A stretch of DNA of 64,000 nucleotides from Tropicibacter alexandrii (GTDB lineage: Bacteria; Pseudomonadota; Alphaproteobacteria; Rhodobacterales; Rhodobacteraceae), in NCBI RefSeq assembly GCF_003667315.2, contig NZ_RCTZ02000002.1:124001-188000 (forward strand), written 5' to 3'. Below are positions 1-64,000 of this stretch, piece by piece. Below the pieces are notes generated by a model. That model saw only the letters and a list, made by a program, of their open reading frames with translations, was not told the DNA's origin and did no database searches. Every line of letters starts with the position of its first letter. Position 1 is the first letter of the stretch. The position numbers and the translations under genes are program-made.

Positions 1-59
1 GCAAAACCGGCGGCCTCGGCGCCATAGTCGAACGGCTCCTGCTGGACGACGACACGCAT
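1..59 (-). CDS. moaE: Molybdopterin synthase catalytic subunit MoaE, N-terminal fragment
   Basis: Only the first 19 codons lie inside the window, reading leftwards from an ATG at 59-57. The peptide begins MRVVVQQEPFDYGAE, which resembles the start of MoaE (a short beta strand, then a PFD/S motif). MoaE is the large subunit that moves sulfur from the MoaD thiocarboxylate to precursor Z to make molybdopterin. The gene starts one base after the stop of moaD, so the two are very probably one transcript and translationally coupled. The call rests on this short stretch plus the moaD neighbour; the rest of the gene is off the left edge. Confidence 0.7.
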   Translation of the reverse strand, partial: MRVVVQQEPFDYGAEAAGF

Positions 60-60
60 C

Positions 61-306
61 TCAGCCCCCGGTCATCGGCGGAAAGAACGCGACCTCACGC
101 GCGCCGGTGATCGACGCATCGAAATCCGTCAAGTCTTGATCGACGGCCACCCGCAGCGCCGACAGATCGGCAAAGGCGGCGGCATAGCGATCCTCGCGCG
201 CGCGCAGTTCCTGGACCAGTTCGGCGACGGTGGTGGCGGTCGTCTCGATCCGCTCTTTCGGTTGGCCGATCCGTTCGCGCACCCATGCGAAATAGAGCAC
301 ATCCAT
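61..306 (-). CDS. moaD: Molybdopterin synthase sulfur carrier subunit MoaD
   Basis: This 81-residue ubiquitin-fold protein ends in the di-glycine tail (PPMTGG) that is adenylated by MoeB and converted to a thiocarboxylate, the sulfur donor for molybdopterin. The N-terminus MDVLYFAWVRERIG matches the usual first strand and the 'FAxxRExxG' pattern of MoaD. An in-frame ATG lies further upstream, but the start at 306 gives the normal family length and overlaps the pgsA stop by one base (TGATG), which points to translational coupling. The order pgsA-moaD-moaE is a compact minus-strand operon. The C-terminal Gly-Gly is intact, so the protein should be functional. Confidence 0.92.
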   Translation of the reverse strand: MDVLYFAWVRERIGQPKERIETTATTVAELVQELRAREDRYAAAFADLSALRVAVDQDLTDFDASITGAREVAFFPPMTGG

Positions 307-971
307 CAGCGATCCTCCTTCAGGAAGGGCAGGGCCTTGCGGAAGTAATCCCACCCCGTCATCAGCGTCAGCGCCGCGGCGATCCACAGCAGGATCAGCC
401 CGATGCGCCCGGTCCAGATCATGCCCTGATACTTCCAGCCAAGGCCAAGGTGATCATCCTCGATCCCGGTCAGGATGGCGTTGATCATCGCGTCGTCCAT
501 GCCGAAGACCGACATGCCGAGGTAATGCTCGAACACGCCTTGCGAGAACAGGACGGCGATGGCGACCATCTGCGCGGTGGTCTTCCACTTGGCAAGCTTC
601 GTGACCTTCAGCGTTCCGGCAGTGTCGCCGAGATATTCCCGAAGGCCCGAGACGAACACCTCGCGGAACAGGATCACCGTGGCGGGCAGCACCAGCCAAG
701 GCGACATCGACGAATAGCCGACGATGACCATCAGCGCGATCACCACCATCGCCTTGTCGGCGATCGGGTCCAGCATGGTGCCCAGCTTGGTCACCTGCTT
801 CCAGCTACGCGCCAGATGCCCGTCGAACCAGTCGGTGACGGCGGCAAGGACGAACAGCGACAGCGCCAGCCAGTCCGCGAAGGGCCGCGAGAAATACAGG
901 AACATCACCGCGACGCCGGGGGCTGCCAGCAGGCGCAGGACAGTGAGGATATTTGGCAAGGTCCATTTCAT
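306..971 (-). CDS. pgsA: CDP-diacylglycerol--glycerol-3-phosphate 3-phosphatidyltransferase
   Basis: A 221-residue integral membrane enzyme making phosphatidylglycerophosphate from CDP-diacylglycerol and glycerol-3-phosphate, the committed step to phosphatidylglycerol and cardiolipin. The full CDP-alcohol phosphatidyltransferase motif is present: Asp47, Asp50-Gly51, Ala54-Arg55, Gly64, Asp68 and Asp72, with the canonical D-x2-DG-x2-AR-x8-G-x3-D-x3-D spacing. The N-terminal MKWTLPNILTVLR is typical of PgsA. Several hydrophobic helices follow. It is the first gene of the small pgsA-moaD-moaE run; 72 bases separate it from recO upstream. Nothing suggests loss of function. Confidence 0.96.
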   Translation of the reverse strand: MKWTLPNILTVLRLLAAPGVAVMFLYFSRPFADWLALSLFVLAAVTDWFDGHLARSWKQVTKLGTMLDPIADKAMVVIALMVIVGYSSMSPWLVLPATVILFREVFVSGLREYLGDTAGTLKVTKLAKWKTTAQMVAIAVLFSQGVFEHYLGMSVFGMDDAMINAILTGIEDDHLGLGWKYQGMIWTGRIGLILLWIAAALTLMTGWDYFRKALPFLKEDR

Positions 972-1043
972 TGGTGTCTACGTAGCGTGGATCGCGGGGC
1001 GGGGGAAGATGCGGCGTTTTCCTGCTTATACGCGCGGGCCGCG

Positions 1044-1775
1044 CTATCCCGCCGCAGGCCGCGCCAATCTGTCGATGAATTGTCCGCGCGCCGGCGGCAG
1101 GGGGCGGTCGCCGAGGCTGGGCGCAAGGTGGTGTGACAGGAAATGCCCGGTGGTGCGCAGCGCCTCGGCGATGTCGGGGTTGTCCGCCGGGTCATGGCCC
1201 AGCAGGACCGGGGGCAGGGGAAGCAGCTTGTCCGCCCAGATGCCAGCGCCCGCGCGGGTCACCGCGCGACCCGTCTTGGGCGAGACATAGGCCAGATCCT
1301 CGGTCGCACCGGTGACGGCGCAGCGGGTCAGATCGAGGCCAAAGCCCATCTCGTCGAGCAGCGCCAGTTCCCAGCGCAGATAGGCCAACGGCCACAGTGC
1401 GATCTGCGGCAACAGGTCGAGCAATTGCTCCGAGCGCTTGTACAGCGCTGGGTGCGGTTCGCGGTCGGGCAGGGTGAAGGACAACAGCGCGGTGACCGCG
1501 TTCAGCCCCGCCAGCGCCAGCCGGTCCCCCATCGCCGCCGCCGCACGGGAGCGCTGCGGCTCGGCGGTGAAGCTGCCCAGATGGTCCTCCAGCCGCGCCC
1601 GCCAGTGCAGGTCAAGCTGCGCGCCCGGTTGCAGATGCGGGGCCAGCTTGCGCGAGGTCCCGCCCCGCACGACGCCCGCATGGCGCCCGTGTTCGGGGGT
1701 AAAGACCTCGATGATCAGCGAGGTCTCGCCATGTTTTCGGGTGTTCAGCAAGATGCCGGTGTCGCGCCAATCCAT
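1044..1775 (-). CDS. recO: DNA repair protein RecO
   Basis: A 243-residue RecO. The N-terminal OB-fold region is recognisable ([30 protein letters not shown] followed by VVRGG), then the helical region with [11 protein letters not shown] and [17 protein letters not shown]. RecO helps RecR load RecA on SSB-coated single-stranded DNA during gap repair and anneals complementary strands. It belongs to the rnc-era-DUF1491-recO order common in Rhodobacterales, but here a plus-strand membrane gene sits between recO and DUF1491, so recO probably has its own promoter in the 75-base divergent gap. The four-cysteine zinc site seen in some RecO proteins is absent. Confidence 0.92.
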
Positions 1776-1849
1776 GGCGGCAAATTGATCCGCAAAACGT
1801 GAGGGCGCAAGGCCTTGTGCGGGTCGGTGGAGATGGGCAATTTGACGGC

Positions 1850-2530
1850 ATGTCCAAACCTGCCCGTCTCTTCGCCGCCCTGTTGGCCAGTCTCGCTTGG
1901 GTGACGCTGTACCACTATGTCCAGATCGGTCTGGACCGCCGCCCGCATTGGACGCTGTGGCAGGAATTGTGGCGCACGGGGCGCTACTTCACCTTTCTGA
2001 CCAACACGCTCACCGCGCTGACCGCGACGTGGATCGCGTTGGGCGGGCGTATCTCGTCCGTCTGGGTGACCGGGCTGACCTTGTGGATGGCGATCGTGGC
2101 CGTGGTCTATCACACGCTGCTGGCGCGCGACTATACCGGCCTGCGCTGGTGGACCGATCAGGGCTTGCACACGGCGATCCCGCTGGCGCTGGTGCTGTGG
2201 TGGGGCGTGTTCGCGCCCAAGGCCGGGCTGGCGTGGCGACACGCGGCGATGTGGCTAGGCTGGCCGGGCCTGTATATGGGCTACGCGCTCATCCGGGGCG
2301 AGATCGACGGGCGGCACCCGTATTTCTTCATCGACCCGCCGCTGATCGGCTGGCCCAAAGTGAGGATGTGGATCGGTCTTCTGGGGCTTGTGTTCTGGCT
2401 GGCGGGGCTGTGCGTTGTCGCGCTGGGACGGGCGCTCAGTCGAGACCGGGTTCGTCCAGCAGGTGACGGCCCTGCCGATCCTCGACCTCGATCACCCAGA
2501 GATCCGGGTCAAAGCCGCGCTGGCGGCTGA
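1850..2530 (+). CDS. Pr6Pr-type multi-pass membrane protein of unknown function
   Basis: A 226-residue protein with about six hydrophobic helices. The sequence ([82 protein letters not shown]) fits the Pr6Pr family of membrane proteins, whose function is unknown. The ATG at 1850 removes a non-hydrophobic leader coded further upstream. It is the only plus-strand gene in the first 12 kb and splits recO from DUF1491. The last roughly 30 codons are charged and Pro/Arg-rich and run antisense over the final 95 bases of the DUF1491 gene, so the tail looks like read-through after loss of an earlier stop rather than a conserved domain. Confidence 0.72.
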
Positions 2531-2771
2531 TCGCCGCGTCCACCTCGGGCTCTGCCCCGTCCGCGAGGACGGTCCATGTGCGATCCCCGGTCATCAGGTC
2601 GAAGCTGCGGGCAAAGGCCCGTGCCTGCCCGTCAAGCGTGGCGCATTTGACCAGCACCGCGCCCGCGTCATCGTCGCCATGCGCCACCACGAAGGCCGGG
2701 ATGTCGTTCAGGCGCAGGCGGGTCAGGTAGGCATCGACCCAGATCCGGGTTTTCAGGCGCGGCTCGGTCAT
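2436..2771 (-). CDS. DUF1491 family protein
   Basis: A 111-residue protein starting MTEPRLKTRIWVDAYLTRLRL, the hallmark of DUF1491, a small cytosolic family restricted mostly to alphaproteobacteria and found next to era/recO. A conserved FVVAHGDDDAGAVLVK strand and a C-terminal [20 protein letters not shown] segment are visible. No function is established. The ATG at 2771 was chosen because the family begins at this methionine; an upstream in-frame ATG would start inside a palindromic repeat (2780-2801). The gene lies downstream of era with a pair of palindromes in the 66-base gap. Its 3' end overlaps the opposing Pr6Pr gene by 95 bases. Confidence 0.86.
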   Translation of the reverse strand: MTEPRLKTRIWVDAYLTRLRLNDIPAFVVAHGDDDAGAVLVKCATLDGQARAFARSFDLMTGDRTWTVLADGAEPEVDAAISRQRGFDPDLWVIEVEDRQGRHLLDEPGLD

Positions 2772-2779
2772 GGGCGGGT

Positions 2780-2823
2780 CAAGCGCGTTCGAACGCGCTT
2801 GCAAGGCCCTTCGAAGGGCCTTG
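2780..2823. repeat. Tandem TTCGAA palindromes, cluster A (2 units)
   Basis: Two perfect 22-bp palindromes lie side by side (2780-2801, half-site CAAGCGCGTTC; 2802-2823, half-site CAAGGCCCTTC), each followed by its exact reverse complement. Both keep the CAAG/CTTG ends and the TTCGAA centre while the inner arm differs. They sit between era and DUF1491 inside a minus-strand gene run. Related clusters occur at 35558, 55726 and 60088. Confidence 0.9.
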
Positions 2824-2837
2824 CGCCAGCGGCCCCG

Positions 2838-3746
2838 TCACGCGTTGCCATCACGGAAGTCCAGACCCATCTCGGAATAGCGCTCGGCCTCTTCCAGCCA
2901 GTTCTCGCGCACCTTGACTTGCAGGAACAGGTGGACCTTGCGACCAAGGAATTCCGACAGTTCCTCGCGCGCCGCCTTGGACACGGCCTTGATCGTCTCG
3001 CCCTTCTTGCCAAGGATGATGCCCTTGTGGCCGTCGCGCGCGACATAGATCATCTGGTCGATCCGGGCGCTGCCATCCTTGCGCTCTTCCCAGGTCTCGG
3101 TCTCGACCGTCAGCTGGTAGGGCAATTCCTGATGCAGGCGCAGGGTCAGTTTCTCGCGGGTCATCTCGGCGGCGATCATGCGCAGCGGCAGGTCGGCGAT
3201 CTGGTCCTCGGGGTAGAGCCATGGGCTTTCGGGCATCTCGCCCGCCAGCCAGTGGCGCAGGTCGTCGACGCCCTTGCCCTTTTCCGCCGAGATCATGAAG
3301 GTCTTCACGAAGGGGAAGCGGTCGTTCAGATCCTTGGTCAGTGTCAGCAGGACGGGCACGTCGACGCGGTCGATCTTGTTGATCGCCAAGGCGATCTTGC
3401 GGCCCTGCGGCAGTTCCGACAGGCCTTCGAGAATACGCTCCACGCCTTCGGTGATGCCGCGATGCGCCTCGACCAGCAGGACGATCACATCGGCATCCGC
3501 CGCCCCGCCCCACGCGGCGGCGACCATGGCGCGATCCAGCCTGCGTTTCGGTTTGAACAGGCCCGGCGTGTCGACGAAGACCAGCTGGCTGTCGCCCTCC
3601 ATCGCGACGCCGCGAATGCGGGCGCGGGTGGTCTGGACCTTGTGCGTGACGATCGAGACCTTGGCCCCCACCATGCGGTTGGTGAGGGTGGATTTGCCTG
3701 CGTTGGGCTCTCCGATCAGGGCGATGAAACCGGCGCGTGTGGTCAT
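2838..3746 (-). CDS. era: GTPase Era
   Basis: A 302-residue Era GTPase, which binds the 3' end of 16S rRNA and acts in 30S assembly and cell-cycle control. The P-loop is GEPNAGKST (residues 12-20), G3 is DTPG and G4 is NKID. The C-terminal KH domain carries the IILGKKGETIKAV RNA-binding loop and ends with VKVRENWLEEAERYSEMGLDF, typical of Era. It belongs to the rnc-era neighbourhood, but an EamA transporter gene and a small ORF are inserted between rnc and era. All GTPase motifs are intact. Confidence 0.97.
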   Translation of the reverse strand: MTTRAGFIALIGEPNAGKSTLTNRMVGAKVSIVTHKVQTTRARIRGVAMEGDSQLVFVDTPGLFKPKRRLDRAMVAAAWGGAADADVIVLLVEAHRGITEGVERILEGLSELPQGRKIALAINKIDRVDVPVLLTLTKDLNDRFPFVKTFMISAEKGKGVDDLRHWLAGEMPESPWLYPEDQIADLPLRMIAAEMTREKLTLRLHQELPYQLTVETETWEERKDGSARIDQMIYVARDGHKGIILGKKGETIKAVSKAAREELSEFLGRKVHLFLQVKVRENWLEEAERYSEMGLDFRDGNA

Positions 3747-3770
3747 TTGGGCGTGTGTATCCGTGTTGCG

Positions 3771-3799
3771 AAGCCGGTGGCTTACGGCAAAACCGGCTT
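3771..3799. repeat. Inverted repeat between EamA gene and era
   Basis: AAGCCGGT (3771-3778) pairs perfectly with ACCGGCTT (3792-3799) across a 13-base loop. The right arm overlaps the TAA stop of the EamA gene. There is no U-run on the minus-strand side, so it may be a weak or Rho-assisted terminator or an mRNA-stabilising hairpin between the transporter gene and era. Confidence 0.5.
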
Positions 3800-4679
3800 A
3801 ATTGCCAGAGGATTCGCGGCGGGCCCGTCCGTCGCGCCAGAGCGAATAGGTGCCCGAGCCGACGATCAGCGCAGCCCCCGCCAGCGTCATGGCATCGGGG
3901 CGTTCGCCAAAGACGGTATAGGCAAGGATCAGCGCGACCAGCAGGCGTGAATAGCGGAAGGGCGCGACGACAGAGACCTCGCCGGTGCGCATGGCGGCGG
4001 TGAGGGCCGTGTAGCCGATCACGCCGGCGATGGCGGTGCCGCAGATCAGCAGGGCTTGCGGCGCGGTTGGGGCGGCGGGGATGCCCTCGAAGGCGAGGAT
4101 CACAAGCCCCGCGACGGTGACGACGCCAAAGCCCAGAACCCCCAGTTGCGCCGGGTGGATATGCGGCGGGGCAGTGCGCGTGGCAACATCGCGCCCGGCA
4201 AAGCCGATCATGCCAAGGAGGGCGAAGATGGCGTTGGCCTCGATCCCCGACGGCGAGGGGCGGATGATGAGCAGCACGCCTACGAACCCCACCGCCATGG
4301 CCGCCCAACGGCGCGGGCCGATCTTTTCGCCAAGGATCAGCCCGGCGGCGGCCATGACCACCAGCGGGGCGGCTTGCAAGATGGCCGAGGTGGTGGCGAG
4401 CGGTGTGTAGGCGAGGGACAGGGCAAAGAAGAGCCGCCCGCAGATTTCGAACCCGGTGCGGATCAGCAGTCCCTTGCGCAGGTAGTGCGGGTCCCAGAGG
4501 GGGACGCGCTTGTGCCGCGCGTAGAGGGCGTAAAGCGCCATGGCGGTCAGGCCGAATTGCACCGTGCCCAGACCGGGAGACAGGCCGATCCCGGTCGCGG
4601 CCTTGAAGAAGGCATCCTCGATCCCGAAACCGAGCATGGCGAGCATCATGAACAGCGACCCGCGCAGGTTGTCGGTCAT
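3798..4679 (-). CDS. EamA/DMT-family transporter
   Basis: A 293-residue protein with two EamA repeats and about ten transmembrane helices, the fold of the drug/metabolite transporter superfamily. The N-terminal half holds LRGSLFMMLAMLGFGIEDAFFKAA; the second half has TALTAAMRTGEVSVVAPFRYSRLLVALILAYTVFGERP, the usual end of an EamA domain. The substrate cannot be told. The ATG at 4679 overlaps the stop of a short upstream ORF (ATGA), so its translation is probably coupled. The position between rnc and era is unusual; these two genes are often adjacent. Integrity looks good. Confidence 0.9.
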   Translation of the reverse strand: MTDNLRGSLFMMLAMLGFGIEDAFFKAATGIGLSPGLGTVQFGLTAMALYALYARHKRVPLWDPHYLRKGLLIRTGFEICGRLFFALSLAYTPLATTSAILQAAPLVVMAAAGLILGEKIGPRRWAAMAVGFVGVLLIIRPSPSGIEANAIFALLGMIGFAGRDVATRTAPPHIHPAQLGVLGFGVVTVAGLVILAFEGIPAAPTAPQALLICGTAIAGVIGYTALTAAMRTGEVSVVAPFRYSRLLVALILAYTVFGERPDAMTLAGAALIVGSGTYSLWRDGRARRESSGN

Positions 4680-4771
4680 TTGCGCGAGCCTTGGGGCGTG
4701 GGCTTTTCGGGCGCCCCGACTTCGGGCGCAAGCGCCCTCAGCGGCCCACCCTCCAGCCGCACGCCGGTCAT
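4676..4771 (-). CDS. Possible 31-codon ORF coupling rnc to the EamA gene
   Basis: Reading leftwards, an ATG at 4771-4769 overlaps the rnc stop codon as ATGA, and the reading frame runs 31 codons to a TGA (4678-4676) that in turn overlaps the EamA ATG at 4679 as ATGA. The peptide starts [19 protein letters not shown] and ends in a Pro-rich basic tail; no domain is recognised and it has no membrane segment. The double ATGA overlap would be a neat way to carry ribosomes from rnc into the transporter gene. A 31-codon open frame in GC-rich DNA can arise by chance, so this is a candidate only. Confidence 0.35.
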
Positions 4772-5445
4772 GACACGATGTCGAGCAGGGCGCGGGCCGC
4801 GGCCTGTTCAGCGGCGCGTTTGCTGGGGGCGGTGGCCTGCGCGGTCTCGCCGGAAGCAAGGCGCGCCTCGATGGTGAACACTGGCGCGTGGTCCGGCCCG
4901 CTGCGCGCGGTTTCCACGTATTTCGGCGGTTGCTGCCCGCGCGCCTGCGCCCATTCCTGCAAGCTGGTCTTGGCGTCCTTGGCGTCGTCCTCGACACGCG
5001 AAATTCGGTCGCCCCAGAGCCGCAGGATCAGGTCCTGCGCGGTCTCGAACCCGGCATCAAGATACACCGCCGCGATCACTGATTCCATCGCATCGCCCAG
5101 CAGCGCCATCTTGCGCCGCCCGCCGGACATCTGCTCGGACCGGCCTAGTTTAAGTGCCGCGCCGATGTCGATCTGGCGGGCCACGTCGGCGCAGGTTTCC
5201 TTGCGCACCAGCGCGTTGTAGCGCGGCGCGAGTTGGCCTTCGGAGGCTTTGCGGTCCTGCCTCAGCAGCGCCTCAGCCATCACCAGACCCAGCACCCGGT
5301 CACCAAGGAATTCAAGCCGCTGGTTGTCCTCGCGCCCCGGTCCCGACATCGAAGAATGCGTGACCGCGCGGCGCAGCAGGCTCGGGTCGGCGAATTGGTG
5401 GCCGAGCCGGGTTTGCAACGCCTTGAGCTCCTCGGAGACCTTCAT
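4768..5445 (-). CDS. rnc: Ribonuclease III
   Basis: A 225-residue RNase III, the double-strand-specific endonuclease that processes rRNA precursors and structured mRNAs. The catalytic signature NQRLEFLGD lies at residues 41-49, with the second acidic cluster ([18 protein letters not shown]) further on; the C-terminal double-stranded RNA-binding domain ([19 protein letters not shown] ... [13 protein letters not shown]) is complete. The ATG at 5445 was preferred because it falls just after the lepB stop; an upstream ATG would overlap lepB. It follows lepB by four bases. Confidence 0.96.
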
Positions 5446-5449
5446 AGGA

Positions 5450-6268
5450 TCAGTCGATGGCCTTGAAGAAGCGGTCACCGCGCCATGTCCAGAAGAACAG
5501 CATCGAGCGCCCGGCCGAGGAAAAAATCACCCGGTCCGCACGGCCGATCAGGTTCTCATAGGGCACCATGCCGACGCCGCCGATCATCACCGGCGCGCGG
5601 CTGTCCAGCGAGTTGTCGCGGTTGTCGCCCATCATGAAGTAGTGCTTTTCCGGCACCACGAAGATCGGCGTGTCGTCAAACTGGCGGTTGCCGATGTTCA
5701 GGATCGAGTGGCTCACGCCGCCGGGCAGGGTCTCGGTGAATTTCTGCTTTTCGCACGTGCCGCCCGCGCCGACCGGACCGTTGAAGCACGCCGGCAGCGA
5801 GCGCGCCGGACCCTGCGGGGCCATGGTTTCGGTGAAGGTGCCATCCGGTTCCTGGGGTGCGGCGGTGCCGTTGATGTAGAGCACGCCCTGCTTCATCTGG
5901 ATGCGGTCGCCGGGCAGGCCGATCACCCGCTTGATGAAGTCGCGCCCATCCTCGGGGTGGCGGAACACGGCGACATCGCCGCGCTGCGGTTCGCCGCCCA
6001 GAAGGCGGGTGTTGTCGCCATCGGCCCAGCCGCACAGGTCATGCGCGTCGATCCCGGCAAAGGGCAGCGAGGGGCAGGAGGCGTAGGAATAGCCGTAGGC
6101 CATCTTGTTCACGAACAGGAAATCGCCGATCAGCAGCGTATCCTTCATCGAGCCCGAGGGAATCCAGAACGGCTGGAAGAGGAAGGTGCGGAACACGCCC
6201 GCGATCAGCAGCGCATAGACGATGGTCTTGATCGTCTCGACGATGCCGCCCTGTTTTTCCTTGGCCAT
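5450..6268 (-). CDS. lepB: Signal peptidase I
   Basis: A 272-residue type I signal peptidase that cleaves signal peptides from exported proteins on the periplasmic face of the inner membrane. A single N-terminal membrane anchor ([16 protein letters not shown]) precedes the catalytic box PSGSM, whose serine before the methionine (Ser40) is the nucleophile; the general-base lysine is in [11 protein letters not shown], and the C-terminal [11 protein letters not shown] box is present. It sits between acpS and rnc, as in many alphaproteobacteria. A 26-bp palindrome lies upstream, in the gap after acpS. Confidence 0.96.
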
Positions 6269-6347
6269 GTGCGAGGTCCCTTGCCTGATCCGTCCCGCGC
6301 TTCATGAGGCGCGGGGCAGGTGGTGTCAAGGCAGCGGGCGGGCTCTT

Positions 6348-6373
6348 GGAGGATGGGTGATCACCCATCCTAC
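6348..6373. repeat. 26-bp palindrome family, copy 1
   Basis: Right arm TCACCCATCCTAC is perfect; the left arm has one mismatch from GTAGGATGGGTGA. It lies 7 bases beyond the acpS stop codon and is followed by TTT, so it could act as the acpS terminator. Confidence 0.85.
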
Positions 6374-6379
6374 TTTCTG

Positions 6380-6784
6380 TTACGCGCCGATGGGGCGGGC
6401 CTCGATCACGACGAAGGCCTGTGCCCAAGGGTGGTCGTCGGTCAGCGTGACATGGATGATCGCCTCGAAGCCCGGCGGGGTCATCTCGGCCAGCCGTTCG
6501 GCGGCCCAGCCGGTGACGGCCATGACGGGCTGGCCGGTGCGCAGATTGCTGACCGCCATGTCCTTCCATGAGATGCCCATGCGCAACCCGGTGCCAAGCG
6601 CCTTTGAACAGGCCTCCTTCGCGGCCCAGCGTTTGGCATAGGTGCCCGCCACGTCGCGGCGGCGTTCCGCCTTGCGCTGTTCGGTCTCGGTAAAGACGCG
6701 GTTGCGAAAACGGTCGCCATGCCGGTCGAGCACGCCCTGTATGCGGTCGATATTCGCCAGATCGGTGCCGATGCCGAGGATCAT
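6380..6784 (-). CDS. acpS: Holo-[acyl-carrier-protein] synthase
   Basis: A 134-residue AcpS, the phosphopantetheinyl transferase that moves 4'-phosphopantetheine from CoA onto acyl carrier protein. The N-terminal [15 protein letters not shown] holds the metal-binding aspartate, and [15 protein letters not shown] is the second conserved box with the catalytic glutamate. Its ATG directly abuts the stop codon of the upstream secreted-protein gene. It is downstream of pdxJ in the same direction, as in many proteobacteria where pdxJ-acpS are linked; here an extra gene lies between them. Confidence 0.96.
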
Positions 6785-7243
6785 TCAGTCAAGAACCCAT
6801 GTGTCGATCTGCCCGGTCGCCTGATTCAGCACGACGCGGATCGTGCGCCATGCAAGGTCTTCGGGACCGTATTGGTAGAATTGCACCGGCAGGGTAAAGA
6901 TCAGCCCTTGCGCAGGGTCGTATTCCGCCTGCAAGCCGCTGAAATCCATTCCGGAAAAGCCCATTCCGCCGGTGCCGATCAGCTTGCACTGGCGGTCGCC
7001 CAGCTCAGAATAGGGCGGCGACAGGATCAGCAGATAGGCCCAGCCCGCCGCCGGTTCGACAGTGTCGAGCATGGCCAGCCGCGTCTTGCCGTCGGAAAAG
7101 GTGCGGGTGTTCTGTGCCCAAGGTTCGACGATGGCGCTTGCGCTGGCCTGCCACTCGCAGTCCATGACCTGAGGTTCCGGGTAGGACGGATCGGCCAGCG
7201 CAGGCAGCGCGGCAAGGGTCAGGGCAACGGTCAAACGCAACAT
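6785..7243 (-). CDS. Secreted protein of unknown function between pdxJ and acpS
   Basis: A 152-residue protein with a clear signal peptide (MLRLTVALTLAALPALA, cut before DPSYP), so it is expected in the periplasm. The mature part contains two cysteines (MDCEWQ and QCKLIG), which could form a disulfide, and alternates beta-like segments rich in aromatic residues (GWAYLLILSPPYSELGD, TLPVQFYQYGPEDLAWRTI). I do not recognise a family. The ATG at 7243 was chosen because it puts the signal peptide at the N-terminus. The stop touches the acpS start with no gap, suggesting co-transcription. Confidence 0.75.
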   Translation of the reverse strand: MLRLTVALTLAALPALADPSYPEPQVMDCEWQASASAIVEPWAQNTRTFSDGKTRLAMLDTVEPAAGWAYLLILSPPYSELGDRQCKLIGTGGMGFSGMDFSGLQAEYDPAQGLIFTLPVQFYQYGPEDLAWRTIRVVLNQATGQIDTWVLD

Positions 7244-7310
7244 GGGCGGGTCTCCTTTGAGACCTGACCCTAGCACATGCAGGCGGCCGGGGCAGGTCAG
7301 GAATGCCGGA

Positions 7311-8063
7311 TCAGGCGCGGGCCTCGTCCATCAGGCGGCGCATTTCGTGAATGGCCGGGGCGAGCCCGCGAAAGATCGCCTCGCCGATGATGAAATGGCC
7401 GATATTCAGCTCCATCACCTCGGGGAAGGCGGCGACGGGGCCAACCGTGTCATAGGTCAACCCGTGGCCCGCATGCACCTCCAGCCCCAGCGAATGGGCA
7501 TAGGCGGACATCTCGCGCAGGCGGGCCAGTTCGGCGTCGCGCTCGTCAAAATGCCCCTCGGAGTGGAAATCGCAATAGGCGCCGGTATGCAGTTCGATCA
7601 CCTGCGCGCCGATGCGGTGCGCCGCCTCGATCTGTTTCTGATCGGCGGCGATGAAGATCGACACCCGGCAGCCCGCATCGCGCAGGGGCGCGATGAAATG
7701 TGCCAGCTTGTTTTCCTCGCGCGCGACTTCGAGCCCGCCCTCGGTGGTGCGTTCCTCGCGCTTTTCGGGGACGATGCAGACCGCGTGGGGCTTGTGGCGC
7801 AGGGCGATGGCCTGCATCTCGTCCGTGGCGGCCATCTCGAAGTTGAGCGGCACCGAAAGGGCCTCCATCAGACCGTCGATATCCGCGTCCGAGATATGGC
7901 GGCGGTCCTCGCGCAGATGCGCGGTGATGCCGTCGGCGCCCGCCTCCTCGGCCAGTTTGGCGGCCCGGATCGGGTCGGGATAGGCGCTGCCGCGCGCGTT
8001 GCGCACGGTGGCGACGTGGTCGATGTTCACGCCCAGACGCAGGCGGCCCGCATAGTCGGTCAT
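7311..8063 (-). CDS. pdxJ: Pyridoxine 5'-phosphate synthase
   Basis: A 250-residue TIM-barrel enzyme that condenses 1-deoxy-xylulose-5-phosphate with 3-amino-2-oxopropyl phosphate to form pyridoxine 5'-phosphate, the ring-closing step of de novo vitamin B6 synthesis. The N-terminal [18 protein letters not shown], the [14 protein letters not shown] segment and the C-terminal [23 protein letters not shown] phosphate-binding region are all diagnostic. The window also holds several PLP-dependent enzymes and the PLP-homeostasis protein YggS. An AT-rich stretch with a TTTGATCAAA palindrome (8087-8096) lies just upstream. Confidence 0.97.
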
Positions 8064-8138
8064 GTCTTGACTCCCTGATCGAGGAATTTGATCAAAACCT
8101 ATGCGCCTGCCGGGGAAAAGAAAAGCCGGTGATAGCGC

Positions 8139-8786
8139 TCACTTGGCGCTTTCGGCCTTCTTCTTTTTCAGGGCTGCGAGCTTGGCCTTCAGCGCGCCCT
8201 TGCGACGGTTCTGATAGGCGGTGATGATCGGCAGCGAGATATGGTACATGACCATCGCCGCGATCAGGCCCGGGATGATGCCGCCGATCATGTAGGGGTA
8301 GAACACCTCGTCATAAAAGCGGATCAGGTGGCCCCACTCGGCCTCGCGCCCGGTGAACAGCGCCACGAGATTGTCCCACAAGTCGCTGCCTGCATTGAGA
8401 AATTTCTCAACCAGCCCGGCATGGTCCTCGTGCTTGGGGGCGCGCCCCTCCATGTCGAGCAGCCAGTAGCCGGTCTTCAGCGACACCACGCCGATCGGCA
8501 CATAGGTCAGCGGATTGCCGAAGAAGGTCGACAACAGCGCCGCCAGCACGTTGCCGCGCATCACCAGCGCCAGCACGGCGGCGACGATGAAATGCAACCC
8601 GTAGAACGGCGTGAAGGTGGTGAACACCCCGGCAAAGATGCCGCGGGCGATGCGATGCGGCGGGTCGGGCAGGCGGTTCAGGCGCAATCGGATGTAGCGC
8701 ACGGCGCGACCCCAGCCCCCGCGGGGCCAGAGCGCCTCGACCACGATCCGCCAGATCGGTCGTCTGTCGCGCCTCTTGAAGACCAC
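8139..8786 (-). CDS. DUF2062 domain membrane protein
   Basis: A 215-residue inner-membrane protein of the DUF2062 family. The diagnostic core is ARGIFAGVFTTFTPFYGLHFIVAAVLALVMRGN followed by STFFGNPLTYVPI. Two or three hydrophobic helices are evident, with a basic N-terminus and a very Lys/Ala-rich C-terminal tail. Function is unknown; some relatives are fused to glycosyltransferases. The gene follows rsh by 18 bases and precedes pdxJ, so it is probably read from the rpoZ-rsh promoter. Confidence 0.9.
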   Translation of the reverse strand: MVFKRRDRRPIWRIVVEALWPRGGWGRAVRYIRLRLNRLPDPPHRIARGIFAGVFTTFTPFYGLHFIVAAVLALVMRGNVLAALLSTFFGNPLTYVPIGVVSLKTGYWLLDMEGRAPKHEDHAGLVEKFLNAGSDLWDNLVALFTGREAEWGHLIRFYDEVFYPYMIGGIIPGLIAAMVMYHISLPIITAYQNRRKGALKAKLAALKKKKAESAK

Positions 8787-8804
8787 TGTCTTCCTTTCCT
8801 TACC

Positions 8805-10943
8805 TCATTCTGCCGCTGCCGGGATACTGGCGAGCGTTACATCGCGCCGCCTGTCGACCGAGGCCACGTGGGCCTCTGCCTCCAAAGCGGAAATGACCGA
8901 GTGCAGATGCTCGGCATCCCGCAGATCGATATCCACGATCAACCTATAGAAATCCGGTTTCCGGTCGGTGAATCGCAAGTCAGAGATATTGGCCTTGGCC
9001 TCTCCGATCAATGTGCAAATCCGTCCCAGTACCCCCGCATCGTTGCCGATGGTGAGTTCGAGAGACACCGTATAGACCGGCGGATGCGTGCCATCCGCCC
9101 ATTGCAGGTCGAGCCAGCGGTCCGGCATGTCCTCGAATTCCTCGAGCGCCTCGCAATCGATGGCATGCACCGCGACCCCTTTGCCGCGATGCGAGATGCC
9201 GACGATGCGCTCACCCGGCAGCGGCTGACAGCAGGGCGCGCGGTGGAAGGCCTGACCATGGGCAAGGCCTACGACGGCGCGTTTGGCTTCGACATCGCCT
9301 TCGGGGCCGATGGCAAGGTCCGGGTAGACCGACTGAACGACCTCGTTCGCGGTCACTTCGGCGGCGCCCAGCTGTGCCAGCAGGGTGTCCACCGATTCGA
9401 TCCGCAGCGTGCCAGCGGCCTTTTCCAGCACCTTGTCGGTGGCCTTCTTGCCGTGGCTTTCGAATGCCGCGCGGGCCAGTTCGTGCCCCAGTTTGACGAA
9501 ACGTTCCTTGTTCGCCTCGCGCAGGGCGCGGCGGATCGCGGTCTTGGCCTTGCTGGTCTGGGCGATGTCCAGCCATGTTGCCTGCGGCTGCTGACCCTCG
9601 GCGGTGATGATCTCGACCGACTGGCCATTCTTCAGCCGGGTCCACAGCGGCACGCGGATGCCATCCACCTTGGCGCCCACGCAGGCCGAGCCGATCCGGG
9701 TGTGGATCGCATAGGCATAGTCGAGCGGCGTCGCGCCCTTGGGCAGCTTGACCACGTCGCCCTTGGGGGTGAAGCAAAACACCTTGTCGGTATACATCTC
9801 CAGCTTGACCGCTTCGAGGAAGGCGTCGTGATCCTCCTCGGTGTCGAACTGTTCGGTCAGCCCCGCGATCCATTTCGTCGGATCGACGGCAAAGGGGTTT
9901 TCGGCGGGCGCACCGTCGCGATAGGACCAATGCGCGGCAACGCCGGTCTCGGCGACCTCGTGCATCTGGCGGGTCCGGATCTGCACCTCGACGCGCTTGC
10001 CGTCGCGCCCCGACACGGTGGTGTGGATCGAGCGGTAGCCGTTGGATTTCGGCTGGCTGATATAGTCCTTGAAGCGGCCCGGCACCGCCTTCCACCGCTG
10101 GTGGATCACGCCCAGCGTGGCATAACATTCGGCATCGGTGCGGGTGATGATGCGAAAGCCGTAGATGTCCGACAGGCGGGAAAAGCCGATCTTCTTTTCC
10201 TGCATCTTGCGCCAGATCGAATACGGCTTCTTCGCGCGGCCATAGACCTGCGCGTCGATATCCGCCTTTTCCAGCTCCGCGCGCATGTCGCCGGTGATCC
10301 GGTGGATCACGTCGCCGGTTTCCTTTTGCAAGGTGATGAAGCGGCGGATGATGCTGGACCGCCCCTCGGGGTTCAGCACGCGAAAGGCCAGATCCTCCAG
10401 CTCTTCGCGCATGTATTGCATGCCCATCCGCCCGGCGAGCGGCGCGTAGATGTCCATCGTCTCGCGCGCTTTCTGCACCTGCTTTTCCGGGCGCATGGAC
10501 CGGATCGTGCGCATGTTGTGCAGACGGTCGGCGAGCTTGACCAAAATCACCCGCAGGTCCTTGGACATGGCCATGAACAGCTTGCGGAAGTTCTCGGCCT
10601 GCTTGGTTTCGCTGCTCGACAGCTGGAGGTTGGTCAGCTTGGTCACGCCATCGACCAGATCGGCGACCTCGCGGCCAAACCGGTCCGCTACCTCGGTATA
10701 GGTGGACCGGGTATCTTCGATCGTGTCGTGCAGCAGGGCGGTGATGATGGTCGCATCGTCCAATTGCTGTTCCGTCAGGATGGCGGCGACGGCAACGGGG
10801 TGCGAAAAATAGGGTTCGCCCGACTTGCGGAACTGGCCCTCGTGCATCTCGCGGCCATAGTCATAGGCCGCGAGGATCAGCTTTTCATTGGTGCGCGGGT
10901 TGTAGTTGCGGACGAGGGCAACAAGATCCTCAGCTGCGATCAT
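8805..10943 (-). CDS. rsh: Bifunctional (p)ppGpp synthetase/hydrolase (RelA/SpoT family)
   Basis: A 712-residue long RSH protein controlling the stringent response. Domains in order: HD hydrolase (about residues 20-190, with YFSHPVAVAAIL and LLHDTIEDT), synthetase (about 230-340, with RLSDIYGFRIITRT), TGS (about 380-450, VFCFTPKGDVVKLPKGATPLDYAYAIHT), helical region, and a C-terminal ACT domain. The synthetase carries RFKD in GRFKDYISQPKSNGYRSIHT, the form seen in bifunctional enzymes rather than the acidic EFDD of synthetase-only RelA. It follows rpoZ by 16 bases, the same pairing as E. coli rpoZ-spoT. Confidence 0.96.
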   Translation of the reverse strand: MIAAEDLVALVRNYNPRTNEKLILAAYDYGREMHEGQFRKSGEPYFSHPVAVAAILTEQQLDDATIITALLHDTIEDTRSTYTEVADRFGREVADLVDGVTKLTNLQLSSSETKQAENFRKLFMAMSKDLRVILVKLADRLHNMRTIRSMRPEKQVQKARETMDIYAPLAGRMGMQYMREELEDLAFRVLNPEGRSSIIRRFITLQKETGDVIHRITGDMRAELEKADIDAQVYGRAKKPYSIWRKMQEKKIGFSRLSDIYGFRIITRTDAECYATLGVIHQRWKAVPGRFKDYISQPKSNGYRSIHTTVSGRDGKRVEVQIRTRQMHEVAETGVAAHWSYRDGAPAENPFAVDPTKWIAGLTEQFDTEEDHDAFLEAVKLEMYTDKVFCFTPKGDVVKLPKGATPLDYAYAIHTRIGSACVGAKVDGIRVPLWTRLKNGQSVEIITAEGQQPQATWLDIAQTSKAKTAIRRALREANKERFVKLGHELARAAFESHGKKATDKVLEKAAGTLRIESVDTLLAQLGAAEVTANEVVQSVYPDLAIGPEGDVEAKRAVVGLAHGQAFHRAPCCQPLPGERIVGISHRGKGVAVHAIDCEALEEFEDMPDRWLDLQWADGTHPPVYTVSLELTIGNDAGVLGRICTLIGEAKANISDLRFTDRKPDFYRLIVDIDLRDAEHLHSVISALEAEAHVASVDRRRDVTLASIPAAAE

Positions 10944-10959
10944 GATGCCCTGCTGGTCC

Positions 10960-11313
10960 TCAACCCTGTCCCTGTGCTTCCATCAGGGCGCGCAGGAGTT
11001 TTTCCTCGGACATGTCGTCCTCGGCGGGCTTGTCCTGCTCGGCGCCCATCAGCAGCGCCATGGCGTCGTCTTCGGGCTCGTCGACCTCGATTTGCGACTG
11101 GTTCGATTCGATCAGCCGCTCGCGCAGTTCGTCCGCCGACTGGGTTTCCTCGGCGATCTCGCGCAGGGCGACGACCGGGTTCTTGTCGTTGTCGCGGTCG
11201 ACCGTGATCGCTGCGCCAGCGGACACTTCGCGCGCACGATGCGCGGCGAGCATCACCAGCTCGAAGCGGTTCGGAACCTTGTCAACGCAATCTTCTACCG
11301 TCACGCGGGCCAT
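10960..11313 (-). CDS. rpoZ: DNA-directed RNA polymerase omega subunit
   Basis: A 117-residue omega subunit that aids RNA polymerase assembly and, with beta', forms a ppGpp site in some bacteria. The start [29 protein letters not shown] is diagnostic, and the acidic C-terminal extension is normal for alphaproteobacteria. It is directly upstream of rsh, linking the polymerase subunit with the alarmone enzyme. Confidence 0.96.
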
Positions 11314-11372
11314 ATGGTGTCACCTTGTCTCGGATGCATCAGAACGCGCTTTCTAACGCGACTCGGCAGGAT

Positions 11373-11948
11373 TTACAAGCGCATCCCGGTCAGCGGGACC
11401 GGCTCGTCGCGCAACTCTGGGGGCAGCGCAGCCAGCATATCTGCGACGGATTGACGCAATATTGGGTGAATCCAGCCCGGAGCGATGTCGTTCAGCGGCA
11501 CCAGCACGAACGCCCGGTCCTGCAAACGCGGATGCGGAAGGATCAGTTCACCGGGTGATTCGCGGGTTTGAAGCTCGGGTGCAAGGGTCCGCCAAGCCTC
11601 ATACGTGACGCGATCTGGCGTCACGTCCTCTCCGGCGGCGATCACGTCGAGGTCAAGTGACCGGCTGCCCCATCGCTGAATGCGTTGTCTGCCAAAGAAA
11701 TATTCCACTTCGTGCAGCTTTCCCAGCAATGACGCAGCACACCCGTCATAGGAGAGTGCAGCCGCCGCATTCACATAGTCGGGGCCGGCCCCCGCAGGGA
11801 AACATGGGGTTGCGAAATACCTGCTGACGCGCCGCAGCGTCACGTCAACGGAGGCGAGCTGGTGCAGGGCCGCGGTCAGGGTGTCGGACGGGTCGCCGTG
11901 GTCGGAGCCTAGATTGGACCCGAGGGCGATCAAGAATTCTTGTACCAT
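11373..11948 (-). CDS. folK: 2-amino-4-hydroxy-6-hydroxymethyldihydropteridine pyrophosphokinase
   Basis: A 191-residue HPPK of folate synthesis, which transfers pyrophosphate from ATP to 6-hydroxymethyl-dihydropterin. Recognisable parts are the N-terminal FLIALGSNLGSD, the VRRVSRYFATPCFPAGAGPDYVNAA segment, FGRQRIQRWGSRSLDLDVIAAG (with the RxxRWGxRxxDLDI signature), and LPHPRLQDRAFVLVPLNDIAP. It starts the long minus-strand block; an AT-rich 139-base gap separates it from the divergent NYN gene. Its end lies 59 bases before rpoZ. Confidence 0.94.
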   Translation of the reverse strand: MVQEFLIALGSNLGSDHGDPSDTLTAALHQLASVDVTLRRVSRYFATPCFPAGAGPDYVNAAAALSYDGCAASLLGKLHEVEYFFGRQRIQRWGSRSLDLDVIAAGEDVTPDRVTYEAWRTLAPELQTRESPGELILPHPRLQDRAFVLVPLNDIAPGWIHPILRQSVADMLAALPPELRDEPVPLTGMRL

Positions 11949-11987
11949 CGAGAGCGTTACGCTATCCTTAAGTATATAGTAGATTGG

Positions 11988-12015
11988 TTGAAACGCGTGC
12001 CAGAATGTTTATTCT
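11988..12015 (+). promoter_or_regulatory. Candidate sigma-70-type promoter for the NYN gene
   Basis: TTGAAA (11988-11993) and TATTCT (12010-12015) are spaced by 16 bases in an unusually AT-rich stretch 73 bases before the NYN start codon. This is a pattern match only. Confidence 0.3.
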
Positions 12016-12070
12016 CTGGCCCTCAGGTCGCATTTCTAACCCACTCACGGATTTTCGGCGACCGATTTGT

Positions 12071-12087
12071 AAGAAAGGAAATTTCTT
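12071..12087 (+). promoter_or_regulatory. A/U-rich hairpin enclosing the NYN gene ribosome-binding site
   Basis: AAGAAA (12071-12076) pairs with TTTCTT (12082-12087) around a GGAAA loop, and the ATG follows immediately. The Shine-Dalgarno purines are therefore split between stem and loop. A weak all-A/U-and-one-GC stem like this could melt with temperature, but no known thermometer class is matched. Confidence 0.35.
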
Positions 12088-12663
12088 ATGTTTTACAAGG
12101 ACGAACGGCTCGCGCTGTTCATCGATGGGTCGAACCTTTACGCGGCCGCGAAGGCGCTGGGCTTCGATATCGATTACAAGCTTCTCCGGCAGGAATTCGC
12201 GCGACGCGGCAAGATGGTGCGCGCCTTCTACTACACGGCGTTGCTGGAGAATGACGAGTACTCGCCCATTCGCCCTCTGGTTGACTGGCTGCACTACAAC
12301 GGTTTCACCATGGTGACCAAACCGGCCAAGGAATACACCGACAGCCAAGGCCGACGTAAGGTCAAGGGCAACATGGATATCGAACTGACCGTCGATGCCA
12401 TGGAACTGGCCCCCCGCGTCGATCACATCGTGCTGTTCTCGGGCGATGGCGATTTCCGTCCGCTGGTCGAAAGCCTGCAACGTCAGGGCGTGCGCGTCTC
12501 GGTGGTTTCGACCATCCGCAGCCAGCCGCCGATGATCGCCGATGAGCTGCGTCGTCAAGCTGATAATTTTATCGAGCTCGACGAACTGCGCGAAGTCATC
12601 GGGCGCCCGCCGCGCGAACAGCAGGTGGAGCGCAATTTCGAGGTTGCCTCGAACAACGGCTGA
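12088..12663 (+). CDS. NYN domain (LabA/DUF88-type) protein
   Basis: A 191-residue protein with a PIN-like NYN domain over most of its length: the first acidic motif is ALFIDGSNLYAAAK, the second VKGNMDIELTVDAME and the third HIVLFSGDGDFRPLVESLQRQGVRVSV, giving the clustered Asp residues of a metal-dependent RNase fold. LabA/MARF1-type NYN proteins act on RNA; the substrate here is unknown. The C-terminal 35 residues (FIELDELREVIGRP ...) are polar. The upstream region is AT-rich with a possible promoter and a hairpin around the ribosome-binding site. It is divergent from folK and stands alone. Confidence 0.9.
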   Translation: MFYKDERLALFIDGSNLYAAAKALGFDIDYKLLRQEFARRGKMVRAFYYTALLENDEYSPIRPLVDWLHYNGFTMVTKPAKEYTDSQGRRKVKGNMDIELTVDAMELAPRVDHIVLFSGDGDFRPLVESLQRQGVRVSVVSTIRSQPPMIADELRRQADNFIELDELREVIGRPPREQQVERNFEVASNNG

Positions 12664-12716
12664 ACCGGTCTGCGGACGTGAGGGGATACGCGTCTTGACG
12701 ACCGGCAAGGGGATGA

Positions 12717-13154
12717 ATGATGGGTGAGGCCGCCGCTTTGGGCGGCCTTTTCCTTGCCGCCTTCGGGGCGGCGACGGTGCTGCCCTTCCAGTCGGAAATC
12801 GTCTTTGCGGCGATGCAGATCGGCGGCGCATGGCCGGTCTGGCTGCTGGTCGTCGTGGCCAGCATCGGCAATACGCTGGGCTCTTGCGTGAACTACGCGA
12901 TGGGGCGCGCGGCCGAACGTTACCGCGACCGCCGCTGGTTCCCGGCCAACGAGGCGCAACTCGCGCGCGCCCAAGCGTGGTACGGACGGTGGGGTGTCTG
13001 GACGCTGCTGCTGTCCTGGGCGCCCTTGGGCGACGCGATCACCTTGATCGCGGGTATCATGCGCACGCCCGTGTGGCTGTTCGTGGCGCTGGTCGGCTTT
13101 GCCAAGACGGTGCGGTACATCGTCTTTGCCGCGCTGACGGCGGGGTTCCTTTAA
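12717..13154 (+). CDS. YqaA/DedA-like small membrane protein
   Basis: A 145-residue inner-membrane protein of the YqaA branch of the DedA/SNARE-associated superfamily. The [26 protein letters not shown] start, the [19 protein letters not shown] motif and the re-entrant-type [19 protein letters not shown] segment are characteristic. DedA relatives affect lipid and membrane homeostasis; the specific role is unknown. Two adjacent ATG codons (12717 and 12720) follow an AAGGGG ribosome-binding site, so the true start is uncertain by one codon. Its TAA stop overlaps the TAA of the opposing cytochrome gene by two bases. Confidence 0.86.
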
Positions 13155-13576
13155 TCCGGCGACACCGCGTTCATGTTGTCATGCATCTCGATGATTTCGT
13201 CGGGCCAAGTGCTTTTGATATAGCCGAGCACGTTGAGGATCTCGTCCGGGCTCAGCACTTCGCCAAAGCCCATCATGTTCGATTTGTACCCGCCGCCGAT
13301 CAGCCGTTCGGAGCCAAGCGTAACGATCTGCACCAGCAGGGCGTCGCGATGGTGCCATGTATGCCCGGTCTCGTCATGCGGTGGGGCAGGCAGATAGCCG
13401 TCCGCGTCGGCGACGCGCCAGTCGGGCTCGCCTTCCAGCCGGGCGCCATGGCAGGCGGCGCAATGCTCGGCATAGATCTCCTCTCCGGCGGCCACTGCGG
13501 CAGGGTCGTCATAAGGCAGGATGCCTTGCGCCCATGCCGGGCTGCCCATCGCCACCAAAGCCAGAACCAATCGCAT
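13151..13576 (-). CDS. Periplasmic monohaem cytochrome c
   Basis: A 141-residue class I cytochrome c: signal peptide [16 protein letters not shown], haem-binding CAACH, and a methionine axial ligand candidate in [12 protein letters not shown], followed by the final helix [15 protein letters not shown]. It probably shuttles electrons in the periplasm; the partner is unknown. A GGGAGG ribosome-binding site lies 6 bases before the ATG at 13576 but directly against an upstream in-frame ATG (13582), so 13576 is preferred. It is divergent from ispH and convergent with yqaA. Confidence 0.87.
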
Positions 13577-13702
13577 GCGCATCCTCCCGCTGTCGTTGCG
13601 CGTCACATAGTCCGGTCCGCCTGCCGAAAGGCAAGTCACGAAACCGTAGGGCTGGACGCACGCGCCCCGAGCGCTTACCTGAGGCGCCAAAGGAGACGCG
13701 CC

Positions 13703-14647
13703 ATGACCCCTCTGACCCTGTACCTCGCCGCTCCGCGCGGCTTTTGCGCCGGTGTCGACCGCGCCATCAAGATCGTCGAGATGGCGTTGGAGAAATGGGG
13801 CGCGCCGGTCTATGTCCGTCACGAGATCGTCCATAACAAATTCGTCGTCGACGACCTGCGGGCCAAGGGCGCGGTGTTTGTCGAGGAACTGGACGAATGC
13901 CCTGTCGACCGCCCGGTGATCTTCTCGGCCCATGGCGTGCCCAAGGCCGTCCCCGCCGAGGCTGCGCGCCGCGAGATGGTCTATGTCGATGCGACCTGCC
14001 CCCTGGTGTCCAAGGTCCATATGGAGGCGACGCGCCACCATGAGCGCGGCCTTCAGATCGTGATGATCGGCCATCAGGGCCACCCCGAAACCATCGGGAC
14101 GATGGGCCAGCTGCCGCAGGGCGAGGTGGTGCTGGTCGAAACCGTGGCCGACGTGGCCACGCTGGAGGTCCGCGACCCCGAAAGGCTCGCCTATGTCACC
14201 CAGACGACCCTGTCGGTGGATGACACCTCGGACGTTGTTGCGGCCTTGCAGGCGCGCTTCCCGGCCATTGTCGGCCCCCACAAGGAAGACATCTGCTACG
14301 CCACCACCAACCGTCAGGAGGCGGTCAAGGCGATCGCCCCGAAATCCGACGCCCTTTTGGTGGTCGGCGCACCCAACTCGTCGAATTCCCGCCGCCTCGT
14401 CGAGGTCGCCTCGCGCGCCGGCTGCAACTATGCGCAACTCGTGCAGCGCGCGAGCGATATCGACTGGCGAGCGCTGGACGGCATAAAAAGCGTCGGCATC
14501 ACCGCGGGCGCCTCCGCCCCCGAAGTGCTGATCAACGAGGTCATCGACGCCTTCCGAAGCCGCTATGACGTTGCCGTCGAGATGGTCGAAACCGCGCAGG
14601 AAAACGTCGAGTTCAAGGTCCCCCGCGTGCTCCGCGAACCAGCCTGA
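13703..14647 (+). CDS. ispH: 4-hydroxy-3-methylbut-2-enyl diphosphate reductase
   Basis: A 314-residue IspH, the last enzyme of the MEP isoprenoid pathway, making IPP and DMAPP from HMBPP. The three [4Fe-4S] cysteines are present in [22 protein letters not shown] and ICYATTNRQ, with conserved [11 protein letters not shown] and [15 protein letters not shown]. An AAGGAG ribosome-binding site is well placed before the ATG at 13703. A long frame open upstream of this ATG has no ispH homology and is an artefact. The gene is divergent from the cytochrome c gene and is followed by a type iii repeat. Confidence 0.97.
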
Positions 14648-14680
14648 CGGGCCAAGACCCCGTCATCTTGGCTTGCCATG

Positions 14681-14740
14681 GTTTCTTCTGGCTGCAAATA
14701 CCGCGGGGGAGGCGCGTCAGCGCCGGGAGCAGCGCCCCCA
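14681..14740 (+). repeat. TTCTTCTGGC/AAATACC repeat family, copy 1
   Basis: The element starts GTTTCTTCTGGC, has AAATACCGCGGGG after a short variable part, and ends in a GGCGC...GCGCC/GGGGGC-type stem region. It lies between ispH and the DUF3429 gene on the same strand. Copies 2 and 3 are at 32391 and 36531 (inverted). Confidence 0.75.
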
Positions 14741-14776
14741 AACCCGTCCAACGCCCGCGTCCCGCCGGAGGAAACC

Positions 14777-15229
14777 ATGACCCAGATCCCCCGTTCCGCC
14801 CTGATCCTCGGCCTCGCCGGGGTGATCCCCTTTGCATGGGGCGCGCTGACCGTCTTGTCAGACGGGCTCGCCCAGTTCAGCGTCCAGACGCTCGGCCCAC
14901 GCTTCACCGGGCCCTATGTCCAGCTATTCTATGGCGCGGTGATCCTGTCCTTCATGTCCGGGGTGCTTTGGGGCTTTGCCACCAAGGTCACGGGCAAACA
15001 GGCGGCGACGGGCTATGCGCTGTCGGTGGTGCCCGCGCTTTGGGCGTTCTTCATGACCGGCGGCGGGCCGACGAGCGCGGGGATGAACCTGATCTTCGGC
15101 TTTCTGGGCCTTCTGGTGCTGGACTGGCAGTTCTGGCGTTGGGGGCTGGCGCCGAAATGGTGGATGCACCTGCGCGTGCTGCTGAGCGCGCTGGTCGTGA
15201 TCTGCCTTGCCATCGGGGTGATCTGGTGA
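14777..15229 (+). CDS. DUF3429 small membrane protein
   Basis: A 150-residue protein with four to five hydrophobic helices ([90 protein letters not shown]), fitting DUF3429, a family of bacterial and mitochondrial membrane proteins with no assigned activity. The GGAGG ribosome-binding site 8 bases upstream supports the ATG at 14777. Its stop overlaps the GTG start of the methyltransferase gene (GTGA), which indicates translational coupling through to rnhA. Confidence 0.82.
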   Translation: MTQIPRSALILGLAGVIPFAWGALTVLSDGLAQFSVQTLGPRFTGPYVQLFYGAVILSFMSGVLWGFATKVTGKQAATGYALSVVPALWAFFMTGGGPTSAGMNLIFGFLGLLVLDWQFWRWGLAPKWWMHLRVLLSALVVICLAIGVIW

Positions 15230-15828
15230 CCGACCGGCAGACGCTCGATGTCTACGACGCCCGCGCGGGCGACTATGCAAAGACGCTTGGCGCCGATCCG
15301 GCGACCGCGCCGTCGCTGAGCGCTTTCGTCGCGGCGCTGCCCGACGGCGCGCGGGTGCTTGACCTTGGCTGTGGTCCCGGCATATGGGCGGCGGCGATGG
15401 CGCAGGCGGGGTGCCGGGTCGATGCGACGGATGCCTCGCAAGCCATGGTGGATCTGGCCGCGCGACAGCCCGGCGTGACCGCATGGCAGGCCAGCTTCGA
15501 GGATCTGGACGCCGAGGCGCAGTATGACGGCATCTGGGCCAATTTCAGCCTGCTGCACGCATCCCGGGACGCGATGCCGGGCCATCTGGCCCGCATTGCG
15601 CGTGCCTTGAAACCCGGCGGGTTGCTGCATATCGGCCTCAAGGAAGGGCAGGGCGCGGCGCGCGACAGCCTTGGCCGCTTCTACACCTACTACACGGTCG
15701 AGGAGGTGACGCCGATGCTGCGCGACGCGGGCCTGACCGCTGGCCCGGCGCGGCACGGGGCGGACAAGGGGCTTGACGGCGCGGTCGCACCTTGGTTCAC
15801 GCTGACCGCCACGAAGGAGGGGTCATGA
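15226..15828 (+). CDS. Class I SAM-dependent methyltransferase
   Basis: A 200-residue methyltransferase with GTG start. Motif I is [19 protein letters not shown], the acidic post-I residue is in [16 protein letters not shown], and motif III is [18 protein letters not shown]. The substrate is unknown; the C-terminal [19 protein letters not shown] is typical of small-molecule methyltransferases of the Methyltransf_25/11 type. It overlaps DUF3429 upstream (GTGA) and rnhA downstream (ATGA), so the three are one translational unit. Confidence 0.9.
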
Positions 15829-16283
15829 CCGATCTATATGCCTATACGGACGGAGCCTGCTCCGGCAATCCCGGTCCCGGTGGTTGGGGCGCGCTGCTGC
15901 AAGCCAAGGACGGCGAGACCGTCGTCAAGGAACGCGAACTGTCCGGCGGCGAGGCCGCGACCACCAACAACCGGATGGAACTGCTCGCCGCGATCAACGC
16001 GCTGGAAAGCCTCAAGCGGTCCACCCGGATCACGGTCGTCACCGACAGCGCCTATGTGAAGAATGGTGTCACCGGCTGGATTCACGGCTGGAAGCGCAAC
16101 GGCTGGAAGACCGCCGCGAAGAAGCCGGTCAAGAATGTCGAACTGTGGCAACGGCTTGACGAGGCGCAGGCACGCCACGATGTCACGTGGGAATGGGTCA
16201 AGGGGCATGCGGGCCACCCCGAAAACGAACGCGCGGACGAGCTGGCCCGCGCTGGCATGGCCCCCTTCAAGAAGGGCGCCTGA
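15825..16283 (+). CDS. rnhA: Ribonuclease HI
   Basis: A 152-residue RNase HI that removes RNA from RNA-DNA hybrids. The DEDD active site is intact: Asp in [16 protein letters not shown], Glu in [10 protein letters not shown], Asp in [19 protein letters not shown], and the last Asp in ERADELA; the basic handle region [15 protein letters not shown] is also there. ATG at 15825 follows AAGGAGG and overlaps the methyltransferase stop (ATGA). The TRIC gene follows four bases after its stop. Confidence 0.97.
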
Positions 16284-16287
16284 GACC

Positions 16288-16911
16288 GTGCCTCTGGTCC
16301 AGTTGCTCGACTATGCCTCGGTGCTGATCTTCGCGCTGACCGGCGCTCTGGTGGCCAGCCGGGCGCAGCTGGACCTGATCGGGTTTGCTTTCTTCGCCTG
16401 CCTGACCGGGGTCGGCGGCGGCACGCTGCGCGACGTGCTGCTGGACCGCAACCCGGTCTTCTGGATCGGCAATCCAACCTACCTGCTGGTGGGCTGCGGG
16501 GCGGCAATCGCGGTGTTCTTCACCGCGCACCGGTTGGAAAGCCGATATACCGCGATCCTCTGGCTGGACGCGCTCGCACTGGGCGTGGCTGTCGCGGCGG
16601 GGTCCTCCATCGCGGCGGGGTTGGACCACCACCCGATCATCGTTCTGGTCATGGGCATTGCGACGGGCTGTGCCGGTGGCTTGGCGCGCGACGTCGTGGC
16701 GAACGAAGTGCCGCTGGTGCTGAAACAGGGTGAGCTTTACGTGACCTGCGCGCTGGCGGGGTCGCTGGCGACGGTGGGCGCGCAGGTGCTGGACCTGTCG
16801 CCCGCCATCGGGGCCGTCACCTGCGCGGCGGTGACGTTCGGCCTGCGCGCCGGGTCCATCGGACTGGGGTGGCGCTTGCCCGTCTACAAGCCAAGGCCGC
16901 CGCGCATGTGA
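16288..16911 (+). CDS. Trimeric intracellular cation channel (TRIC/UPF0126) family protein
   Basis: A 207-residue protein with seven predicted helices in two related halves, each with a glycine-rich turn: GVGGGTLRDVLLDRNPVFWI in the first and GCAGGLARDVVANEVPLVL in the second, the signature of bacterial TRIC homologues, which form potassium-permeable trimers. The GTG start at 16288 lies just after the rnhA stop; no ATG gives a better N-terminus. It ends 6 bases before a 26-bp palindrome and is convergent with the PatB gene. Confidence 0.86.
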   Translation: MPLVQLLDYASVLIFALTGALVASRAQLDLIGFAFFACLTGVGGGTLRDVLLDRNPVFWIGNPTYLLVGCGAAIAVFFTAHRLESRYTAILWLDALALGVAVAAGSSIAAGLDHHPIIVLVMGIATGCAGGLARDVVANEVPLVLKQGELYVTCALAGSLATVGAQVLDLSPAIGAVTCAAVTFGLRAGSIGLGWRLPVYKPRPPRM

Positions 16912-16917
16912 CATGGG

Positions 16918-16943
16918 GTAGGATGGGTGATCACCCATCCTAC
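16918..16943. repeat. 26-bp palindrome family, copy 2 (perfect)
   Basis: A perfect palindrome of half-site GTAGGATGGGTGA. It lies between two convergent genes, and its CTAC end, read on the minus strand as GTAG, supplies the TAG stop codon of the PatB gene (16942-16940). Confidence 0.95.
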
Positions 16944-18112
16944 TGAAGGTCGCCGAAAGCCCGCGCCAGCCGTTCACCCGCCTCGATCACCCGGGCCCGT
17001 GGCGTGGCGAAATTGAACCGCAGGAAGCTTTCGCCGCCCAGCCCGAAGGTCGGCCCGTGATTGGCGGCGATCTTCGCCTCCTGCTCCACCCGTTTGGTGA
17101 ACTCTGCCCGGTCCATCCCGGTGCCCGCGAAGTCCACCCAAGCCAAGTAGGTCGACTCCATCGGCATCGACGCCAGCCCCGGAATGTCTTTCACCGCCGC
17201 GTCGAAGGCTTGACGATTGCCGTCCAGATACACGACCAGTTCATCGACCCAAGCCGCACCCTCGGGCGAATAGGCGGCTTCGGCCATGAACAGGCCGAAG
17301 CTGTTGGGGGAAATGCCAAGCGCACCCATCGTCGCCGCAAACCGCGCGCGCAGCGCATCATCGGGGATGATCACGTTGCCGATATGGCTCCCCGCGATGT
17401 TGAAGGTCTTGGTCGTCGCGGTCATCATCACCAGCCGCTCGGCCACGCCGTCCAGCGTCGCCATCGGTATATGCGTGTGGCCCGGCATGACCAGATCATG
17501 GTGAATCTCGTCGGACACAAGGATCAGGTCGTGGCGCTGGCAAAACGCCGCGACGCCTTCCAACTCGGACCGGGTCCAGACGCGCCCGCCCGGGTTGTGC
17601 GGCGAACACAGGATCAGCATCCGCTCGCGCCCGGTCATCTGGGCGTCCCACGCGTCGAAATCCATCTCGTAGCGGCCATCGGTCAGCGCCAAGGGGCATT
17701 CGACGACGTCGCGCCCCGCCGCTTTGATGACGCGGGCAAAGGCGTGGTAGACCGGCGTCATCAGCACGACGCCGTCGCCGGGGTCCGTATAGGTCTGCAC
17801 GCACAGCCCCGTGCCGTTCACCAGCCCATGGGTCGAGAAGATCCACTCGGGCGCGATCTGCCAGCCGTGGCGTTCCGCCATCCACCACTGGATCGCCGCG
17901 CGATAGCCCGCATCGTCGCCGTAATAGCCGTAGATGCCGTGATCGGCCATCTTCTGCACCGCCGCCTGCACGCAGTCGGGCGGGCGGAAATCCATGTCCG
18001 CCACCCACATCGACAGGCCGTCCTGCGCCGACACGCCGTAGATCGGCTCCATCATGTCCCATTTCACGGAATGGGTGCCCATGCGGTCGATCTCTTCGTC
18101 AAAACGGCTCAT
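16940..18112 (-). CDS. patB: MalY/PatB-type cystathionine beta-lyase aminotransferase
   Basis: A 390-residue fold-type I PLP enzyme of the MalY/PatB group, which cleaves C-S bonds of cystathionine or cysteine conjugates. Recognisable parts: FDEEIDRMGTHSVKWD, SMWVADMDFRPPDCV, CSPHNPGGRVW, LVSDEIHHDLVMPGHTHIP, and the PLP lysine in TATTKTFNIAGSHIGN. ATG at 18112 follows an AAAGGA site. Its stop codon is TAG taken from a dispersed palindrome, so the palindrome sits at the very end of the reading frame. It is divergent from def1. Confidence 0.9.
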   Translation of the reverse strand: MSRFDEEIDRMGTHSVKWDMMEPIYGVSAQDGLSMWVADMDFRPPDCVQAAVQKMADHGIYGYYGDDAGYRAAIQWWMAERHGWQIAPEWIFSTHGLVNGTGLCVQTYTDPGDGVVLMTPVYHAFARVIKAAGRDVVECPLALTDGRYEMDFDAWDAQMTGRERMLILCSPHNPGGRVWTRSELEGVAAFCQRHDLILVSDEIHHDLVMPGHTHIPMATLDGVAERLVMMTATTKTFNIAGSHIGNVIIPDDALRARFAATMGALGISPNSFGLFMAEAAYSPEGAAWVDELVVYLDGNRQAFDAAVKDIPGLASMPMESTYLAWVDFAGTGMDRAEFTKRVEQEAKIAANHGPTFGLGGESFLRFNFATPRARVIEAGERLARAFGDLQ

Positions 18113-18228
18113 GCCCGGTCCTTTCCTGCGATGTCTTGCGGCATCCAAATGCTTTTGCGCGGGATTTGCAATTCGCTTTGGGGTGCTCCGGCTTGCGCGC
18201 GCCCCCGGCTTTCCTTAAATCGCTTGGC

Positions 18229-18756
18229 ATGAAACGCCCTATCCTGATCCATCCCGACCCGCGCCTGAAGAAGGTCTGCGCCGAGGTGCCCGACCTGTCG
18301 GACGACCTGCGCAAACTGGCCGATGACATGCTTGAGACGATGTATGACGCGCCGGGCATCGGGCTGGCCGCGCCGCAGATCGGTGTGCTCGACCGGCTGA
18401 TCGTGCTGGACTGCGCCAAGACCGACAAGGGCGAGGACGCGCGCCCACTGGTGATGTTCAACCCGCGCGTGCTGGCCGGGTCGGACGAGACGAATGTCTA
18501 CGAGGAAGGCTGCCTGTCGATCCCCGAACAATATGCCGAGGTCACGCGCCCCAAGGTCGTCGATGTCGAATGGCTGGACCGCGACGGGAACCTGCAAACG
18601 GAAACCTTCGACGGGCTCTGGGCGACCTGTGTGCAGCACGAGATCGACCATCTCGATGGCAAGCTGTTCATCGACTACCTCAAGCCGCTCAAGCGCCAGC
18701 TGATCACACGCAAGATGGTCAAGCTGAAGAAAGAGCGCGCAAGGGAGCGCCTGTGA
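18229..18756 (+). CDS. def: Peptide deformylase (canonical copy)
   Basis: A 175-residue type I PDF that removes formyl groups from nascent N-terminal methionine. All three motifs are canonical: [19 protein letters not shown] (Cys is a metal ligand) and QHEIDHLDG (two His ligands and the catalytic Glu). The C-terminal basic tail (LKRQLITRKMVKLKKERARERL) is the type that contacts ribosomal protein near the exit tunnel in E. coli. It is first in def1-def2-def3-fmt and overlaps def2 by GTGA. Confidence 0.97.
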   Translation: MKRPILIHPDPRLKKVCAEVPDLSDDLRKLADDMLETMYDAPGIGLAAPQIGVLDRLIVLDCAKTDKGEDARPLVMFNPRVLAGSDETNVYEEGCLSIPEQYAEVTRPKVVDVEWLDRDGNLQTETFDGLWATCVQHEIDHLDGKLFIDYLKPLKRQLITRKMVKLKKERARERL

Positions 18757-19247
18757 CCGCCCGCCCGCTGGTCCTGTGGCCGGATGCGCGCCTGTCGCGG
18801 CGCTGCGCCGAGGTGGCGGACGAGGATGTCTCGGGTCTGATCGAAGACATGTTCGACACGATGTACGCGGCCAAGGGGCGAGGCTTGGCCGCGCCTCAGA
18901 TCGGGGTGATGAAACGGGTGTTCGTCATGGATGCCGGGTGGAAGGACGGGGCGCCTGCGCCATTGGCCTGTGTCAACCCGGTGGTCTCCGGCGCGGGCGA
19001 TGTGGTCGACATGGACGAGATGTGCCTGTCGGTGCCCGGGCTTGTGGTGCTGGTGACGCGGCCTGCAGCCGTCAGCCTGATCTACGAGGACGCGGCGACG
19101 CGTCTGCCGGTCTCCATCAGCCTGACCGGGGCCGAGGCGCGGATCGCCCAGCACGAGGCCGACCATCTGGACGGGCTGCTGCATCTCGACCGGATCGAGG
19201 CGGACCTGCGTGCAGACCTCTTGGCAAGATACGAGGATCGGCCATGA
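18753..19247 (+). CDS. Peptide deformylase-like paralogue 2
   Basis: A 164-residue PDF paralogue with GTG start overlapping the def1 stop. Motif 1 GLAAPQIG and motif 3 QHEADHLDG (HExxH complete) are kept. Motif 2 is EMCLSVPG: the metal-binding Cys is kept but the normally invariant Gly is Met. The basic ribosome-binding tail of def1 is missing (it ends [12 protein letters not shown]). It is probably an active hydrolase, possibly with a changed substrate pocket. It overlaps def3 by ATGA. Confidence 0.9.
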   Translation: MTARPLVLWPDARLSRRCAEVADEDVSGLIEDMFDTMYAAKGRGLAAPQIGVMKRVFVMDAGWKDGAPAPLACVNPVVSGAGDVVDMDEMCLSVPGLVVLVTRPAAVSLIYEDAATRLPVSISLTGAEARIAQHEADHLDGLLHLDRIEADLRADLLARYEDRP

Positions 19248-19741
19248 CCGTGCGCCCCTGTATTCCCTACCCGGACAAGCGGCTGAAAGCCGTGGCGCAG
19301 CCCGTCGAGGCGATCACCGACGAGATCCGCGCCATCTGGGCCGACATGATCGACACGATGGAGGCGATGCCCGGCGTGGGCCTCGCTGCCCCGCAGATCG
19401 GCGTCGGGCTGCGGCTGGCGGTGGTCGATGCCTCCGAGGGGCGTGGCGAGGCGATCCGCATGGCCAACCCGGAAGTGCTGCACGCCTCGGTGCAGTTTCG
19501 CGAGCACGAAGAGGCCAGCCCGAACCTGCCCGGCGTCTCGGCGGTGGTCAAACGCCCCCGCGCGGTGACGGTGCGCTATCTGGACGAGGCGGGCGCGGTG
19601 GTGGAAAAGGACCTTGTCGGGCTTTGGGCGACCTCGGTGCAACACCAGATCGACCACCTGAACGGCAAGCTCTACGTGGATCGGTTGAGCAAGGTCAAAC
19701 GGGACATGCTGCTGCGCAAGGCGGCGAAACTGCGGGGGTAG
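19244..19741 (+). CDS. Peptide deformylase-like paralogue 3, predicted inactive
   Basis: A 165-residue PDF-fold protein. Motif 1 [10 protein letters not shown] (residues 44-53) is intact, but motif 2 reads EEASPNLPG (residues 89-97), so the Cys metal ligand is gone, and motif 3 is QHQIDHLNG (133-141), so the catalytic Glu of HExxH is Gln. It keeps both His residues and a basic C-terminal tail ([19 protein letters not shown]) like that of def1. The frame is otherwise clean, suggesting selection for a non-catalytic role. Its TAG stop is part of a 26-bp palindrome. Confidence 0.87.
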
Positions 19742-19763
19742 GATGGGTGATCACCCATCCTAC
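19738..19763. repeat. 26-bp palindrome family, copy 3 (perfect)
   Basis: Perfect palindrome of half-site GTAGGATGGGTGA. Its TAG (19739-19741) is the stop codon of def3. It lies in the 46-base gap between def3 and fmt on the same strand. Confidence 0.95.
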
Positions 19764-19787
19764 TTCAGGCTGCGAAAGGGTCGAGAC

Positions 19788-20699
19788 ATGCGCGTCATTT
19801 TCATGGGGTCCCCTGACTTCTCCGTTCCGGTGCTGGACGCGCTGGTCGCTGCGGGGCACGAGATCGCCTGCGTCTATTGCCAGCCCCCACGCCCGGCGGG
19901 TCGCGGCAAGAAGGACCGCCCCACCCCCGTCCATGCCCGGGCCGAGGCGCTGGGCCTGCCCGTCCGTCACCCGGTCAGCCTGAAATCGCCGGAGGCGCAG
20001 GCCGAGTTTGCCGCCCTCGACGCCGATATCGCGGTGGTCGTGGCTTACGGACTGCTGCTGCCTCAGGCCGTGCTGGATGCGCCGACACAGGGCTGCCTCA
20101 ACATCCACGCTTCGCTTTTGCCGCGCTGGCGCGGGGCCGCGCCCATTCACCGGGCGATCATGGCGGGCGACGCGGAAACCGGCATCTGCATCATGCAGAT
20201 GGAGGCCGGCCTCGACACCGGCCCCGTCCTGCTGCGCGAGGCCACCGCCATCGGCGCGACCGAGACCACCGGCGCGCTGCATGATCGCCTGTCCGCCATG
20301 GGCGCCCGGCTGATCGTTCAGGCGCTGGACCAACTGCCAGACCTGACGCCCGCGCCGCAGCCCGAGGACGGCGTCACCTACGCCGCCAAGATCGACAAGG
20401 CCGAGGCCGCCATCGACTGGACCAAGCCCGCCGCCGAGGTGATCCGCCAGATCAACGGCCTCTCGCCCTTTCCGGGCGCATGGACCACACAAGGCGACCA
20501 GCGCATCAAGCTGCTCTCTGCCGAACCCGCCGAGGGGCAGGGCACGCCCGGCACCGCGCTGGATGACGCGCTGACCATCGCCTGCGGCGCGGGCGCGCTC
20601 CGCGTCAGCCGGGCGCAGCGCGCGGGCAAGGGCGTGCAGGACGCCGCAACCTTCCTGAACGGCAACCCGGTGCCCAAGGGCACACGGCTGGGGGGCTGA
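19788..20699 (+). CDS. fmt: Methionyl-tRNA formyltransferase
   Basis: A 303-residue enzyme that formylates initiator Met-tRNA with 10-formyl-tetrahydrofolate. The start [19 protein letters not shown], the folate-binding [20 protein letters not shown] with catalytic His/Asn residues, and the C-terminal tRNA-binding domain ([11 protein letters not shown]) are all present. The ATG at 19788 follows GAAAGGG. It forms the biochemical counterpart of the def genes just upstream: Fmt adds and PDF removes the formyl group. Confidence 0.97.
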
Positions 20700-20702
20700 G
20701 CC

Positions 20703-20942
20703 ATGTTCCCGAGCCTGATGGGCACCGTCGTCATTGCCGGGATCATCGGCTACCTGTCTGAAAAGACAGGGTTCACCCGCAACGGTATCCTGCAGAGCAT
20801 CATCATTTGCGTCGGGGGCGCCTTTCTGTTCTATTTCGTGCAGGTCATGTTCCATATCGGCTTTCGCGCGCCGGGCCTGAACGCCATCGCCGCCTCGATC
20901 GGGGCGCTGATCATCGTGCCCACCCATTGGCGACGCAAGTAG
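20703..20942 (+). CDS. Small membrane protein, GlsB/YeaQ-like
   Basis: A 79-residue protein with three hydrophobic stretches (MGTVVIAGIIGYLSEK, GILQSIIICVGGAFLFYFVQVMF, LNAIAASIGALIIVP). The arrangement, small size and Gly-rich helices resemble GlsB/YeaQ/YmgE (transglycosylase-associated) stress membrane proteins, although sequence identity to the classical motif is modest. It starts three bases after the fmt stop and is followed 10 bases later by a second protein of the same type, so a tandem duplication is likely. Confidence 0.72.
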   Translation: MFPSLMGTVVIAGIIGYLSEKTGFTRNGILQSIIICVGGAFLFYFVQVMFHIGFRAPGLNAIAASIGALIIVPTHWRRK

Positions 20943-20952
20943 GAGCAGACCC

Positions 20953-21186
20953 ATGCCCATCCTCTGGTTGATCATCGTCGGAGCCGCTGCCGGTTTCATC
21001 GCCACCCGCCTGATGAAGATGCAGACCGGCCTGATCGAGACCATCTCCATCGGCATCCTTGGCGCACTGATCGGCGGGCTGGCGTTCCGGTTCCTGCTGT
21101 TTCTGACCGGTATGGCAGCCGGGCTGGTCGGCGCGATCCTCGGCGCGCTGGTGGTGATCTGGGTCTGGAAGGCGATCCGGGGCTGA
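20953..21186 (+). CDS. GlsB/YeaQ/YmgE-type stress membrane protein
   Basis: A 77-residue protein with three transmembrane helices. The pattern LIIVGAAAGFIATRLMK, IETISIGILGALIGGLAFRFL, GLVGAILGALVVIWVWKAIRG fits the GlsB/YeaQ/YmgE family, whose members are induced by stress and have no defined biochemical role. It probably forms a transcript with fmt and the upstream homologue. No terminator with a U-run is seen in the 88 bases before the next gene, which has its own strong TTAGGAGGA ribosome-binding site. Confidence 0.78.
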   Translation: MPILWLIIVGAAAGFIATRLMKMQTGLIETISIGILGALIGGLAFRFLLFLTGMAAGLVGAILGALVVIWVWKAIRG

Positions 21187-21274
21187 CCTGCGCCAGCGCA
21201 CAGCCCGCGTGCGAGGCGCGGCGTTGCGGCCCCGGCGTCATGCGCTACCTCTTGGGCAAGCTTAGGAGGATCAC

Positions 21275-22264
21275 ATGGGCCAACTCGTAGACGGGAAATG
21301 GGAAAAGGGTGCTGTCGCGCCGTCGGATGCCAGCGGCAAATTCGTGCGCGGCACCACCAAGTTCCGCAACTGGATCACCGCCGATGGCAGCGCCGGGCCA
21401 AGCGGCGAGGGCGGCTTCGAGGCCGAGGCCGGGCGCTATCACCTGTACGTGTCCTATGCCTGCCCTTGGGCGCATCGCGCGCTGGTCTTTCGCCAGATCA
21501 AGGGCTTGCAGGACATGATCGGTGTCTCTGCCGTGCATCCCGACATGCTGGAGGACGGCTGGACCTTTGACACGGATTTCGACGGCGCGACCGGCGACAG
21601 CCTGTATGACCTACCCTTCATGCGCGACATCTATACCAAGGCCGATCCGAACGTGTCGGGCAAGGTGACCGTGCCGGTGCTGTGGGACAAGAAACGCGAA
21701 ACCATCGTCTCGAACGAATCGTCAGAGATCATCCGCATGTTCAACAGCGCCTTCGACGGGCTGACCGGGAATCGCGACGATTACTGGCCCGAGGCGCTGC
21801 GGGACGCCATCGAAGAGGTGAACGACCGGGTTTACCACACCGTCAACAACGGGGTCTACAAGACCGGCTTCGCCACCACCCAAAGTGCTTATGACGACGC
21901 GGTCGGCCCCTTGTTCGACAGCCTCGACTGGCTCGAAGAGCGACTGGGCGAGAACCGCTATCTGGTCGGCGACCGCATCACCGAGGCGGATTGGCGGCTG
22001 TTCACCACGCTCATCCGCTTTGACAAGGTCTATCACGGGCATTTCAAGTGCAACCGCCAGCGGATCGTCGATTATCCCAACCTCTGGGGCTTCACGCGGG
22101 AACTGTACCAATGGCCCGGCGTCGCCGGGACGGTGCATTTCGATCATATCACCCGGCATTATCACTACAGCCATGAGTCGGTGAATCCGCATCGCATCGT
22201 GCCCATCGGGCCCGATCTGGACCTGATGGCCCCCCATGGCCGCGACCGCCTGAAGGCGGCCTGA
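21275..22264 (+). CDS. Glutathionyl-hydroquinone reductase (Xi-class GST)
   Basis: A 329-residue Xi-class GST of the YqjG/ECM4 type, which reduces glutathionyl-hydroquinones to hydroquinones. The catalytic Cys63 lies in YACPWAHR; other family segments are FVRGTTKFRNWIT, VTVPVLWDKKRETIVSNESSEIIRMFN, NNGVYKTGFATTQ, and the C-terminal FDHITRHYHYSHESVNPHRIVPIGP. ATG at 21275 has a near-perfect Shine-Dalgarno (TTAGGAGGA). It is convergent with the receiver-domain gene six bases away. Confidence 0.92.
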   Translation: MGQLVDGKWEKGAVAPSDASGKFVRGTTKFRNWITADGSAGPSGEGGFEAEAGRYHLYVSYACPWAHRALVFRQIKGLQDMIGVSAVHPDMLEDGWTFDTDFDGATGDSLYDLPFMRDIYTKADPNVSGKVTVPVLWDKKRETIVSNESSEIIRMFNSAFDGLTGNRDDYWPEALRDAIEEVNDRVYHTVNNGVYKTGFATTQSAYDDAVGPLFDSLDWLEERLGENRYLVGDRITEADWRLFTTLIRFDKVYHGHFKCNRQRIVDYPNLWGFTRELYQWPGVAGTVHFDHITRHYHYSHESVNPHRIVPIGPDLDLMAPHGRDRLKAA

Positions 22265-22270
22265 GCATCG

Positions 22271-22633
22271 TCACTGCGCCCGCGCATAATGTTCCACCAT
22301 CGTCGCCAGATCGGCTGGCGAGGTGGAACAGGGCAGAAAGGCGCAGGCATTCGGGCTGATCTGAAAGATCGAGCCGTCCGAAAAGAACGAGGAGCTGGTG
22401 ACGAAGATCACCCGCGCCTCGGGACGGCGGTAATTGGCAAAATCCGCAACCGACAGGGCTGCGCCGCCATCCAGCATGACATCCAGCACGATGACCTGAA
22501 AGTCGACTTGGTCGATCTGGTCCAGAGCGTCCTCCGCGGTGTGCGCAAGGATCACCTCTGCACCGGAACGGGCCATGTGACGCTTCCAGAGGGACGCGAG
22601 ATGTGTGTTGGCTTCGGCGATCAGGATGTTCAA
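22271..22633 (-). CDS. Stand-alone receiver domain protein, atypical
   Basis: A 120-residue CheY-like receiver with no output domain. The preferred start is TTG at 22633, 4 bases after GAGGG, because it places the first strand (MNILIAEAN) at the N-terminus; a further upstream TTG would add 21 residues. The phosphoacceptor Asp51 (VIVLDVMLD) and a Thr in VIFVTSSS are present, but the acidic pair after strand 1 is Glu-Ala and the conserved Lys-Pro near the end is replaced by Cys-Ser (FLPCST). Phosphorylation behaviour is therefore likely altered. No kinase is nearby. Confidence 0.75.
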   Translation of the reverse strand: MNILIAEANTHLASLWKRHMARSGAEVILAHTAEDALDQIDQVDFQVIVLDVMLDGGAALSVADFANYRRPEARVIFVTSSSFFSDGSIFQISPNACAFLPCSTSPADLATMVEHYARAQ

Positions 22634-22821
22634 GGGGCCCTCCGACTCGCGAAACACATTACCTGAGCCCAATGAATCGTCCCGAAACGTCAACAAAGGG
22701 TTAACGCGACACCTTGAAATTGGAACAAATCGGGAATGATTGCGATTTACCGCTTATCCGGTCGCTTGCGTGTCGCGGACGCGCTGATAGGGTGACGATC
22801 AAACAGGCAAAGAGGTTCGAC

Positions 22822-23997
22822 ATGCGGGTGACAGCAGCAGTTCTGGGATGTGTCCTAGCGGGGGCCGTTCAGGCGCAGGAGGTGCCCTGCGGCGGCACCT
22901 TCGGCGCGTTCGTGAACGACCTCAAGCAGGAGGCCGTGGCGCAGGGCCACGCTCCGGCCACGGTGAACCGCTTCTTTGCGGGGATCAGCCAAAGCGGCGC
23001 CGTGCTCAAGGCGGATCGCCGTCAGGGCATCTTTCAGGACCCTTTCATCACCTTTTCACGCAAGCTGATCAGCCAGAGCCGACTGGATCGCGGACGCCAG
23101 ATGGCGGATCGGTATGCATCCGTCTTCGACCGCATCCAAAGCGAATTCGGGATCGCGCCCGGCGTGCTGCTGGCCTTCTGGGCGTTCGAGACCGATTACG
23201 GCTCGTTCCAAGGGGATTTCAACACCGCCAACGCGTTGGTGACCTTGGCGCATGATTGCCGCCGCCCCGAAATCTTCCGCCCGCAGATCTTTGCGGCGCT
23301 GTCTTTGTACGAGAACGGCGATTTCGACCCGGCGACCACGACGGGGGCTTGGGCCGGTGAGATCGGCATGGTGCAGATGCTGCCCAAGGATATTCTCGAA
23401 AACGGTGTGGACGGGGATGGCGACGGGCATGTGACGCTCAAGACCTCGGCGGCGGATGCGCTGTTGTCGGGGGCCAAGATGCTGTCGCATCTGGGCTGGC
23501 GCCCGAACGAGCCGTGGATTCAGGAAATCACCCTGCCGGAGGATTTCGATTGGTCGCAGGCCGGGGTCCAGACGAAGAAGACCGTGGCCGAGTGGGAGCA
23601 ACTGGGCGTGCGGGCGCGCAATGGGCAGTTGGATGACGGGCGGCTGGAGGCCTCGATCATCCTGCCGCAGGGACGCAAGGGGCCGAAATTCATCGCCTAC
23701 CCGAATTTCGACGTCTATTTCGAGTGGAATCAGAGCTTTACCTATGTGCTGACGGCGGCCTATTTCGGCACGCGCCTGATGGGGGCACCGGTCTATGACG
23801 CGGGCAACCCCGAGCCGGGGCTGGAGGGCGCGCAGATGAAGCGCCTTCAGGAAAAGCTGGCAGGCATGGGCTATGACGTGGGCGAGATCGACGGCATTCT
23901 CGGGGCGGGTACACGGGCCGCGGTGCGTGACGTTCAGGTCAAACTGGGCATGCCCGCCGATGCGTGGCCGACGGCAGAGTTGTTGAACCGACTCTAG
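22822..23997 (+). CDS. MltB-type lytic murein transglycosylase with peptidoglycan-binding domain
   Basis: A 391-residue exported enzyme: signal peptide MRVTAAVLGCVLAGAVQA, an SLT_2/MltB catalytic domain (about 25-310) with the catalytic Glu in AFWAFETDYGSFQGDFNTANALVTLAHD and GEIGMVQMLPKDILENGVDGDGDG, then a PG_binding_1 repeat at the C-terminus (AQMKRLQEKLAGMGYDVGEIDGILGAGTRAAVRDVQ). It cuts glycan strands to give 1,6-anhydro-muropeptides. The ATG at 22822 follows AGAGG. Its TAG stop directly abuts a 26-bp palindrome. Confidence 0.94.
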   Translation: MRVTAAVLGCVLAGAVQAQEVPCGGTFGAFVNDLKQEAVAQGHAPATVNRFFAGISQSGAVLKADRRQGIFQDPFITFSRKLISQSRLDRGRQMADRYASVFDRIQSEFGIAPGVLLAFWAFETDYGSFQGDFNTANALVTLAHDCRRPEIFRPQIFAALSLYENGDFDPATTTGAWAGEIGMVQMLPKDILENGVDGDGDGHVTLKTSAADALLSGAKMLSHLGWRPNEPWIQEITLPEDFDWSQAGVQTKKTVAEWEQLGVRARNGQLDDGRLEASIILPQGRKGPKFIAYPNFDVYFEWNQSFTYVLTAAYFGTRLMGAPVYDAGNPEPGLEGAQMKRLQEKLAGMGYDVGEIDGILGAGTRAAVRDVQVKLGMPADAWPTAELLNRL

Positions 23998-24023
23998 GTA
24001 GGATGGGTGATCACCCATCCTAC
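23998..24023. repeat. 26-bp palindrome family, copy 4 (perfect)
   Basis: Perfect palindrome of half-site GTAGGATGGGTGA, starting at the base after the transglycosylase stop codon and lying 16 bases from the stop of the convergent adenine deaminase gene. TTT follows on the plus strand, so it could terminate both genes. Confidence 0.95.
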
Positions 24024-24039
24024 TTTAGGCAGCACGTCG

Positions 24040-25734
24040 TCACGAGATGATCTCGAATTTCACCACGTCGACCATCCCCCGGTCGGTGATCTTCAATGCG
24101 GGAATGACGGGCAGGGCAAGGAAGGCCAGTTGCAAGAATGGCTCTTCCAGCCCCACCCCCAGACCTTTGGCTGCTGCGCGCAGGTCCACCAGCCTCTCCC
24201 GCACCGTCTCGAAGGGCTCCAGTGACATCAGCCCGGCCACGGGCAGCGCCAGTTCGGCCAAGACCGCGCCGTCCTTCACCACGACGAACCCGCCCTCGAT
24301 TTTCCCCAGCCGGTTTGCGGCCACGGCCATGTCTTCGTAGGATGCGCCCACGCAGGCGATGTTGTGATGGTCATGACAGACGGTCGAGGCAATCGCCCCC
24401 GCCTGCAGCCCGAATCCCTTCACGAAGCCCGTCGCGATGTTGCCGTTCTTGCCGTGCCGTTCGACCACGGCGATGCGGATCAGGTCGCGCGACAGGTCGG
24501 GGCGCTTGTCGCCATCCTCGATCGCGATGTCTTCGCGCAGGTGGTTGGTCAGGATCTGCCCTTCGCGGATGCCGATCACATCCGTCTCCACCCGGTTGCC
24601 ACGATGGCGGAAATCCTGCGCGCGGACCGTCGGCGCCTTGACCGAGCCACGCCCGACCGGGTCGATCAACGCGCGCCGTTCAAAGGCGGCGTCGTCCAGC
24701 ACGACACCGCCCGCCAGCACCATCCGCGCATCGCAGGCCTCCAGCGAGCCAAGCACCACGATATCCGCCCGCTTGCCCGGTGCAATCATGCCCCGATCCT
24801 TGAGGCCGAATGCTTCGGCCGCCGAGAGCGACGCGGCGCGATAGACCGCCAGAGGCGAGGACCCTGCGGCGATCATGGACCTGATCATGTAATCCAGATG
24901 CCCGTGCTCGCCGATATCCAGCGGATTCCGGTCGTCGGTGCACAGGCACATGTAAGGCGCGGTCAGATCGGTCAGCAGCGGTTGCAGGGCGACCATGTCC
25001 TTGGACACCGACCCTTCGCGGATCAGCACGCGCATCCCCTTGCGCAGTTTCTCCAGCGCCTCGTCGGGGGTGGTGGCCTCGTGTTCGGTGCGGATGCCCG
25101 CCGCGATATAGGCGTTCAGGTCACGGCCCGACAGCAGAGGGCTGTGGCCGTCGATATGCCCGCCCTCGAACAGGCGCAGCTTGTCCATGCAGCCCGGATC
25201 GCGGTGGATCACGCCGGGATAGTTCATGAACTCCGCCAGCCCCAGACCCGCGGGATGCCCGCGCAGCGCGGCAATCGCCTGCGCATCCAATTCCGCGCCC
25301 GCCGTCTCCATATGGGTCGAGGGCACGCAAGAGGACAGTTGCACCTTTATGTCGATCAGGCAGCGTTCCGATGCCGTCTGGAAGTACCGCACACCCTCGG
25401 CGCCGATCACGTTGGCGATCTCATGCGGGTCGCAGATGGCCGTGGTCACGCCGCGCGGCCCGACGCAGCGTTCGAATTCAAAGGGCGTGACCAGCGAGGA
25501 TTCGATGTGCAGATGGGTGTCGATGAAACCGGGCACCAGCACCGCGCCGCTTACGTCGATCACCTCGCGCCCCTCGTAGCTGTCGAACACGCCGACGATG
25601 GTGTCACCACAGATCGCCACGTCGCCGTCCAGCAAAGCGCCGGTCATGAGGTCAAAGACCTTCCCGCCGCGCAGAACCAGATCCGCCACCTCGTCGCCGC
25701 GCCCCTGCGCGATGCGTTGCTCCAAATCCGCCAT
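24040..25734 (-). CDS. ade: Adenine deaminase
   Basis: A 564-residue amidohydrolase-superfamily enzyme converting adenine to hypoxanthine and ammonia. Metal-binding signatures are [16 protein letters not shown] and [32 protein letters not shown] is the third conserved block, and the C-terminal Adenine_deam_C domain includes KHGKNGN-like [19 protein letters not shown] and [10 protein letters not shown] at 25734 gives the normal length. Upstream is an MFS transporter gene 28 bases away in the same direction, a possible but unproven purine exporter or importer partner. Confidence 0.95.
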
Positions 25735-25762
25735 GCCGTGTGCCTTTCTGCTTTGCAGCAAG

Positions 25763-26986
25763 TTAAGCACGGGTTTCGCCGGGCCGCATCCCCTTTTGAG
25801 CGGGCCACAGCCGCAGCGCCGCCACGATGCCCAGCACGCCAAGACCCGCGAGGCCCAGCAGCGCCGCGACCGTGCCAAAGCGGGTCATCAGCCAGCCCGA
25901 TAAAGGGTAGGTGACCAGCCAGCAGGCATGGCTCAGCGCGAATTGCGCCGCGAACAGGGCGGGGCGGTCCTCGGATGCCGCTGACCGGCGTAGCAACCGG
26001 CCCGAGGGGGTCAGGACTGCCGAGTAGCCCGCGCCCATGACCAGCCAATGCGCCAGCAGGGCAGACCATGTCAGGGCGTCCAGTGCAACGACCCCGGCGA
26101 ACGAGACCAAGGCGCCGATCATCGTGCCCGCGCCACACAGCATGACGGGCCGGTCGCGGAACCGATCCAGCAGGCGGGGCAGGGCCAGCGTGGCGAGGAT
26201 GCTTCCCCCGCCATAGGCTGCCATGGTCCAGCCCAAGGCGCTGTCGTTCAGGCCCAGCGATCCGCGCACCAGCACGACCGAGTTGATCAACACCATCGCC
26301 CCGCCGCTGGCGGCTGTCAGGCTCAGGCCCAACAACCCGCGCAGGCGTGGTGTGGCCAGATACAGGCGCACCCCGCGCGTTGTCCGGTCAAAGGCCCCGC
26401 GCGGCGCGGATGGGCTGGGCGAGGGCAGGGCGACCGACACGACCAGCAGGGCCGAGGCGAGGAACCCGGCGACCGTGCCCAGAAACAACGTGTCGAAGCT
26501 GACCAGCACCAGCAAGAGCCCGGCGAGGATCGGCGAGACGATGTTTTCCAGATCATAGGCCAGCCGCGACAGCGACAGCGCGCGGGTATAGCGGTCTTCC
26601 TCTGGAAGCACGTCGGGAATGGTCGCCTGAAAGGTGGGCGTGAACCCCGCCGAGGCCGATTGCAGCACGAAGATCAGCACATAGACTTGCCAGACTTCGG
26701 TGACGAAGGGCAGGCACAGGGCCGCGCCCGCGCGGACAATGTCCAGCGTCACCAGCAATCCGCGCCGGTTGACCCGATCCGCCCAGGCGCCTGCGATGGG
26801 CGCGATAAAGACATAGGCCACCATCTTGATCGTAAAGACGGTGCCCAGCACCATCGCCGCGCTGTCGCCCGCAAGGTCGAAGGCCAGCAAACCCAGCGCC
26901 ACGCTGGCCAGCCCGGTGCCCAGCAGCGCCACGAGTTGTGCGCCGAACAGGTGGCGGTAGGTGCGGTCTGACAGGATGTTCAACAT
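25763..26986 (-). CDS. MFS transporter
   Basis: A 407-residue major facilitator protein with twelve hydrophobic helices. The loop 2-3 motif reads [14 protein letters not shown], matching the G-x3-D-R-x-G-R-R consensus, and the central loop has the Pro-rich [19 protein letters not shown]. It resembles drug-efflux-like MFS_3/MFS_1 proteins; the substrate is unknown. It lies upstream of ade with a 28-base gap and is divergent from choX, with an inverted repeat (27033-27052) in the shared 103-base control region. Confidence 0.9.
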
Positions 26987-27032
26987 GCCCTTACCCTATC
27001 TCGTGGCGTCTTGCCGTCAAACGTGGGATCCG

Positions 27033-27052
27033 GTTGCCAATCGGGCGGCAAC
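27033..27052. promoter_or_regulatory. Inverted repeat, possible operator between MFS gene and choX
   Basis: GTTGCC (27033-27038) and its exact complement GGCAAC (27047-27052) are spaced by eight bases, 38 bases before the choX ATG. This is the layout of a dimeric repressor site; the regulator (for example a BetI-like TetR protein) is not in the window. Confidence 0.4.
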
Positions 27053-27089
27053 AGGCTTCACTGCGGGCATCAAAACAGGGAGAACGACA

Positions 27090-28007
27090 ATGACACGTCT
27101 CATGACTTCGGCACTGGCCTTGATGCTGGCTTCGCAGGCTTCGGCCAATTGCGACAGCGTGACCTTCTCGGATGTGGGCTGGACCGACATCACCGCCACC
27201 ACCGCCGCCACGACGCTGGTGCTGGATGCGCTTGGCTACGAGACCGATATCAAGGTGCTGTCGGTGCCGATCACCTATACCTCGATGGCCGAGGGCGATA
27301 TCGACGTGTTCCTCGGCAACTGGATGCCGACGATGGAGGCGGATATCGCCCCGTATCGCGAGGCCGGAACCGTCGACACCGTGCGCGCCAACCTTGAGGG
27401 CGCGAAATACACGCTGGCCACCAATGCCGCCGGGGCCGCTTTGGGGATCGACGATTTCTCCAAGATCGCCGAGCATGGCGATGCGCTGGACCAGACCATC
27501 TACGGGATCGAGCCGGGCAATGACGGCAACCGCCTGATCATGGACATGATCGAAGCCAATGCCTTTGGTCTCGAAGGGTTCGACGTCAAGGAAAGCAGCG
27601 AGCAGGGGATGCTGGCGCAGGTCGGCCGTGCCGTGCAGCGCGAAGAGCCGGTGGTGTTTCTGGCGTGGGAGCCGCACCCGATGAACGCCAATTACGACCT
27701 GACCTACCTGACCGGCGGGGACGATTTCTTTGGCCCCGATCTGGGCGGCGCGACGGTCTATACCAACACCCGCGCGGGCTATGTCGAGGAATGCCCGAAC
27801 GTCGGCAAGCTGTTGACCAATCTCGAATTCTCGCTGGCGATGGAGAACGAGATCATGGGCGCGATCCTCGATGATGGGGCGGACCCGCAGGATGCGGCCA
27901 AGGCATGGCTGTCGGCCAATACCGGCGTGCTGGATGGCTGGCTGGACGGCGTGACCACCAAGGATGGCGGCGACGCGATGGAGGCGGTCAAGGCCGCATT
28001 GAACTGA
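27090..28007 (+). CDS. choX: Choline ABC transporter substrate-binding protein
   Basis: A 305-residue periplasmic binding protein of the OpuAC/ProX type. Signal peptide MTRLMTSALALMLASQASA is followed by CDSVTFSDVGWTDITATTA, the start seen in ChoX, and the domain includes aromatic/GNW ligand-cage elements (VFLGNWMPTMEADI) and FLAWEPHPMNANYDLTYL. It should bind choline, possibly betaine or acetylcholine, for osmoprotection and catabolism. The AGGGAGA site supports ATG 27090. The permease and ATPase genes (choW, choV) are not adjacent: a DUF1217 gene and an opposing GST gene separate them by 2.5 kb. Confidence 0.91.
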   Translation: MTRLMTSALALMLASQASANCDSVTFSDVGWTDITATTAATTLVLDALGYETDIKVLSVPITYTSMAEGDIDVFLGNWMPTMEADIAPYREAGTVDTVRANLEGAKYTLATNAAGAALGIDDFSKIAEHGDALDQTIYGIEPGNDGNRLIMDMIEANAFGLEGFDVKESSEQGMLAQVGRAVQREEPVVFLAWEPHPMNANYDLTYLTGGDDFFGPDLGGATVYTNTRAGYVEECPNVGKLLTNLEFSLAMENEIMGAILDDGADPQDAAKAWLSANTGVLDGWLDGVTTKDGGDAMEAVKAALN

Positions 28008-28008
28008 T

Positions 28009-28035
28009 CCGGGGCGGGTCGGGGCCCAGCCCCGG
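28009..28035 (+). terminator. GC-rich hairpin after choX
   Basis: CCGGGGC (28009-28015) can pair with GCCCCGG (28029-28035); a nested GGGGC/GCCCC hairpin is also possible. It starts two bases after the choX stop. There is no U-run, so it could stabilise or attenuate rather than fully terminate. Confidence 0.4.
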
Positions 28036-28178
28036 CCTGTGACCTGTCCGGCCTGCCGGGATGTGTCGAATTGTCGGCAAATCCCTGCGGGCCGCGAAAG
28101 GAGCGGTTAACCGCAGCTGCGTTACATGGGGCTTGCCCGATGGGGGAGGGCCGACCAGACGCTTGCGGAGACCGCGCC

Positions 28179-29807
28179 ATGTATACGCCGATCATCCTTG
28201 GGACCGGGCTTGCCGGTTACACCCAGCTTTCCCGCACCCGCGATGCGCAACAGGAAAACTACGCCAAATCGGCGCAGGTGGCCCGCGACACCCAGCATTT
28301 CAAGAACAAGATGGCCAGTGTCCAAACGGTCGACGACCTGATGGAGGATCGTCAGCTGTTGCGCGTGGCGCTGGGGGCTTTCGGTCTGGACGAGGATCTG
28401 AACAACCGGGCTTATATCCGGAAGATCCTCGAATCCGATCTGAATGACAGCAAATCTCTGGCCAATCGCCTCGCGGACAAGCGCTATCTGGCCTTTGCCA
28501 AGGCCTTCAACTTCAGCGGCGAGGCGCCCAATGCGCCCGCGACGCGCAACGCGACCGATGTGGCGCTGGACCTGTCGACTATCCGCAAGGTCGATGACCT
28601 TCTGAACGACAAGGACCTGCTGGCCGCAACGCTCAAGACCGTCGGGATCGAGGACGGGCTGAACAACGACTATTTCCTGCGCAAGGTGCTGACCTCGGAC
28701 GTGAATGACCCGACCTCCTTCGTCAATCGGCTCGGCGACAGCCGCTATGTCGAGCTTGCCGAAGCCTTTGATTTCCCGTCAAAGGCGCCCCGCTTCGACA
28801 GTGTCTTCGGCTTTGTCGAGACGTTCCGGGGCCGCGTCGAAGACCTTCAGACGCCCGAGGACCTGCTCGGGGATGACGAGCTTCTGGAAACGGCGCTGGG
28901 CATCTTCGGGCTGGAGGATGACATCTATCGCACGGATTTCCTGACCGATGTTCTGAACTCGGACCTGTATGACGAAACCTCCTTTGCCAACACGCAGGAG
29001 GATGGGCGCTACGCCGCCTTTGCCAAGGTGTTCGGCTTTGCCGAGCGCGCCGATGCGGAACTGAACGGCTATACCTTCGACAGCAAGCTGCAGGACTTCA
29101 TCGACAAGATCGACAACCCGTCGAACGGCGATATCGTGTCCCGGCAGGACCTGTCCGACAATGTCCGCGTGATGCTGGCCTCGATCGACTTCTTCGGCCT
29201 GCCGAAACGGGATGACCGGATCGATTTTGCCAACCGGATCATCAATTCGGACCGCAACGACCCGTTTTCGCTGGTCAATTCGGTCTCGGACGAACGCTAC
29301 CGCGTGTTCCACGATGCCTTCGATTTTCAGGAAAAGCCCGAGGGGCGCACCTATCCCGACGGGTTCGCCGAAGCGGTCGTCGCCAATTATCTCGACCGCC
29401 AGTTCGAGATCAGCGTCGGGGAGCAGAACGACACGATGCGCGTCGCCATGGCGATGGAGCGCGAGTTGAACACACTGGTCAACAGCTCGAAAAGCAACGA
29501 TTCGCGCTGGTACGGGGTGATGGCCTCGAAGCCCTTGCGGGACGTGTTTGAAACCGTGTTGGCCCTGCCCTCCGACAGCTTTGGCGCGCTGGATGTCGAA
29601 CGGCAGTTGAACGACTTCAAGGCCAAGGCCGAATCCTTCTTCGGCACCGACAAGCTTGGCGATTTCCTGCAGGAGGACAAGCTGAGCGAATTGCGCCGGA
29701 TGTACCTCGTGCGCAAGGATGCCCAAGGCTATTCCACGACGTCGACCGCGAATGTCGTGGTTTCGCTGCTGGCGAATTCCGTGCCGCAGAACGGCCTTCT
29801 GGGCTAG
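28179..29807 (+). CDS. DUF1217 repeat protein
   Basis: A 542-residue soluble protein without signal peptide, beginning MYTPIILGTGLAGYTQLSRTRD. It contains four tandem imperfect repeats of about 65-70 residues (roughly residues 45-112, 125-195, 215-285 and 312-390), each with the pattern DLL-x-D-x2-LL-x2-AL-x3-G-x-D...FL-x2-VL-x-SD-x-ND...F-x-NRL-x-D-x-RY-x2-FA-x-AF-x-F, the DUF1217 signature, plus a longer C-terminal helical region. In Rhodobacterales DUF1217 genes are usually found with flagellar genes; none are present here. A TTAACC half-site lies upstream. Its TAG stop overlaps the TAG of the opposing GST gene (CTAG). Confidence 0.86.
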   Translation: MYTPIILGTGLAGYTQLSRTRDAQQENYAKSAQVARDTQHFKNKMASVQTVDDLMEDRQLLRVALGAFGLDEDLNNRAYIRKILESDLNDSKSLANRLADKRYLAFAKAFNFSGEAPNAPATRNATDVALDLSTIRKVDDLLNDKDLLAATLKTVGIEDGLNNDYFLRKVLTSDVNDPTSFVNRLGDSRYVELAEAFDFPSKAPRFDSVFGFVETFRGRVEDLQTPEDLLGDDELLETALGIFGLEDDIYRTDFLTDVLNSDLYDETSFANTQEDGRYAAFAKVFGFAERADAELNGYTFDSKLQDFIDKIDNPSNGDIVSRQDLSDNVRVMLASIDFFGLPKRDDRIDFANRIINSDRNDPFSLVNSVSDERYRVFHDAFDFQEKPEGRTYPDGFAEAVVANYLDRQFEISVGEQNDTMRVAMAMERELNTLVNSSKSNDSRWYGVMASKPLRDVFETVLALPSDSFGALDVERQLNDFKAKAESFFGTDKLGDFLQEDKLSELRRMYLVRKDAQGYSTTSTANVVVSLLANSVPQNGLLG

Positions 29808-30424
29808 GGGGCCGGTGTCAGGGCGTCGTCCAACGCCTTGGCACGGATCGCCGCCGGGCGTGTCGTGATGCGCGCCGCATAATCGGCAAAGCCCGCGCGC
29901 TCTGGCAAGGTGCCAAAGCTCTGGCCCCAGTTGATCTGGCTGCCAAGGTAGACATCCACCGCGCTGAACCCGTCGCCCAGCAACCATGGGCGCCCGTCGG
30001 CCAGAAGCGTCTCCAAAGTGTCGGCGACACTGGCCAGCGTGCCCCAGCCGGCGCGCCGCGCGCCTTGCGCATCCTGCGGGTCGAAGCCAAAGGACGCCGC
30101 CGTCACCGCCGCCTCGACCGGCCCGGCGGCGAAGAACATCCAGCGATAGAAATCACCACGCGCGCCCGGATCGGGGATCAGCCCGGCCTCGGGAAAGGCC
30201 TCGGCCAGCCAGCAGCAGATGGCGGCGCATTCCGTCACCACAGTCTCGCCCGCCTGCACCACGGGAACCTTGCCCATTGGGTTCAAGGCACGGTAGCTGT
30301 CGGACTTCATCTCGGGGCCGTACTCGACCACGCGTGTCTCGTACTGCGCCCCGCATTCCTCCAGCATCCAGCGCACGATGCGCCCGCGCGACATCGGGTT
30401 CGTCCAGAAAATCAGGTTGTCCAT
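29804..30424 (-). CDS. Glutathione S-transferase family protein
   Basis: A 206-residue GST: N-terminal thioredoxin-fold domain (LIFWTNPMSRGRIVRWMLEECGAQYE; NPMGKVPVVQAGETVVTECAAICCWLAEAFP) and C-terminal helical domain with the N-capping box FSAVDVYLG. A conserved Ser in the NPMSRGR position is the probable catalytic residue. The substrate is unknown. GGAGG precedes the ATG at 30424. It is transcribed against the flanking cho and DUF1217 genes and shares the four-base CTAG with the DUF1217 stop. Confidence 0.9.
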   Translation of the reverse strand: MDNLIFWTNPMSRGRIVRWMLEECGAQYETRVVEYGPEMKSDSYRALNPMGKVPVVQAGETVVTECAAICCWLAEAFPEAGLIPDPGARGDFYRWMFFAAGPVEAAVTAASFGFDPQDAQGARRAGWGTLASVADTLETLLADGRPWLLGDGFSAVDVYLGSQINWGQSFGTLPERAGFADYAARITTRPAAIRAKALDDALTPAP

Positions 30425-30544
30425 GCTCAGGCCCTCCGGAGGCCACAAGACACCGCCAAGGATTTTCACGCAAGCGAAACGAAGCGGTTTCCTTCCCCCC
30501 CGGATCGCGATTAACCTGATCGGCAAGTCAACAAAGGGGCGGGC

Positions 30545-31381
30545 ATGGACTGGCTGACGGAAAACAAGATCCCTGTGGGCGACGCCGCCGAGGCGGTCTT
30601 TGATTGGCTGCAGCGCAACGGCGCGGTGGTGTTCGACGCGCTGGCCATCGCGATGGAGTGGCTGATCGAAGCGATCCTCTGGCTGTTGCAATCGCCCCCA
30701 CCGCTGCTGGTGGTGGCGATCCTGACGCTGGCGACCTACGCACTGCACCGCCGCTGGACACCGACGCTGATCGTGGGCTTCGGGTTCCTGTTCATCCTCA
30801 ATCAGGGCTATTGGGAGGAGACGACCGAAAGCCTGACGCTGGTCTTGTCGGCCTGCGTGGTCTGCATGGGCGTGGGCGTCCCGATCGGCATCGCGGCGGC
30901 GCACCGCCCGCGCCTATACGCGTGGATGCGCCCGGTTCTGGACCTGATGCAGACCCTGCCGACCTTCGTCTACCTGATCCCGGCGATCGTCTTCTTCGGC
31001 ATCGGCATGGTGCCGGGCCTGATCGCCACGGTGATCTTCGTCGTGCCCGCGCCGATCCGCCTGACACATCTGGGCATCTCGGCGACACCGACGGCGCTGG
31101 TCGAGGCGGCGGATGCGTTCGGCGCAACCCCGCGCCAGAAACTCTGGAAGGTCGAGCTTCCCTCGGCGTTGCCGCAAATCATGGCGGGGCTGAACCAGAC
31201 GATCATGCTGTCGCTGTCGATGGTCGTCATCGCGGCGCTGGTGGGGGCGGACGGGCTCGGCGTGCCGGTGGTGCGCGCGCTGAACCGTGTGGACACGGGG
31301 CTGGGCTTCGAGGCGGGCCTCATCATCGTCGTCGTGGCCATCATGCTCGACCGCGCCCTGCGCTGGGAGGGCCGCAAATGA
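30545..31381 (+). CDS. choW: Choline ABC transporter permease
   Basis: A 278-residue permease of the ProW/OpuAB type. N-terminal MDWLTENKIPVGDAAEAVFDWL is typical of ChoW; six or so helices follow, with the BPD_transp_1 EAA loop in LVEAADAFGATPRQKLWKVELPSALPQIMAGLNQ. It forms the membrane channel for choline uptake with ChoX and ChoV. Its TGA overlaps the choV ATG (ATGA). It has its own 120-base upstream region shared with the divergent GST gene and containing a TTAACC half-site. Confidence 0.91.
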   Translation: MDWLTENKIPVGDAAEAVFDWLQRNGAVVFDALAIAMEWLIEAILWLLQSPPPLLVVAILTLATYALHRRWTPTLIVGFGFLFILNQGYWEETTESLTLVLSACVVCMGVGVPIGIAAAHRPRLYAWMRPVLDLMQTLPTFVYLIPAIVFFGIGMVPGLIATVIFVVPAPIRLTHLGISATPTALVEAADAFGATPRQKLWKVELPSALPQIMAGLNQTIMLSLSMVVIAALVGADGLGVPVVRALNRVDTGLGFEAGLIIVVVAIMLDRALRWEGRK

Positions 31382-32379
31382 CCGCTGTCTCCTTCGACAA
31401 TGTCTCGATCATCTTCGGCGATCACCCGGACAAGGCGCTGCCGCTGGCCGATCAGGGCCAGTCCCGCGCCGAGATCCAGAAAGCCACCGGCCAAGTGCTG
31501 GGCGTGCACGACTGCTCGCTCGACGTGCAAGAGGGCGAGATCCTCGTGCTGATGGGCCTGTCCGGCTCGGGCAAGTCGACGCTTCTGCGCGCGGTCAACG
31601 GGCTGAACCCGGTGGTGCGCGGATCGGTCTCGGTGCATGACGGCGGCAAGATGGTCGATGTCACCCATTGCGACGCCGCCACCCTGCGGCGGATGCGGCA
31701 GACGCGCATCGCCATGGTCTTCCAGCAATTCGGCCTGTTGCCGTGGCGCTCCGTCGCCGAAAACGTCGGTTTCGGCCTCGAACTGGCGGGCCGCCCTGCC
31801 GCCGAGCGCCAAGAAACCGTGACCCGCCAACTCACCCTTGTCGGCCTCGATGGCTGGGCCGACCGCAAGGTCGGGGAACTGTCCGGCGGGATGCAGCAAC
31901 GCGTGGGCCTCGCCCGCGCCTTTGCCACGGACGCGCCGCTTCTGCTGATGGACGAACCGTTCTCCGCCCTCGACCCGCTGATCCGCAGCCGCCTTCAGGA
32001 CGAATTGCTCGACCTGCAACGGGATCTCAAGCGGACCATCATCTTCGTCAGCCATGACCTCGACGAAGCGTTCAAGATCGGCAACCGCATCGCGATCATG
32101 GAAGGCGGGCGCATCGTGCAACTCGGCACCCCGCGCGAAATCTTCTCCAACCCCGCGTCGGATTACGTGGCCGATTTCGTCGCCAACATGAACCCGCTCG
32201 GCGTGCTGACCGCCCGCGACGTGATGGAGCCGGGCGAAGGCAGTCACCCCGTCGATATCGAAACGCCGATCCGCGACCTGATGCCCTTGCTGGACAAGGG
32301 CCCGCTGACCGTCACCGAAAACGGCCGACCACGTGGGCGCGTGACCAGCGCAAGCCTTGTGTCCCGACTGGGGCAATAG
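31378..32379 (+). CDS. choV: Choline ABC transporter ATP-binding protein
   Basis: A 333-residue ATPase of the ProV/ChoV type. Walker A is GLSGSGKST, the Q-loop MVFQQFGLLPWRSV, the signature LSGGMQQR, and Walker B LLLMDEPFSALDP, with the switch His in FVSHDLDEA. The N-terminal ALPLADQGQSRAEIQKATGQVLGV insertion is characteristic of the glycine betaine/choline subgroup. The C-terminal part is short, a remnant of the CBS region of ProV (TARDVMEPGEGS ... IRDLMPLLDKGPLTVTENGRPRG). It is coupled to choW. Confidence 0.93.
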   Translation: MTAVSFDNVSIIFGDHPDKALPLADQGQSRAEIQKATGQVLGVHDCSLDVQEGEILVLMGLSGSGKSTLLRAVNGLNPVVRGSVSVHDGGKMVDVTHCDAATLRRMRQTRIAMVFQQFGLLPWRSVAENVGFGLELAGRPAAERQETVTRQLTLVGLDGWADRKVGELSGGMQQRVGLARAFATDAPLLLMDEPFSALDPLIRSRLQDELLDLQRDLKRTIIFVSHDLDEAFKIGNRIAIMEGGRIVQLGTPREIFSNPASDYVADFVANMNPLGVLTARDVMEPGEGSHPVDIETPIRDLMPLLDKGPLTVTENGRPRGRVTSASLVSRLGQ

Positions 32380-32390
32380 CCCGGCCTTCG

Positions 32391-32490
32391 GTTTCTTCTG
32401 GCCAGAAATACCGCGGGGTTTGGGGCAGAGCCCCAACGGGGGTCTGGGGGTGAAACCCCCAGAAGCAAGAGCGCGGCGCAGCCGCCCCGT
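32391..32490 (+). repeat. TTCTTCTGGC/AAATACC repeat family, copy 2
   Basis: GTTTCTTCTGGC, then AAATACCGCGGGG, then a chain of short GC stems (TTGGGGC/GCCCCAA and TGGGGGT/ACCCCCA). It starts 11 bases after the choV stop and fills the gap to the enoyl-CoA hydratase gene, which converges on choV. It may act as a bidirectional terminator. Confidence 0.8.
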
Positions 32491-32500
32491 TTGGCAGGAC

Positions 32501-33109
32501 CTACCCGATCATCCGTAGGATCGCGGCGGCATGTTCGGGCGTGGCGCCAAGGCTGTCCGCCGCCAGATCGCGCGCCGCCGCCAGCACATCGCCCTCGACG
32601 ACGCGGTCGATCAGCCCCCATTGCACGGCCTCCTCGACCGGCACTTTCTGCCCCGCGACCAGTATCATTTTCGCCCGGCTTGCGCCGACCAGCGCCGCCA
32701 GCCGCTTCGGGTCGGATGGCTGCGGCAGAAAGCCCAGCTTCATCACCGGGTAGAACACCTTGGCCCCCGGCCCCGAAATCCGCATGTCGCAGGCAAGGAA
32801 CATTCCCATCGCGCCCCCCGCGACCGTACCGTTCAGCGCGCAGATCGTCACCGCATCCAGCCGCGCCAGCGCGCCTGACAGCCGCTCCCAAAGCGGCGAC
32901 AGGGCAAGGCCCGCGCGCGCCGCGTCCAGATCGGCCCCGGCCGAGAACACCTTGCCCGTGCCAGTCAGGACCAGCGCCCGCGCCTCGCGCGCGGATTCGA
33001 CGATCTCGCACAGCCGTTCCAGCATGTCGGCGGTCAGCGAATTTGCCTTGTCAGGCCGGTTGATCGTGACGATCCACAGGCCCGTCTCCTCCTTCACGAG
33101 GTCGATCAT
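32501..33109 (-). CDS. Enoyl-CoA hydratase/isomerase family protein
   Basis: A 202-residue crotonase-fold protein, shorter than the usual 260. The oxyanion-hole elements are ALVLTGTGKVFSAGADLDAA and ALNGTVAGGAMGMFLACDMRI; a Glu equivalent to the typical catalytic Glu is not obvious (FYPVMKLGFLPQPSD), so the exact reaction is unclear. The ATG at 33109 overlaps the stop of the SDR gene upstream (ATGA), forming a two-gene operon. An acyl-CoA route is likely but unspecified. Confidence 0.88.
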   Translation of the reverse strand: MIDLVKEETGLWIVTINRPDKANSLTADMLERLCEIVESAREARALVLTGTGKVFSAGADLDAARAGLALSPLWERLSGALARLDAVTICALNGTVAGGAMGMFLACDMRISGPGAKVFYPVMKLGFLPQPSDPKRLAALVGASRAKMILVAGQKVPVEEAVQWGLIDRVVEGDVLAAARDLAADSLGATPEHAAAILRMIG

Positions 33110-33855
33110 GAAAGGCCAAGCTCCGCCCGGATCGCCTCGTCGCGCAAGGACACCTCGTCGCCGATGAACCTGTCCGCCTCTGCCCCGGCCATCCAGACAA
33201 GCGCCTTGGCCACCCATTCGGGGGGGATGTGGGCTGACCAGTCCAACTGGCTCACGGGATTGATTCCGCTCGCCTTGATGTCGCGCTGCATCTGCGTCGC
33301 GACCGTGCCGGGTGACAGCGAAATCGCCCGGATGCCCTGATCGCGATATTCCTTGTCGGCCATGCGGGTCAGCATCAAGGCCCCCGCCTTGGAGGCACAA
33401 TAGGCCGACCATGCCTCGACCGGGCCATGCGCCGCGCCCGAGCCGATGGTCAGCAGAGATCCGCCGCCATGCTCCAGCATCACCGGCAGCGCCGCGCGCA
33501 TACCGTGGAACACGCCCTTGAGATTGATGTCGATCACGTCACCCCAACCGTCCGGGTCGGCCTCGGCCATGTGGCTGATCGGCTCGATCACGCCCGCATT
33601 GTTGACCAGCACATCCAGTCCGCCATGCGCCTTGACGCAGTTGCGCACCGCTTGGTCGACCTCCCAGTAGCGGCCCATGTCGCAGGGGATCGCCACCGCC
33701 TGCTCGCCAATCTCGCCCGCGAGATCCGCGATCGCCTCGGCCGAGCGCGCCACCAGCGCGACCTTGGCCCCGGCCGCCGCGAATGCCCGCGCGGCCTCTG
33801 CGCCGATGCCGCGGCTGGCCCCGGTGATCATCACTGTCTTGCCTTGCAACGTCAT
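33106..33855 (-). CDS. SDR-family oxidoreductase
   Basis: A 249-residue short-chain dehydrogenase/reductase. Cofactor motif TGASRGIG, NNAGVIEP, catalytic Ser in GSGAAHG and YCASK tetrad (YxxxK) are present. It keeps the ALVARS segment after strand 2, suggesting NADP(H). The ATG at 33855 removes a short unsupported leader. It is translationally coupled to the enoyl-CoA hydratase gene, so the two probably act on the same acyl or alcohol substrate. Confidence 0.9.
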   Translation of the reverse strand: MTLQGKTVMITGASRGIGAEAARAFAAAGAKVALVARSAEAIADLAGEIGEQAVAIPCDMGRYWEVDQAVRNCVKAHGGLDVLVNNAGVIEPISHMAEADPDGWGDVIDINLKGVFHGMRAALPVMLEHGGGSLLTIGSGAAHGPVEAWSAYCASKAGALMLTRMADKEYRDQGIRAISLSPGTVATQMQRDIKASGINPVSQLDWSAHIPPEWVAKALVWMAGAEADRFIGDEVSLRDEAIRAELGLS

Positions 33856-33985
33856 GTCGAGCCTCCGTTTCGAACGTTGTGTCGGTGGTATCGTCACAAA
33901 GGTACGGAATCCAGTCCCTTGACCTGAACTGGCCTGCGTCCGACACTTGCAGCAATATTCGTTAGAACACTCGAAGAGGTGGATT

Positions 33986-35509
33986 ATGACCCGCTATACC
34001 ACGGCCTCGGCCCTTGCCCTGATCGCGATGGCCGCCCCGGCCTTTGCAGATGTCACCCCGCAACAGGTCTGGGACGACCTGAAAGCCTATTACGGCGGCT
34101 TTGGCTACGAGGTGACCGCGACCGAAACCATGGATGGCGGTGATCTGGTCGTGTCCGACATGAACCTGACCGTGCCGGTGCCCGAAGAGGACACCACCAT
34201 CGCCATGACTTGGCCCGAGATGACCTTTGCCGACAATGGCGACGGGACGGTCAACCTGACCATGCCGGAAACCTCGACGATGACCGTGCTGATTTCCGAG
34301 GATGACGAGCAGGTTGGCGAAGTCGTCTTCGACCTGTCGATGCCGGGCCTGAGCATGCTGATCTCGGGCACGGCGACCTCGATGAATTACGACATGAGCG
34401 CCGACGAAATCGCCATGACCCTGTCGAAGCTGGTGACAGAGGGCGAGGAAATTCCCCGCGACATGATGCGCGCACAGGCGTCGATGGGGCCGATTTCGGG
34501 CACGATGTCGACGGCCAGCGGCGATGGCATGCGCTCGATCGCGCAGGAACTGACCTATGGCGACCTGACCTATGACATCGCCTTCAACGACCCCGACAGC
34601 GACGATGCGGGCATGTTCAAGGGCATGCTGAGCGGCCTGTCGATCTCGGGCACGGTGGAGATGCCGACCGACGTGGATTACGTAAACGATCCGCTGGCCT
34701 TCTTCACGCCAGACATGTTGATCGACCTCGTGATGGCCCATACAGGCGGCAATAGCGAGTTCTCGGTGACCGAGCGCCAAGGCACGACCAATGGCAAATT
34801 CTCGTCCACTGGCGGGGAATTCGGCTTTGCCATGTCCGCCGCCGACATGCTGTACGCGATTTCCGGGACGGGCCTGAGCGTCGATCTCAGCGGCCCCGAA
34901 CTGCCGCTGCCGGTCAGCGCGCAGATGGGCGAATTCGGGTTCTCGATCGAGATGCCGCTGGCGCAGGCCGATGCGCCGCAGGATGCGTCGCTGTCGGTTG
35001 TCCTGAGCGAGTTCACCATGGCGGACATGCTGTGGAACATCTTCGATCCGGCCAATGTCCTGCCGCGCGACCCCGCGACGGTTGCCGCGAATCTGAACGC
35101 CAAGGTCACGCCCTTCGTCGACCTGTTCGACGAAGAGGCGATGATGGAGATGGAGCGCAATGGCGGCATGCCGGGCGAGTTGAACGAACTGACGCTGACG
35201 GATTTCGTCGTGGACGTGGCCGGTGGCACCGTTCTGGGTGAGGGCGCGTTCACCTTCGACAATTCCGATCTTGAAAGCTTTGACGGGCTGCCGCGCCCCG
35301 AGGGTGAGCTGAACCTGAGCATTGCCGGTGCCAACGGGCTGATCGACAACCTGATCCAGATGGGTCTGGTGCAGGAGCAGGACGCGATGGGCGCACGCAT
35401 GATGCTGGGCATGTTCACGGTGCCGGGGTCCGAGCCCGATACCGCGACCTCGACCATCGTGGTCAACGAGCAGGGCCATGTTCTGGCCAATGGTCAGCGG
35501 ATCAAGTGA
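33986..35509 (+). CDS. DUF2125 exported protein
   Basis: A 507-residue exported protein: signal peptide MTRYTTASALALIAMAAPAFA, then long stretches of short beta-strand-like repeats rich in Thr, Ser, Asp and Met (for example DLVVSDMNLTVPVPEEDTTIAMTWPEMTF). This corresponds to DUF2125, an alphaproteobacterial family of periplasmic or outer-membrane-associated proteins with no known function. It is very acidic and Met-rich. ATG at 33986 follows GAAGAGG. A GGCGGGGC hairpin and a TTCGAA palindrome cluster follow the stop. Confidence 0.86.
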   Translation: MTRYTTASALALIAMAAPAFADVTPQQVWDDLKAYYGGFGYEVTATETMDGGDLVVSDMNLTVPVPEEDTTIAMTWPEMTFADNGDGTVNLTMPETSTMTVLISEDDEQVGEVVFDLSMPGLSMLISGTATSMNYDMSADEIAMTLSKLVTEGEEIPRDMMRAQASMGPISGTMSTASGDGMRSIAQELTYGDLTYDIAFNDPDSDDAGMFKGMLSGLSISGTVEMPTDVDYVNDPLAFFTPDMLIDLVMAHTGGNSEFSVTERQGTTNGKFSSTGGEFGFAMSAADMLYAISGTGLSVDLSGPELPLPVSAQMGEFGFSIEMPLAQADAPQDASLSVVLSEFTMADMLWNIFDPANVLPRDPATVAANLNAKVTPFVDLFDEEAMMEMERNGGMPGELNELTLTDFVVDVAGGTVLGEGAFTFDNSDLESFDGLPRPEGELNLSIAGANGLIDNLIQMGLVQEQDAMGARMMLGMFTVPGSEPDTATSTIVVNEQGHVLANGQRIK

Positions 35510-35516
35510 GACTGGG

Positions 35517-35535
35517 GGCGGGGCTTGGCCCCGCC
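35517..35535 (+). terminator. GC hairpin after the DUF2125 gene
   Basis: GGCGGGGC pairs with GCCCCGCC over a TTG loop, seven bases after the stop, followed by TTCC. The same stem with a different loop occurs at 45973-45991. Confidence 0.5.
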
Positions 35536-35557
35536 TTCCTCACGTTGCATGCGGGGG

Positions 35558-35652
35558 CAAGGCGCTTCGAAGCGCCTTGATCCAAGCGCCTTCGAAGGCG
35601 CTTGATACCGAAATTCGAATTTGCGTGGCTCAAGGCTTTTCGAAAAGCCTTG
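35558..35652. repeat. Tandem TTCGAA palindromes, cluster B (3 units plus a degenerate one)
   Basis: Perfect 22-bp units at 35558-35579 (half-site CAAGGCGCTTC), 35583-35604 (CAAGCGCCTTC) and 35631-35652 (CAAGGCTTTTC), and a shortened 12-bp AAATTCGAATTT at 35611-35622. The cluster lies between two convergent genes and ends in TTGCGCC, as clusters A and D do. Confidence 0.92.
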
Positions 35653-35679
35653 CGCCGTCTCGTTCTTGACCCAACGGTC

Positions 35680-36432
35680 TTAGCTGCGCAGGGCGGGCAG
35701 GCCGACGCCGGTGGACTCGAACCCGCCATCGACCGCCACAACTTGCCCCGTGACATAAGACGCCTTTTCCGACGCAAGAAAGCAGATCACCTCGGCCAGT
35801 TCCCGTTCGGACCCGTAGCGGTTCAGCGGGATCGCGTCATGATAGGCGGCGATGATCTCGGGCGAATGGACGGCGATCGAGAGCTTGGTCTTGACCGGGC
35901 CGGGGGCCACGCAATTGACGCGGATACCGTATTCGCCCAGCTCGGCGGCGTGCTGTTTGGTCAGCTGGATCACGGCGGCCTTGGACGTGCCATAGGCGAC
36001 CCGCAGGGTCGAAGCGCGCAGGCCCGAGATCGACGCGATGTTGACGATGGCGCCCTTGGTTTCCTTCAGCGCGTCGGCAGCGGCTTGGGTGCAGAGAAAG
36101 ACACCGTCGAGATTCGTCTCCATCACTCGGCGCCACATCTCGAATGTGCAGTCCTGAACCGGGCCGAACTCGGCCACGCCGGCATTGTTGACGAGCGCGT
36201 CGATGCGGCCCGACCAGGCAAGCGTATCGCGCACCATGCCGTCGACATCTTGCGGGTTCGAGACATCGCGGATCAGCGGTGTGACGTTCTCACGCTCGGC
36301 CGCGACTTTGTTCAACTCCTCGGCGTCGCGGTCCAGCATGGCCACGCGCCAGCCCATTTCCAGAAACAGGTCGGTGGTGGCCAGACCGATGCCGCGCGCG
36401 GCGCCGGTCACGATTGCGCATTTGGTGTCCAT
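35680..36432 (-). CDS. SDR-family oxidoreductase (3-ketoacyl-ACP reductase-like)
   Basis: A 250-residue SDR with TGAARGIG (cofactor loop), LDRDAEE after strand 2 (an Asp typical of NAD preference), NNAGVAEFG, catalytic Ser in ASISG, and YGTSK. The C-terminal FLASEKASYVTGQVVAVDGGFESTGVG is typical of classical SDRs such as FabG-like or sugar/polyol dehydrogenases. The substrate is unknown. It is monocistronic, bounded by a TTCGAA cluster downstream and a type iii repeat upstream. Confidence 0.9.
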   Translation of the reverse strand: MDTKCAIVTGAARGIGLATTDLFLEMGWRVAMLDRDAEELNKVAAERENVTPLIRDVSNPQDVDGMVRDTLAWSGRIDALVNNAGVAEFGPVQDCTFEMWRRVMETNLDGVFLCTQAAADALKETKGAIVNIASISGLRASTLRVAYGTSKAAVIQLTKQHAAELGEYGIRVNCVAPGPVKTKLSIAVHSPEIIAAYHDAIPLNRYGSERELAEVICFLASEKASYVTGQVVAVDGGFESTGVGLPALRS

Positions 36433-36530
36433 GGGGGTCCCTCTCTTTTGGCGCGCAATCTGGCATGGCCCGGCGGGAGGGGGAAGGTACCTTTGCGTGC
36501 AAAAAGCCGAAGGGTCAGGTCACCGGCGGT

Positions 36531-36591
36531 CGAGGGGCTTTGCCCCTCGCGCCTGCGGCGCTCACCCCAAGGTATTTGGGGACCAAAGAAG
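36531..36591 (-). repeat. TTCTTCTGGC/AAATACC repeat family, copy 3 (inverted)
   Basis: Read on the minus strand it is TTCTTTGGTCCCC, AAATACCTTGGGG, then GCGCCGCAGGCGC and a GAGGGGC/GCCCCTC hairpin. It lies in the gap after the UbiH-type gene and upstream of the SDR gene, both on the minus strand. Confidence 0.78.
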
Positions 36592-36599
36592 CCGGGTGG

Positions 36600-37808
36600 T
36601 CAGCGCATCAGGTCGGGCAGGTCGCCGGTCAGGCCAGCCGCCTCGCGGATGAAGCCGCGGCGCAGGGCGGGGGCGGCGTTGATCAGGCCCATGCCGATGT
36701 CACGGATGCCGCGCAGCAAGGGGTTGTCGTTCGAAAACAAGCGGTTGAACAGGTCCGTGGAGGCGGCGAGGCTGGCCGTGTCCCAGCGCCGCCACCCGGC
36801 ATAGCGGTCGAGAACCAGCGGGCTGGCGAAGTCCTCGCCGCGTTTGACCGCATGGTCGATCACATGGGCCAACGCCGCGACATCGCGCAGGCCGGCGTTC
36901 AGGCCTTGCCCCGCGATCGGGTGCATGCCGTGGGCGGCGTCGCCGACCAGCGCCAGCCGCTCGGCGGTGAAGCTGTTCGCCAGTGTCAGGTTCAGCGGGT
37001 AAGTGTAGCGTTGGCCCGCAAGGTCGATCCGGCCCAGAAAATCGCCGAACCGGGGGCGCAGGATGTCGAGATAGTCGTGGTCGGGCAGGGCGTGGATGGC
37101 CTGCGCGCGGCTGTCGGTCTCGCTCCAGACGATGGAGGAGCGGTTGCCGGTCAATGGCAGGATCGCCAGCGGGCCGGGCGGCAGGAAAAGCTGGTGCGCG
37201 ATGCCGTCATGGGGCTTTTCATGGGCGATGGCGCAGACCAGCGCGGTCTGGCCGTAGCTCCAGCCGGTGCGGCGGATGCCCGCGCGTGTGGCGGTGCCGC
37301 TTTGGCGGCCATCAGCGCCGATCAGCAGCCGGCCCCGGATCACCTCGCCCGTGTCCAGCGTGATCGAGACACCCTTTGGGCCAGTGTCCTGCGCGATGAC
37401 ACGGGTTTCGGCGCGGTCCTCGATGCGGTCGCTGTCGGCCATCGCGCGCAGCAGGGCGCGGCGCAGGTAGCGGTCTTCGAGCATGTAGCCCATCGGGCCT
37501 TCTTCGATCTCGGCGCTGTCGAACTGCAGCCCGAGAAAGGCGCTGGCCTCGCCCACGCGCCCGTCCGAGACCTTGATCTGGTGCATCGGCTGGGCGGTGT
37601 CGGCCAGTTGCTCCCACAGGTCCAGCCCCGCCAGAAGGCGTTTCGACGCCTGCGCCAGCGCATAGCTGCGCCCGTCGAAATCCGCCGCCTCGCGCGCTGC
37701 AATGGGCAGGGCGTCGATCACGCAGGAGGTCAGGCCGCTGCGGGCGGCGGCGAGGGCAAGCGCGGGGCCGTTGAGGCCACCGCCGACGATGATCAGATCG
37801 TGTTCCAT
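36600..37808 (-). CDS. UbiH/COQ6-family FAD-dependent monooxygenase
   Basis: A 402-residue flavoprotein hydroxylase of ubiquinone biosynthesis. The N-terminal FAD-binding motif is DLIIVGGGLNGPALALAAARSGL; the DG motif is GRLLIGADGRQSGTATRAGI; and the UbiH/COQ6 signature LVGDAAHGMHPIAGQGLNAGLRDVAALAHVI is complete. Which ring position it hydroxylates cannot be told; alphaproteobacteria often use one or two broad enzymes (UbiL, UbiM type). ATG at 37808 gives the normal start. It is divergent from the amidase gene. Confidence 0.91.
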   Translation of the reverse strand: MEHDLIIVGGGLNGPALALAAARSGLTSCVIDALPIAAREAADFDGRSYALAQASKRLLAGLDLWEQLADTAQPMHQIKVSDGRVGEASAFLGLQFDSAEIEEGPMGYMLEDRYLRRALLRAMADSDRIEDRAETRVIAQDTGPKGVSITLDTGEVIRGRLLIGADGRQSGTATRAGIRRTGWSYGQTALVCAIAHEKPHDGIAHQLFLPPGPLAILPLTGNRSSIVWSETDSRAQAIHALPDHDYLDILRPRFGDFLGRIDLAGQRYTYPLNLTLANSFTAERLALVGDAAHGMHPIAGQGLNAGLRDVAALAHVIDHAVKRGEDFASPLVLDRYAGWRRWDTASLAASTDLFNRLFSNDNPLLRGIRDIGMGLINAAPALRRGFIREAAGLTGDLPDLMR

Positions 37809-37886
37809 GAGGCGCAATATGGGCGCTTTGCCGGGATTGTCCATGCGCCGCCGTGCCGCTACCTTTTGCCAAAAGAGGGGACAGGC

Positions 37887-39215
37887 ATGAGCGACTACAG
37901 CAGCATGACGGCCGCCGATCTGGGGCGCGGGATAGAGGCAGGAGAGATCGACCCGGTGGAGCTGGTCACGGCCTTTCTGGACGCGGCCGAGGCGCATGAG
38001 CATGCTCCGCGCATCTTCAAGCATCTGACGCGCGACCGGGCGCTGGCCGAGGCAAAGGCCGCGCGCGACCGGGCGGGGTTGGGGTTGCGGCGGCACCCGC
38101 TCGACGGGGTGCCGGTCAGCTGGAAGGACCTGTTCGACACGGCGGGGGTGGAAACCTGCGCCGGATCGGACCTGTTGAAGGGGCGCGTGCCCGCGCGCGA
38201 TGCACGGGTCTTGCAGACGGCGACGCTGAACGGGCTGGTCTGTCTGGGCAAGACGCATATGTCGGAACTGGCCTTTTCCGGGCTGGGGCTGAACCCGATC
38301 ACGCAAACGCCGCCCTGCGTGAATGATGCGGCTGCGGTGCCGGGCGGGTCGTCTTCGGGGGCGGCGGCGTCGGTGGCGTTCGGCCTTGCGCCCGTGGCGG
38401 TCGGGTCGGATACCGGCGGATCGGTGCGCATCCCGTCGGCGTGGAATGACCTTGTCGGGCTCAAGACCACCTCGGGGCGTTTGTCGCTGGAGGGCGTGGT
38501 GCCGCTGGCGGCGAAGTTCGACACGGTCGGGCCGCTATGCCGCACGGTCGAGGATGCGGCGCTGATGCTGTCGGCGCTGGAGGGCAGCCGGGTCGCGGAT
38601 CTGCGCGGTGCGTCGCTGAAGGGCGCGCGCTTGGGCGTGTTGCAGACCATCGCGCTGGACGATCTGCGCGAGGTGCCGGGGGCGGCGTTCGAGCAGGGGT
38701 GCCAGCGCTTGCAAGAGGCCGGGGCCGAACTGATCCCGCTGGACTTTGCGCCGCTGCATGATGCGATGGGGGATGCGGCCATCCTTTACACCGCCGAGGC
38801 GTGGGCGACGTGGCGCGGCACGATCGAGGCCAACCCCGATGCGATGTTCCCGCGCATCCGCGAACGCTTTGAGGCTGGGAAACTGCCCAATGCCGCCGAC
38901 TACATCGCCGCGTGGCACCGGCTGGACGCGATGCGGGCGCGATGGGCCGAGGCCACCGCAAGCCTTGATGCCGTGATCGCGCCCACGGCGCCGATCCTGC
39001 CGCCCGATGCCGCGCGCCTGATGAGCGACCCCGAATACTACGTGACCGAGAACCTGTTGGCGCTGCGCAACACGCGCATCGGCAACCTGACCGGCGGCGC
39101 GGGGCTCAGCCTGCCGACCGGTACGCCGTCCTGCGGGCTGATGTTCATCGGCACACCGATGGGCGAGGAGCATCTGCTGCGGCTTGGCGCTGCGGCGGAG
39201 GCTTGCTTGAAGTAA
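37887..39215 (+). CDS. Amidase (amidase-signature family)
   Basis: A 442-residue amidase-signature enzyme. The Ser-cisSer-Lys triad is visible: Lys in VSWKDLFDTAG, cis-Ser in PGGSSSGAAASVA and the nucleophilic Ser in GSDTGGSVRIPSAW. It is similar in size to GatA-like amidases but there is no gatC or gatB nearby, so a stand-alone hydrolase is more likely. The AGAGGGG site supports ATG 37887. A strong Rho-independent terminator follows. Confidence 0.91.
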   Translation: MSDYSSMTAADLGRGIEAGEIDPVELVTAFLDAAEAHEHAPRIFKHLTRDRALAEAKAARDRAGLGLRRHPLDGVPVSWKDLFDTAGVETCAGSDLLKGRVPARDARVLQTATLNGLVCLGKTHMSELAFSGLGLNPITQTPPCVNDAAAVPGGSSSGAAASVAFGLAPVAVGSDTGGSVRIPSAWNDLVGLKTTSGRLSLEGVVPLAAKFDTVGPLCRTVEDAALMLSALEGSRVADLRGASLKGARLGVLQTIALDDLREVPGAAFEQGCQRLQEAGAELIPLDFAPLHDAMGDAAILYTAEAWATWRGTIEANPDAMFPRIRERFEAGKLPNAADYIAAWHRLDAMRARWAEATASLDAVIAPTAPILPPDAARLMSDPEYYVTENLLALRNTRIGNLTGGAGLSLPTGTPSCGLMFIGTPMGEEHLLRLGAAAEACLK

Positions 39216-39244
39216 GCGCCGTTAAGTACTGAAATCACGTCAGG

Positions 39245-39277
39245 AATGCCGCTTCGCATCGTCGGGGCGGCATTTTT
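39245..39277 (+). terminator. Rho-independent terminator after the amidase gene
   Basis: AATGCCGC (39245-39252) pairs with GCGGCATT (39267-39274) across a 14-base loop, ending in TTTTT, 30 bases after the amidase stop. Confidence 0.82.
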
Positions 39278-39299
39278 CATTGCCATGACCTGCGAGATT

Positions 39300-39315
39300 T
39301 TAAGCGCGAATTAAC
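39300..39315 (+). promoter_or_regulatory. CtrA-type box TTAA-N7-TTAAC
   Basis: TTAA (39300-39303), seven bases (GCGCGAA), then TTAAC (39311-39315) exactly fits the CtrA consensus of alphaproteobacteria. A further TTAA occurs at 39321-39324 and a TATTCT -10-like hexamer at 39332-39337. The site lies 238 bases before the aminotransferase-ftsK pair in an AT-rich region. The window edge of this 337-base gap otherwise holds only a terminator and one doubtful small ORF. Confidence 0.5.
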
Positions 39316-39365
39316 TTATCTTAATGCAACTTATTCTAAGCATTTGTCCCGTTTTGGTGGAAGTC

Positions 39366-39539
39366 ATGGCGAAAATACACGTGTACCCTCAGAAGCCTCC
39401 CCAGATCCATCCACAGATATGGCGCTTATGCGACATTCTGGCCACAACATGCGGCTGTGCCATCGGGATTCTGGACAGGGGCCCCTTTGATTCCGTATCC
39501 TTCGCCAAAAGCGGGGCGCACATGATCCCGCAACTTTGA
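39366..39539 (+). CDS. Doubtful 57-codon ORF upstream of the aminotransferase gene
   Basis: ATG at 39366 preceded by GGTGGAAG opens 57 codons ending 13 bases before the aminotransferase start. The peptide starts MAKIHVYPQKPPQIHPQIW and has a CDILATTCGC segment; no family is recognised. The GAGG ribosome-binding site of the next gene overlaps its stop codon. It could be a leader peptide but may be random. Confidence 0.2.
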   Translation: MAKIHVYPQKPPQIHPQIWRLCDILATTCGCAIGILDRGPFDSVSFAKSGAHMIPQL

Positions 39540-39552
39540 GGCAGCCTTACAG

Positions 39553-40731
39553 ATGTTTCCCGAGCGGTTCTCGAACCTTCCGGCTTATGCGTTCCCGCGT
39601 TTGCGCGCCCTGTTGGACGTGCATGAACCGGGTGGGCCGGTGCGTCACATGTCGATCGGCGAGCCCAAGCACGCCTTCCCCGATTGGATCACCCAAATCA
39701 TTGCGGACAGCGCCGCCGATTTCGGGCGCTACCCGCAGAACGAGGGCACGCCCGAATTGCTGGGTGCAATCCGCGACTGGCTGACGCGCCGCTACGGCGT
39801 GACGGTCGATGCGGAGACCCAGATCATGACGCTGAACGGCACACGTGAGGGGCTGTACAATGCCGGGATGGCCTTGGCCCCCGAGCAGAAGAACGGGCAA
39901 AAGCCCGTCTTCCTGATGCCGAACCCTTTCTATCAGGTCTACATGATCGCGGCGATTTCGACCGCCTCCGAGCCGGTCTTTGCCCCCGCGACGCAGGCCA
40001 CCGGCCACCTGCCGGATTTCGCCAGCCTGCCCGAGGATGTGCTGGCCCGCGCGACCATGTGCTACATCTGCTCGCCCGCGAACCCGCAAGGCGTCATGGC
40101 GGACGAAACCTATTGGCGCGACCTGATCGCGCTGGCGGAAAAGCATGACTTCCAGATCCTTGCGGATGAATGCTATTGCGAGATCTACCGCTACGACGCG
40201 CCTCCCGGCGCGCTGGAGATCGCGCAGAAGATGGGGGCGCATCCGGAACGCGTGCTGACTTTCCATTCGCTGTCGAAACGCTCGAACCTTCCGGGGCTGC
40301 GCTCGGGCTTCGTCGCGGGCGGTCCCGAAAGCATCAAGCGCATGAAGCAGCTGCGCGCCTATTCCGGGGCACCGATCCCGATGCCGCTTCAGCACGCCTC
40401 GGCGGCGCTGTGGGCGGACGAGCAGCACGTGACCGAGAACCGCGCGCTCTATCGTGAGAAATACGACATGGCCGACGAGATCCTCGGCCACGTTCCGGGC
40501 TATGCGCCGCCGCAGGCGGGCATGTTCCTTTGGCTGCCGGTCGCCGATGGCGAGGCGGCGACGCTGAAACTGTGGAAAGACACCGGCGTGCGCGTGCTGC
40601 CGGGGGAATATCTGAGCAAGGACACGGACGGCCCCAATCCGGGCAAGGACTATATCCGCGTGGCAATCGTCGCGCCAAAAGAAGAAACAAAAGCAGGCCT
40701 GACACTGATCAGGGACTGTCTCTTTGGATAA
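39553..40731 (+). CDS. Class I/II aminotransferase (DapC-like)
   Basis: A 392-residue fold-type I PLP aminotransferase. The N-terminal [21 protein letters not shown] and [49 protein letters not shown], and the PLP-lysine motif [21 protein letters not shown] are typical of the group annotated as succinyl-diaminopimelate aminotransferase. A role in lysine and peptidoglycan precursor synthesis is plausible given the ftsK neighbour, but not proven. It is separated from ftsK by only 19 bases. Confidence 0.86.
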
Positions 40732-40750
40732 CAAGAAGACGAGGCAAGGC

Positions 40751-43700
40751 ATGGCATCTTATCAGGCACGGGGGCGCGATCCCCTGTTCGATCAGAACAC
40801 GGCGCTGGTGCTGGAAAAGCGCGGGCGGGAACTGGTGGGCATCGGACTGATGGTGCTGGGCCTCGTGGTGGCGGCAACGCTCGTGTCCCATGCGCCGACC
40901 GACCCGTCTTGGGTCGCGGCCACGGACGCGCCGGTGCAGAACTGGCTGGGGCGGCCCGGGGCCTTTGTCGCGGCCTTCCTGCTGATGATCGTGGGGCTGG
41001 GCGCATGGGCGATCCCGGTGGCCTTCCTTGCTTGGGGCGTGCGGTTGGTCATCCACCGCGAGGAGGACCGCGCCTTGTGGTGCATGATCTTCGTCCCGGT
41101 CTGGGTGCTGATGGCGTCCGTCTATGCGGCCGGTCTGACGCCGGGCGACGACTGGGTCCACGATATCGGACTGGGTGGTCTGTTCGGTGAGATGATGATG
41201 GGCGGTTTCCTGACCGCGCTGCCCTTGCCGCTGGGCTTCGGGCTGAAATTCACCCAATTGCTGCTGGGCGTCGGGATATTGGCGATGGGGGCCTTTGTTC
41301 TGGGGTTCACCCGGCCCGAGCTGCGCGCCATCGCGCGCTTTTTGATCGTCGGGCTGATCGTCACCTATGCGCAGGTCGTCCGGCTGCTGGGGCTGGGCGC
41401 AGGCACGGCCTTGCAGGCCGCGCAGAATGCCCGCGCCGCTCAGGCCGCCCGTCGCGAAGAGCGCGCGGCCAGCGCCGTCGAGGCTGCCCTGTACCAAGTG
41501 CCCGAAGGCCATGTCGCGCCCGCCATGCCCGCAGCCCCGCGCGTGCGCCGTGCCCCGCCGCCGGTCGAGCCGCAGATGTTCGAAGACCCCGATTATGACA
41601 TGGCTTACGCACCCGAGCCGGAGCCAGCGCCCGAACCCGAGCGCGGCGGCTTCCTGTCGCGCATGCCGTCGTTGATCCGCCGTGTCGACCCCGATCCCAT
41701 GCCGGAACCGGAACTGGTCGAGGAACTGGTGGATTACGAGGTCGAGATGCCGGGCGAGGACCGCATCCGCGCCAAGATCGCGCGCGCCGTGAAATCGCAT
41801 CGCTCGGTGGGCACCGGGCCGACCATTTCCTTCAAGGCGCCGGACCCGGAGAAGCCCCTGACGAAGGGGCGCGGCCACGGGCCGAAGCCGCTGATCTTCA
41901 ACGCGCATCAGCGCCCGCCGATGAAGGCCGAACCGCCCTTGACCGCCGCGCAGCGCACGCTGCCGCCCGAGCCACCGCTGACCGCGCCTGCACCCACGCC
42001 TACAATGGCCGAGGCGCCCGCCGCGCCCGTCGAAAAGCGTGTGGCCGACTGGACGGCACCGCAGGCGCAGCCGATTCCGTCGCGCCCGGAACGGGTGATC
42101 GAGGAGGACGCCTATGCCGAACTGACGGAATTCGACGACTACGGCGACGACTACGACGCGGGCGCGCCCTATGTCGAACCCGCGGTCGATTACAGCGCCG
42201 AGTTCGAGGACGACCTGCCGCCCGCACCGCCGATCCATCGCGGTGGCGTGCCGATCCCCGAACCCAAGAAGGTCGTGCAGCAGCCCGTCCGCAAGCCCCT
42301 GACGCCGTCCAAGCGGGCACAGGCAGAGGCGCAGCCCTCGCTGAAGTTCGAGGACAGCCATGCGGATTACGAACTGCCGCCGCTCAGCCTGTTGATGTCG
42401 CCCGACCAGATCGAACGCCATCACCTCTCCGACGAGGCGCTCGAAGAAAACGCGCGGATGCTGGAAAACGTGCTGGACGATTACGGGGTCAAGGGCGAGA
42501 TCGTCAGCGTGCGCCCCGGCCCGGTCGTCACCATGTACGAACTGGAACCCGCGCCGGGCTTGAAGGCGTCGCGCGTCATCGGTCTGGCCGATGATATCGC
42601 GCGGTCGATGGAGGCGCTGTCGGCGCGTGTCTCGACCGTGCCGGGCCGCTCGGTCATTGGCATCGAACTGCCCAACAACGACCGAGAGATGGTCTGCTTC
42701 CGCGAAATCCTCGCCAGCCGTGAATACGGCGACGGCAAGCATGCCCTGCCGCTGGTTCTGGGCAAGGATATCGGTGGCGATCCCATGGTCGCCAACCTCG
42801 CCAAGATGCCGCACCTGCTGATCGCGGGCACCACCGGCTCGGGTAAGTCCGTGGCGATCAACACCATGATCCTGAGCTTGCTGTACAAGCTGACGCCGGA
42901 TGAATGTCGCCTGATCATGATCGACCCCAAGATGCTGGAACTGTCGGTCTATGATGGCATCCCGCACCTGCTGTCCCCCGTCGTGACCGACCCGAAAAAG
43001 GCCGTCGTGGCGCTGAAATGGGTCGTGGGCGAGATGGAGGACCGCTATCGCAAGATGTCCAAGATGGGCGTCCGCAACATCGACGGTTACAACTCCCGCG
43101 TCGAGGATGCGCTTAAGAAGAACGAGATGTTCGAGCGCACGGTGCAGACCGGCTTTGACGATGAAACCGGCGAGCCGGTCTTCGAGACCGAACAGATCGA
43201 ACCGAAGAAGATGCCCTATATCGTCGTCATCGTCGACGAGATGGCCGACCTGATGATGGTTGCGGGCAAGGAGATCGAGGCTTGCATCCAGCGTCTGGCC
43301 CAGATGGCGCGGGCCTCCGGCATCCACCTGATCATGGCGACGCAGCGCCCCTCGGTCGACGTCATCACCGGCACGATCAAGGCGAACTTCCCCACCCGGA
43401 TTTCGTTTCAGGTCACGTCCAAGATCGACTCGCGGACGATCCTTGGCGAGATGGGCGCCGAGCAACTGCTGGGGCAGGGCGACATGCTGTATATGGCGGG
43501 CGGGGCCAAGATCACCCGCTGCCACGGGCCGTTTGTCTCGGATATGGAAGTCGAGGAAATCGTCAACCACCTCAAGGCCTTTGGCCCGCCGGAATATGTC
43601 GGCGGCGTCGTGCAGGGGCCGGATGACGAGAAGGCCGACAATATCGACGCTGTGCTGGGCCTGAACACCGGCGGCAACACCAATGGCGAGGATGCGCTTT

Positions 43701-43882
43701 TCGATCAGGCCGTGGCCATCGTCATCAAGGACCGCAAATGCTCGACCTCGTATATCCAGCGCAAGCTGGGCATCGGCTACAACAAGGCCGCGCGTCTGGT
43801 CGAACAGATGGAGGACGAGGGCGTCGTCAGCCCCGCCAACCACGTCGGCAAACGCGAGATATTGGTGCCGGAACAGGCATAA
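40751..43882 (+). CDS. ftsK: DNA translocase FtsK
   Basis: A 1043-residue divisome DNA pump that moves chromosome ends through the closing septum and activates XerCD at dif. The N-terminus has four to five transmembrane helices (about residues 25-215), followed by a long Pro/Glu/Ala-rich linker (about 250-540). The motor has Walker [18 protein letters not shown], Walker [15 protein letters not shown] and the [22 protein letters not shown] block. The C-terminal winged-helix gamma domain ([35 protein letters not shown]) reads KOPS polarity. ATG at 40751 follows GAGG; an earlier TTG overlapping the aminotransferase gene is less likely. Confidence 0.97.
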
Positions 43883-43890
43883 CGGACCAG

Positions 43891-43914
43891 CGGGCGCCTT
43901 CGGGCGCCCGTTTT
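43891..43914 (+). terminator. Rho-independent terminator after ftsK
   Basis: CGGGCGCC and GGCGCCCG form a perfect 8-bp stem with a stable TTCG tetraloop, followed by TTTT, nine bases after the ftsK stop. Confidence 0.88.
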
Positions 43915-44149
43915 CGTTGCGGATGCCACGCCGTTCGGAACAGGACAGGCATCCTGCCCCCAGAAAAACGCCCTATGTCTTGGATGGGAGGTGGCCCGGA
44001 TCGGAACCGGGACACAAAGGGTTGATCCGGTGAACTCTTCCCCTTGATCGGTGGGGATTTGCCGACGATATCAGCAGCCGACCCGCGTGCTATCGCATAA
44101 CGCGCGCCAAGGTGCCACATACAGGGCAACCGAGCAGGAAGGAACACAT

Positions 44150-44743
44150 ATGATCCGCAAGGTTCTGAGCATCGTCACCGCCGCCGTTCTGGCGCTGCCC
44201 GCCACGGCGGACGAGTTGTCGCTGAATGAAATCTCACGCTATCTGAATTCGATCCAGGCGGCGCAGGGGGGCTTCACCCAGATCAATGCCGACGGGACGA
44301 TCTCGACGGGGACGATCGCGATCAAGCGCCCCGGCAAGGTGCGGTTCGACTACAACCCGCCGGAACGCGCGCTGGTGCTGGCCTCCGCGGGGGCTGTCTA
44401 TATCCTCGACCGCAAGCTGGGCGGCGATCCCGAGACCTATCCGCTGAACCAGACCCCGCTGTCGATCATCCTCGATCGCAATGTCGACCTGACGCAGGCC
44501 GGGATGGTGCAGGGGCATCGGTACGACGGCACCGCGACCGTAGTGACCGCGCAGGACCCGAAGCGCCCGGAATACGGAACGATCCAGCTGAAATTCACCG
44601 ACGACCCGGTGGAGTTGCGGCAATGGGTGATCAACGATGGCGATGGCAACCAGACGACGGTCGTTCTGGGCGGTCTGGAACGGGCAAGCCTGCCGAACAC
44701 GATGTTCTACATCGATACCGAACTGGACAAGTTGCGCCGGTAA
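44150..44743 (+). CDS. lolA: Outer-membrane lipoprotein carrier LolA-family protein
   Basis: A 197-residue periplasmic chaperone that ferries lipoproteins from LolCDE to the outer membrane. Signal peptide MIRKVLSIVTAAVLALPATA; mature domain with SLNEISRYLNSIQAAQGGFTQINADGTISTGTIAIKRPGKVRFDYNPPE, the classical LolA start, and a C-terminal WVINDGDGNQTTVVL strand pair. The AGGAAGGA ribosome-binding site supports ATG 44150. The 235 bases between the ftsK terminator and this gene contain no recognised element beyond a probable promoter. A 26-bp palindrome follows. Confidence 0.92.
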   Translation: MIRKVLSIVTAAVLALPATADELSLNEISRYLNSIQAAQGGFTQINADGTISTGTIAIKRPGKVRFDYNPPERALVLASAGAVYILDRKLGGDPETYPLNQTPLSIILDRNVDLTQAGMVQGHRYDGTATVVTAQDPKRPEYGTIQLKFTDDPVELRQWVINDGDGNQTTVVLGGLERASLPNTMFYIDTELDKLRR

Positions 44744-44751
44744 AGGCTTGG

Positions 44752-44777
44752 GTAGGATGGGTGTGCACCCATCCTAC
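44752..44777. repeat. 26-bp palindrome family, copy 5 (TG centre)
   Basis: Arms GTAGGATGGGTG and CACCCATCCTAC are perfect, but the two central bases are TG instead of AT, so the full centre is no longer self-complementary. It lies between convergent lolA and the transglycosylase lipoprotein gene and is followed by TTT. Confidence 0.93.
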
Positions 44778-44786
44778 TTTGCGTGA

Positions 44787-45380
44787 TCAGCGCGCGGCGC
44801 GGCAGCGCCGCAGTTGCTGGTCGTACAGGATGGCGCGCTCTCCGACCTCGGCAGAGACGCGCAGCAGCCAAGCCTTGGCATTGTAGCTGCCACGGCGATA
44901 GCCGGTGCGCCCTTCGTGATAGGCCAGATAGTGGTTGCGCGCGTCCCACATCGGGATGCCAAGCTGCTGTTCCGACTGTTTCATGTACCAGCCCATGAAA
45001 TCCGTCGCATCGCGGATGTTGTCCCGCCGGGCGCGGCGGTTGCCGGTCGCTTGCAGGTACTCGTCCCAAGTCCCGTCCAGCGCTTGGCTATACCCGAAGG
45101 CCGAGCTTTGGCGACCCATCGGGATCACGCCCAACGTGTAGCGGAACGGGGTGCGGGCGTCCGAGATGAACTTGCTTTCTTGGTAGATCGTCGCCATCTG
45201 AACATGCACGGGTACGCCGTACTTGCGCTCGGCGGTCTTGAAGGCGCGGAAATAGGTGGGGCGCTGTTCGAGGATCGAACAGGCGTTGTCGAGACTGCGC
45301 GGTGCCTTGCCCGACCCGCCGCCGCCCCCGCAGGAGGCAACGAGAAGAAGGATCACCATTGCGCGAAGGTACTTGCTCAT
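44787..45380 (-). CDS. Lytic transglycosylase (SLT domain) lipoprotein
   Basis: A 197-residue lipoprotein: a short signal (MSKYLRAMVILLLVAS) ends at the lipobox Cys17, followed by a Gly-rich linker and an SLT-type lysozyme-like domain with the catalytic Glu in MATIYQESKFISDARTPF and GYSQALDGTWDEYLQATGN. It should act on peptidoglycan at the membrane. The last part (YHEGRTGYRRGSYNAKAWLLRVSAEV) is typical of the family. GAGAGG precedes ATG 45380. It is divergent from hspQ. Confidence 0.87.
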   Translation of the reverse strand: MSKYLRAMVILLLVASCGGGGGSGKAPRSLDNACSILEQRPTYFRAFKTAERKYGVPVHVQMATIYQESKFISDARTPFRYTLGVIPMGRQSSAFGYSQALDGTWDEYLQATGNRRARRDNIRDATDFMGWYMKQSEQQLGIPMWDARNHYLAYHEGRTGYRRGSYNAKAWLLRVSAEVGERAILYDQQLRRCRAAR

Positions 45381-45640
45381 TTGCCTCTCGCGTCGTTTGT
45401 TGGTTTTGTTGGGCAGGAGTTTAACGGATTGCGCTGCCGGTGAAAATCCCATTTGCTGGTGCGGGCGAGTCGCAGGCGGCTTCGCGCCCGGATACCGGAG
45501 CGGCGCTGCCCAAAGTGGCAACACGGACTGTTGGTTTGCACGTCACAGAGTGTTTCCGGCAAGAATCTGGCCAAAACCGGGAAATTTGGTCATAATTGAA
45601 AAAATACCGGCGGAAAGCTTGGCAAGACGAGGTGTATCAC

Positions 45641-45967
45641 ATGCTGAAGACGCGCGCGAAATACCATCTGGGTCAGGTTGTCCGCCATCGCAAGCACCCC
45701 TTCCGGGGGGTGGTTTTCGATGTCGACCCAGAGTTTGCGAACACGCAGGAATGGTATGACGCCATCCCCGAGGAGAGCCGGCCGGTCAAGGATCAGCCGT
45801 TCTATCACCTGTTGGCCGAAAACGATCAGAGCTACTACGTGGCTTACGTGTCCGAGCAGAACCTCGTGGCGGATTACTCGGGCGAACCCGTCGAACATCC
45901 GGACATTCCCGACCTGTTCGGGAAGTTCAATGACGGGTCCTACGAGCTTCACTTCCAGATGAACTGA
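45641..45967 (+). CDS. hspQ: Heat shock protein HspQ
   Basis: A 108-residue YccV-like protein. HspQ acts as a specificity factor for Lon in enterobacteria and was first described as binding hemimethylated oriC DNA. The start AKYHLGQVVRHRKHPFRGVVFDVDPEFANTQEWYDAIP and the core RPVKDQPFYHLLAENDQSYYVAYVSEQNLVADYSGEPVEHPDI are diagnostic. ATG at 45641 follows GAGG; a 15-codon upstream extension is possible but unsupported. No clear sigma-32 promoter was found in the 260-base upstream gap, though the last 50 bases are AT-rich. Confidence 0.92.
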   Translation: MLKTRAKYHLGQVVRHRKHPFRGVVFDVDPEFANTQEWYDAIPEESRPVKDQPFYHLLAENDQSYYVAYVSEQNLVADYSGEPVEHPDIPDLFGKFNDGSYELHFQMN

Positions 45968-45972
45968 GGGGC

Positions 45973-45991
45973 GGCGGGGCAAGGCCCCGCC
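45973..45991. terminator. GC hairpin after hspQ
   Basis: GGCGGGGC and GCCCCGCC form an 8-bp stem with an AAG loop between convergent hspQ and the threonine aldolase gene. The same stem is found at 35517-35535. Confidence 0.5.
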
Positions 45992-46001
45992 AAGCGCAGG
46001 G

Positions 46002-47045
46002 TCAGAGCGCGCCGCGCAGGACGTTCAAGAGATCGTCGATCATGGCCTGCGAACAGGACCAGTCGCAGACCAGCCGCGCCATGACCTGCTGTTCGTCCGG
46101 CAAATTGTCCGGTTCCATGTAGTGATAGGCCGCGCCTGCAGCCTTCGCGGCCTTATGCGCCTTCATCGGGGCGCGAAAGAAGATCATGTTGGCCTGTGTG
46201 TCGTTGACGATCTCCAGACCCAAATCTTCCAGCCCGGCGCGCAGGCGCGCGGCGCTGGCATTGGCGTCACGGGCAAGGTCGCGCCACAAGTCGTCGGCCA
46301 GATAGGCATCCATCTGCGCGGCAAGGTAGCGGTGCTTCGAGAAGAGGTGCCCGGCGCGCTTGCGGCGGTACTCGAATTCCTCCGCCTTGGCGGGATCGAA
46401 GATCACCACCGCCTCGACGCCCATGCAGCCGTTCTTGGTGCCGCCAAAGACGGCAACGTCGACGCCGATCTTCCAGCTCATCTCGGCGGGGCTGCAGCCA
46501 AGCGCCACACAGGCCTGCGCAAAGCGCGCGCCGTCGAAATGTACCGGCAGACCGTAATCCTGCGCCACGGCACACAACGCCGTCATCTCGCCCAAGGTGT
46601 AGACATTGCCCATCTCGGTGACATTGGTGATCGAGACGGGGCCGCGCTTGGGCCCATGCACGCCACGATTGCCCTCGCCCTCAATGGCGGCGCGCAGCGT
46701 GTCGGGGGTCATCAGGTCGCCGGGGCGGACAAGAGTCAGCTTTGCGCCACCGGTGTAGAATTCGGGGGCGTTGCACTCGTCCTCGTGGATATGCGCCTTT
46801 TCCGAGCAGAAGATCGTCTGGAAGGGCTGACACAGGATCGCCAGCGCCAGCGTGTTGGCGACGGTGCCCGTGGGAACGAGGTAAACGGCGGCGTCGGGGG
46901 CTTCGAACAGGGTGCGGATCCGGTTTGCCACGTCCTGTGACAGCGGATCGTTGCCGTAGCCCATCGCGTAGCCGTCATTGGCGCGGGTCAGGGCCTCCAT
47001 GACCTTGGGGTGGACGGGGCCGGAATTGTCGGAGGCGAAATGCAT
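46002..47045 (-). CDS. ltaE: Low-specificity L-threonine aldolase
   Basis: A 347-residue fold-type I PLP enzyme cleaving threonine or allo-threonine to glycine and acetaldehyde. It starts MHFASDNSGPVHPKVMEAL, has YGNDPLSQDV, the PLP-lysine motif VFGGTKNGCMGVEAVV, and HFDGARFAQACVALG, all typical of beta-eliminating lyases of the aldolase type. The C-terminal end is normal. It follows a 26-bp palindrome that separates it from the ycgN gene on the same strand. Confidence 0.93.
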   Translation of the reverse strand: MHFASDNSGPVHPKVMEALTRANDGYAMGYGNDPLSQDVANRIRTLFEAPDAAVYLVPTGTVANTLALAILCQPFQTIFCSEKAHIHEDECNAPEFYTGGAKLTLVRPGDLMTPDTLRAAIEGEGNRGVHGPKRGPVSITNVTEMGNVYTLGEMTALCAVAQDYGLPVHFDGARFAQACVALGCSPAEMSWKIGVDVAVFGGTKNGCMGVEAVVIFDPAKAEEFEYRRKRAGHLFSKHRYLAAQMDAYLADDLWRDLARDANASAARLRAGLEDLGLEIVNDTQANMIFFRAPMKAHKAAKAAGAAYHYMEPDNLPDEQQVMARLVCDWSCSQAMIDDLLNVLRGAL

Positions 47046-47071
47046 GGCGGTCTCCCTTGGCGCAGGTTTGT

Positions 47072-47097
47072 GTAGGATGGGTGATCACCCATCCTAC
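47072..47097. repeat. 26-bp palindrome family, copy 6 (perfect)
   Basis: Perfect palindrome of half-site GTAGGATGGGTGA, one base away from the TGA stop of the YcgN gene and 26 bases upstream of the threonine aldolase start, both on the minus strand. Confidence 0.95.
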
Positions 47098-47098
47098 T

Positions 47099-47566
47099 TC
47101 AGGTCGGCTCTTCGATGATGTGGTCTTCCCAGTCGTCCTCGTCCACCTCGAATTCCGGCACGGTGTGGCCCTGCATCGACACCCCCGCCGCATGGACACT
47201 GTCCGGATGGCCGGAAATCAACGGGTGCCAGTCGTACAGGGGCTGGCCGTTCCACAGCAGCTTGTAGGCGCAGGTTTCGGGCATCCAATACAGGTTGTCC
47301 TCGATATTCGAGGGCTTCAGCACGATGCATTCCGGCACGAACTGATGGCGGATCTTGTATTGCGCGCACAGGCAGGTCGCGTCGTCCAGCAGGCGGCAGG
47401 CCACGCGGGTCAGGGCGACCTCGCCGGTTTCCTCGTCTTCGAGCTTGTTCAGGCAGCATTTGCCGCAGCCGTCGCACAGCGCCTCCCATTCGCGCTGGGA
47501 CAGTTTCGACATCGGCTTTCTTTCCCAGAACCGATCGGTCAGCCCGTGGCGGTCGATCTCGCTCAT
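47099..47566 (-). CDS. YcgN family cysteine-cluster protein
   Basis: A 155-residue protein of the UPF0260/YcgN family. Cysteines fall in CDGCGKCCLNKL, VACRLL, TCLCAQY, PECIVLK and ETCAYKLL, consistent with binding a metal or an Fe-S cluster (CxxCxxCC). The function is unknown. ATG at 47566 was chosen because the family starts with a FW-containing segment (here DRFWERKP) before the first Cys motif; it overlaps the ribF stop (ATGA). The stop is next to a palindrome. Confidence 0.9.
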   Translation of the reverse strand: MSEIDRHGLTDRFWERKPMSKLSQREWEALCDGCGKCCLNKLEDEETGEVALTRVACRLLDDATCLCAQYKIRHQFVPECIVLKPSNIEDNLYWMPETCAYKLLWNGQPLYDWHPLISGHPDSVHAAGVSMQGHTVPEFEVDEDDWEDHIIEEPT

Positions 47567-48495
47567 AGCGCGGCCAGAATGCGCCTTGCATCGACGCAAT
47601 CGGCATCCATCTGGGTGATCAGGGCTTCGAGGCTGTCGAATTTCAGCTCGGGGCGCAGGTAGTCCACCAGTGCGACCGACAGCGTTGCGCCGTAGAGGTC
47701 GCCGGTGAAATCGAACAGGAAGGTTTCGATATTCGGGACCTCGCCGTTGAACATCGGGCGCACGCCCACCGAGGCCGCGCCGTGATAGCTGCCCTTGTGC
47801 GGCCCGTCGCGCACATCGACCAGCACCGCGTAGACGCCGAATTTCGGGGGGGCGAGACCGTCGATCGACATGTTCGCCGTCGGATATCCCAACTCGCGAC
47901 CGCGCTGTTCGCCGCCGATCACTTCGCCCTCGATCCGGTGCCAGTGGCCCAGCTGTTCGGCCGCGATGCGCGGGCGGCCATCGGCCAGCGCCTCGCGGAT
48001 CGCGGTCGACGAGACCTGTATCCCGCCGGTTTCCAGCAGCTCCGTCACCGTCACGCCAAAGCCCATTTCCGCGCCGAAAGCCTGAAGGTCGGCCACCGAT
48101 CCGGCGCGCCCCTTGCCAAAGCAGAAATCCGCGCCGACGACCACATGCACCAGCCCAAGCCCCTGACAGATCACCTTTTCGGCGAATTCGCGCGGCGAGA
48201 GGGAGGCGAGCGAGGTGTTGAAGTTCAGCTGGTACAGCCGCTCGACGCCCAGTTTCTCCAGCCGGGCGGCCCGGGCCTCGGCGCTCATCAGGCGAAAGGA
48301 CGGCGCATCGGGGGCGAAATATTCGCGCGGATGCGGCTCGAACGTCATGACGCCCAAGGGCGCGTTCGGGGCGACCTCCCGTGCCAGACGGATCACCGCC
48401 TGATGGCCCAGATGGACGCCGTCGAAATTGCCGATGGCGGCGCAGGCGCCGCGATCTTCGGGTCGGGTAAACTGGTAGTCTCTGACGATGCGCAT
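47563..48495 (-). CDS. ribF: Bifunctional riboflavin kinase/FAD synthetase
   Basis: A 310-residue RibF that makes FMN and then FAD. The N-terminal nucleotidyltransferase domain has AIGNFDGVHLGHQAVI and the VGADFCFGKGRAG loop; ISSTAIR-like VSSTAIREALADG closes it. The C-terminal riboflavin kinase domain has GYPTANMSIDG and the catalytic Glu region NIETFLFDFTGDLYG. It is coupled to ycgN downstream and follows the MocR gene by 9 bases. No FMN riboswitch is present upstream. Confidence 0.96.
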   Translation of the reverse strand: MRIVRDYQFTRPEDRGACAAIGNFDGVHLGHQAVIRLAREVAPNAPLGVMTFEPHPREYFAPDAPSFRLMSAEARAARLEKLGVERLYQLNFNTSLASLSPREFAEKVICQGLGLVHVVVGADFCFGKGRAGSVADLQAFGAEMGFGVTVTELLETGGIQVSSTAIREALADGRPRIAAEQLGHWHRIEGEVIGGEQRGRELGYPTANMSIDGLAPPKFGVYAVLVDVRDGPHKGSYHGAASVGVRPMFNGEVPNIETFLFDFTGDLYGATLSVALVDYLRPELKFDSLEALITQMDADCVDARRILAAL

Positions 48496-48504
48496 GGGCC
48501 CCGA

Positions 48505-49980
48505 TTAGCCCGCCGCGCCCGCACGTGCAAGCACCGCCGCGATGCGCGCAACGCCTTCGTCGATACGCTCGGAAGGGATCGAGCTGTAGCCCAGCCGGTA
48601 ATGGGTGCGAGGCGGGCTTTCCCCGGCAAAGAACGGGGCGCCGGGTTCGATCAGCACGCTGTCGGCGCGCAGGCTGTGGGCCAGTTCGGCGGTGTCGATC
48701 CCGTCCGGCGCCTGCATCCAGAAGGATGACCCGCCATGCGCGCCCTTGCCGGCGATCTCCAGCCCATAATGCGACAGCGCGGTTTCCATGACCGCGCGCC
48801 GCTCGCCCAAGGCGCGCCCGATGCGCCGCACCAGCGCGTCGTAATGTCCGAGCGACAGGAAATAGGCGGCGGTGCGCTGGATGTGGCCGGGCGGGTGGCG
48901 CAGCACCGAGGCGCGTAGCGCCCGCGCCTCGGCGATGAATTCGGCGGATCCCACCAGATAGCCCAGCCGCAGCCCCGGAAACAGCGACTTGGAAAAGCTG
49001 CCGACATAGACGACGCGGCCGTCCTCATCGAGACTCTTCAAGGCGGGGGAGGGCGCGCGCAGGAAGGCCATCTCGAATTCGTAATCGTCCTCGACGATGA
49101 CCGCGCCCAGCTCTGCCGCGCGCGCCAACAGCGCCTGACGACGCCTTAGCGGCAGGGTGGCCGATGTCGGGCATTGATGGCTTGGCGTGGTAAAGATCAC
49201 GCGCGTGCCGTCGGGGATGGCGTCGGGCGGCAGGCCGTGTTCGTCGACGGCAACGGGATGGGCGCGGGCGCCCGCCTGCGCCAGAAGCGCGCGCAAGGCC
49301 GGGTAGCAGGGATTCTCGATCGCGACGGGGCGTTTGACCGTGAGCAGTTCCGCCGCCAGCCAAAGCGCGTTCTGCGCACCGAGGGTGATCAGGATCTCGT
49401 CGGGGCGGGCCATGATGCCGCGCCGGGGCAGGGTGTGACGCGCGATGAAGCTGACCAGCTCCGGGTCATCGGCGTCGAACTGGTCCTGCGTGAGCGCGGT
49501 GAAATCCTTGGCCCCGAGCGCCTTCATGGCGCAGAGCCGCCAATTGGCGTGATCGAACAGGGTCGCATCGGCCTGCCCGTAGATGAACGGAAACCTGTAA
49601 GAGGCCCAGTCGCTGGGCTTGCCCATGCCAAGCGCGGCCTTCCCGGCGAACCGCCGCGCCAGCGCGCTGGACCAGTCGACGGTGTCGACGCGCGGGGCGA
49701 GCGGGCCGAAATCCGGCGGTTCCGGCGCGTTGTCGCTGACGAAATAGCCCGAGCGCCCGCGCGAGGTCAGGTAGTCATTGGCCTGCAATTCCGTGTAGGC
49801 CAGCGTGACCGTGATGCGGCTGACCCCCAGATGGGTCGCAAGACGTCGGGTCGAGGGCAGCTTTTCGCCCCGGCGAAAGCGCCCGGACAGGATGCCCTCG
49901 GCCACCATCTGCTGGATGCGCGCCTGAAGCGTGCCTTGCGCCGAGGGCGCGAGGTGAAAGGTTTCGACCAGGATCGCCAT
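48505..49980 (-). CDS. MocR-type GntR/aminotransferase regulator (TauR/EhuR-like)
   Basis: A 491-residue PLP-binding transcription factor. Residues about 15-80 form a GntR winged helix (LQARIQQMVAEGILSGRFRRGEKLPSTRRLATHLGVSRITVTLAYTEL), followed by a class I aminotransferase-like domain with the PLP lysine in YVGSFSKSLFPGLRLGYLVG and EDDYEFEM. The N-terminus resembles the taurine regulator TauR and the ectoine regulator EhuR of alphaproteobacteria. No taurine or ectoine genes are adjacent; it is close to ribF and yggS, so the target is unclear. Confidence 0.9.
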   Translation of the reverse strand: MAILVETFHLAPSAQGTLQARIQQMVAEGILSGRFRRGEKLPSTRRLATHLGVSRITVTLAYTELQANDYLTSRGRSGYFVSDNAPEPPDFGPLAPRVDTVDWSSALARRFAGKAALGMGKPSDWASYRFPFIYGQADATLFDHANWRLCAMKALGAKDFTALTQDQFDADDPELVSFIARHTLPRRGIMARPDEILITLGAQNALWLAAELLTVKRPVAIENPCYPALRALLAQAGARAHPVAVDEHGLPPDAIPDGTRVIFTTPSHQCPTSATLPLRRRQALLARAAELGAVIVEDDYEFEMAFLRAPSPALKSLDEDGRVVYVGSFSKSLFPGLRLGYLVGSAEFIAEARALRASVLRHPPGHIQRTAAYFLSLGHYDALVRRIGRALGERRAVMETALSHYGLEIAGKGAHGGSSFWMQAPDGIDTAELAHSLRADSVLIEPGAPFFAGESPPRTHYRLGYSSIPSERIDEGVARIAAVLARAGAAG

Positions 49981-50074
49981 GGCACAAGGTTAGTCTGGAC
50001 TCACGGGCGCCGCAATCTGGACCGGGGCAAATTCCTTGGACGGCATTTGCACGGCTCCTCGACCGGCCTTGCGC

Positions 50075-50728
50075 CTAGCCGGGAACGCGCTCTCCGAAAA
50101 TCGCGGAGCCGACACGGATATGGGTCGCGCCCAGCGAGATTGCCTCTTCGAAATCGCCGCTCATCCCCATGGACAGGCCAGACAGGCCGTTGCGCTCGGC
50201 GATCTTGCGCAACAGCGCGAAATGCAGGCTCGGGGTTTCCTCGACCGGCGGGATGCACATCAGCCCCTTCACCGGCAAATCCAGCGCGCGGCACTCCGCG
50301 ACGAACCCGTCGGCGTCGGCTGGCAGAACACCGGCCTTTTGCGCCTCCTCGCCGGTGTTCACCTGAATGAACAGGTCGGGGCATTGCCCCAACTCCTGCG
50401 CCAACCGCGCCAGCGCCTGCGCCAGCTTGGGCCGGTCCACCGAATGGATCGCGTCGAACAGCTCCATCGCCTGCCGCGCCTTGTTGCTTTGCAACGGCCC
50501 GATCAGGTGAACCGACACACCATCGAAGCGCGCCTTGAAATCCGGCCACTTGCCCGCCGCCTCCTGCACGCGGTTCTCGCCAAAGACCCGGTGGCCCTGT
50601 TCCAGCACGGCTTCGACGCGGTCGTTCGGCTGCACCTTGCTGACCGCGATCAAGTCCACCCCGGCCGGGTCGCGCCCGGCCTCGGCGCAGGCCTTTTCCA
50701 TGCGGTTGCGGATGTCACTCAATCCCAT
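50075..50728 (-). CDS. YggS-type PLP homeostasis protein
   Basis: A 217-residue PLP-binding TIM-barrel protein of the PLPBP/YggS family, which buffers free pyridoxal phosphate. The PLP lysine is in LIAVSKVQPND, followed by FGENRVQEAAGKW, HLIGPLQSNKARQAMELFDAIHSVD and GLSMGMSGDFEEAISLGATHIRVGSAIFG, all diagnostic. ATG at 50728, with a GGGGAG site 8 bases upstream, overlaps the sulfotransferase gene end by 10 bases; a slightly earlier ATG (50743) is less well placed. It has many PLP-enzyme neighbours in this window. Confidence 0.94.
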   Translation of the reverse strand: MGLSDIRNRMEKACAEAGRDPAGVDLIAVSKVQPNDRVEAVLEQGHRVFGENRVQEAAGKWPDFKARFDGVSVHLIGPLQSNKARQAMELFDAIHSVDRPKLAQALARLAQELGQCPDLFIQVNTGEEAQKAGVLPADADGFVAECRALDLPVKGLMCIPPVEETPSLHFALLRKIAERNGLSGLSMGMSGDFEEAISLGATHIRVGSAIFGERVPG

Positions 50729-52173
50729 GGCTCGTCTCCCCAAGCGTCGATGAAAGGCTGCAATTCGGTTTCATAGGCTTTCCATGCGGCCTTGCGGCCT
50801 GCATGGATCGGCTGGCGGACCTGGGCCAGCGACAGGGTCTGCACCGCCCCGGCCACGTTGTGGCTGTCAAGGCAGGCGTCCTCCCAGTCCAGACCCGCAG
50901 CCGCCACCAAAGCGCGCGCATGCCTTGCCTGATCCGAGACGAGGTCCTCGTAGCGGATTTCGTGGATGACGCCGGGCAGGCGGTCCTTCCAATGGGCCAC
51001 GCAGCGGCGGAATTCCTTGATCGCAAAGGCGATGTCCGCCAGCGCATTGGCATAGCGGTGCGTGCCCGGCGCAAAGAAGTTCTTGTAGATCGACAGCGCC
51101 ACGTCGCGCGGGTCGCGATGCACGACGATCAGCCGCGCGCCGGGCATGGCGCGGTGGATCAGTCCGAAGATCAGGAAGCTCTGGATCGACTTGTCGGTGA
51201 CCACGCCCTGCGCCCGCCCGCAATCGCGCGCCGCAAGCGTCTGGACCTGCCCGGACCAGTCCCGCAGGGCCTCGGGGGACAGGCTGTCCACTGGCTGAAA
51301 CCCAAAGCTGCGCGCCGCCAGCCGCAGCGCGTGGCCCATCTCGCCCCCGGCGGAGGCCTGCGAATGACGGGCAATGATCTGCTCGACCAGCGTCGTGCCC
51401 GACCGGGGCATGCCGCAGACAAAGACCGGGCGCAGCGCCATGTCGCCGGGCAGGGGGGACAGATCGCCATCCTGCGCGGCAAGGAAGGCATCGACCTCGG
51501 CGCGGCGCGCAGCGCGGTCAAAGGGCGCGGCCTTGGCCTGCAAGGCGTTCGCCTTGTTCAGGTATCCAAAGACCTTGTCCCGCGCGCCGCTGTCCTCCAT
51601 CGCCTTGGCCAGCGCGAACCCCAGATGCATCCGCCCCGGTTCGTTCAGGCGCGGTTCGGCCCAGAGTTTCTGCATCTGGCGAATCATGGGGTCGCCCGCC
51701 TTCAGCTTTTTCGTGCCGAGGAACATGCGATACAGTTCGGTCTGCGCCGGGTGTTTCCGGATCAGCTTGCGAAACAGCGCCTCTGCCTCGTCGAAGCGCC
51801 CCAGCGCCTGCAGGTAATGCGCGAGGTCCGCCTGCGGGCGGATCTCCTTCGGGGACAGTTTCGCGGCTGTCTCATAGGCCGCAATCGCCTGCCCGGTCCG
51901 GCCAAGCGCGCGGTAGCGCCCGGCGGCGGTCAGCCACAGGGCCGGTTCCGCCCCGGCAAGTGTGGTGGCGCGGTCGAGATGGGTGAGGCAGGCCGCCACG
52001 TCGCCCAATTCATAATCGAGGCGTGACAGGTGCAGGGGAATTTCCGGGTTGCCCGGTTCCGCCAAGGCCAGCTGCGCAAAGGTGCTGCGCGCCTCGGTCA
52101 GGCGTCCTTCGGCGATCTGGCGCCGGGCCTGCGCGGCCAGTGCGGCCTTTTGATGGGGGGACAGGGTCAACAT
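50719..52173 (-). CDS. TPR-containing sulfotransferase
   Basis: A 484-residue protein. The first 200 or so residues hold TPR-like repeats (ARRQIAEGRLTEARSTFAQLALAEPGNPEIPLHLSRLDYELGD; AAGRYRALGRTGQAIAAYETAAKLSPKEI; HYLQALGRFDEAEALFRKLIRKHP). The C-terminal half is a sulfotransferase with the 5'-phosphosulfate loop CGMPRSGTTLVEQII and the 3'-phosphate site IVVHRDPRDVALSIYKNFF. Such proteins are common in marine alphaproteobacteria; acceptors are unknown (protein tyrosine or glycan). It overlaps yggS downstream. The porin terminator lies just upstream. Confidence 0.9.
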   Translation of the reverse strand: MLTLSPHQKAALAAQARRQIAEGRLTEARSTFAQLALAEPGNPEIPLHLSRLDYELGDVAACLTHLDRATTLAGAEPALWLTAAGRYRALGRTGQAIAAYETAAKLSPKEIRPQADLAHYLQALGRFDEAEALFRKLIRKHPAQTELYRMFLGTKKLKAGDPMIRQMQKLWAEPRLNEPGRMHLGFALAKAMEDSGARDKVFGYLNKANALQAKAAPFDRAARRAEVDAFLAAQDGDLSPLPGDMALRPVFVCGMPRSGTTLVEQIIARHSQASAGGEMGHALRLAARSFGFQPVDSLSPEALRDWSGQVQTLAARDCGRAQGVVTDKSIQSFLIFGLIHRAMPGARLIVVHRDPRDVALSIYKNFFAPGTHRYANALADIAFAIKEFRRCVAHWKDRLPGVIHEIRYEDLVSDQARHARALVAAAGLDWEDACLDSHNVAGAVQTLSLAQVRQPIHAGRKAAWKAYETELQPFIDAWGDEPWD

Positions 52174-52200
52174 GCGCTCAGGCGTAACCCCACCGCCTGA

Positions 52201-52231
52201 AAAAGAAAAGAGCGGGCACAAGGCCCGCTCT
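52201..52231 (-). terminator. Rho-independent terminator of the porin gene
   Basis: On the minus strand AGAGCGGGC and GCCCGCTCT form a perfect 9-bp stem (52231-52223 with 52217-52209) with a five-base loop, followed by TTTCTTTT. It starts 25 bases beyond the porin stop. Confidence 0.85.
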
Positions 52232-52255
52232 CTCTTTGCCGTAAGGCTGGTGTCC

Positions 52256-53347
52256 TTAGAAGGACATTGCCAGACCCAGCGAGTAGCTGTCGGTGTCGAA
52301 AGACACGCCACCGGACGACAGCTCGGAGTGGCCGTAGCCCAGCTGTGCGGCCAGACCGCCGCCCAGGTCATAAGCAACTGCCAGGCCGTAGCCCTTGTCC
52401 TGCAGGCCGTCGATCCCGTAGCGGTCGTCGTACTCACCGTAGTTCACGCCGATCGCCAGTGCGTTCTGGGTGTAGCCCAAGCCGATGCCCCAGTGGCTTT
52501 CGGTCTCGTCCAGCGGTGCAATGTCTGCGTACTTCGCTTCCGAGTAGTTCAGAGCGAAGGACAGGCCGTTTGCCATGTCGGCTTTGACCGAGACACCCAT
52601 GACTTCCGAGCGCAGCGGGCCGGAACCGGTCAGCAGAGCCGAAGCGGTTTCGTACGCTGCAACCGTGTTGTTCAGCGTCACGCCTGCGGACTCACCCGGT
52701 GCGGGCACGTAAGCCAGAGCTGCCGCGAAGCCGAGAGCGGCCGACGCGTTTGCTGCAGCCTGGTCGCCGGACTGGTAGCCGATGCCAACGGTCAGAGCGG
52801 TGCCGCCCAGATCGCCGGAGTATTTGAAGCCAAGGCCCCAAACCGGATCGAACACGCCTGCATCGTCGATTTCAGTCGACAGGTAGCCGGAGAAGCCCGA
52901 AGCGGTGTACGAGAAGGTTGCGATCTGACCGTCATACGAACCGTCGAGGCCGGCGTTGCCGTTGAAACCCCAGTGCGCGGTTTCGCTGTCGTCGATCGAG
53001 CCAGCTGCAACGTTGACTTCGGTCATTGCTGCGTCGAATGCACCGTCAACGTCGCCCATGTCGAGGCGTGCGCCGCCGTAAGCAACGAAGTAGGTTTCGC
53101 CGCCCTGGGTGGTGTTGCCGAATGCGCCGTTTTCGTCGAGGTCGACTTTGGCACCGAAGGTCAGGCCGTTGTCTGCTTCGCCGGTCATGGTGAAGGTGAC
53201 GTCGATGTCGGTGTGGAACTGGGTGACATCACCGTACATTCCGCCGCCAAGGATACCGATTTCAGCGGAGCCGGTCAGAGCGATTTCTGCCGATGCTGCG
53301 CCCGCGGTTGCAACCAGAGCAGTGGTCGCGAACAGGATCTTTTTCAT
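52256..53347 (-). CDS. Outer-membrane porin (Rhodobacter-type)
   Basis: A 363-residue beta-barrel porin. Signal peptide MKKILFATTALVATAGAASA is followed by alternating amphipathic strands (EIALTGSAEIGILGGGMY, FHTDIDVTFTMTGEADNGLTFGAKVDLDE) and ends with the outer-membrane signature strand YSLGLAMSF, whose last residue is Phe as required for BAM recognition. It is very acidic and contains no Cys in the mature part. GAGGGAAA is the ribosome-binding site. A 7-G tract lies in the putative promoter. It is probably a major abundant protein, with its own terminator. Confidence 0.92.
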   Translation of the reverse strand: MKKILFATTALVATAGAASAEIALTGSAEIGILGGGMYGDVTQFHTDIDVTFTMTGEADNGLTFGAKVDLDENGAFGNTTQGGETYFVAYGGARLDMGDVDGAFDAAMTEVNVAAGSIDDSETAHWGFNGNAGLDGSYDGQIATFSYTASGFSGYLSTEIDDAGVFDPVWGLGFKYSGDLGGTALTVGIGYQSGDQAAANASAALGFAAALAYVPAPGESAGVTLNNTVAAYETASALLTGSGPLRSEVMGVSVKADMANGLSFALNYSEAKYADIAPLDETESHWGIGLGYTQNALAIGVNYGEYDDRYGIDGLQDKGYGLAVAYDLGGGLAAQLGYGHSELSSGGVSFDTDSYSLGLAMSF

Positions 53348-53761
53348 TGTTTCCCTCATGTGTTCAAAGGCACGTACCAAGCCGGGTTGCCCGACCTTGA
53401 TGACGTTTCTATGCGCTTTGGGGGGGTCGTTTTGCAACCCGATCAAAAGAACACCCCGCAACAAGCCCCTCAGTGATGCGATATTGCCACAAGCCTTTGT
53501 CCCGGCGGCTTCGAAACCGTCAAAACGCGCAGAAAACCGCCGATTTCCCGTGGCTTCGACGATTTGCGGGACATGTGACCGGGCTGCGTCGACCGGCGCG
53601 CCAGACGCGTGCTGTGCATCGACACATTAGAGTCGCGTGCCCGTGCGCGTGCCCGAGGCCGCAGTTTTCGGCTTTGGGCGGGGCCTGATTCATCAACGTC
53701 TTGCCGCCAATGGCTTGCACTTGTATGCAGTCAGGAACGGATCCTGGTGGGAGAAACTGTC
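53348..53761. other. 414-base gap between porin and DUF3576 genes
   Basis: The gap holds the probable porin promoter near its left end and a plausible promoter for the DUF3576 gene near its right end, with a GGGAG ribosome-binding site just before 53762. The middle (about 53440-53700) has no recognised gene, RNA or repeat. Short frames in it look random. Confidence 0.5.
53408..53437 (-). promoter_or_regulatory. Candidate porin promoter with G7 tract in the spacer
   Basis: On the minus strand TTGCAA (53437-53432) and CATAGA (53413-53408) are spaced by 18 bases; the spacer contains seven C residues (G on the plus strand, 53420-53426). The start codon is 60 bases further on. The match to consensus is modest. 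Confidence 0.35.
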
Positions 53762-54274
53762 ATGCGCATGTCGCGAATCCTTCTGGCGATGGGCCTCGGC
53801 GCCGCCTTGCTTGTCCAGGCGGGCTGCGGAGCCTTTGGCACACGCGGCAATCGCGAACCGGTTCAGACCCCGCCGGTGGAGGAAATCCTTGCGGATCTGG
53901 ATCGCCAGCAGGGCAGGAAGCGGTCCACCCGCGGCACGATCTGGGATTTCTTCAAGGCGCGCGAGGATCAGGGCAAGCTGGGCGCGGTCAACAAGTATAT
54001 CTGGAACGCCTCGCTGGATGTCCTCGATTTTCTGCCGGTGCAGAATGTCGACCCGTTCACCGGCGTGATCACCACGGGCTACGGCACGCCTCCGGGCGGC
54101 GGTCGGGCCTATCGCGCGACGATCTACGTGACCGACCCGGCGCTGGACGCCCGGTCGCTGAATGTGGCGCTGATGACGCGTTCGGGTCCGGCCTCGGCCT
54201 CCACCGTCCGCGCGATCGAGGACGCGATCCTGACCCGCGCCCGCCAGTTGCGCGCACAGGACAGCCGCCTGTAA
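53762..54274 (+). CDS. DUF3576 lipoprotein
   Basis: A 170-residue lipoprotein: signal MRMSRILLAMGLGAALLVQA ends with lipobox Gly-Cys22. The mature part (TIWDFFKAREDQGKLGAVNKYIWNASLDVLDFLPVQNVDPFTGVITTGYGTPPGG...RAYRATIYVTDPALDARSLNVALMTRSG) is DUF3576, an alphaproteobacterial family with no known function, probably outer-membrane associated. A second ATG two codons in is also possible. It lies next to leuS-lptE-holA in the general neighbourhood, but a glycosyltransferase and a repeat cluster separate them. A strong terminator follows. Confidence 0.87.
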   Translation: MRMSRILLAMGLGAALLVQAGCGAFGTRGNREPVQTPPVEEILADLDRQQGRKRSTRGTIWDFFKAREDQGKLGAVNKYIWNASLDVLDFLPVQNVDPFTGVITTGYGTPPGGGRAYRATIYVTDPALDARSLNVALMTRSGPASASTVRAIEDAILTRARQLRAQDSRL

Positions 54275-54300
54275 GCCAAAGTACGACAGGCAGGAACGAC

Positions 54301-54330
54301 AAAGCCGGACCGATTGGCCCGGCTTTTCTT
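54301..54330 (+). terminator. Rho-independent terminator after the DUF3576 gene
   Basis: AAAGCCGG and CCGGCTTT form the stem with a partly paired interior, followed by TCTTTT, 27 bases after the stop. Confidence 0.82.
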
Positions 54331-54345
54331 TTGGCATGATGGGGG

Positions 54346-55605
54346 TCAGTCGCGGACCGGGCGCGGGTCCAACGCGGCAAGACGGTTCACCCAGTCGATA
54401 TGCTGCGGCAGGCAAACCCCTTGCAGATCATAGTTTTCCTGCACGAAGCTGCGCGCGTTCGCACCCATTCGCGCGCGCGTCGCGGGATCGTTCAGCAAGG
54501 CATCCAGCCGTTCGACCAGCGCCTCCTTGTCGAAGAAGTCGACCATCCAGCCATTCTCGTCCTCGGTCATGACCTCGCGCACCGGTTCGGTGCCTGACGC
54601 GAGGATCGCGCAACCGGCGCTCATCGCCTCGAGCAGCGACCATGACAGGACGAACGGATAGGTCAGGTACACATGCGCCGTGGACACCTGCATCATCGCG
54701 AGGAACCGGTCATAGGGCACGCGGCCCAGAAAATGCACCCGGTTCCAGTGCGGCGTCGGGATGCGCCCGCGCACTTCGTCGATGAAGATCTGCTTCCAGC
54801 TTTGGCCAGCGGGGGGCTTTGCCCCGTAGGATACCTCGTCCCCGCCCAGCAGCACCACATGTGCGTTCTTGCGGCGTTTGAGGATCTCGGGCAGGGCCCG
54901 CATGAAGATGTGATAGCCGCGATAGGGTTCGAGATTGCGGTTGATGAAGGTGATGACCTCGTCATCGCGCGTCAGGGTCAGGTCGTCGCTGATCTTGAGC
55001 TGTGCGGCGGGGTTCGGTCGGACCAGTTCGGTGTCGATGCCGTCATGGGCAACGGTGATCCGGTCCTGCCAGTGCGCGGGGAAGGTCGAGGCCTGGAATT
55101 GCGTCGGCGAAATGCCCGCATCCATGACCTCTTCGTGCAGGCGGTTGTTGAGGTTCTTCATCCGGATGCGCAGCCGATCCGCTTCGGGGCTTTTCGACGG
55201 GAATTCCGGGTCGAAATCAAGAAAGGGCTTGCTGGTCAGGTGATACAGTTCGCAATACAGGCCCAGCCGGGCCTCGGGCCAGATGTCCTTGAGGAACATC
55301 GACTCGCCCCAGCCGTGATGCGCGCAGATCACGTCCGGAATGAACCCCTGTTCGCGCAGGGCCTTGGCCCCTCGGTAACAGGACGTCGCGCGGATGATCT
55401 TGGTTTCGAAATCCGCGAGCCACGGGTGGATGTTCTTGGTCGAGTTGCCCTGTATGGCGTAGGGGATGATCTTCACGCCTTTCCATGTCTGCGGTTCCTT
55501 GACCTTGCAGGTCAGGGCTATGACCTCGTGCCCCTGTGCCACCAGGGCCGGAGCCAGGTGTTTGTACTGGCCGGGGAAATTCTGGTGGATCAACAGGATC
55601 TTCAT
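54346..55605 (-). CDS. Glycosyltransferase (GT4-type)
   Basis: A 419-residue GT-B glycosyltransferase. The N-terminal domain begins MKILLIHQNFPGQYKHLAPALVAQGHEVIALT, a hallmark of a GT4 subgroup; AHHGWGESMFLKDIWPEARLGLYCELYH follows. The C-terminal nucleotide-sugar domain includes VTFINRNLEPYRGYHIFMRALPEILKRRKNAHVVLLGGDEVSYG, and the E-x7-E-like element FVLSWSLLEAMSAGCAILASGTEPVREVMTEDENG. It may act in exopolysaccharide, lipid or S-layer glycan synthesis; no other glycan genes are nearby. ATG at 55605 gives the normal start. Confidence 0.92.
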   Translation of the reverse strand: MKILLIHQNFPGQYKHLAPALVAQGHEVIALTCKVKEPQTWKGVKIIPYAIQGNSTKNIHPWLADFETKIIRATSCYRGAKALREQGFIPDVICAHHGWGESMFLKDIWPEARLGLYCELYHLTSKPFLDFDPEFPSKSPEADRLRIRMKNLNNRLHEEVMDAGISPTQFQASTFPAHWQDRITVAHDGIDTELVRPNPAAQLKISDDLTLTRDDEVITFINRNLEPYRGYHIFMRALPEILKRRKNAHVVLLGGDEVSYGAKPPAGQSWKQIFIDEVRGRIPTPHWNRVHFLGRVPYDRFLAMMQVSTAHVYLTYPFVLSWSLLEAMSAGCAILASGTEPVREVMTEDENGWMVDFFDKEALVERLDALLNDPATRARMGANARSFVQENYDLQGVCLPQHIDWVNRLAALDPRPVRD

Positions 55606-55917
55606 GGGATGCGGGCCTCGTGGAAATTGCTTTGCGCAAGCTATGACACGGCTTGCGCGGGCTTCCAAGAATGCGATGTCCCGCAATTCCGGCAGACGAA
55701 GCGCCGGTTCGATCAAAGCGCCGTCCAAGGCCCTTCGAAGGGCCTTGAACAAGCGCTTTCGAAAGCGCTTGGACGCGCAGCGTCGAGGTGGTCTGGCTCA
55801 AGGCGCTTCGAAGCGCCTTGCCCCGCCCAGCCCGTCGCGTGACGCCTTGCTCTGGACCATTGCGCGCCAAACCCCTATCACCCAGCCCAAACCTGCCGTT
55901 CTCCTAAGGAAACCCGG
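55606..55917. other. 312-base gap between the glycosyltransferase gene and leuS
   Basis: This divergent gap holds promoters for both flanking genes in principle. Its central part (55726-55820) is a TTCGAA palindrome cluster; the 97 bases between the cluster and the leuS ATG include a TAAGGA ribosome-binding site. Nothing else is recognised. Confidence 0.5.
55726..55820. repeat. Tandem TTCGAA palindromes, cluster C (3 units)
   Basis: Perfect 22-bp units at 55726-55747 (half-site CAAGGCCCTTC), 55750-55771 (CAAGCGCTTTC) and 55799-55820 (CAAGGCGCTTC). A GACGC/GCGTC hairpin lies between the second and third. Unlike the other clusters, this one is in a divergent promoter region, upstream of leuS. 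Confidence 0.92.
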
Positions 55918-58569
55918 ATGTCCCGCTACGACCCCGCTTCGATCGAACCGAAATGGCAAGCCGCCTGGGAAGAGGCGCTGACCTTCAAGGCCACGCGCGA
56001 AGGCGACAAGCCCAAGTATTACGTGCTCGAGATGTTCCCCTATCCCTCGGGCCGCATCCATATCGGGCACGTGCGCAACTACACGATGGGCGACGTGATC
56101 GCGCGGTATAAGAAGCAGAACGGCTTCAACGTCCTGCATCCGATGGGCTTCGACGCCTTCGGGATGCCTGCGGAAAACGCGGCGATGGCGAGCGGGGGCC
56201 ACCCGAAGGACTGGACCTACGGCAACATCGACACGATGGTCGGCCAGATGAAGCCCTTGGGCTTCGGCCTTGACTGGTCGCGCATGTTCGCCACCTGCGA
56301 TCCGGAATATTACGGCCAGCAGCAGGCCTTGTTCCTTGATTTCCTTGAAAAAGGGCTGGTCTACCGCAAGAACGCCATGGTCAACTGGGATCCAGTAGAC
56401 ATGACTGTTCTGGCCAATGAGCAGGTCATCGACGGCTGCGGCTGGCGTTCTGGCGCGCCGGTCGAGCGCAAGGAACTGACCCAGTGGTTCTTCAAGATCT
56501 CCGACAAGTCGGGCGAGCTGCTCGATGCGCTCGACACGCTGGATAACTGGCCCGCCAAGGTCAAGACGATGCAGGCCAACTGGATCGGCCGCTCGCGCGG
56601 GCTGCAATTCGCCTTCAGCACCATCGACGCGCCCGAAGGTTTCGACCGGATCGAGGTCTACACCACCCGCCCCGACACGCTGATGGGGGCGTCCTTCGTC
56701 GGCATTTCCCCGGATCACCCGCTGGCCAAACAGCTGGAGAAGGACAATGCGGACCTCGCGGCCTTCACCGCCGAATGCCGCAAGATGGCGACCACCGAAG
56801 AGGCCATGGAAAAGGCCGAGAAGAAGGGTTTCGACACCGGGCTGCGCGTCCGTCATCCCTTTGACACCGCTTGGGAATTGCCGGTCTATGTGGCGAATTT
56901 CATCCTGATGGATTACGGCACCGGCGCGATCTTTGGCTGCCCGGCCCATGACCAGCGCGACCTCGATTTCGCACGCAAGTACGATCTGCCCGTGGTCTCG
57001 ACATTTGCCCCGGCGATGGGCGAAGAGGGGACCTTCATCCTGCCCGAGGACGGTGGCCCGGCCTATGTCCCGCCCAAGCAGGAAACCGTGCGCTGGCTCA
57101 AACCCTTCAACTGGGACGAGGCCGCGACAGGCGAGGCCGCGATCGAGGCGGCCATCGATTTCTGCGAGAAGAATGGCGTGGGCCAAGGCGTGACCAAGTT
57201 CCGCCTGCGCGACTGGGGCCTGTCGCGCCAGCGTTACTGGGGCTGCCCGATCCCAGTCGTGCATTGCGACACCTGCGGCGTCGTGCCGGAGAAGAAGGAA
57301 AACCTGCCGATCCAGCTGCCTTATGACGAGGCGGGCAAGCCGATCGACTTTTCCATTCCCGGCAACCCGCTGGACCGCCACCCCAACTGGCGCGATTGCG
57401 AATGCCCGTCCTGTGGCAAGCCCGCCAAGCGCGAAACCGACACGATGGACACGTTTGTCGATTCGTCGTGGTACTTTGCCCGCTTCACCGCGCCGCGCGC
57501 CACGACACCGACGGACCTGTCCGAGGCCGAATACTGGATGAATGTCGATCAGTACATCGGCGGCATCGAACACGCGATCCTGCACCTGCTCTACTCGCGC
57601 TTCTTCGCGCGGGGGATGATCGAGACGGGGCACCTGCCCGAGTCCGCCAAGGAGCCGTTCAACGCGCTGTTCACGCAGGGCATGGTGACGCACGCGATCT
57701 ATCGTCGTTCTTATTTGAAGAGAATTGATGATATTGATGGGGCGCCAGCCCACTTGACGACTTACAGATACTATTATCCTGAGGAAATAGCCGTACGGGA
57801 AGGCAAAGCATATCTGGTCAACGATGACGTTGAAACCCAGCTAAAGGCTGGAGACGAAGTTGAGGTCGTTCCGTCGGCGAAGATGTCGAAGTCGAAGAAC
57901 AATGTCGTCGACCCGATGGCGATAATCTCGACCTATGGTGCGGACACGGCGCGCTGGTTCGTGCTGTCCGACTCGCCGCCCGAGCGCGACGTGGAATGGA
58001 CGGCCTCGGGCGCCGAGGCGGCCAATAAGCATCTTGGCCGCGTCTACCGCATCGCAGCGGAAATCGCCGCCGGAGACGCGCCCTCGACGAAAGAAGACGA
58101 GGCGCTGCTGAAAGAGACGCACAAGACCATCCACGATGTGACGATGGGCGTCGAATCCTTTGGCTTCAATGCGGCGATTGCCAAGCTCTATGGCTTCACC
58201 AACACCCTCTCGAAATCGCGCGCGGGCAAGGAGGCCAAGACATTCGCGGCCAAGACGCTCGCGCAGCTGATGTCGCCCATGACCCCGCACCTGTCCGAGG
58301 AAATCTGGCAACTGCTGGGCGGCGAGGGGCTGATCGCGGATGCACCGTGGCCGAAGGCCGACGAGGCGATGCTGGTCGAGGATTCGGTGACCCTGCCCAT
58401 ACAGGTCAACGGCAAGCGCCGCGGCGAGATCGAGGTGCCCAAGGACATGCCCAAGGAAGAGGTTGAAAAGCTGGTCCTTGCGCATGATGCTGTGGTCAAG
58501 GCTTTGGACGGCGGCACGCCGAAGAAGCTGATCGTGGTGCCGGGGCGTATCGTCAATGTGGTTGTCTGA
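55918..58569 (+). CDS. leuS: Leucyl-tRNA synthetase
   Basis: An 883-residue class I synthetase charging tRNA-Leu. HIGH is at residues 48-51 ([20 protein letters not shown]), the CP1 editing domain spans about 225-420 (Thr-rich [42 protein letters not shown]), and KMSKS is at 655-659. TAAGGA precedes the ATG. The region coding residues about 596-650 (nucleotides 57703-57870) has markedly lower GC content and rare codons (AGA, ATA, CTA, TTG), and the protein there ([22 protein letters not shown]) does not resemble the usual compact insert, so a patch may have been acquired by recombination. The frame remains open. It overlaps lptE by 14 bases. Confidence 0.97.
57703..57870 (+). other. Low-GC, atypical-codon patch inside leuS
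   Basis: Counting by printed 60-base lines, G+C is 26/60 in 57721-57780, 30/60 in 57781-57840 and 32/60 in 57841-57900, against 41/60 in 57601-57660 just upstream. Codons AGA, ATA, CTA, CCT and GTA, almost unused in neighbouring genes, cluster here. The boundaries are approximate. The patch codes the segment immediately before the KMSKS loop. Confidence 0.65.
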
Positions 58570-59053
58570 CCGACGAACCTTTCTCGTGAGCCTCGCAGCC
58601 CTTGGCGGCTGCGGGTTTACCCCGGTCTACGGGCCGGAGGGGGCCGGGACGGCCTTGCAAGGCGCGATCCGCCTGCGCGCGCCCGATGGCCCGGGCGCCT
58701 ACCGGTTCAACCAGCGTTTTGAGGAACGTCTGGGGCGTTCAACGTCGCCGACCTATGAGATGGCGGTGAACCTGTCGGTCAAGCAGGTTGGCATGGGCTC
58801 GACCTCGGCCGGGTCGACGACACGGTTTCGTGTCGACGGCACGGCGGATGTGGCCCTGACCCTGATTGCAACAGGAGAGCCGGTGCTGCGGGAAACGATC
58901 ACTGCGTTCACCGGCTATTCGACGACCGGCAACACCGCGGCCACCTTGGCGGCGGAACGCGATGCCGGGGCGCGGCTGATGGTGATCCTTGCGGATCAGA
59001 CCGTCGACCGGCTGTTGCTGAACGCCGACCGGCTGGCTCAGGCGGCCCGGTGA
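58556..59053 (+). CDS. lptE: LPS-assembly lipoprotein LptE
   Basis: A 165-residue outer-membrane lipoprotein: signal [18 protein letters not shown] with lipobox Cys19 and [12 protein letters not shown] directly after, the usual LptE start. It plugs the LptD barrel and helps insert lipopolysaccharide into the outer membrane. The mature domain has strand-rich segments [16 protein letters not shown] and [22 protein letters not shown]. Its start lies inside the leuS end and its stop overlaps holA (GTGA), the conserved leuS-lptE-holA order of proteobacteria, which strongly supports the call. Confidence 0.93.
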
Positions 59054-60075
59054 AATTCTCTGTCCGCGATGTGAACGGCTTTTGCGCGCGCCCCGATGCC
59101 GGGGTGGCGGGTATCCTGCTGTATGGCGAGGACACGATGCGCGTTGCGCTCAAGCGGCAGGAACTGGTGGCCAACATTGTCGGTCCCGAAGGCGAATCGG
59201 AAATGCGCCTGACGCGCATTCCCGGTGCGGATCTGCGCAGCGATCCGGCGCAATTGCTGGATGCGGTCAAGGCGGTGGGCTTCTTTCCCGGGCCGCGCGC
59301 GGTGCTGGTCGAAGAGGCGGGCGACGCGACCGCCAAGGCCTTTGGCGCGGCGCTGAAGGACTGGCGCCCGGGGGATGCACAGATCGTGGTGACGGCGGGT
59401 GCGCTGAAAAAGACCTCGGCCCTGCGCAAGCTGTTCGAAGCCGCCCCCAATGCCGCCGCCGGGGCGTTGTTCAACGAACCGATGGGCCGGGCCGAGATCG
59501 AGACTGAACTGAAGCGCGCCGGTCTGGGGCAGATCGACCGCGAGGCGATGGGCGCGCTGGAGGAACTGGCCCGCGCCCTGACGCCGGGGGATTTTCGCCA
59601 GACGCTGGAGAAGGTCGCGCTGTACAAACTGGGTGATGATGCGCCGCTGACGCCGGATGAGGTGGAGTTGAACGCGCCCGCCTCGGTCGAGGCGGAGATC
59701 GACGAGATCTTCCATGTGCTGGCCGAAGGGCGCACGGCAGAGATCGCGCCGGTCATGGCCCGGCTGAGCGCGCAGGGGGTGACGCCGGTCACGCTGCTGA
59801 TCATGGGCGCGCGGCATTTCCGGGTGCTATACGCGATTGCCTCGGCGCAGGGTGGCCCGTCTCAGGGCATCCAGCGGGTGCGCCCGCCGCTGTTCGGGCC
59901 GCGCCGCGACCGGATGTTGCGGCAGGCGCAGGGCTGGTCGGTGACGCGGCTGGAAGACGCGCTGGGGGTCTTCATGGAGACCGACCTGACCTTGCGCTCC
60001 GCCGGTCAGAAGGCACCGGCCGAGGCGCTGGTCGAGCGGGCCTTTGTCCGGCTGGCCTACATGGCGCGGCGCTGA
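59050..60075 (+). CDS. holA: DNA polymerase III delta subunit
   Basis: A 341-residue clamp-loader delta subunit, which opens the beta clamp. The N-terminal region is [39 protein letters not shown] with a degenerate P-loop as expected for delta, and the central and C-terminal helical domains include LRKLFEAAPNAAAGALFNEP, LTPGDFRQTLEKVALYKLGD and PLFGPRRDRMLRQAQGW. GTG start at 59050 overlaps the lptE stop. A TTCGAA palindrome cluster follows its stop and separates it from convergent DUF1244. Confidence 0.94.
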   Translation: MKFSVRDVNGFCARPDAGVAGILLYGEDTMRVALKRQELVANIVGPEGESEMRLTRIPGADLRSDPAQLLDAVKAVGFFPGPRAVLVEEAGDATAKAFGAALKDWRPGDAQIVVTAGALKKTSALRKLFEAAPNAAAGALFNEPMGRAEIETELKRAGLGQIDREAMGALEELARALTPGDFRQTLEKVALYKLGDDAPLTPDEVELNAPASVEAEIDEIFHVLAEGRTAEIAPVMARLSAQGVTPVTLLIMGARHFRVLYAIASAQGGPSQGIQRVRPPLFGPRRDRMLRQAQGWSVTRLEDALGVFMETDLTLRSAGQKAPAEALVERAFVRLAYMARR

Positions 60076-60087
60076 GGTCTGGGCGGG

Positions 60088-60181
60088 CAAGGCCCTTCGA
60101 AGGGCCTTGGATCAAGCGCTTTGCAAAGCGCTTATACACGTCTTCGAAGACGTGTGGGTCAAGGCGCTTCGAAGCGCCTTG
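60088..60181. repeat. Tandem TTCGAA palindromes, cluster D (4 units, one with TTGCAA centre)
   Basis: Units at 60088-60109 (half-site CAAGGCCCTTC), 60113-60134 (CAAGCGCTTTG, centre TTTGCAAA instead of TTTCGAAA, and final G changed to A), 60136-60155 (20 bp, ACACGTCTTC) and 60160-60181 (CAAGGCGCTTC). The cluster lies between convergent holA and DUF1244 and ends in TTGCGCC. Confidence 0.92.
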
Positions 60182-60195
60182 CGCCGGAATTGACC

Positions 60196-60510
60196 TCACG
60201 ACTTGTCGGTGACGTTTTCCTTGAACGCAACCTCGAAGGCGGCCTGTTTCTCTGGGCTGGCCTCGGCTTGGTTCTGCGCCTTCCAGTCGTCATAGGGCAT
60301 GCCGTAATAGATCTCGCGCGCTTCGTCCTTGGACATCTCGACGCCGCGTTCATTGGCGGCCTCCTGATACCAGCGCGACAGGCAGTTGCGGCAGAACCCG
60401 GCCATGTTCATAAGGTCGATATTCTGCACGTCCGCGCGGTCTTCCATCAGGTGCTGGCGCAGGCGGCGAAAGGCGGCGGCCTCGATTTCCAGGCGGGTTT
60501 GATCGTCCAT
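60196..60510 (-). CDS. DUF1244 family protein
   Basis: A 104-residue protein beginning MDDQTRLEIEAAAFRRLRQHL, with the DUF1244 core NIDLMNMAGFCRNCLSRWYQEAANERG and MSKDEAREIYYGMPYDDWKAQNQ. The CxxC motif suggests possible metal binding; the function is unknown. GGAGAGA precedes the ATG. It lies 18 bases downstream of the N-formylglutamate amidohydrolase gene and is probably co-transcribed. Confidence 0.87.
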   Translation of the reverse strand: MDDQTRLEIEAAAFRRLRQHLMEDRADVQNIDLMNMAGFCRNCLSRWYQEAANERGVEMSKDEAREIYYGMPYDDWKAQNQAEASPEKQAAFEVAFKENVTDKS

Positions 60511-60528
60511 CTTGTCTCTCCTTGTCAG

Positions 60529-61266
60529 TCAATCGGCGACCCGGGCCAGCGCCTGCTCCAGCATCGGGGCGAGCCTTTCGCCCCAATGCGCCTGCGATGG
60601 CGCGTCCGCGATCAGGTCGTTGCGTATCTCGATAAGTGTGTTGTTGCGGCCATGGCGCAAGGCGTGGCGGTCGATCGCGTCGCCGGGCAGGTGGCCGGGA
60701 TAGGGCTCGTTCCGGCCGACGGTGATGTCCGGCTCGGCGTCCAGAAGCGCGATCAGCGGATCGGACAGCCGCGCATCCCAGGCGTGCAGGACACCGACAT
60801 GCCACGGACGGGTGGGGCGCCCGCGCAATTGTCGCGTAAAGGAGTGGATCGAGACGAGAACCGTATCGTCGTGCCGCGCCGCCAGCCGTTCCAGCGCCGC
60901 ATGGTAGGGGCGGTGATAGGCGTCGAGGCGGCGCTCGCGCTCTTCGGCACCGGCGTTGCGGTTGCCGGGAATGATCGACCCGTCATAGAGCTTCATCAGC
61001 AGGGTGGGGTCGTCCTCGCCGCGGTTCGGGTCGATGACGAGCCGCGAAAAGTCCGACCAGACCAGCGGCGCGTCCAGCGCCTCGGCCAGTGCGCGGGCCA
61101 CACCCAGCGCGCCGACATCATAGGCGATATGGCGGGCCATGTCGGCATCGGGCAAGCCAAGCGTGCCGCCGAGATCCTCCGGGACGGTGTTGGTGGCGTG
61201 GTCGCAGGTTATCAGAAACCGCGCTTTGCGGGTTTCGCCTTCGATGTGGTATGGGGAATATGTCAT
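60529..61266 (-). CDS. N-formylglutamate amidohydrolase family protein
   Basis: A 245-residue protein of the FGase family. The conserved blocks are FLITCDHATNTVPEDLG, DMARHIAYDVGALGVARALAEALDAPLVWSDFSRLVIDPNRG, VLVSIHSFTRQLRG (metal-binding His) and IEIRNDLIA. It may cleave N-formylglutamate in histidine breakdown or act on a related N-acyl acid; no hut genes are adjacent. It is divergent from pyk, sharing a 189-base control region with a probable LacI-type operator and a palindrome. Confidence 0.87.
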   Translation of the reverse strand: MTYSPYHIEGETRKARFLITCDHATNTVPEDLGGTLGLPDADMARHIAYDVGALGVARALAEALDAPLVWSDFSRLVIDPNRGEDDPTLLMKLYDGSIIPGNRNAGAEERERRLDAYHRPYHAALERLAARHDDTVLVSIHSFTRQLRGRPTRPWHVGVLHAWDARLSDPLIALLDAEPDITVGRNEPYPGHLPGDAIDRHALRHGRNNTLIEIRNDLIADAPSQAHWGERLAPMLEQALARVAD

Positions 61267-61340
61267 GGTCGCGTCATCTCTGTCACGTTGGGTATAGCGA
61301 CGTTGCGCAGGCGCGGCAAATGCGTCATAACGCGAGCGAC

Positions 61341-61352
61341 GTTAGCGATAAC
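61341..61352. promoter_or_regulatory. Palindromic LacI-type operator candidate before pyk
   Basis: GTTAGCGATAAC is an inverted repeat GTTA-N-CG-N-TAAC, the A-N-CG-N-T centre expected for LacI-family sites and close to the central-carbon regulators CceR/PckR of alphaproteobacteria. It lies 104 bases before the pyk ATG, also upstream of the divergent amidohydrolase gene. Confidence 0.45.
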
Positions 61353-61394
61353 ATCCGCCGGAGAATTCGACCTGTCCGGTGGCGTTGACCCAAA

Positions 61395-61420
61395 GTAGGA
61401 TGGGTTCGAACCCATCCTAC
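61395..61420. repeat. 26-bp palindrome family, copy 7 (TTCGAA centre)
   Basis: Perfect 26-bp palindrome with half-site GTAGGATGGGTTC; the centre is TTCGAA where other copies have TGATCA. It lies in the divergent gap 35 bases before pyk. Confidence 0.95.
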
Positions 61421-61455
61421 CTTCCGTAATTCCGCCCAGAAACGAGGCACCCGAC

Positions 61456-62901
61456 ATGAAACGCGACCGCAAGACGAAAATCGTGGCCACACTTGGCCCG
61501 GCCTCCAACACCTACGAGATGATCCGCAAGCTGCACGAGGCCGGGGCCGACGTCTTTCGCCTGAACATGTCGCATGGCAGCCACCCCGAGATTGCCGAGC
61601 GTCACCGCATGATCCGCCAGGTGGAAAAGGACCTTGACAGTCCCATCGCCATCCTCGCGGACCTTCAGGGGCCGAAACTGCGCGTCGGCGTCTTTGCCAA
61701 TGACAGCGAGGAACTGGAATGGGGCGAGACCTTCCGCCTCGACCTCAGCGACGAGCCGGGCACGCACAAGCGCGTGCAACTGCCGCATCCCGAGATCTTT
61801 GCCGCGCTCGAAGTGGGCACATCGCTGCTCGTCAATGATGGCAAGATCCGCTTGCGGGTCGAGGAATGCGGCGACGATTTCGCCAATTGCACGGTCGTGA
61901 CCGGCGGCACGATTTCGAACCGCAAGGGCGTCAACGTGCCCGACGTGGTGCTGCCCGTGGCGGCGCTGTCGGAGAAGGACCGCAAGGATCTGGAATTCGT
62001 CTGCGCGCTGGGGGTCGACTGGCTGGCGCTGTCTTTCGTGCAGCGGCCCGAGGATGTCGAGGAAGCTCGTCAACTGGCGGGCGGGCGTGCCGCCATCCTG
62101 TCGAAGATCGAGAAACCGGCGGCGGTCAAAGCCTTCGATTCGATCCTTGCGGTCTCTGACGGGATCATGGTCGCGCGTGGCGACCTGGGCGTGGAACTGC
62201 CTGTCCAGAACGTGCCGCCGATCCAGAAACGCCTCGTGCGCAAGTCGCGCGCGGCGGCCAAGCCGGTGATCGTCGCGACCCAGATGCTCGAATCGATGAT
62301 CGAGTCGCCGATGCCGACCCGGGCCGAGGTCTCGGACGTGGCCACCGCCATCTACGAGGGCACCGACGCGGTCATGCTGTCCGCCGAATCGGCCGCAGGC
62401 GATTACCCGATCGAGGCGGTCACCACGATGAACAACGTGGCGATCGAGGTCGAAAGCGACCCGACCTATACCTCGATCATCGAGGCCTCGCGCACCGCCC
62501 AGCGGACCACCATCGCCGATGGCATCGTCGCCGCCGCGCGCGAGATCGCCGAGACGACGGACATCAAGACGATCTGCTGTTTCACCTCGTCGGGCACCAC
62601 CGCCGCGCTGGTCGCGCGCGAACGCCCGCGCGTGCCGATCATCGCCATGACCTCGTCGCGCGGCGCCGCACGCCGCCTGTCGCTGCATTGGGGCACCCAA
62701 TGCGTGATGACCGGCGAGCTGGAACGCTTCAAGCAGGCGGTGGTCAATGCGGCGCGCGCGGCGCGCTCCGAGGGCTATGCCGACGAGAACGACCAGATCG
62801 TCGTGACCGCCGGCGTGCCCTTCAACCAGCCCGGCACCACGAACATCCTGCGCGTCGCACCTTGTGACGAGCGTTTGATCTATTCCACCGATCCGGAATA
62901 G
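61456..62901 (+). CDS. pyk: Pyruvate kinase
   Basis: A 481-residue PK catalysing phosphoenolpyruvate plus ADP to pyruvate plus ATP. Landmarks: KRDRKTKIVATLGPASNTYEMIRKL, RLNMSHGSH, ILADLQGPKLRVG, the active-site block GIMVARGDLGVELPVQNVPPIQKRLVRKSR, and MTRAEVSDVATAIYEGTDAVMLSAESAAGDYPIEAV-like segment, then the C-terminal domain (ITVVTAGVP-type NDQIVVTAGVPFNQPGTTNILR). A LacI-type operator and a palindrome lie upstream, suggesting control by central-carbon status. A small membrane protein gene follows 23 bases later. Confidence 0.98.
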   Translation: MKRDRKTKIVATLGPASNTYEMIRKLHEAGADVFRLNMSHGSHPEIAERHRMIRQVEKDLDSPIAILADLQGPKLRVGVFANDSEELEWGETFRLDLSDEPGTHKRVQLPHPEIFAALEVGTSLLVNDGKIRLRVEECGDDFANCTVVTGGTISNRKGVNVPDVVLPVAALSEKDRKDLEFVCALGVDWLALSFVQRPEDVEEARQLAGGRAAILSKIEKPAAVKAFDSILAVSDGIMVARGDLGVELPVQNVPPIQKRLVRKSRAAAKPVIVATQMLESMIESPMPTRAEVSDVATAIYEGTDAVMLSAESAAGDYPIEAVTTMNNVAIEVESDPTYTSIIEASRTAQRTTIADGIVAAAREIAETTDIKTICCFTSSGTTAALVARERPRVPIIAMTSSRGAARRLSLHWGTQCVMTGELERFKQAVVNAARAARSEGYADENDQIVVTAGVPFNQPGTTNILRVAPCDERLIYSTDPE

Positions 62902-62924
62902 GCTTTTTCCCGAAAGGGGAGCGC

Positions 62925-63149
62925 ATGGAACCTGATCTGATCCTCGTGGTGGGGCTGGTTTTCCTGGCCCTGTCCATCCCGGCGATCGTGTCGGCGTGGT
63001 CGGACGGGCGTCCGCCACGGGCGGCGGCCATCGTTCTGGTCTGGGGCGGCGGGATGATCGTCTATGCGCTGGGCACCAAGCCGGGTGGCTACGGGTGGGC
63101 GGACTTGCCCGACGCCATTTATGGCGTCATCGCGCGGGCGATATTCTGA
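62925..63149 (+). CDS. Small membrane protein of unknown function
   Basis: A 74-residue protein with two hydrophobic helices ([21 protein letters not shown] and [18 protein letters not shown]) joined by a short polar loop. No family is recognised with confidence. A GGGGAG ribosome-binding site lies 4 bases before ATG 62925. It is read from pyk and is followed by a palindrome before rpmI. Confidence 0.74.
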
Positions 63150-63151
63150 AC

Positions 63152-63177
63152 GGGGGATGGGTGATCACCCATCCTAC
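63152..63177. repeat. 26-bp palindrome family, copy 8 (two mismatches)
   Basis: Right arm TCACCCATCCTAC is perfect; the left arm differs from GTAGGATGGGTGA at two positions. It lies two bases after the stop of the small membrane protein gene and 96 bases upstream of rpmI. Confidence 0.85.
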
Positions 63178-63273
63178 CTCTTGCCAAACCCGGGCAACTC
63201 CCCTACACGGCCCCCTCAAACCGCGCGTCCGGCCCAAGCGGCATGCCGAGTCGCGCTTCTAAAGGAGATCGAA

Positions 63274-63474
63274 ATGCCCAAGATGAAGACGAAATCGTCC
63301 GCCAAGAAGCGCTTCAAAGTCAGCGCCACCGGCAAAGTGATCGCAGGTCAGGCTGGCAAGCGCCACGGCATGATCAAGCGCCACAAGAAATTCATCCGCG
63401 ACGCACGCGGCACCACCACGCTGTCCGCCCCTGACGCCAAGATCGTCAAGGGCTACATGCCCTACGACCGCTAA
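63274..63474 (+). CDS. rpmI: 50S ribosomal protein L35
   Basis: A 66-residue very basic protein: [21 protein letters not shown] and [22 protein letters not shown] are diagnostic of L35. AAAGGAGAT is a strong ribosome-binding site at 7 bases. It is directly followed by rplT, 14 bases on, the universal bacterial pairing. No infC gene or L20-type leader is seen upstream; a dispersed palindrome occupies part of that space. Confidence 0.98.
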
Positions 63475-63488
63475 GAGGAGATACAGAT

Positions 63489-63854
63489 ATGTCCCGAGTC
63501 AAAGGCGGAACCGTCACCCACGCGCGTCACAAGAAGGTCATCAAGGCAGCCAAGGGCTACTATGGCCGTCGCAAGAACACCTTCAAGGTGGCCGCACAGG
63601 CCGTCGACAAGGCCAACCAGTACGCAACCCGCGACCGCAAGAACCGCAAGCGCAACTTCCGCGCGCTGTGGATCCAGCGGATCAACGCGGCTGTTCGTGC
63701 GCATGACGAATCGCTGACCTATTCGCGCTTCATCAACGGCCTGAACCTGGCCGGTATCGAAGTCGACCGTAAGGTTCTGGCCGATCTCGCCGTGCACGAG
63801 CCCGAGGCCTTCGCTGCCATCGTCGATCAGGCGAAAGGCGCGCTGCCCGCATAA
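63489..63854 (+). CDS. rplT: 50S ribosomal protein L20
   Basis: A 121-residue L20, needed early in 50S assembly. [70 protein letters not shown] is the family start; the C-terminal globular part [35 protein letters not shown] is complete. It is transcribed with rpmI and ended by a strong terminator. Confidence 0.98.
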
Positions 63855-63878
63855 GGCAACCGCAACACAGCATTTTCG

Positions 63879-63905
63879 AAAGGGCGTCCCGCGGGGCGCC
63901 CTTTT
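63879..63905 (+). terminator. Rho-independent terminator after rplT
   Basis: AAAGGGCG (63879-63886) pairs with CGCCCTTT (63897-63904), with a CCCGCGGG inner palindrome in the loop, ending in T-rich sequence. The last 95 bases of the window beyond it contain no recognised feature. Confidence 0.86.
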
Positions 63906-64000
63906 GCGTGCGTGGCGGCTGTTGCACGGCGGAACCGGGGCCGTCCTGTCACGCCGCGCGGCACCCTTGGGCCGCGTATGTGTGGGATTAGAGATAGATA

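Follow-up and report, generated by a model that had tools for sequence, protein, structure and literature searches.

A family of dispersed hairpin arrays in Tropicibacter alexandrii and its relatives, and a small protein with which it is associated

What keeps the two arms of a palindrome complementary when the bases of those arms change from one copy to the next? This question is raised by four clusters of 22-bp palindromes in a stretch of 64 000 nucleotides from the genome of Tropicibacter alexandrii (the whole stretch is referred to below as the window, and the genome, a 5.04 Mb draft that is 99.96% complete, as G000). The original prediction described them as tandem units with fixed CAAG and CTTG feet, a fixed TTCGAA centre and covarying arms, and proposed selection either on a folded structure or on dyad recognition. 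All four clusters were recovered in place (Table 1): the exact pattern CAAGN4TTCGAAN4CTTG occurs ten times in the window with complementary arms in ten out of ten, and when up to three mismatches are allowed there are 16 sites, compared with a mean of 1.80 in shuffled sequence. The description as clusters of tandem units needed amendment, in that B, C and D each prove to be one four-hairpin composite of which the third hairpin had been missed (it is degenerate in C); the count of units had also passed over the imperfect second hairpin of D, and A is a two-hairpin form. A search of the 64-kb window against Rfam at the gathering score gave no matches.

Table 1. Hairpins of the four arrays, numbered from the first nucleotide of the window.
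Feature	Position	Arm or sequence	Basis or nearby stop codon
Array A (two-hairpin form), hairpin 1	2780–2801	CAAGCGCGTTCGAACGCGCTTG	exact pattern
Array A, hairpin 2	2802–2823	CAAGGCCCTTCGAAGGGCCTTG	14 nt from stop of gene 2838–3746 (−)
Array B, hairpin 1	35558–35579	arm GGCGC	exact pattern
Array B, hairpin 2	35583–35604	arm GCGCC	exact pattern
Array B, hairpin 3	35607–35626	20 bp, ACGC-foot type, two mismatches	sequence and alignment
Array B, hairpin 4	35631–35652	arm GGCTT	exact pattern
Array C, hairpin 1	55726–55747	arm GGCCC	exact pattern
Array C, hairpin 2	55750–55771	arm GCGCT	exact pattern
Array C, place of hairpin 3	55772–55798	degenerate, GACGC-GCA-GCGTC left	sequence and alignment
Array C, hairpin 4	55799–55820	arm GGCGC	exact pattern
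Array D, hairpin 1	60088–60109	arm GGCCC	12 nt past stop of gene 59050–60075 (+)
Array D, hairpin 2	60113–60134	CAAGCGCTTTGCAAAGCGCTTA, TTGCAA centre, foot mismatch	found at three mismatches
Array D, hairpin 3	60136–60155	ACACGTCTTCGAAGACGTGT, perfect	sequence pattern search
Array D, hairpin 4	60160–60181	arm GGCGC	14 nt from stop of gene 60196–60510 (−)

The high frequency expected of the pattern over the genome was borne out: a scan in which feet and centre were fixed and the arms left free found 121 exact sites in G000 and none of a reversed control pattern. The array typically consists of four tandem hairpins of 22, 22, 20 and 22 bp, which are separated by about 3, 2 and 4 nt and of which the third has an ACGC/GCGT foot, and this is the form of three of the four window clusters (B, C and D). 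A scan for strict hairpins located 60 places in G000, with four hairpins at 26, three at 19, two at eight and one at seven (that is, 53 places with at least two). Eight G000 copies, array B among them (100.9 bits for the whole array), were used to build a covariance model, which gave at least 115 strand-matches in a search in which 150 of 1082 candidates were scored and weak copies may have been missed. The centre is less rigid than proposed, as the loops TTGCAA, TTGGAA and TTCCAA also occur with stems intact, the last two being non-palindromic. The TTGCGCC end common to A, B and D is only a piece of a loose flank consensus, GSGKG ahead of the first CAAG and CMCSC past the last CTTG. An outer closing stem between the G-rich left and C-rich right flanks is unsupported in both the G000 and the named-genome sets, because flanks of the same copy are no more complementary than those of different copies (longest complementary run 3.51, compared with 3.73 after shuffling, and no covariation). 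When arrays B, C and D are folded as RNA, the two outer hairpins (1 and 4) are predicted to pair with each other, so that four separate hairpins are not the sole possible fold. Our best explanation, held as a whole with about even confidence, takes the clusters to be dispersed copies of a hairpin-array element, mostly of two to four tandem palindromic hairpins.

Arm complementarity extends well beyond the window. Among 114 distinct sites in fetched G000 loci the arms are fully complementary at 112, compared with a mean of 21.6 when the right arms were dealt out among the sites. Named genomes were scanned for pairs of adjacent hairpins, again with fixed feet and centre and free arms, which yielded at least 101 loci (from a sample that overlaps the 295-genome family sample described below in some genomes; covariation was analysed on all 101, placement and the sharing of places on 80), and here 174 of 178 sites have complementary arms as against 9.4 after shuffling, with 44 different arm words represented. 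Stems thus stay paired while arms, feet and loops differ between copies and between genera. Neighbouring hairpins (centres no more than 30 nt apart) never share their arms, the counts in three sets being 0/116 (10.4 expected), 0/136 (13.0) and 0/29 (1.5); the same result would be expected if all arrays descended from one master array, or if identical neighbours were lost by deletion between them. Hairpins that lie farther apart can be identical: at three loci of one genome, G035 (L016, L019 and L020), identical palindrome pairs CAAGCGGTTTCGAAACCGCTTG are found about 90–106 bp apart, and the sequences that they enclose are unrelated, which sets them off from the four-hairpin arrays.

The arrays are placed at the 3′ ends of genes, as judged against codon-usage gene calls made in this analysis, with a median distance of 10–15 nt between array and stop codon. 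Fifty-five of the 60 G000 arrays lie outside called genes (22 in convergent, 29 in tandem and 4 in divergent gaps, the other five overlapping a called gene), whereas all gaps of at least 30 bp in the same loci, those with arrays included, number 38, 118 and 40 respectively. Array B, for example, lies between the convergent genes 33986–35509 (+) and 35680–36432 (−), and array C is in one of the few divergent gaps that hold an array. In the convergent gaps of G000 the array comes within 15 nt of the stop codon on 35 of 44 gene sides; in the tandem gaps the median distance is 15 nt to the upstream stop compared with 81 nt to the next start, and 23 of 29 arrays are nearer the stop. The 80 named-genome loci (of at least 101) behave alike, with 39 of 60 convergent gene sides within 15 nt, 36 of 41 tandem arrays nearer the stop, and tandem medians of 14 nt to the stop and 69 nt to the start. 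Arrays L132:4974–5018 (in a record labelled as a Rhodobacteraceae MAG) and L168:3607–3672 (in one labelled Ruegeria) fall within a called coding region of about 1950 bp. It should also be mentioned that the window carries a second palindrome, GTAGGATGGGTGATCACCCATCCTAC or a version of it with another centre, at 16918–16943, 19738–19763, 23998–24023, 44752–44777, 47072–47097 and 61395–61420; five of these six copies overlap or lie within 9 nt of a called gene 3′ end, and the corresponding pattern GTAGGATGGGTNANCACCCATCCTAC, searched with its arms fixed, has 94 exact sites in G000.

Within the family (295 genomes, one per genus) the CAAG pattern is present in 37 genomes, in from 1 to 121 copies. 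Among the matches listed from the named genomes, loci carry the labels Roseovarius, Marivita, Pseudoponticoccus, Histidinibacterium, Psychromarinibacter, Aestuariivita and Rhodosalinus or further names of Rhodobacteraceae type, some come from MAGs named just Alphaproteobacteria, and one has an actinobacterial label. The last is a typical two-hairpin array in a record of Enemella evansiae (L105:3313–3356), for which assembly contamination is possible. The two-hairpin pattern was absent from viral contigs, and no array DNA was found in plasmids.

One gene stands apart from all others that carry an array. It lies outside the window, encodes 76 amino acids, and is the sole G000 array gene with an array-bearing counterpart among the 80 named-genome loci; in four genera the array begins 0–8 nt from its stop codon. 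No other conserved insertion place between genera was retained, a looser first comparison having suggested more. The protein is matched in 120 of the 290 genomes (of the 295) in which it was sought, and its distribution follows that of the repeat: 31 genomes have both protein and CAAG sites, 6 sites only, 89 the protein only and 164 neither (p 3e-8). Of the six with sites only, G007 was covered by the protein search and some of the other five may lie outside it. All 24 genomes with at least three CAAG sites have the protein (p 1.4e-10), as do 7 of 13 with one or two sites, and CAAG sites are present in 13 of the 14 genomes with the closest protein copies. The link is strong, although these tests treat genera as independent and are not corrected for phylogeny. 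In a sample of the class the protein was found in 4 of 385 genomes, three of the same family and one of another. None of 61 pattern matches in viral contigs could be confirmed, phages gave none, and plasmids gave one record.

The association is also physical. Among 31 distinct protein loci, which are the best-scoring matches only, 25 have two or more stems (at least 8 bp, within 127 nt of the stop), compared with 181 of 867 control gene ends taken from loci that had themselves been picked for arrays; the first stem begins within 15 nt past the stop in 21 of the 31, and six have fewer than two strict stems. An array is present at one of four further protein loci and absent from the other three, and the copy of the gene in the congener G295 carries a doublet. 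The covariance model, although built from dispersed G000 copies, finds arrays at 23 of 36 protein loci, 12 of them at 60 bits or more, and the best such home array reaches 90 bits with all 95 positions matched. The home arrays are thus of one kind with the dispersed copies. The home array holds its four-hairpin order across genera; at L199 (genome G277, the same sequence as L172) the array behind the 76-aa gene is extended to five hairpins and spans about 150 bp. A start motif of what we take to be trpB lies within 900 nt downstream of the gene in 21 of the 31 loci and a presumed trpF upstream in 9 of 31, these names having come from recognition of the sequences and then of the motif and not from a family search.

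Protein and repeat can each be divided into two types, and the types match. The protein is of either KR type (GG[VI][VIL]KR) or RR type, labels assigned after the sequences had been seen, and the elements have either CAAG or CAAA feet. Fifteen of 16 KR-type genomes have more CAAG than CAAA sites (G002 is the exception; G116, a tie at 0, was left out) and 11 of 14 RR-type genomes have more CAAA than CAAG (exceptions G070, G208 and G092; two ties at 0 left out), giving p 9e-5 for the match, although several RR-type genomes rest on a single CAAA site, G294 has 4 against 2 in the control, some genomes hold extra copies of the gene, and base composition, which was not controlled for, may contribute to the contrast. 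The loop in G294 is odd-sized, 3 nt on a stem of 9. Between congeners the difference is sharp: G000 (KR) has 121 CAAG and 20 CAAA sites, and G295, with one RR-type copy and the only congener compared, has 1 and 67. Across 18 genomes that lack the protein, only seven occurrences of the CAAA pattern were counted, and none of the five places listed is palindromic. Where one of two neighbouring hairpins has a non-palindromic loop, a rule of order (TTGGAA if it is the first, TTCCAA if the second) holds in 18 of 18 CAAG-type two-hairpin units (L105–L176), but is not general because the CAAA doublets of G121 (C12:406260 and C34:209433) and the home array L215 break it. Across genera, both the presence of the dispersed copies and their sequence type go with the 76-aa protein. 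REP sequences and their RAYT genes correspond by type in the same manner.

Searches for the family of the protein were largely negative. An alignment of 27 members (leaving out L211, which has an internal stop, L214, L221, L225 and L226, which have longer or divergent ends, and duplicates) gave best E values of 0.005 and 0.0099 against Pfam and NCBIfam, to unrelated models matched by one or two members each; two members had no match in PHROGs or PADLOC, and the 76-aa protein had no credible match among PDB sequences. Matches to viral capsid domains (PDB E 0.0055, Pfam E 0.005) were taken as chance. AlphaFold2 with five sequences gave a model of mean pLDDT 82 and pTM 0.69 with the order helix-helix-strand-helix-helix-strand-strand, for which Foldseek returned nothing under E 0.39. 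With an earlier, weaker model (pLDDT 76) the best VIA-align score was Z 5.5 for an R3H domain (rmsd 3.9 over 71 residues), and SepF-like proteins score similarly, a resemblance that may reflect just a common arrangement. A HicA-like or dsRBD-like partner, our first guess from sequence, gets no support from the model, and a winged helix, which the succession of secondary-structure elements had suggested, was unconfirmed (ArsR-type winged helices appear in Foldseek just at E 0.75 or above). The G000 protein has 12 Lys/Arg and 8 Asp/Glu by count, and it is because of this basic charge together with the link to the arrays that we infer nucleic-acid binding.

Among known systems the closest are the REP/REPIN elements and their RAYT transposases, in which gene type and repeat type match (PMC3116915, in the sections drawn on here). 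The arrays resemble them in being extragenic palindromes (in the 20–40 bp size range) of high copy number, patchy between relatives, paired or clustered, and in having a putative dedicated gene with copies beside it and a gene type that matches the repeat type; the preference for unlike neighbours recalls the ‘heterodimers’ of passages in PMC3733652. They differ in having CAAG/CTTG feet with GSGKG outside them in place of a GTAG or CGTC tag, a four-hairpin unit, a home array on the 3′ side, and a 76-aa partner of no known family. The original prediction had envisaged a co-occurring partner that might be RAYT-like: a partner was found, but it is not of this kind, and PF01797 (Y1/HUH tyrosine transposase, RAYT) had no match in G000 at E 0.001 in a search that found matches in 5 of 14 control genomes. 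A RAYT is thereby ruled out as partner in G000, and the claim that no transposase lies near the copies holds for this, the sole family looked for, over the whole genome. With no Y1 transposase and no GTAG or CGTC tag, two defining features of REP/RAYT systems are lacking. According to PMC3733652 the alphaproteobacterial CGTC-tagged REPs also lack a dedicated transposase, and the preference for unlike neighbours is left unexplained in the part of that paper considered, two points with a bearing on the present case; the present arrays differ from those REPs in the tag and in having a candidate partner gene. Stem-loops in 3′ UTRs are described for Br-REP1 and Br-REP2 of Bradyrhizobium and for E. 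coli REPs in portions of PMC5082802, which cites the latter for termination and for protection of mRNA against 3′–5′ decay and, where they lie within 15 nt of a stop codon, for ribosome stalling and trans-translation. The array–stop distances found here are similar to those of the E. coli REPs described there, the likeness being one of description and not of compared sequences, and those portions name no partner protein. The main text of PMC3733652 contains no occurrence of Rhodobacter, Roseobacter, Ruegeria or Paracoccus, the available part of PMC12306157 none of Rhodobacter, Roseo-, Rhodobacteraceae, Paracoccus or CAAG, and no paper in the open-licence PMC literature was recognised as describing such arrays, although they may be in print elsewhere. 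Taken together, the arrays and the 76-aa gene point to an undescribed partner system that resembles known bacterial repeat families yet lies outside them.

The most likely reading, to which we give about as much belief as doubt, is that the arrays form a REP-like family whose dedicated partner would bind the hairpins and whose site of action would be the 3′ end of transcripts, function and mobility both being inferred. The small basic protein would bind the folded hairpins and would regulate its own message through the home array as a 3′ UTR control, and the dispersed arrays would act at the 3′ ends of other transcripts. Being symmetric, they could serve both of two convergent genes as stops for termination or processing or as barriers to exonucleases, and where an array lies no more than 15 nt from a stop codon it may also hold back ribosomes at termination, as described for E. 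coli REPs. Template switching would keep the arms perfect, with selection acting as well on feet, loop and pairing, and new copies would arise by some dispersal route. A more novel reading, which we put forward tentatively and somewhat short of even confidence, is that of a system in two parts, hardly met with to date outside the family to which the window belongs: a structure-specific 76-aa hairpin binder controlling itself through the four-hairpin array, and dispersed arrays that are either its regulon or its mobile offspring, with shape and a few foot and loop bases recognised and the stems left to drift by template switching.

It is unlikely, though the idea has real weight, that the arrays are instead selfish miniature elements, non-autonomous passengers mobilised by the 76-aa protein as an analogue of RAYT, their 3′ position reflecting target preference and purging and not a benefit to the host. 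The abrupt change between congeners (121 against 1 CAAG sites, 20 against 67 CAAA) is what such elements would show, as is the match of gene type and repeat type known from REP and RAYT (PMC3116915, same sections). Places are little shared: only one of 67 G000 genes with a 3′ array has an array-bearing counterpart among the 80 named loci (of at least 101), and 6 of 220 other genes match such a gene (cut-off at least 50% identity over 70% of the length). Array B is missing from G295, where both genes of the pair are present with 67 bp between the aligned parts, a gap that contains a terminator-like GC hairpin followed by a T run; this would fit mobility, but there is no clean insertion joint, and no target duplication was seen. 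For arrays C and D no clean empty site can be read in G295 because far more sequence separates the aligned parts there (1089 and 1614 bases). A CAAA-type doublet in G295 (L238:1441–1490) lies beside the counterpart of gene 60196–60510, by its coordinates in the gap toward gene 60529–61266, a gap of only 18 bp in G000. Against mobilisation by the protein, 76 residues with no known catalytic family make it unlikely to be a transposase by itself, and the home locus is mostly in the same place (the trpB-like motif in 21 of 31 loci) with its four-hairpin order held across genera.

The seven home arrays behind the 76-aa gene of seven genomes bear on another question, whether the arms covary through selection at all. 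These arrays (93–95 nt, with the top model scores among 23 matching loci, the similar-scoring L208 being left out) align over 96 columns, and in the four-hairpin structure 97.9% of 241 cells are paired and 22 of 35 pairs show two-sided change. None of 500 shuffles was as high on any value of pairing or change, and slid structures were 26–48% paired. As the structure was read off the same sequences and the best full-length arrays were picked, pairing is favoured in these figures, and the point lies in the kinds of change: there are 33 two-sided cell changes and no one-sided (G.U) change, the remaining departures being unpaired cells. RNA stems under selection normally tolerate G.U. The same scarcity is seen in mismatch counts of hairpins with at least 7 of 9 pairs from arrays holding at least one perfect hairpin: 171 hairpins in sense-strand arrays of tandem genes have 18 mismatches, 16 of them at the foot pair, including 1 G.U and 2 A.C in all, and 65 hairpins of home arrays have 13, 12 at the foot pair, with 2 G.U and 3 A.C. 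It should be noted that the search that located the dispersed arrays relied on near-perfect hairpins, which biases their mismatch counts downwards. Selection on an RNA fold alone is weakened by the missing G.U in both sets. The absence of G.U and of one-sided changes fits copying of one arm onto the other at the DNA level at least as well as RNA-level selection, and suggests that the arms may be maintained by template switching, either alongside RNA selection or instead of it. According to PMC8794818 (in the passages considered), this process both gives rise to perfect stems and repairs them. The selection on a fold that was proposed originally keeps its observation, stems that stay paired across copies and genera, but is not the only reading of the covariation, which DNA-level copying fits at least as well.

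It is nevertheless improbable that template switching is the whole story, with palindromes kept identical in their arms by mutation and with neither selection for folding nor function in the repeats. Such an artefact accounts for the 33:0 ratio, for the lack of any G.U excess and, from the same passages of PMC8794818, for perfect stems that are made and repaired. It leaves unexplained the fixed feet and loop, the four-hairpin layout with its 3-2-4 linkers, the high copy number, the placement at stop codons and the link to one protein.

More improbable again, and already weakened, is the notion that these are ordinary bidirectional intrinsic terminators made alike by genus-wide sequence bias. 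Like rho-independent terminators the arrays present a hairpin soon after the stop codon and could work in both directions between convergent genes; of the 22 convergent gaps of G000, 15 have both stops no more than 15 nt from the array (12 of 30 in the 80 named-genome loci, of at least 101), which leaves little room for a further terminator, and the gap that replaces array B in G295 has, as described, a GC hairpin and then a T run. The arrays differ in lacking a T tract behind the stem, as the 3′ flank is 53–79% C at positions 1–5 in 53 G000 arrays, and tandem four-hairpin arrays in fixed order, a recurring family that has its own partner gene, and a contrast of 121 with 1 sites in two congeners would not be expected of terminators. 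Least probable of all, despite the perfect two-fold symmetry of most hairpins and their fixed feet and centre, is the dyad-recognition alternative of the original prediction, in which a nucleoid or regulatory protein reads duplex DNA, because non-palindromic loops (TTGGAA, TTCCAA) or odd-sized ones (as in G294) coexist with stems that are still paired, and a dyad reader would have no need of complementary variable arms.

The 33:0 ratio of two-sided to one-sided changes, found at one kind of site, provides a sharp and countable signal with which to ask whether DNA copying, and not just RNA selection, lies behind the perfect covariation of such stems. In the passages of PMC3733652 considered here, an entire class of palindromic repeats has no partner to its name. 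For another such class a candidate partner that is not a RAYT can now be named, from co-occurrence, physical linkage and matched subtypes, and this makes testable the question of how repeats without a transposase of their own spread or persist.
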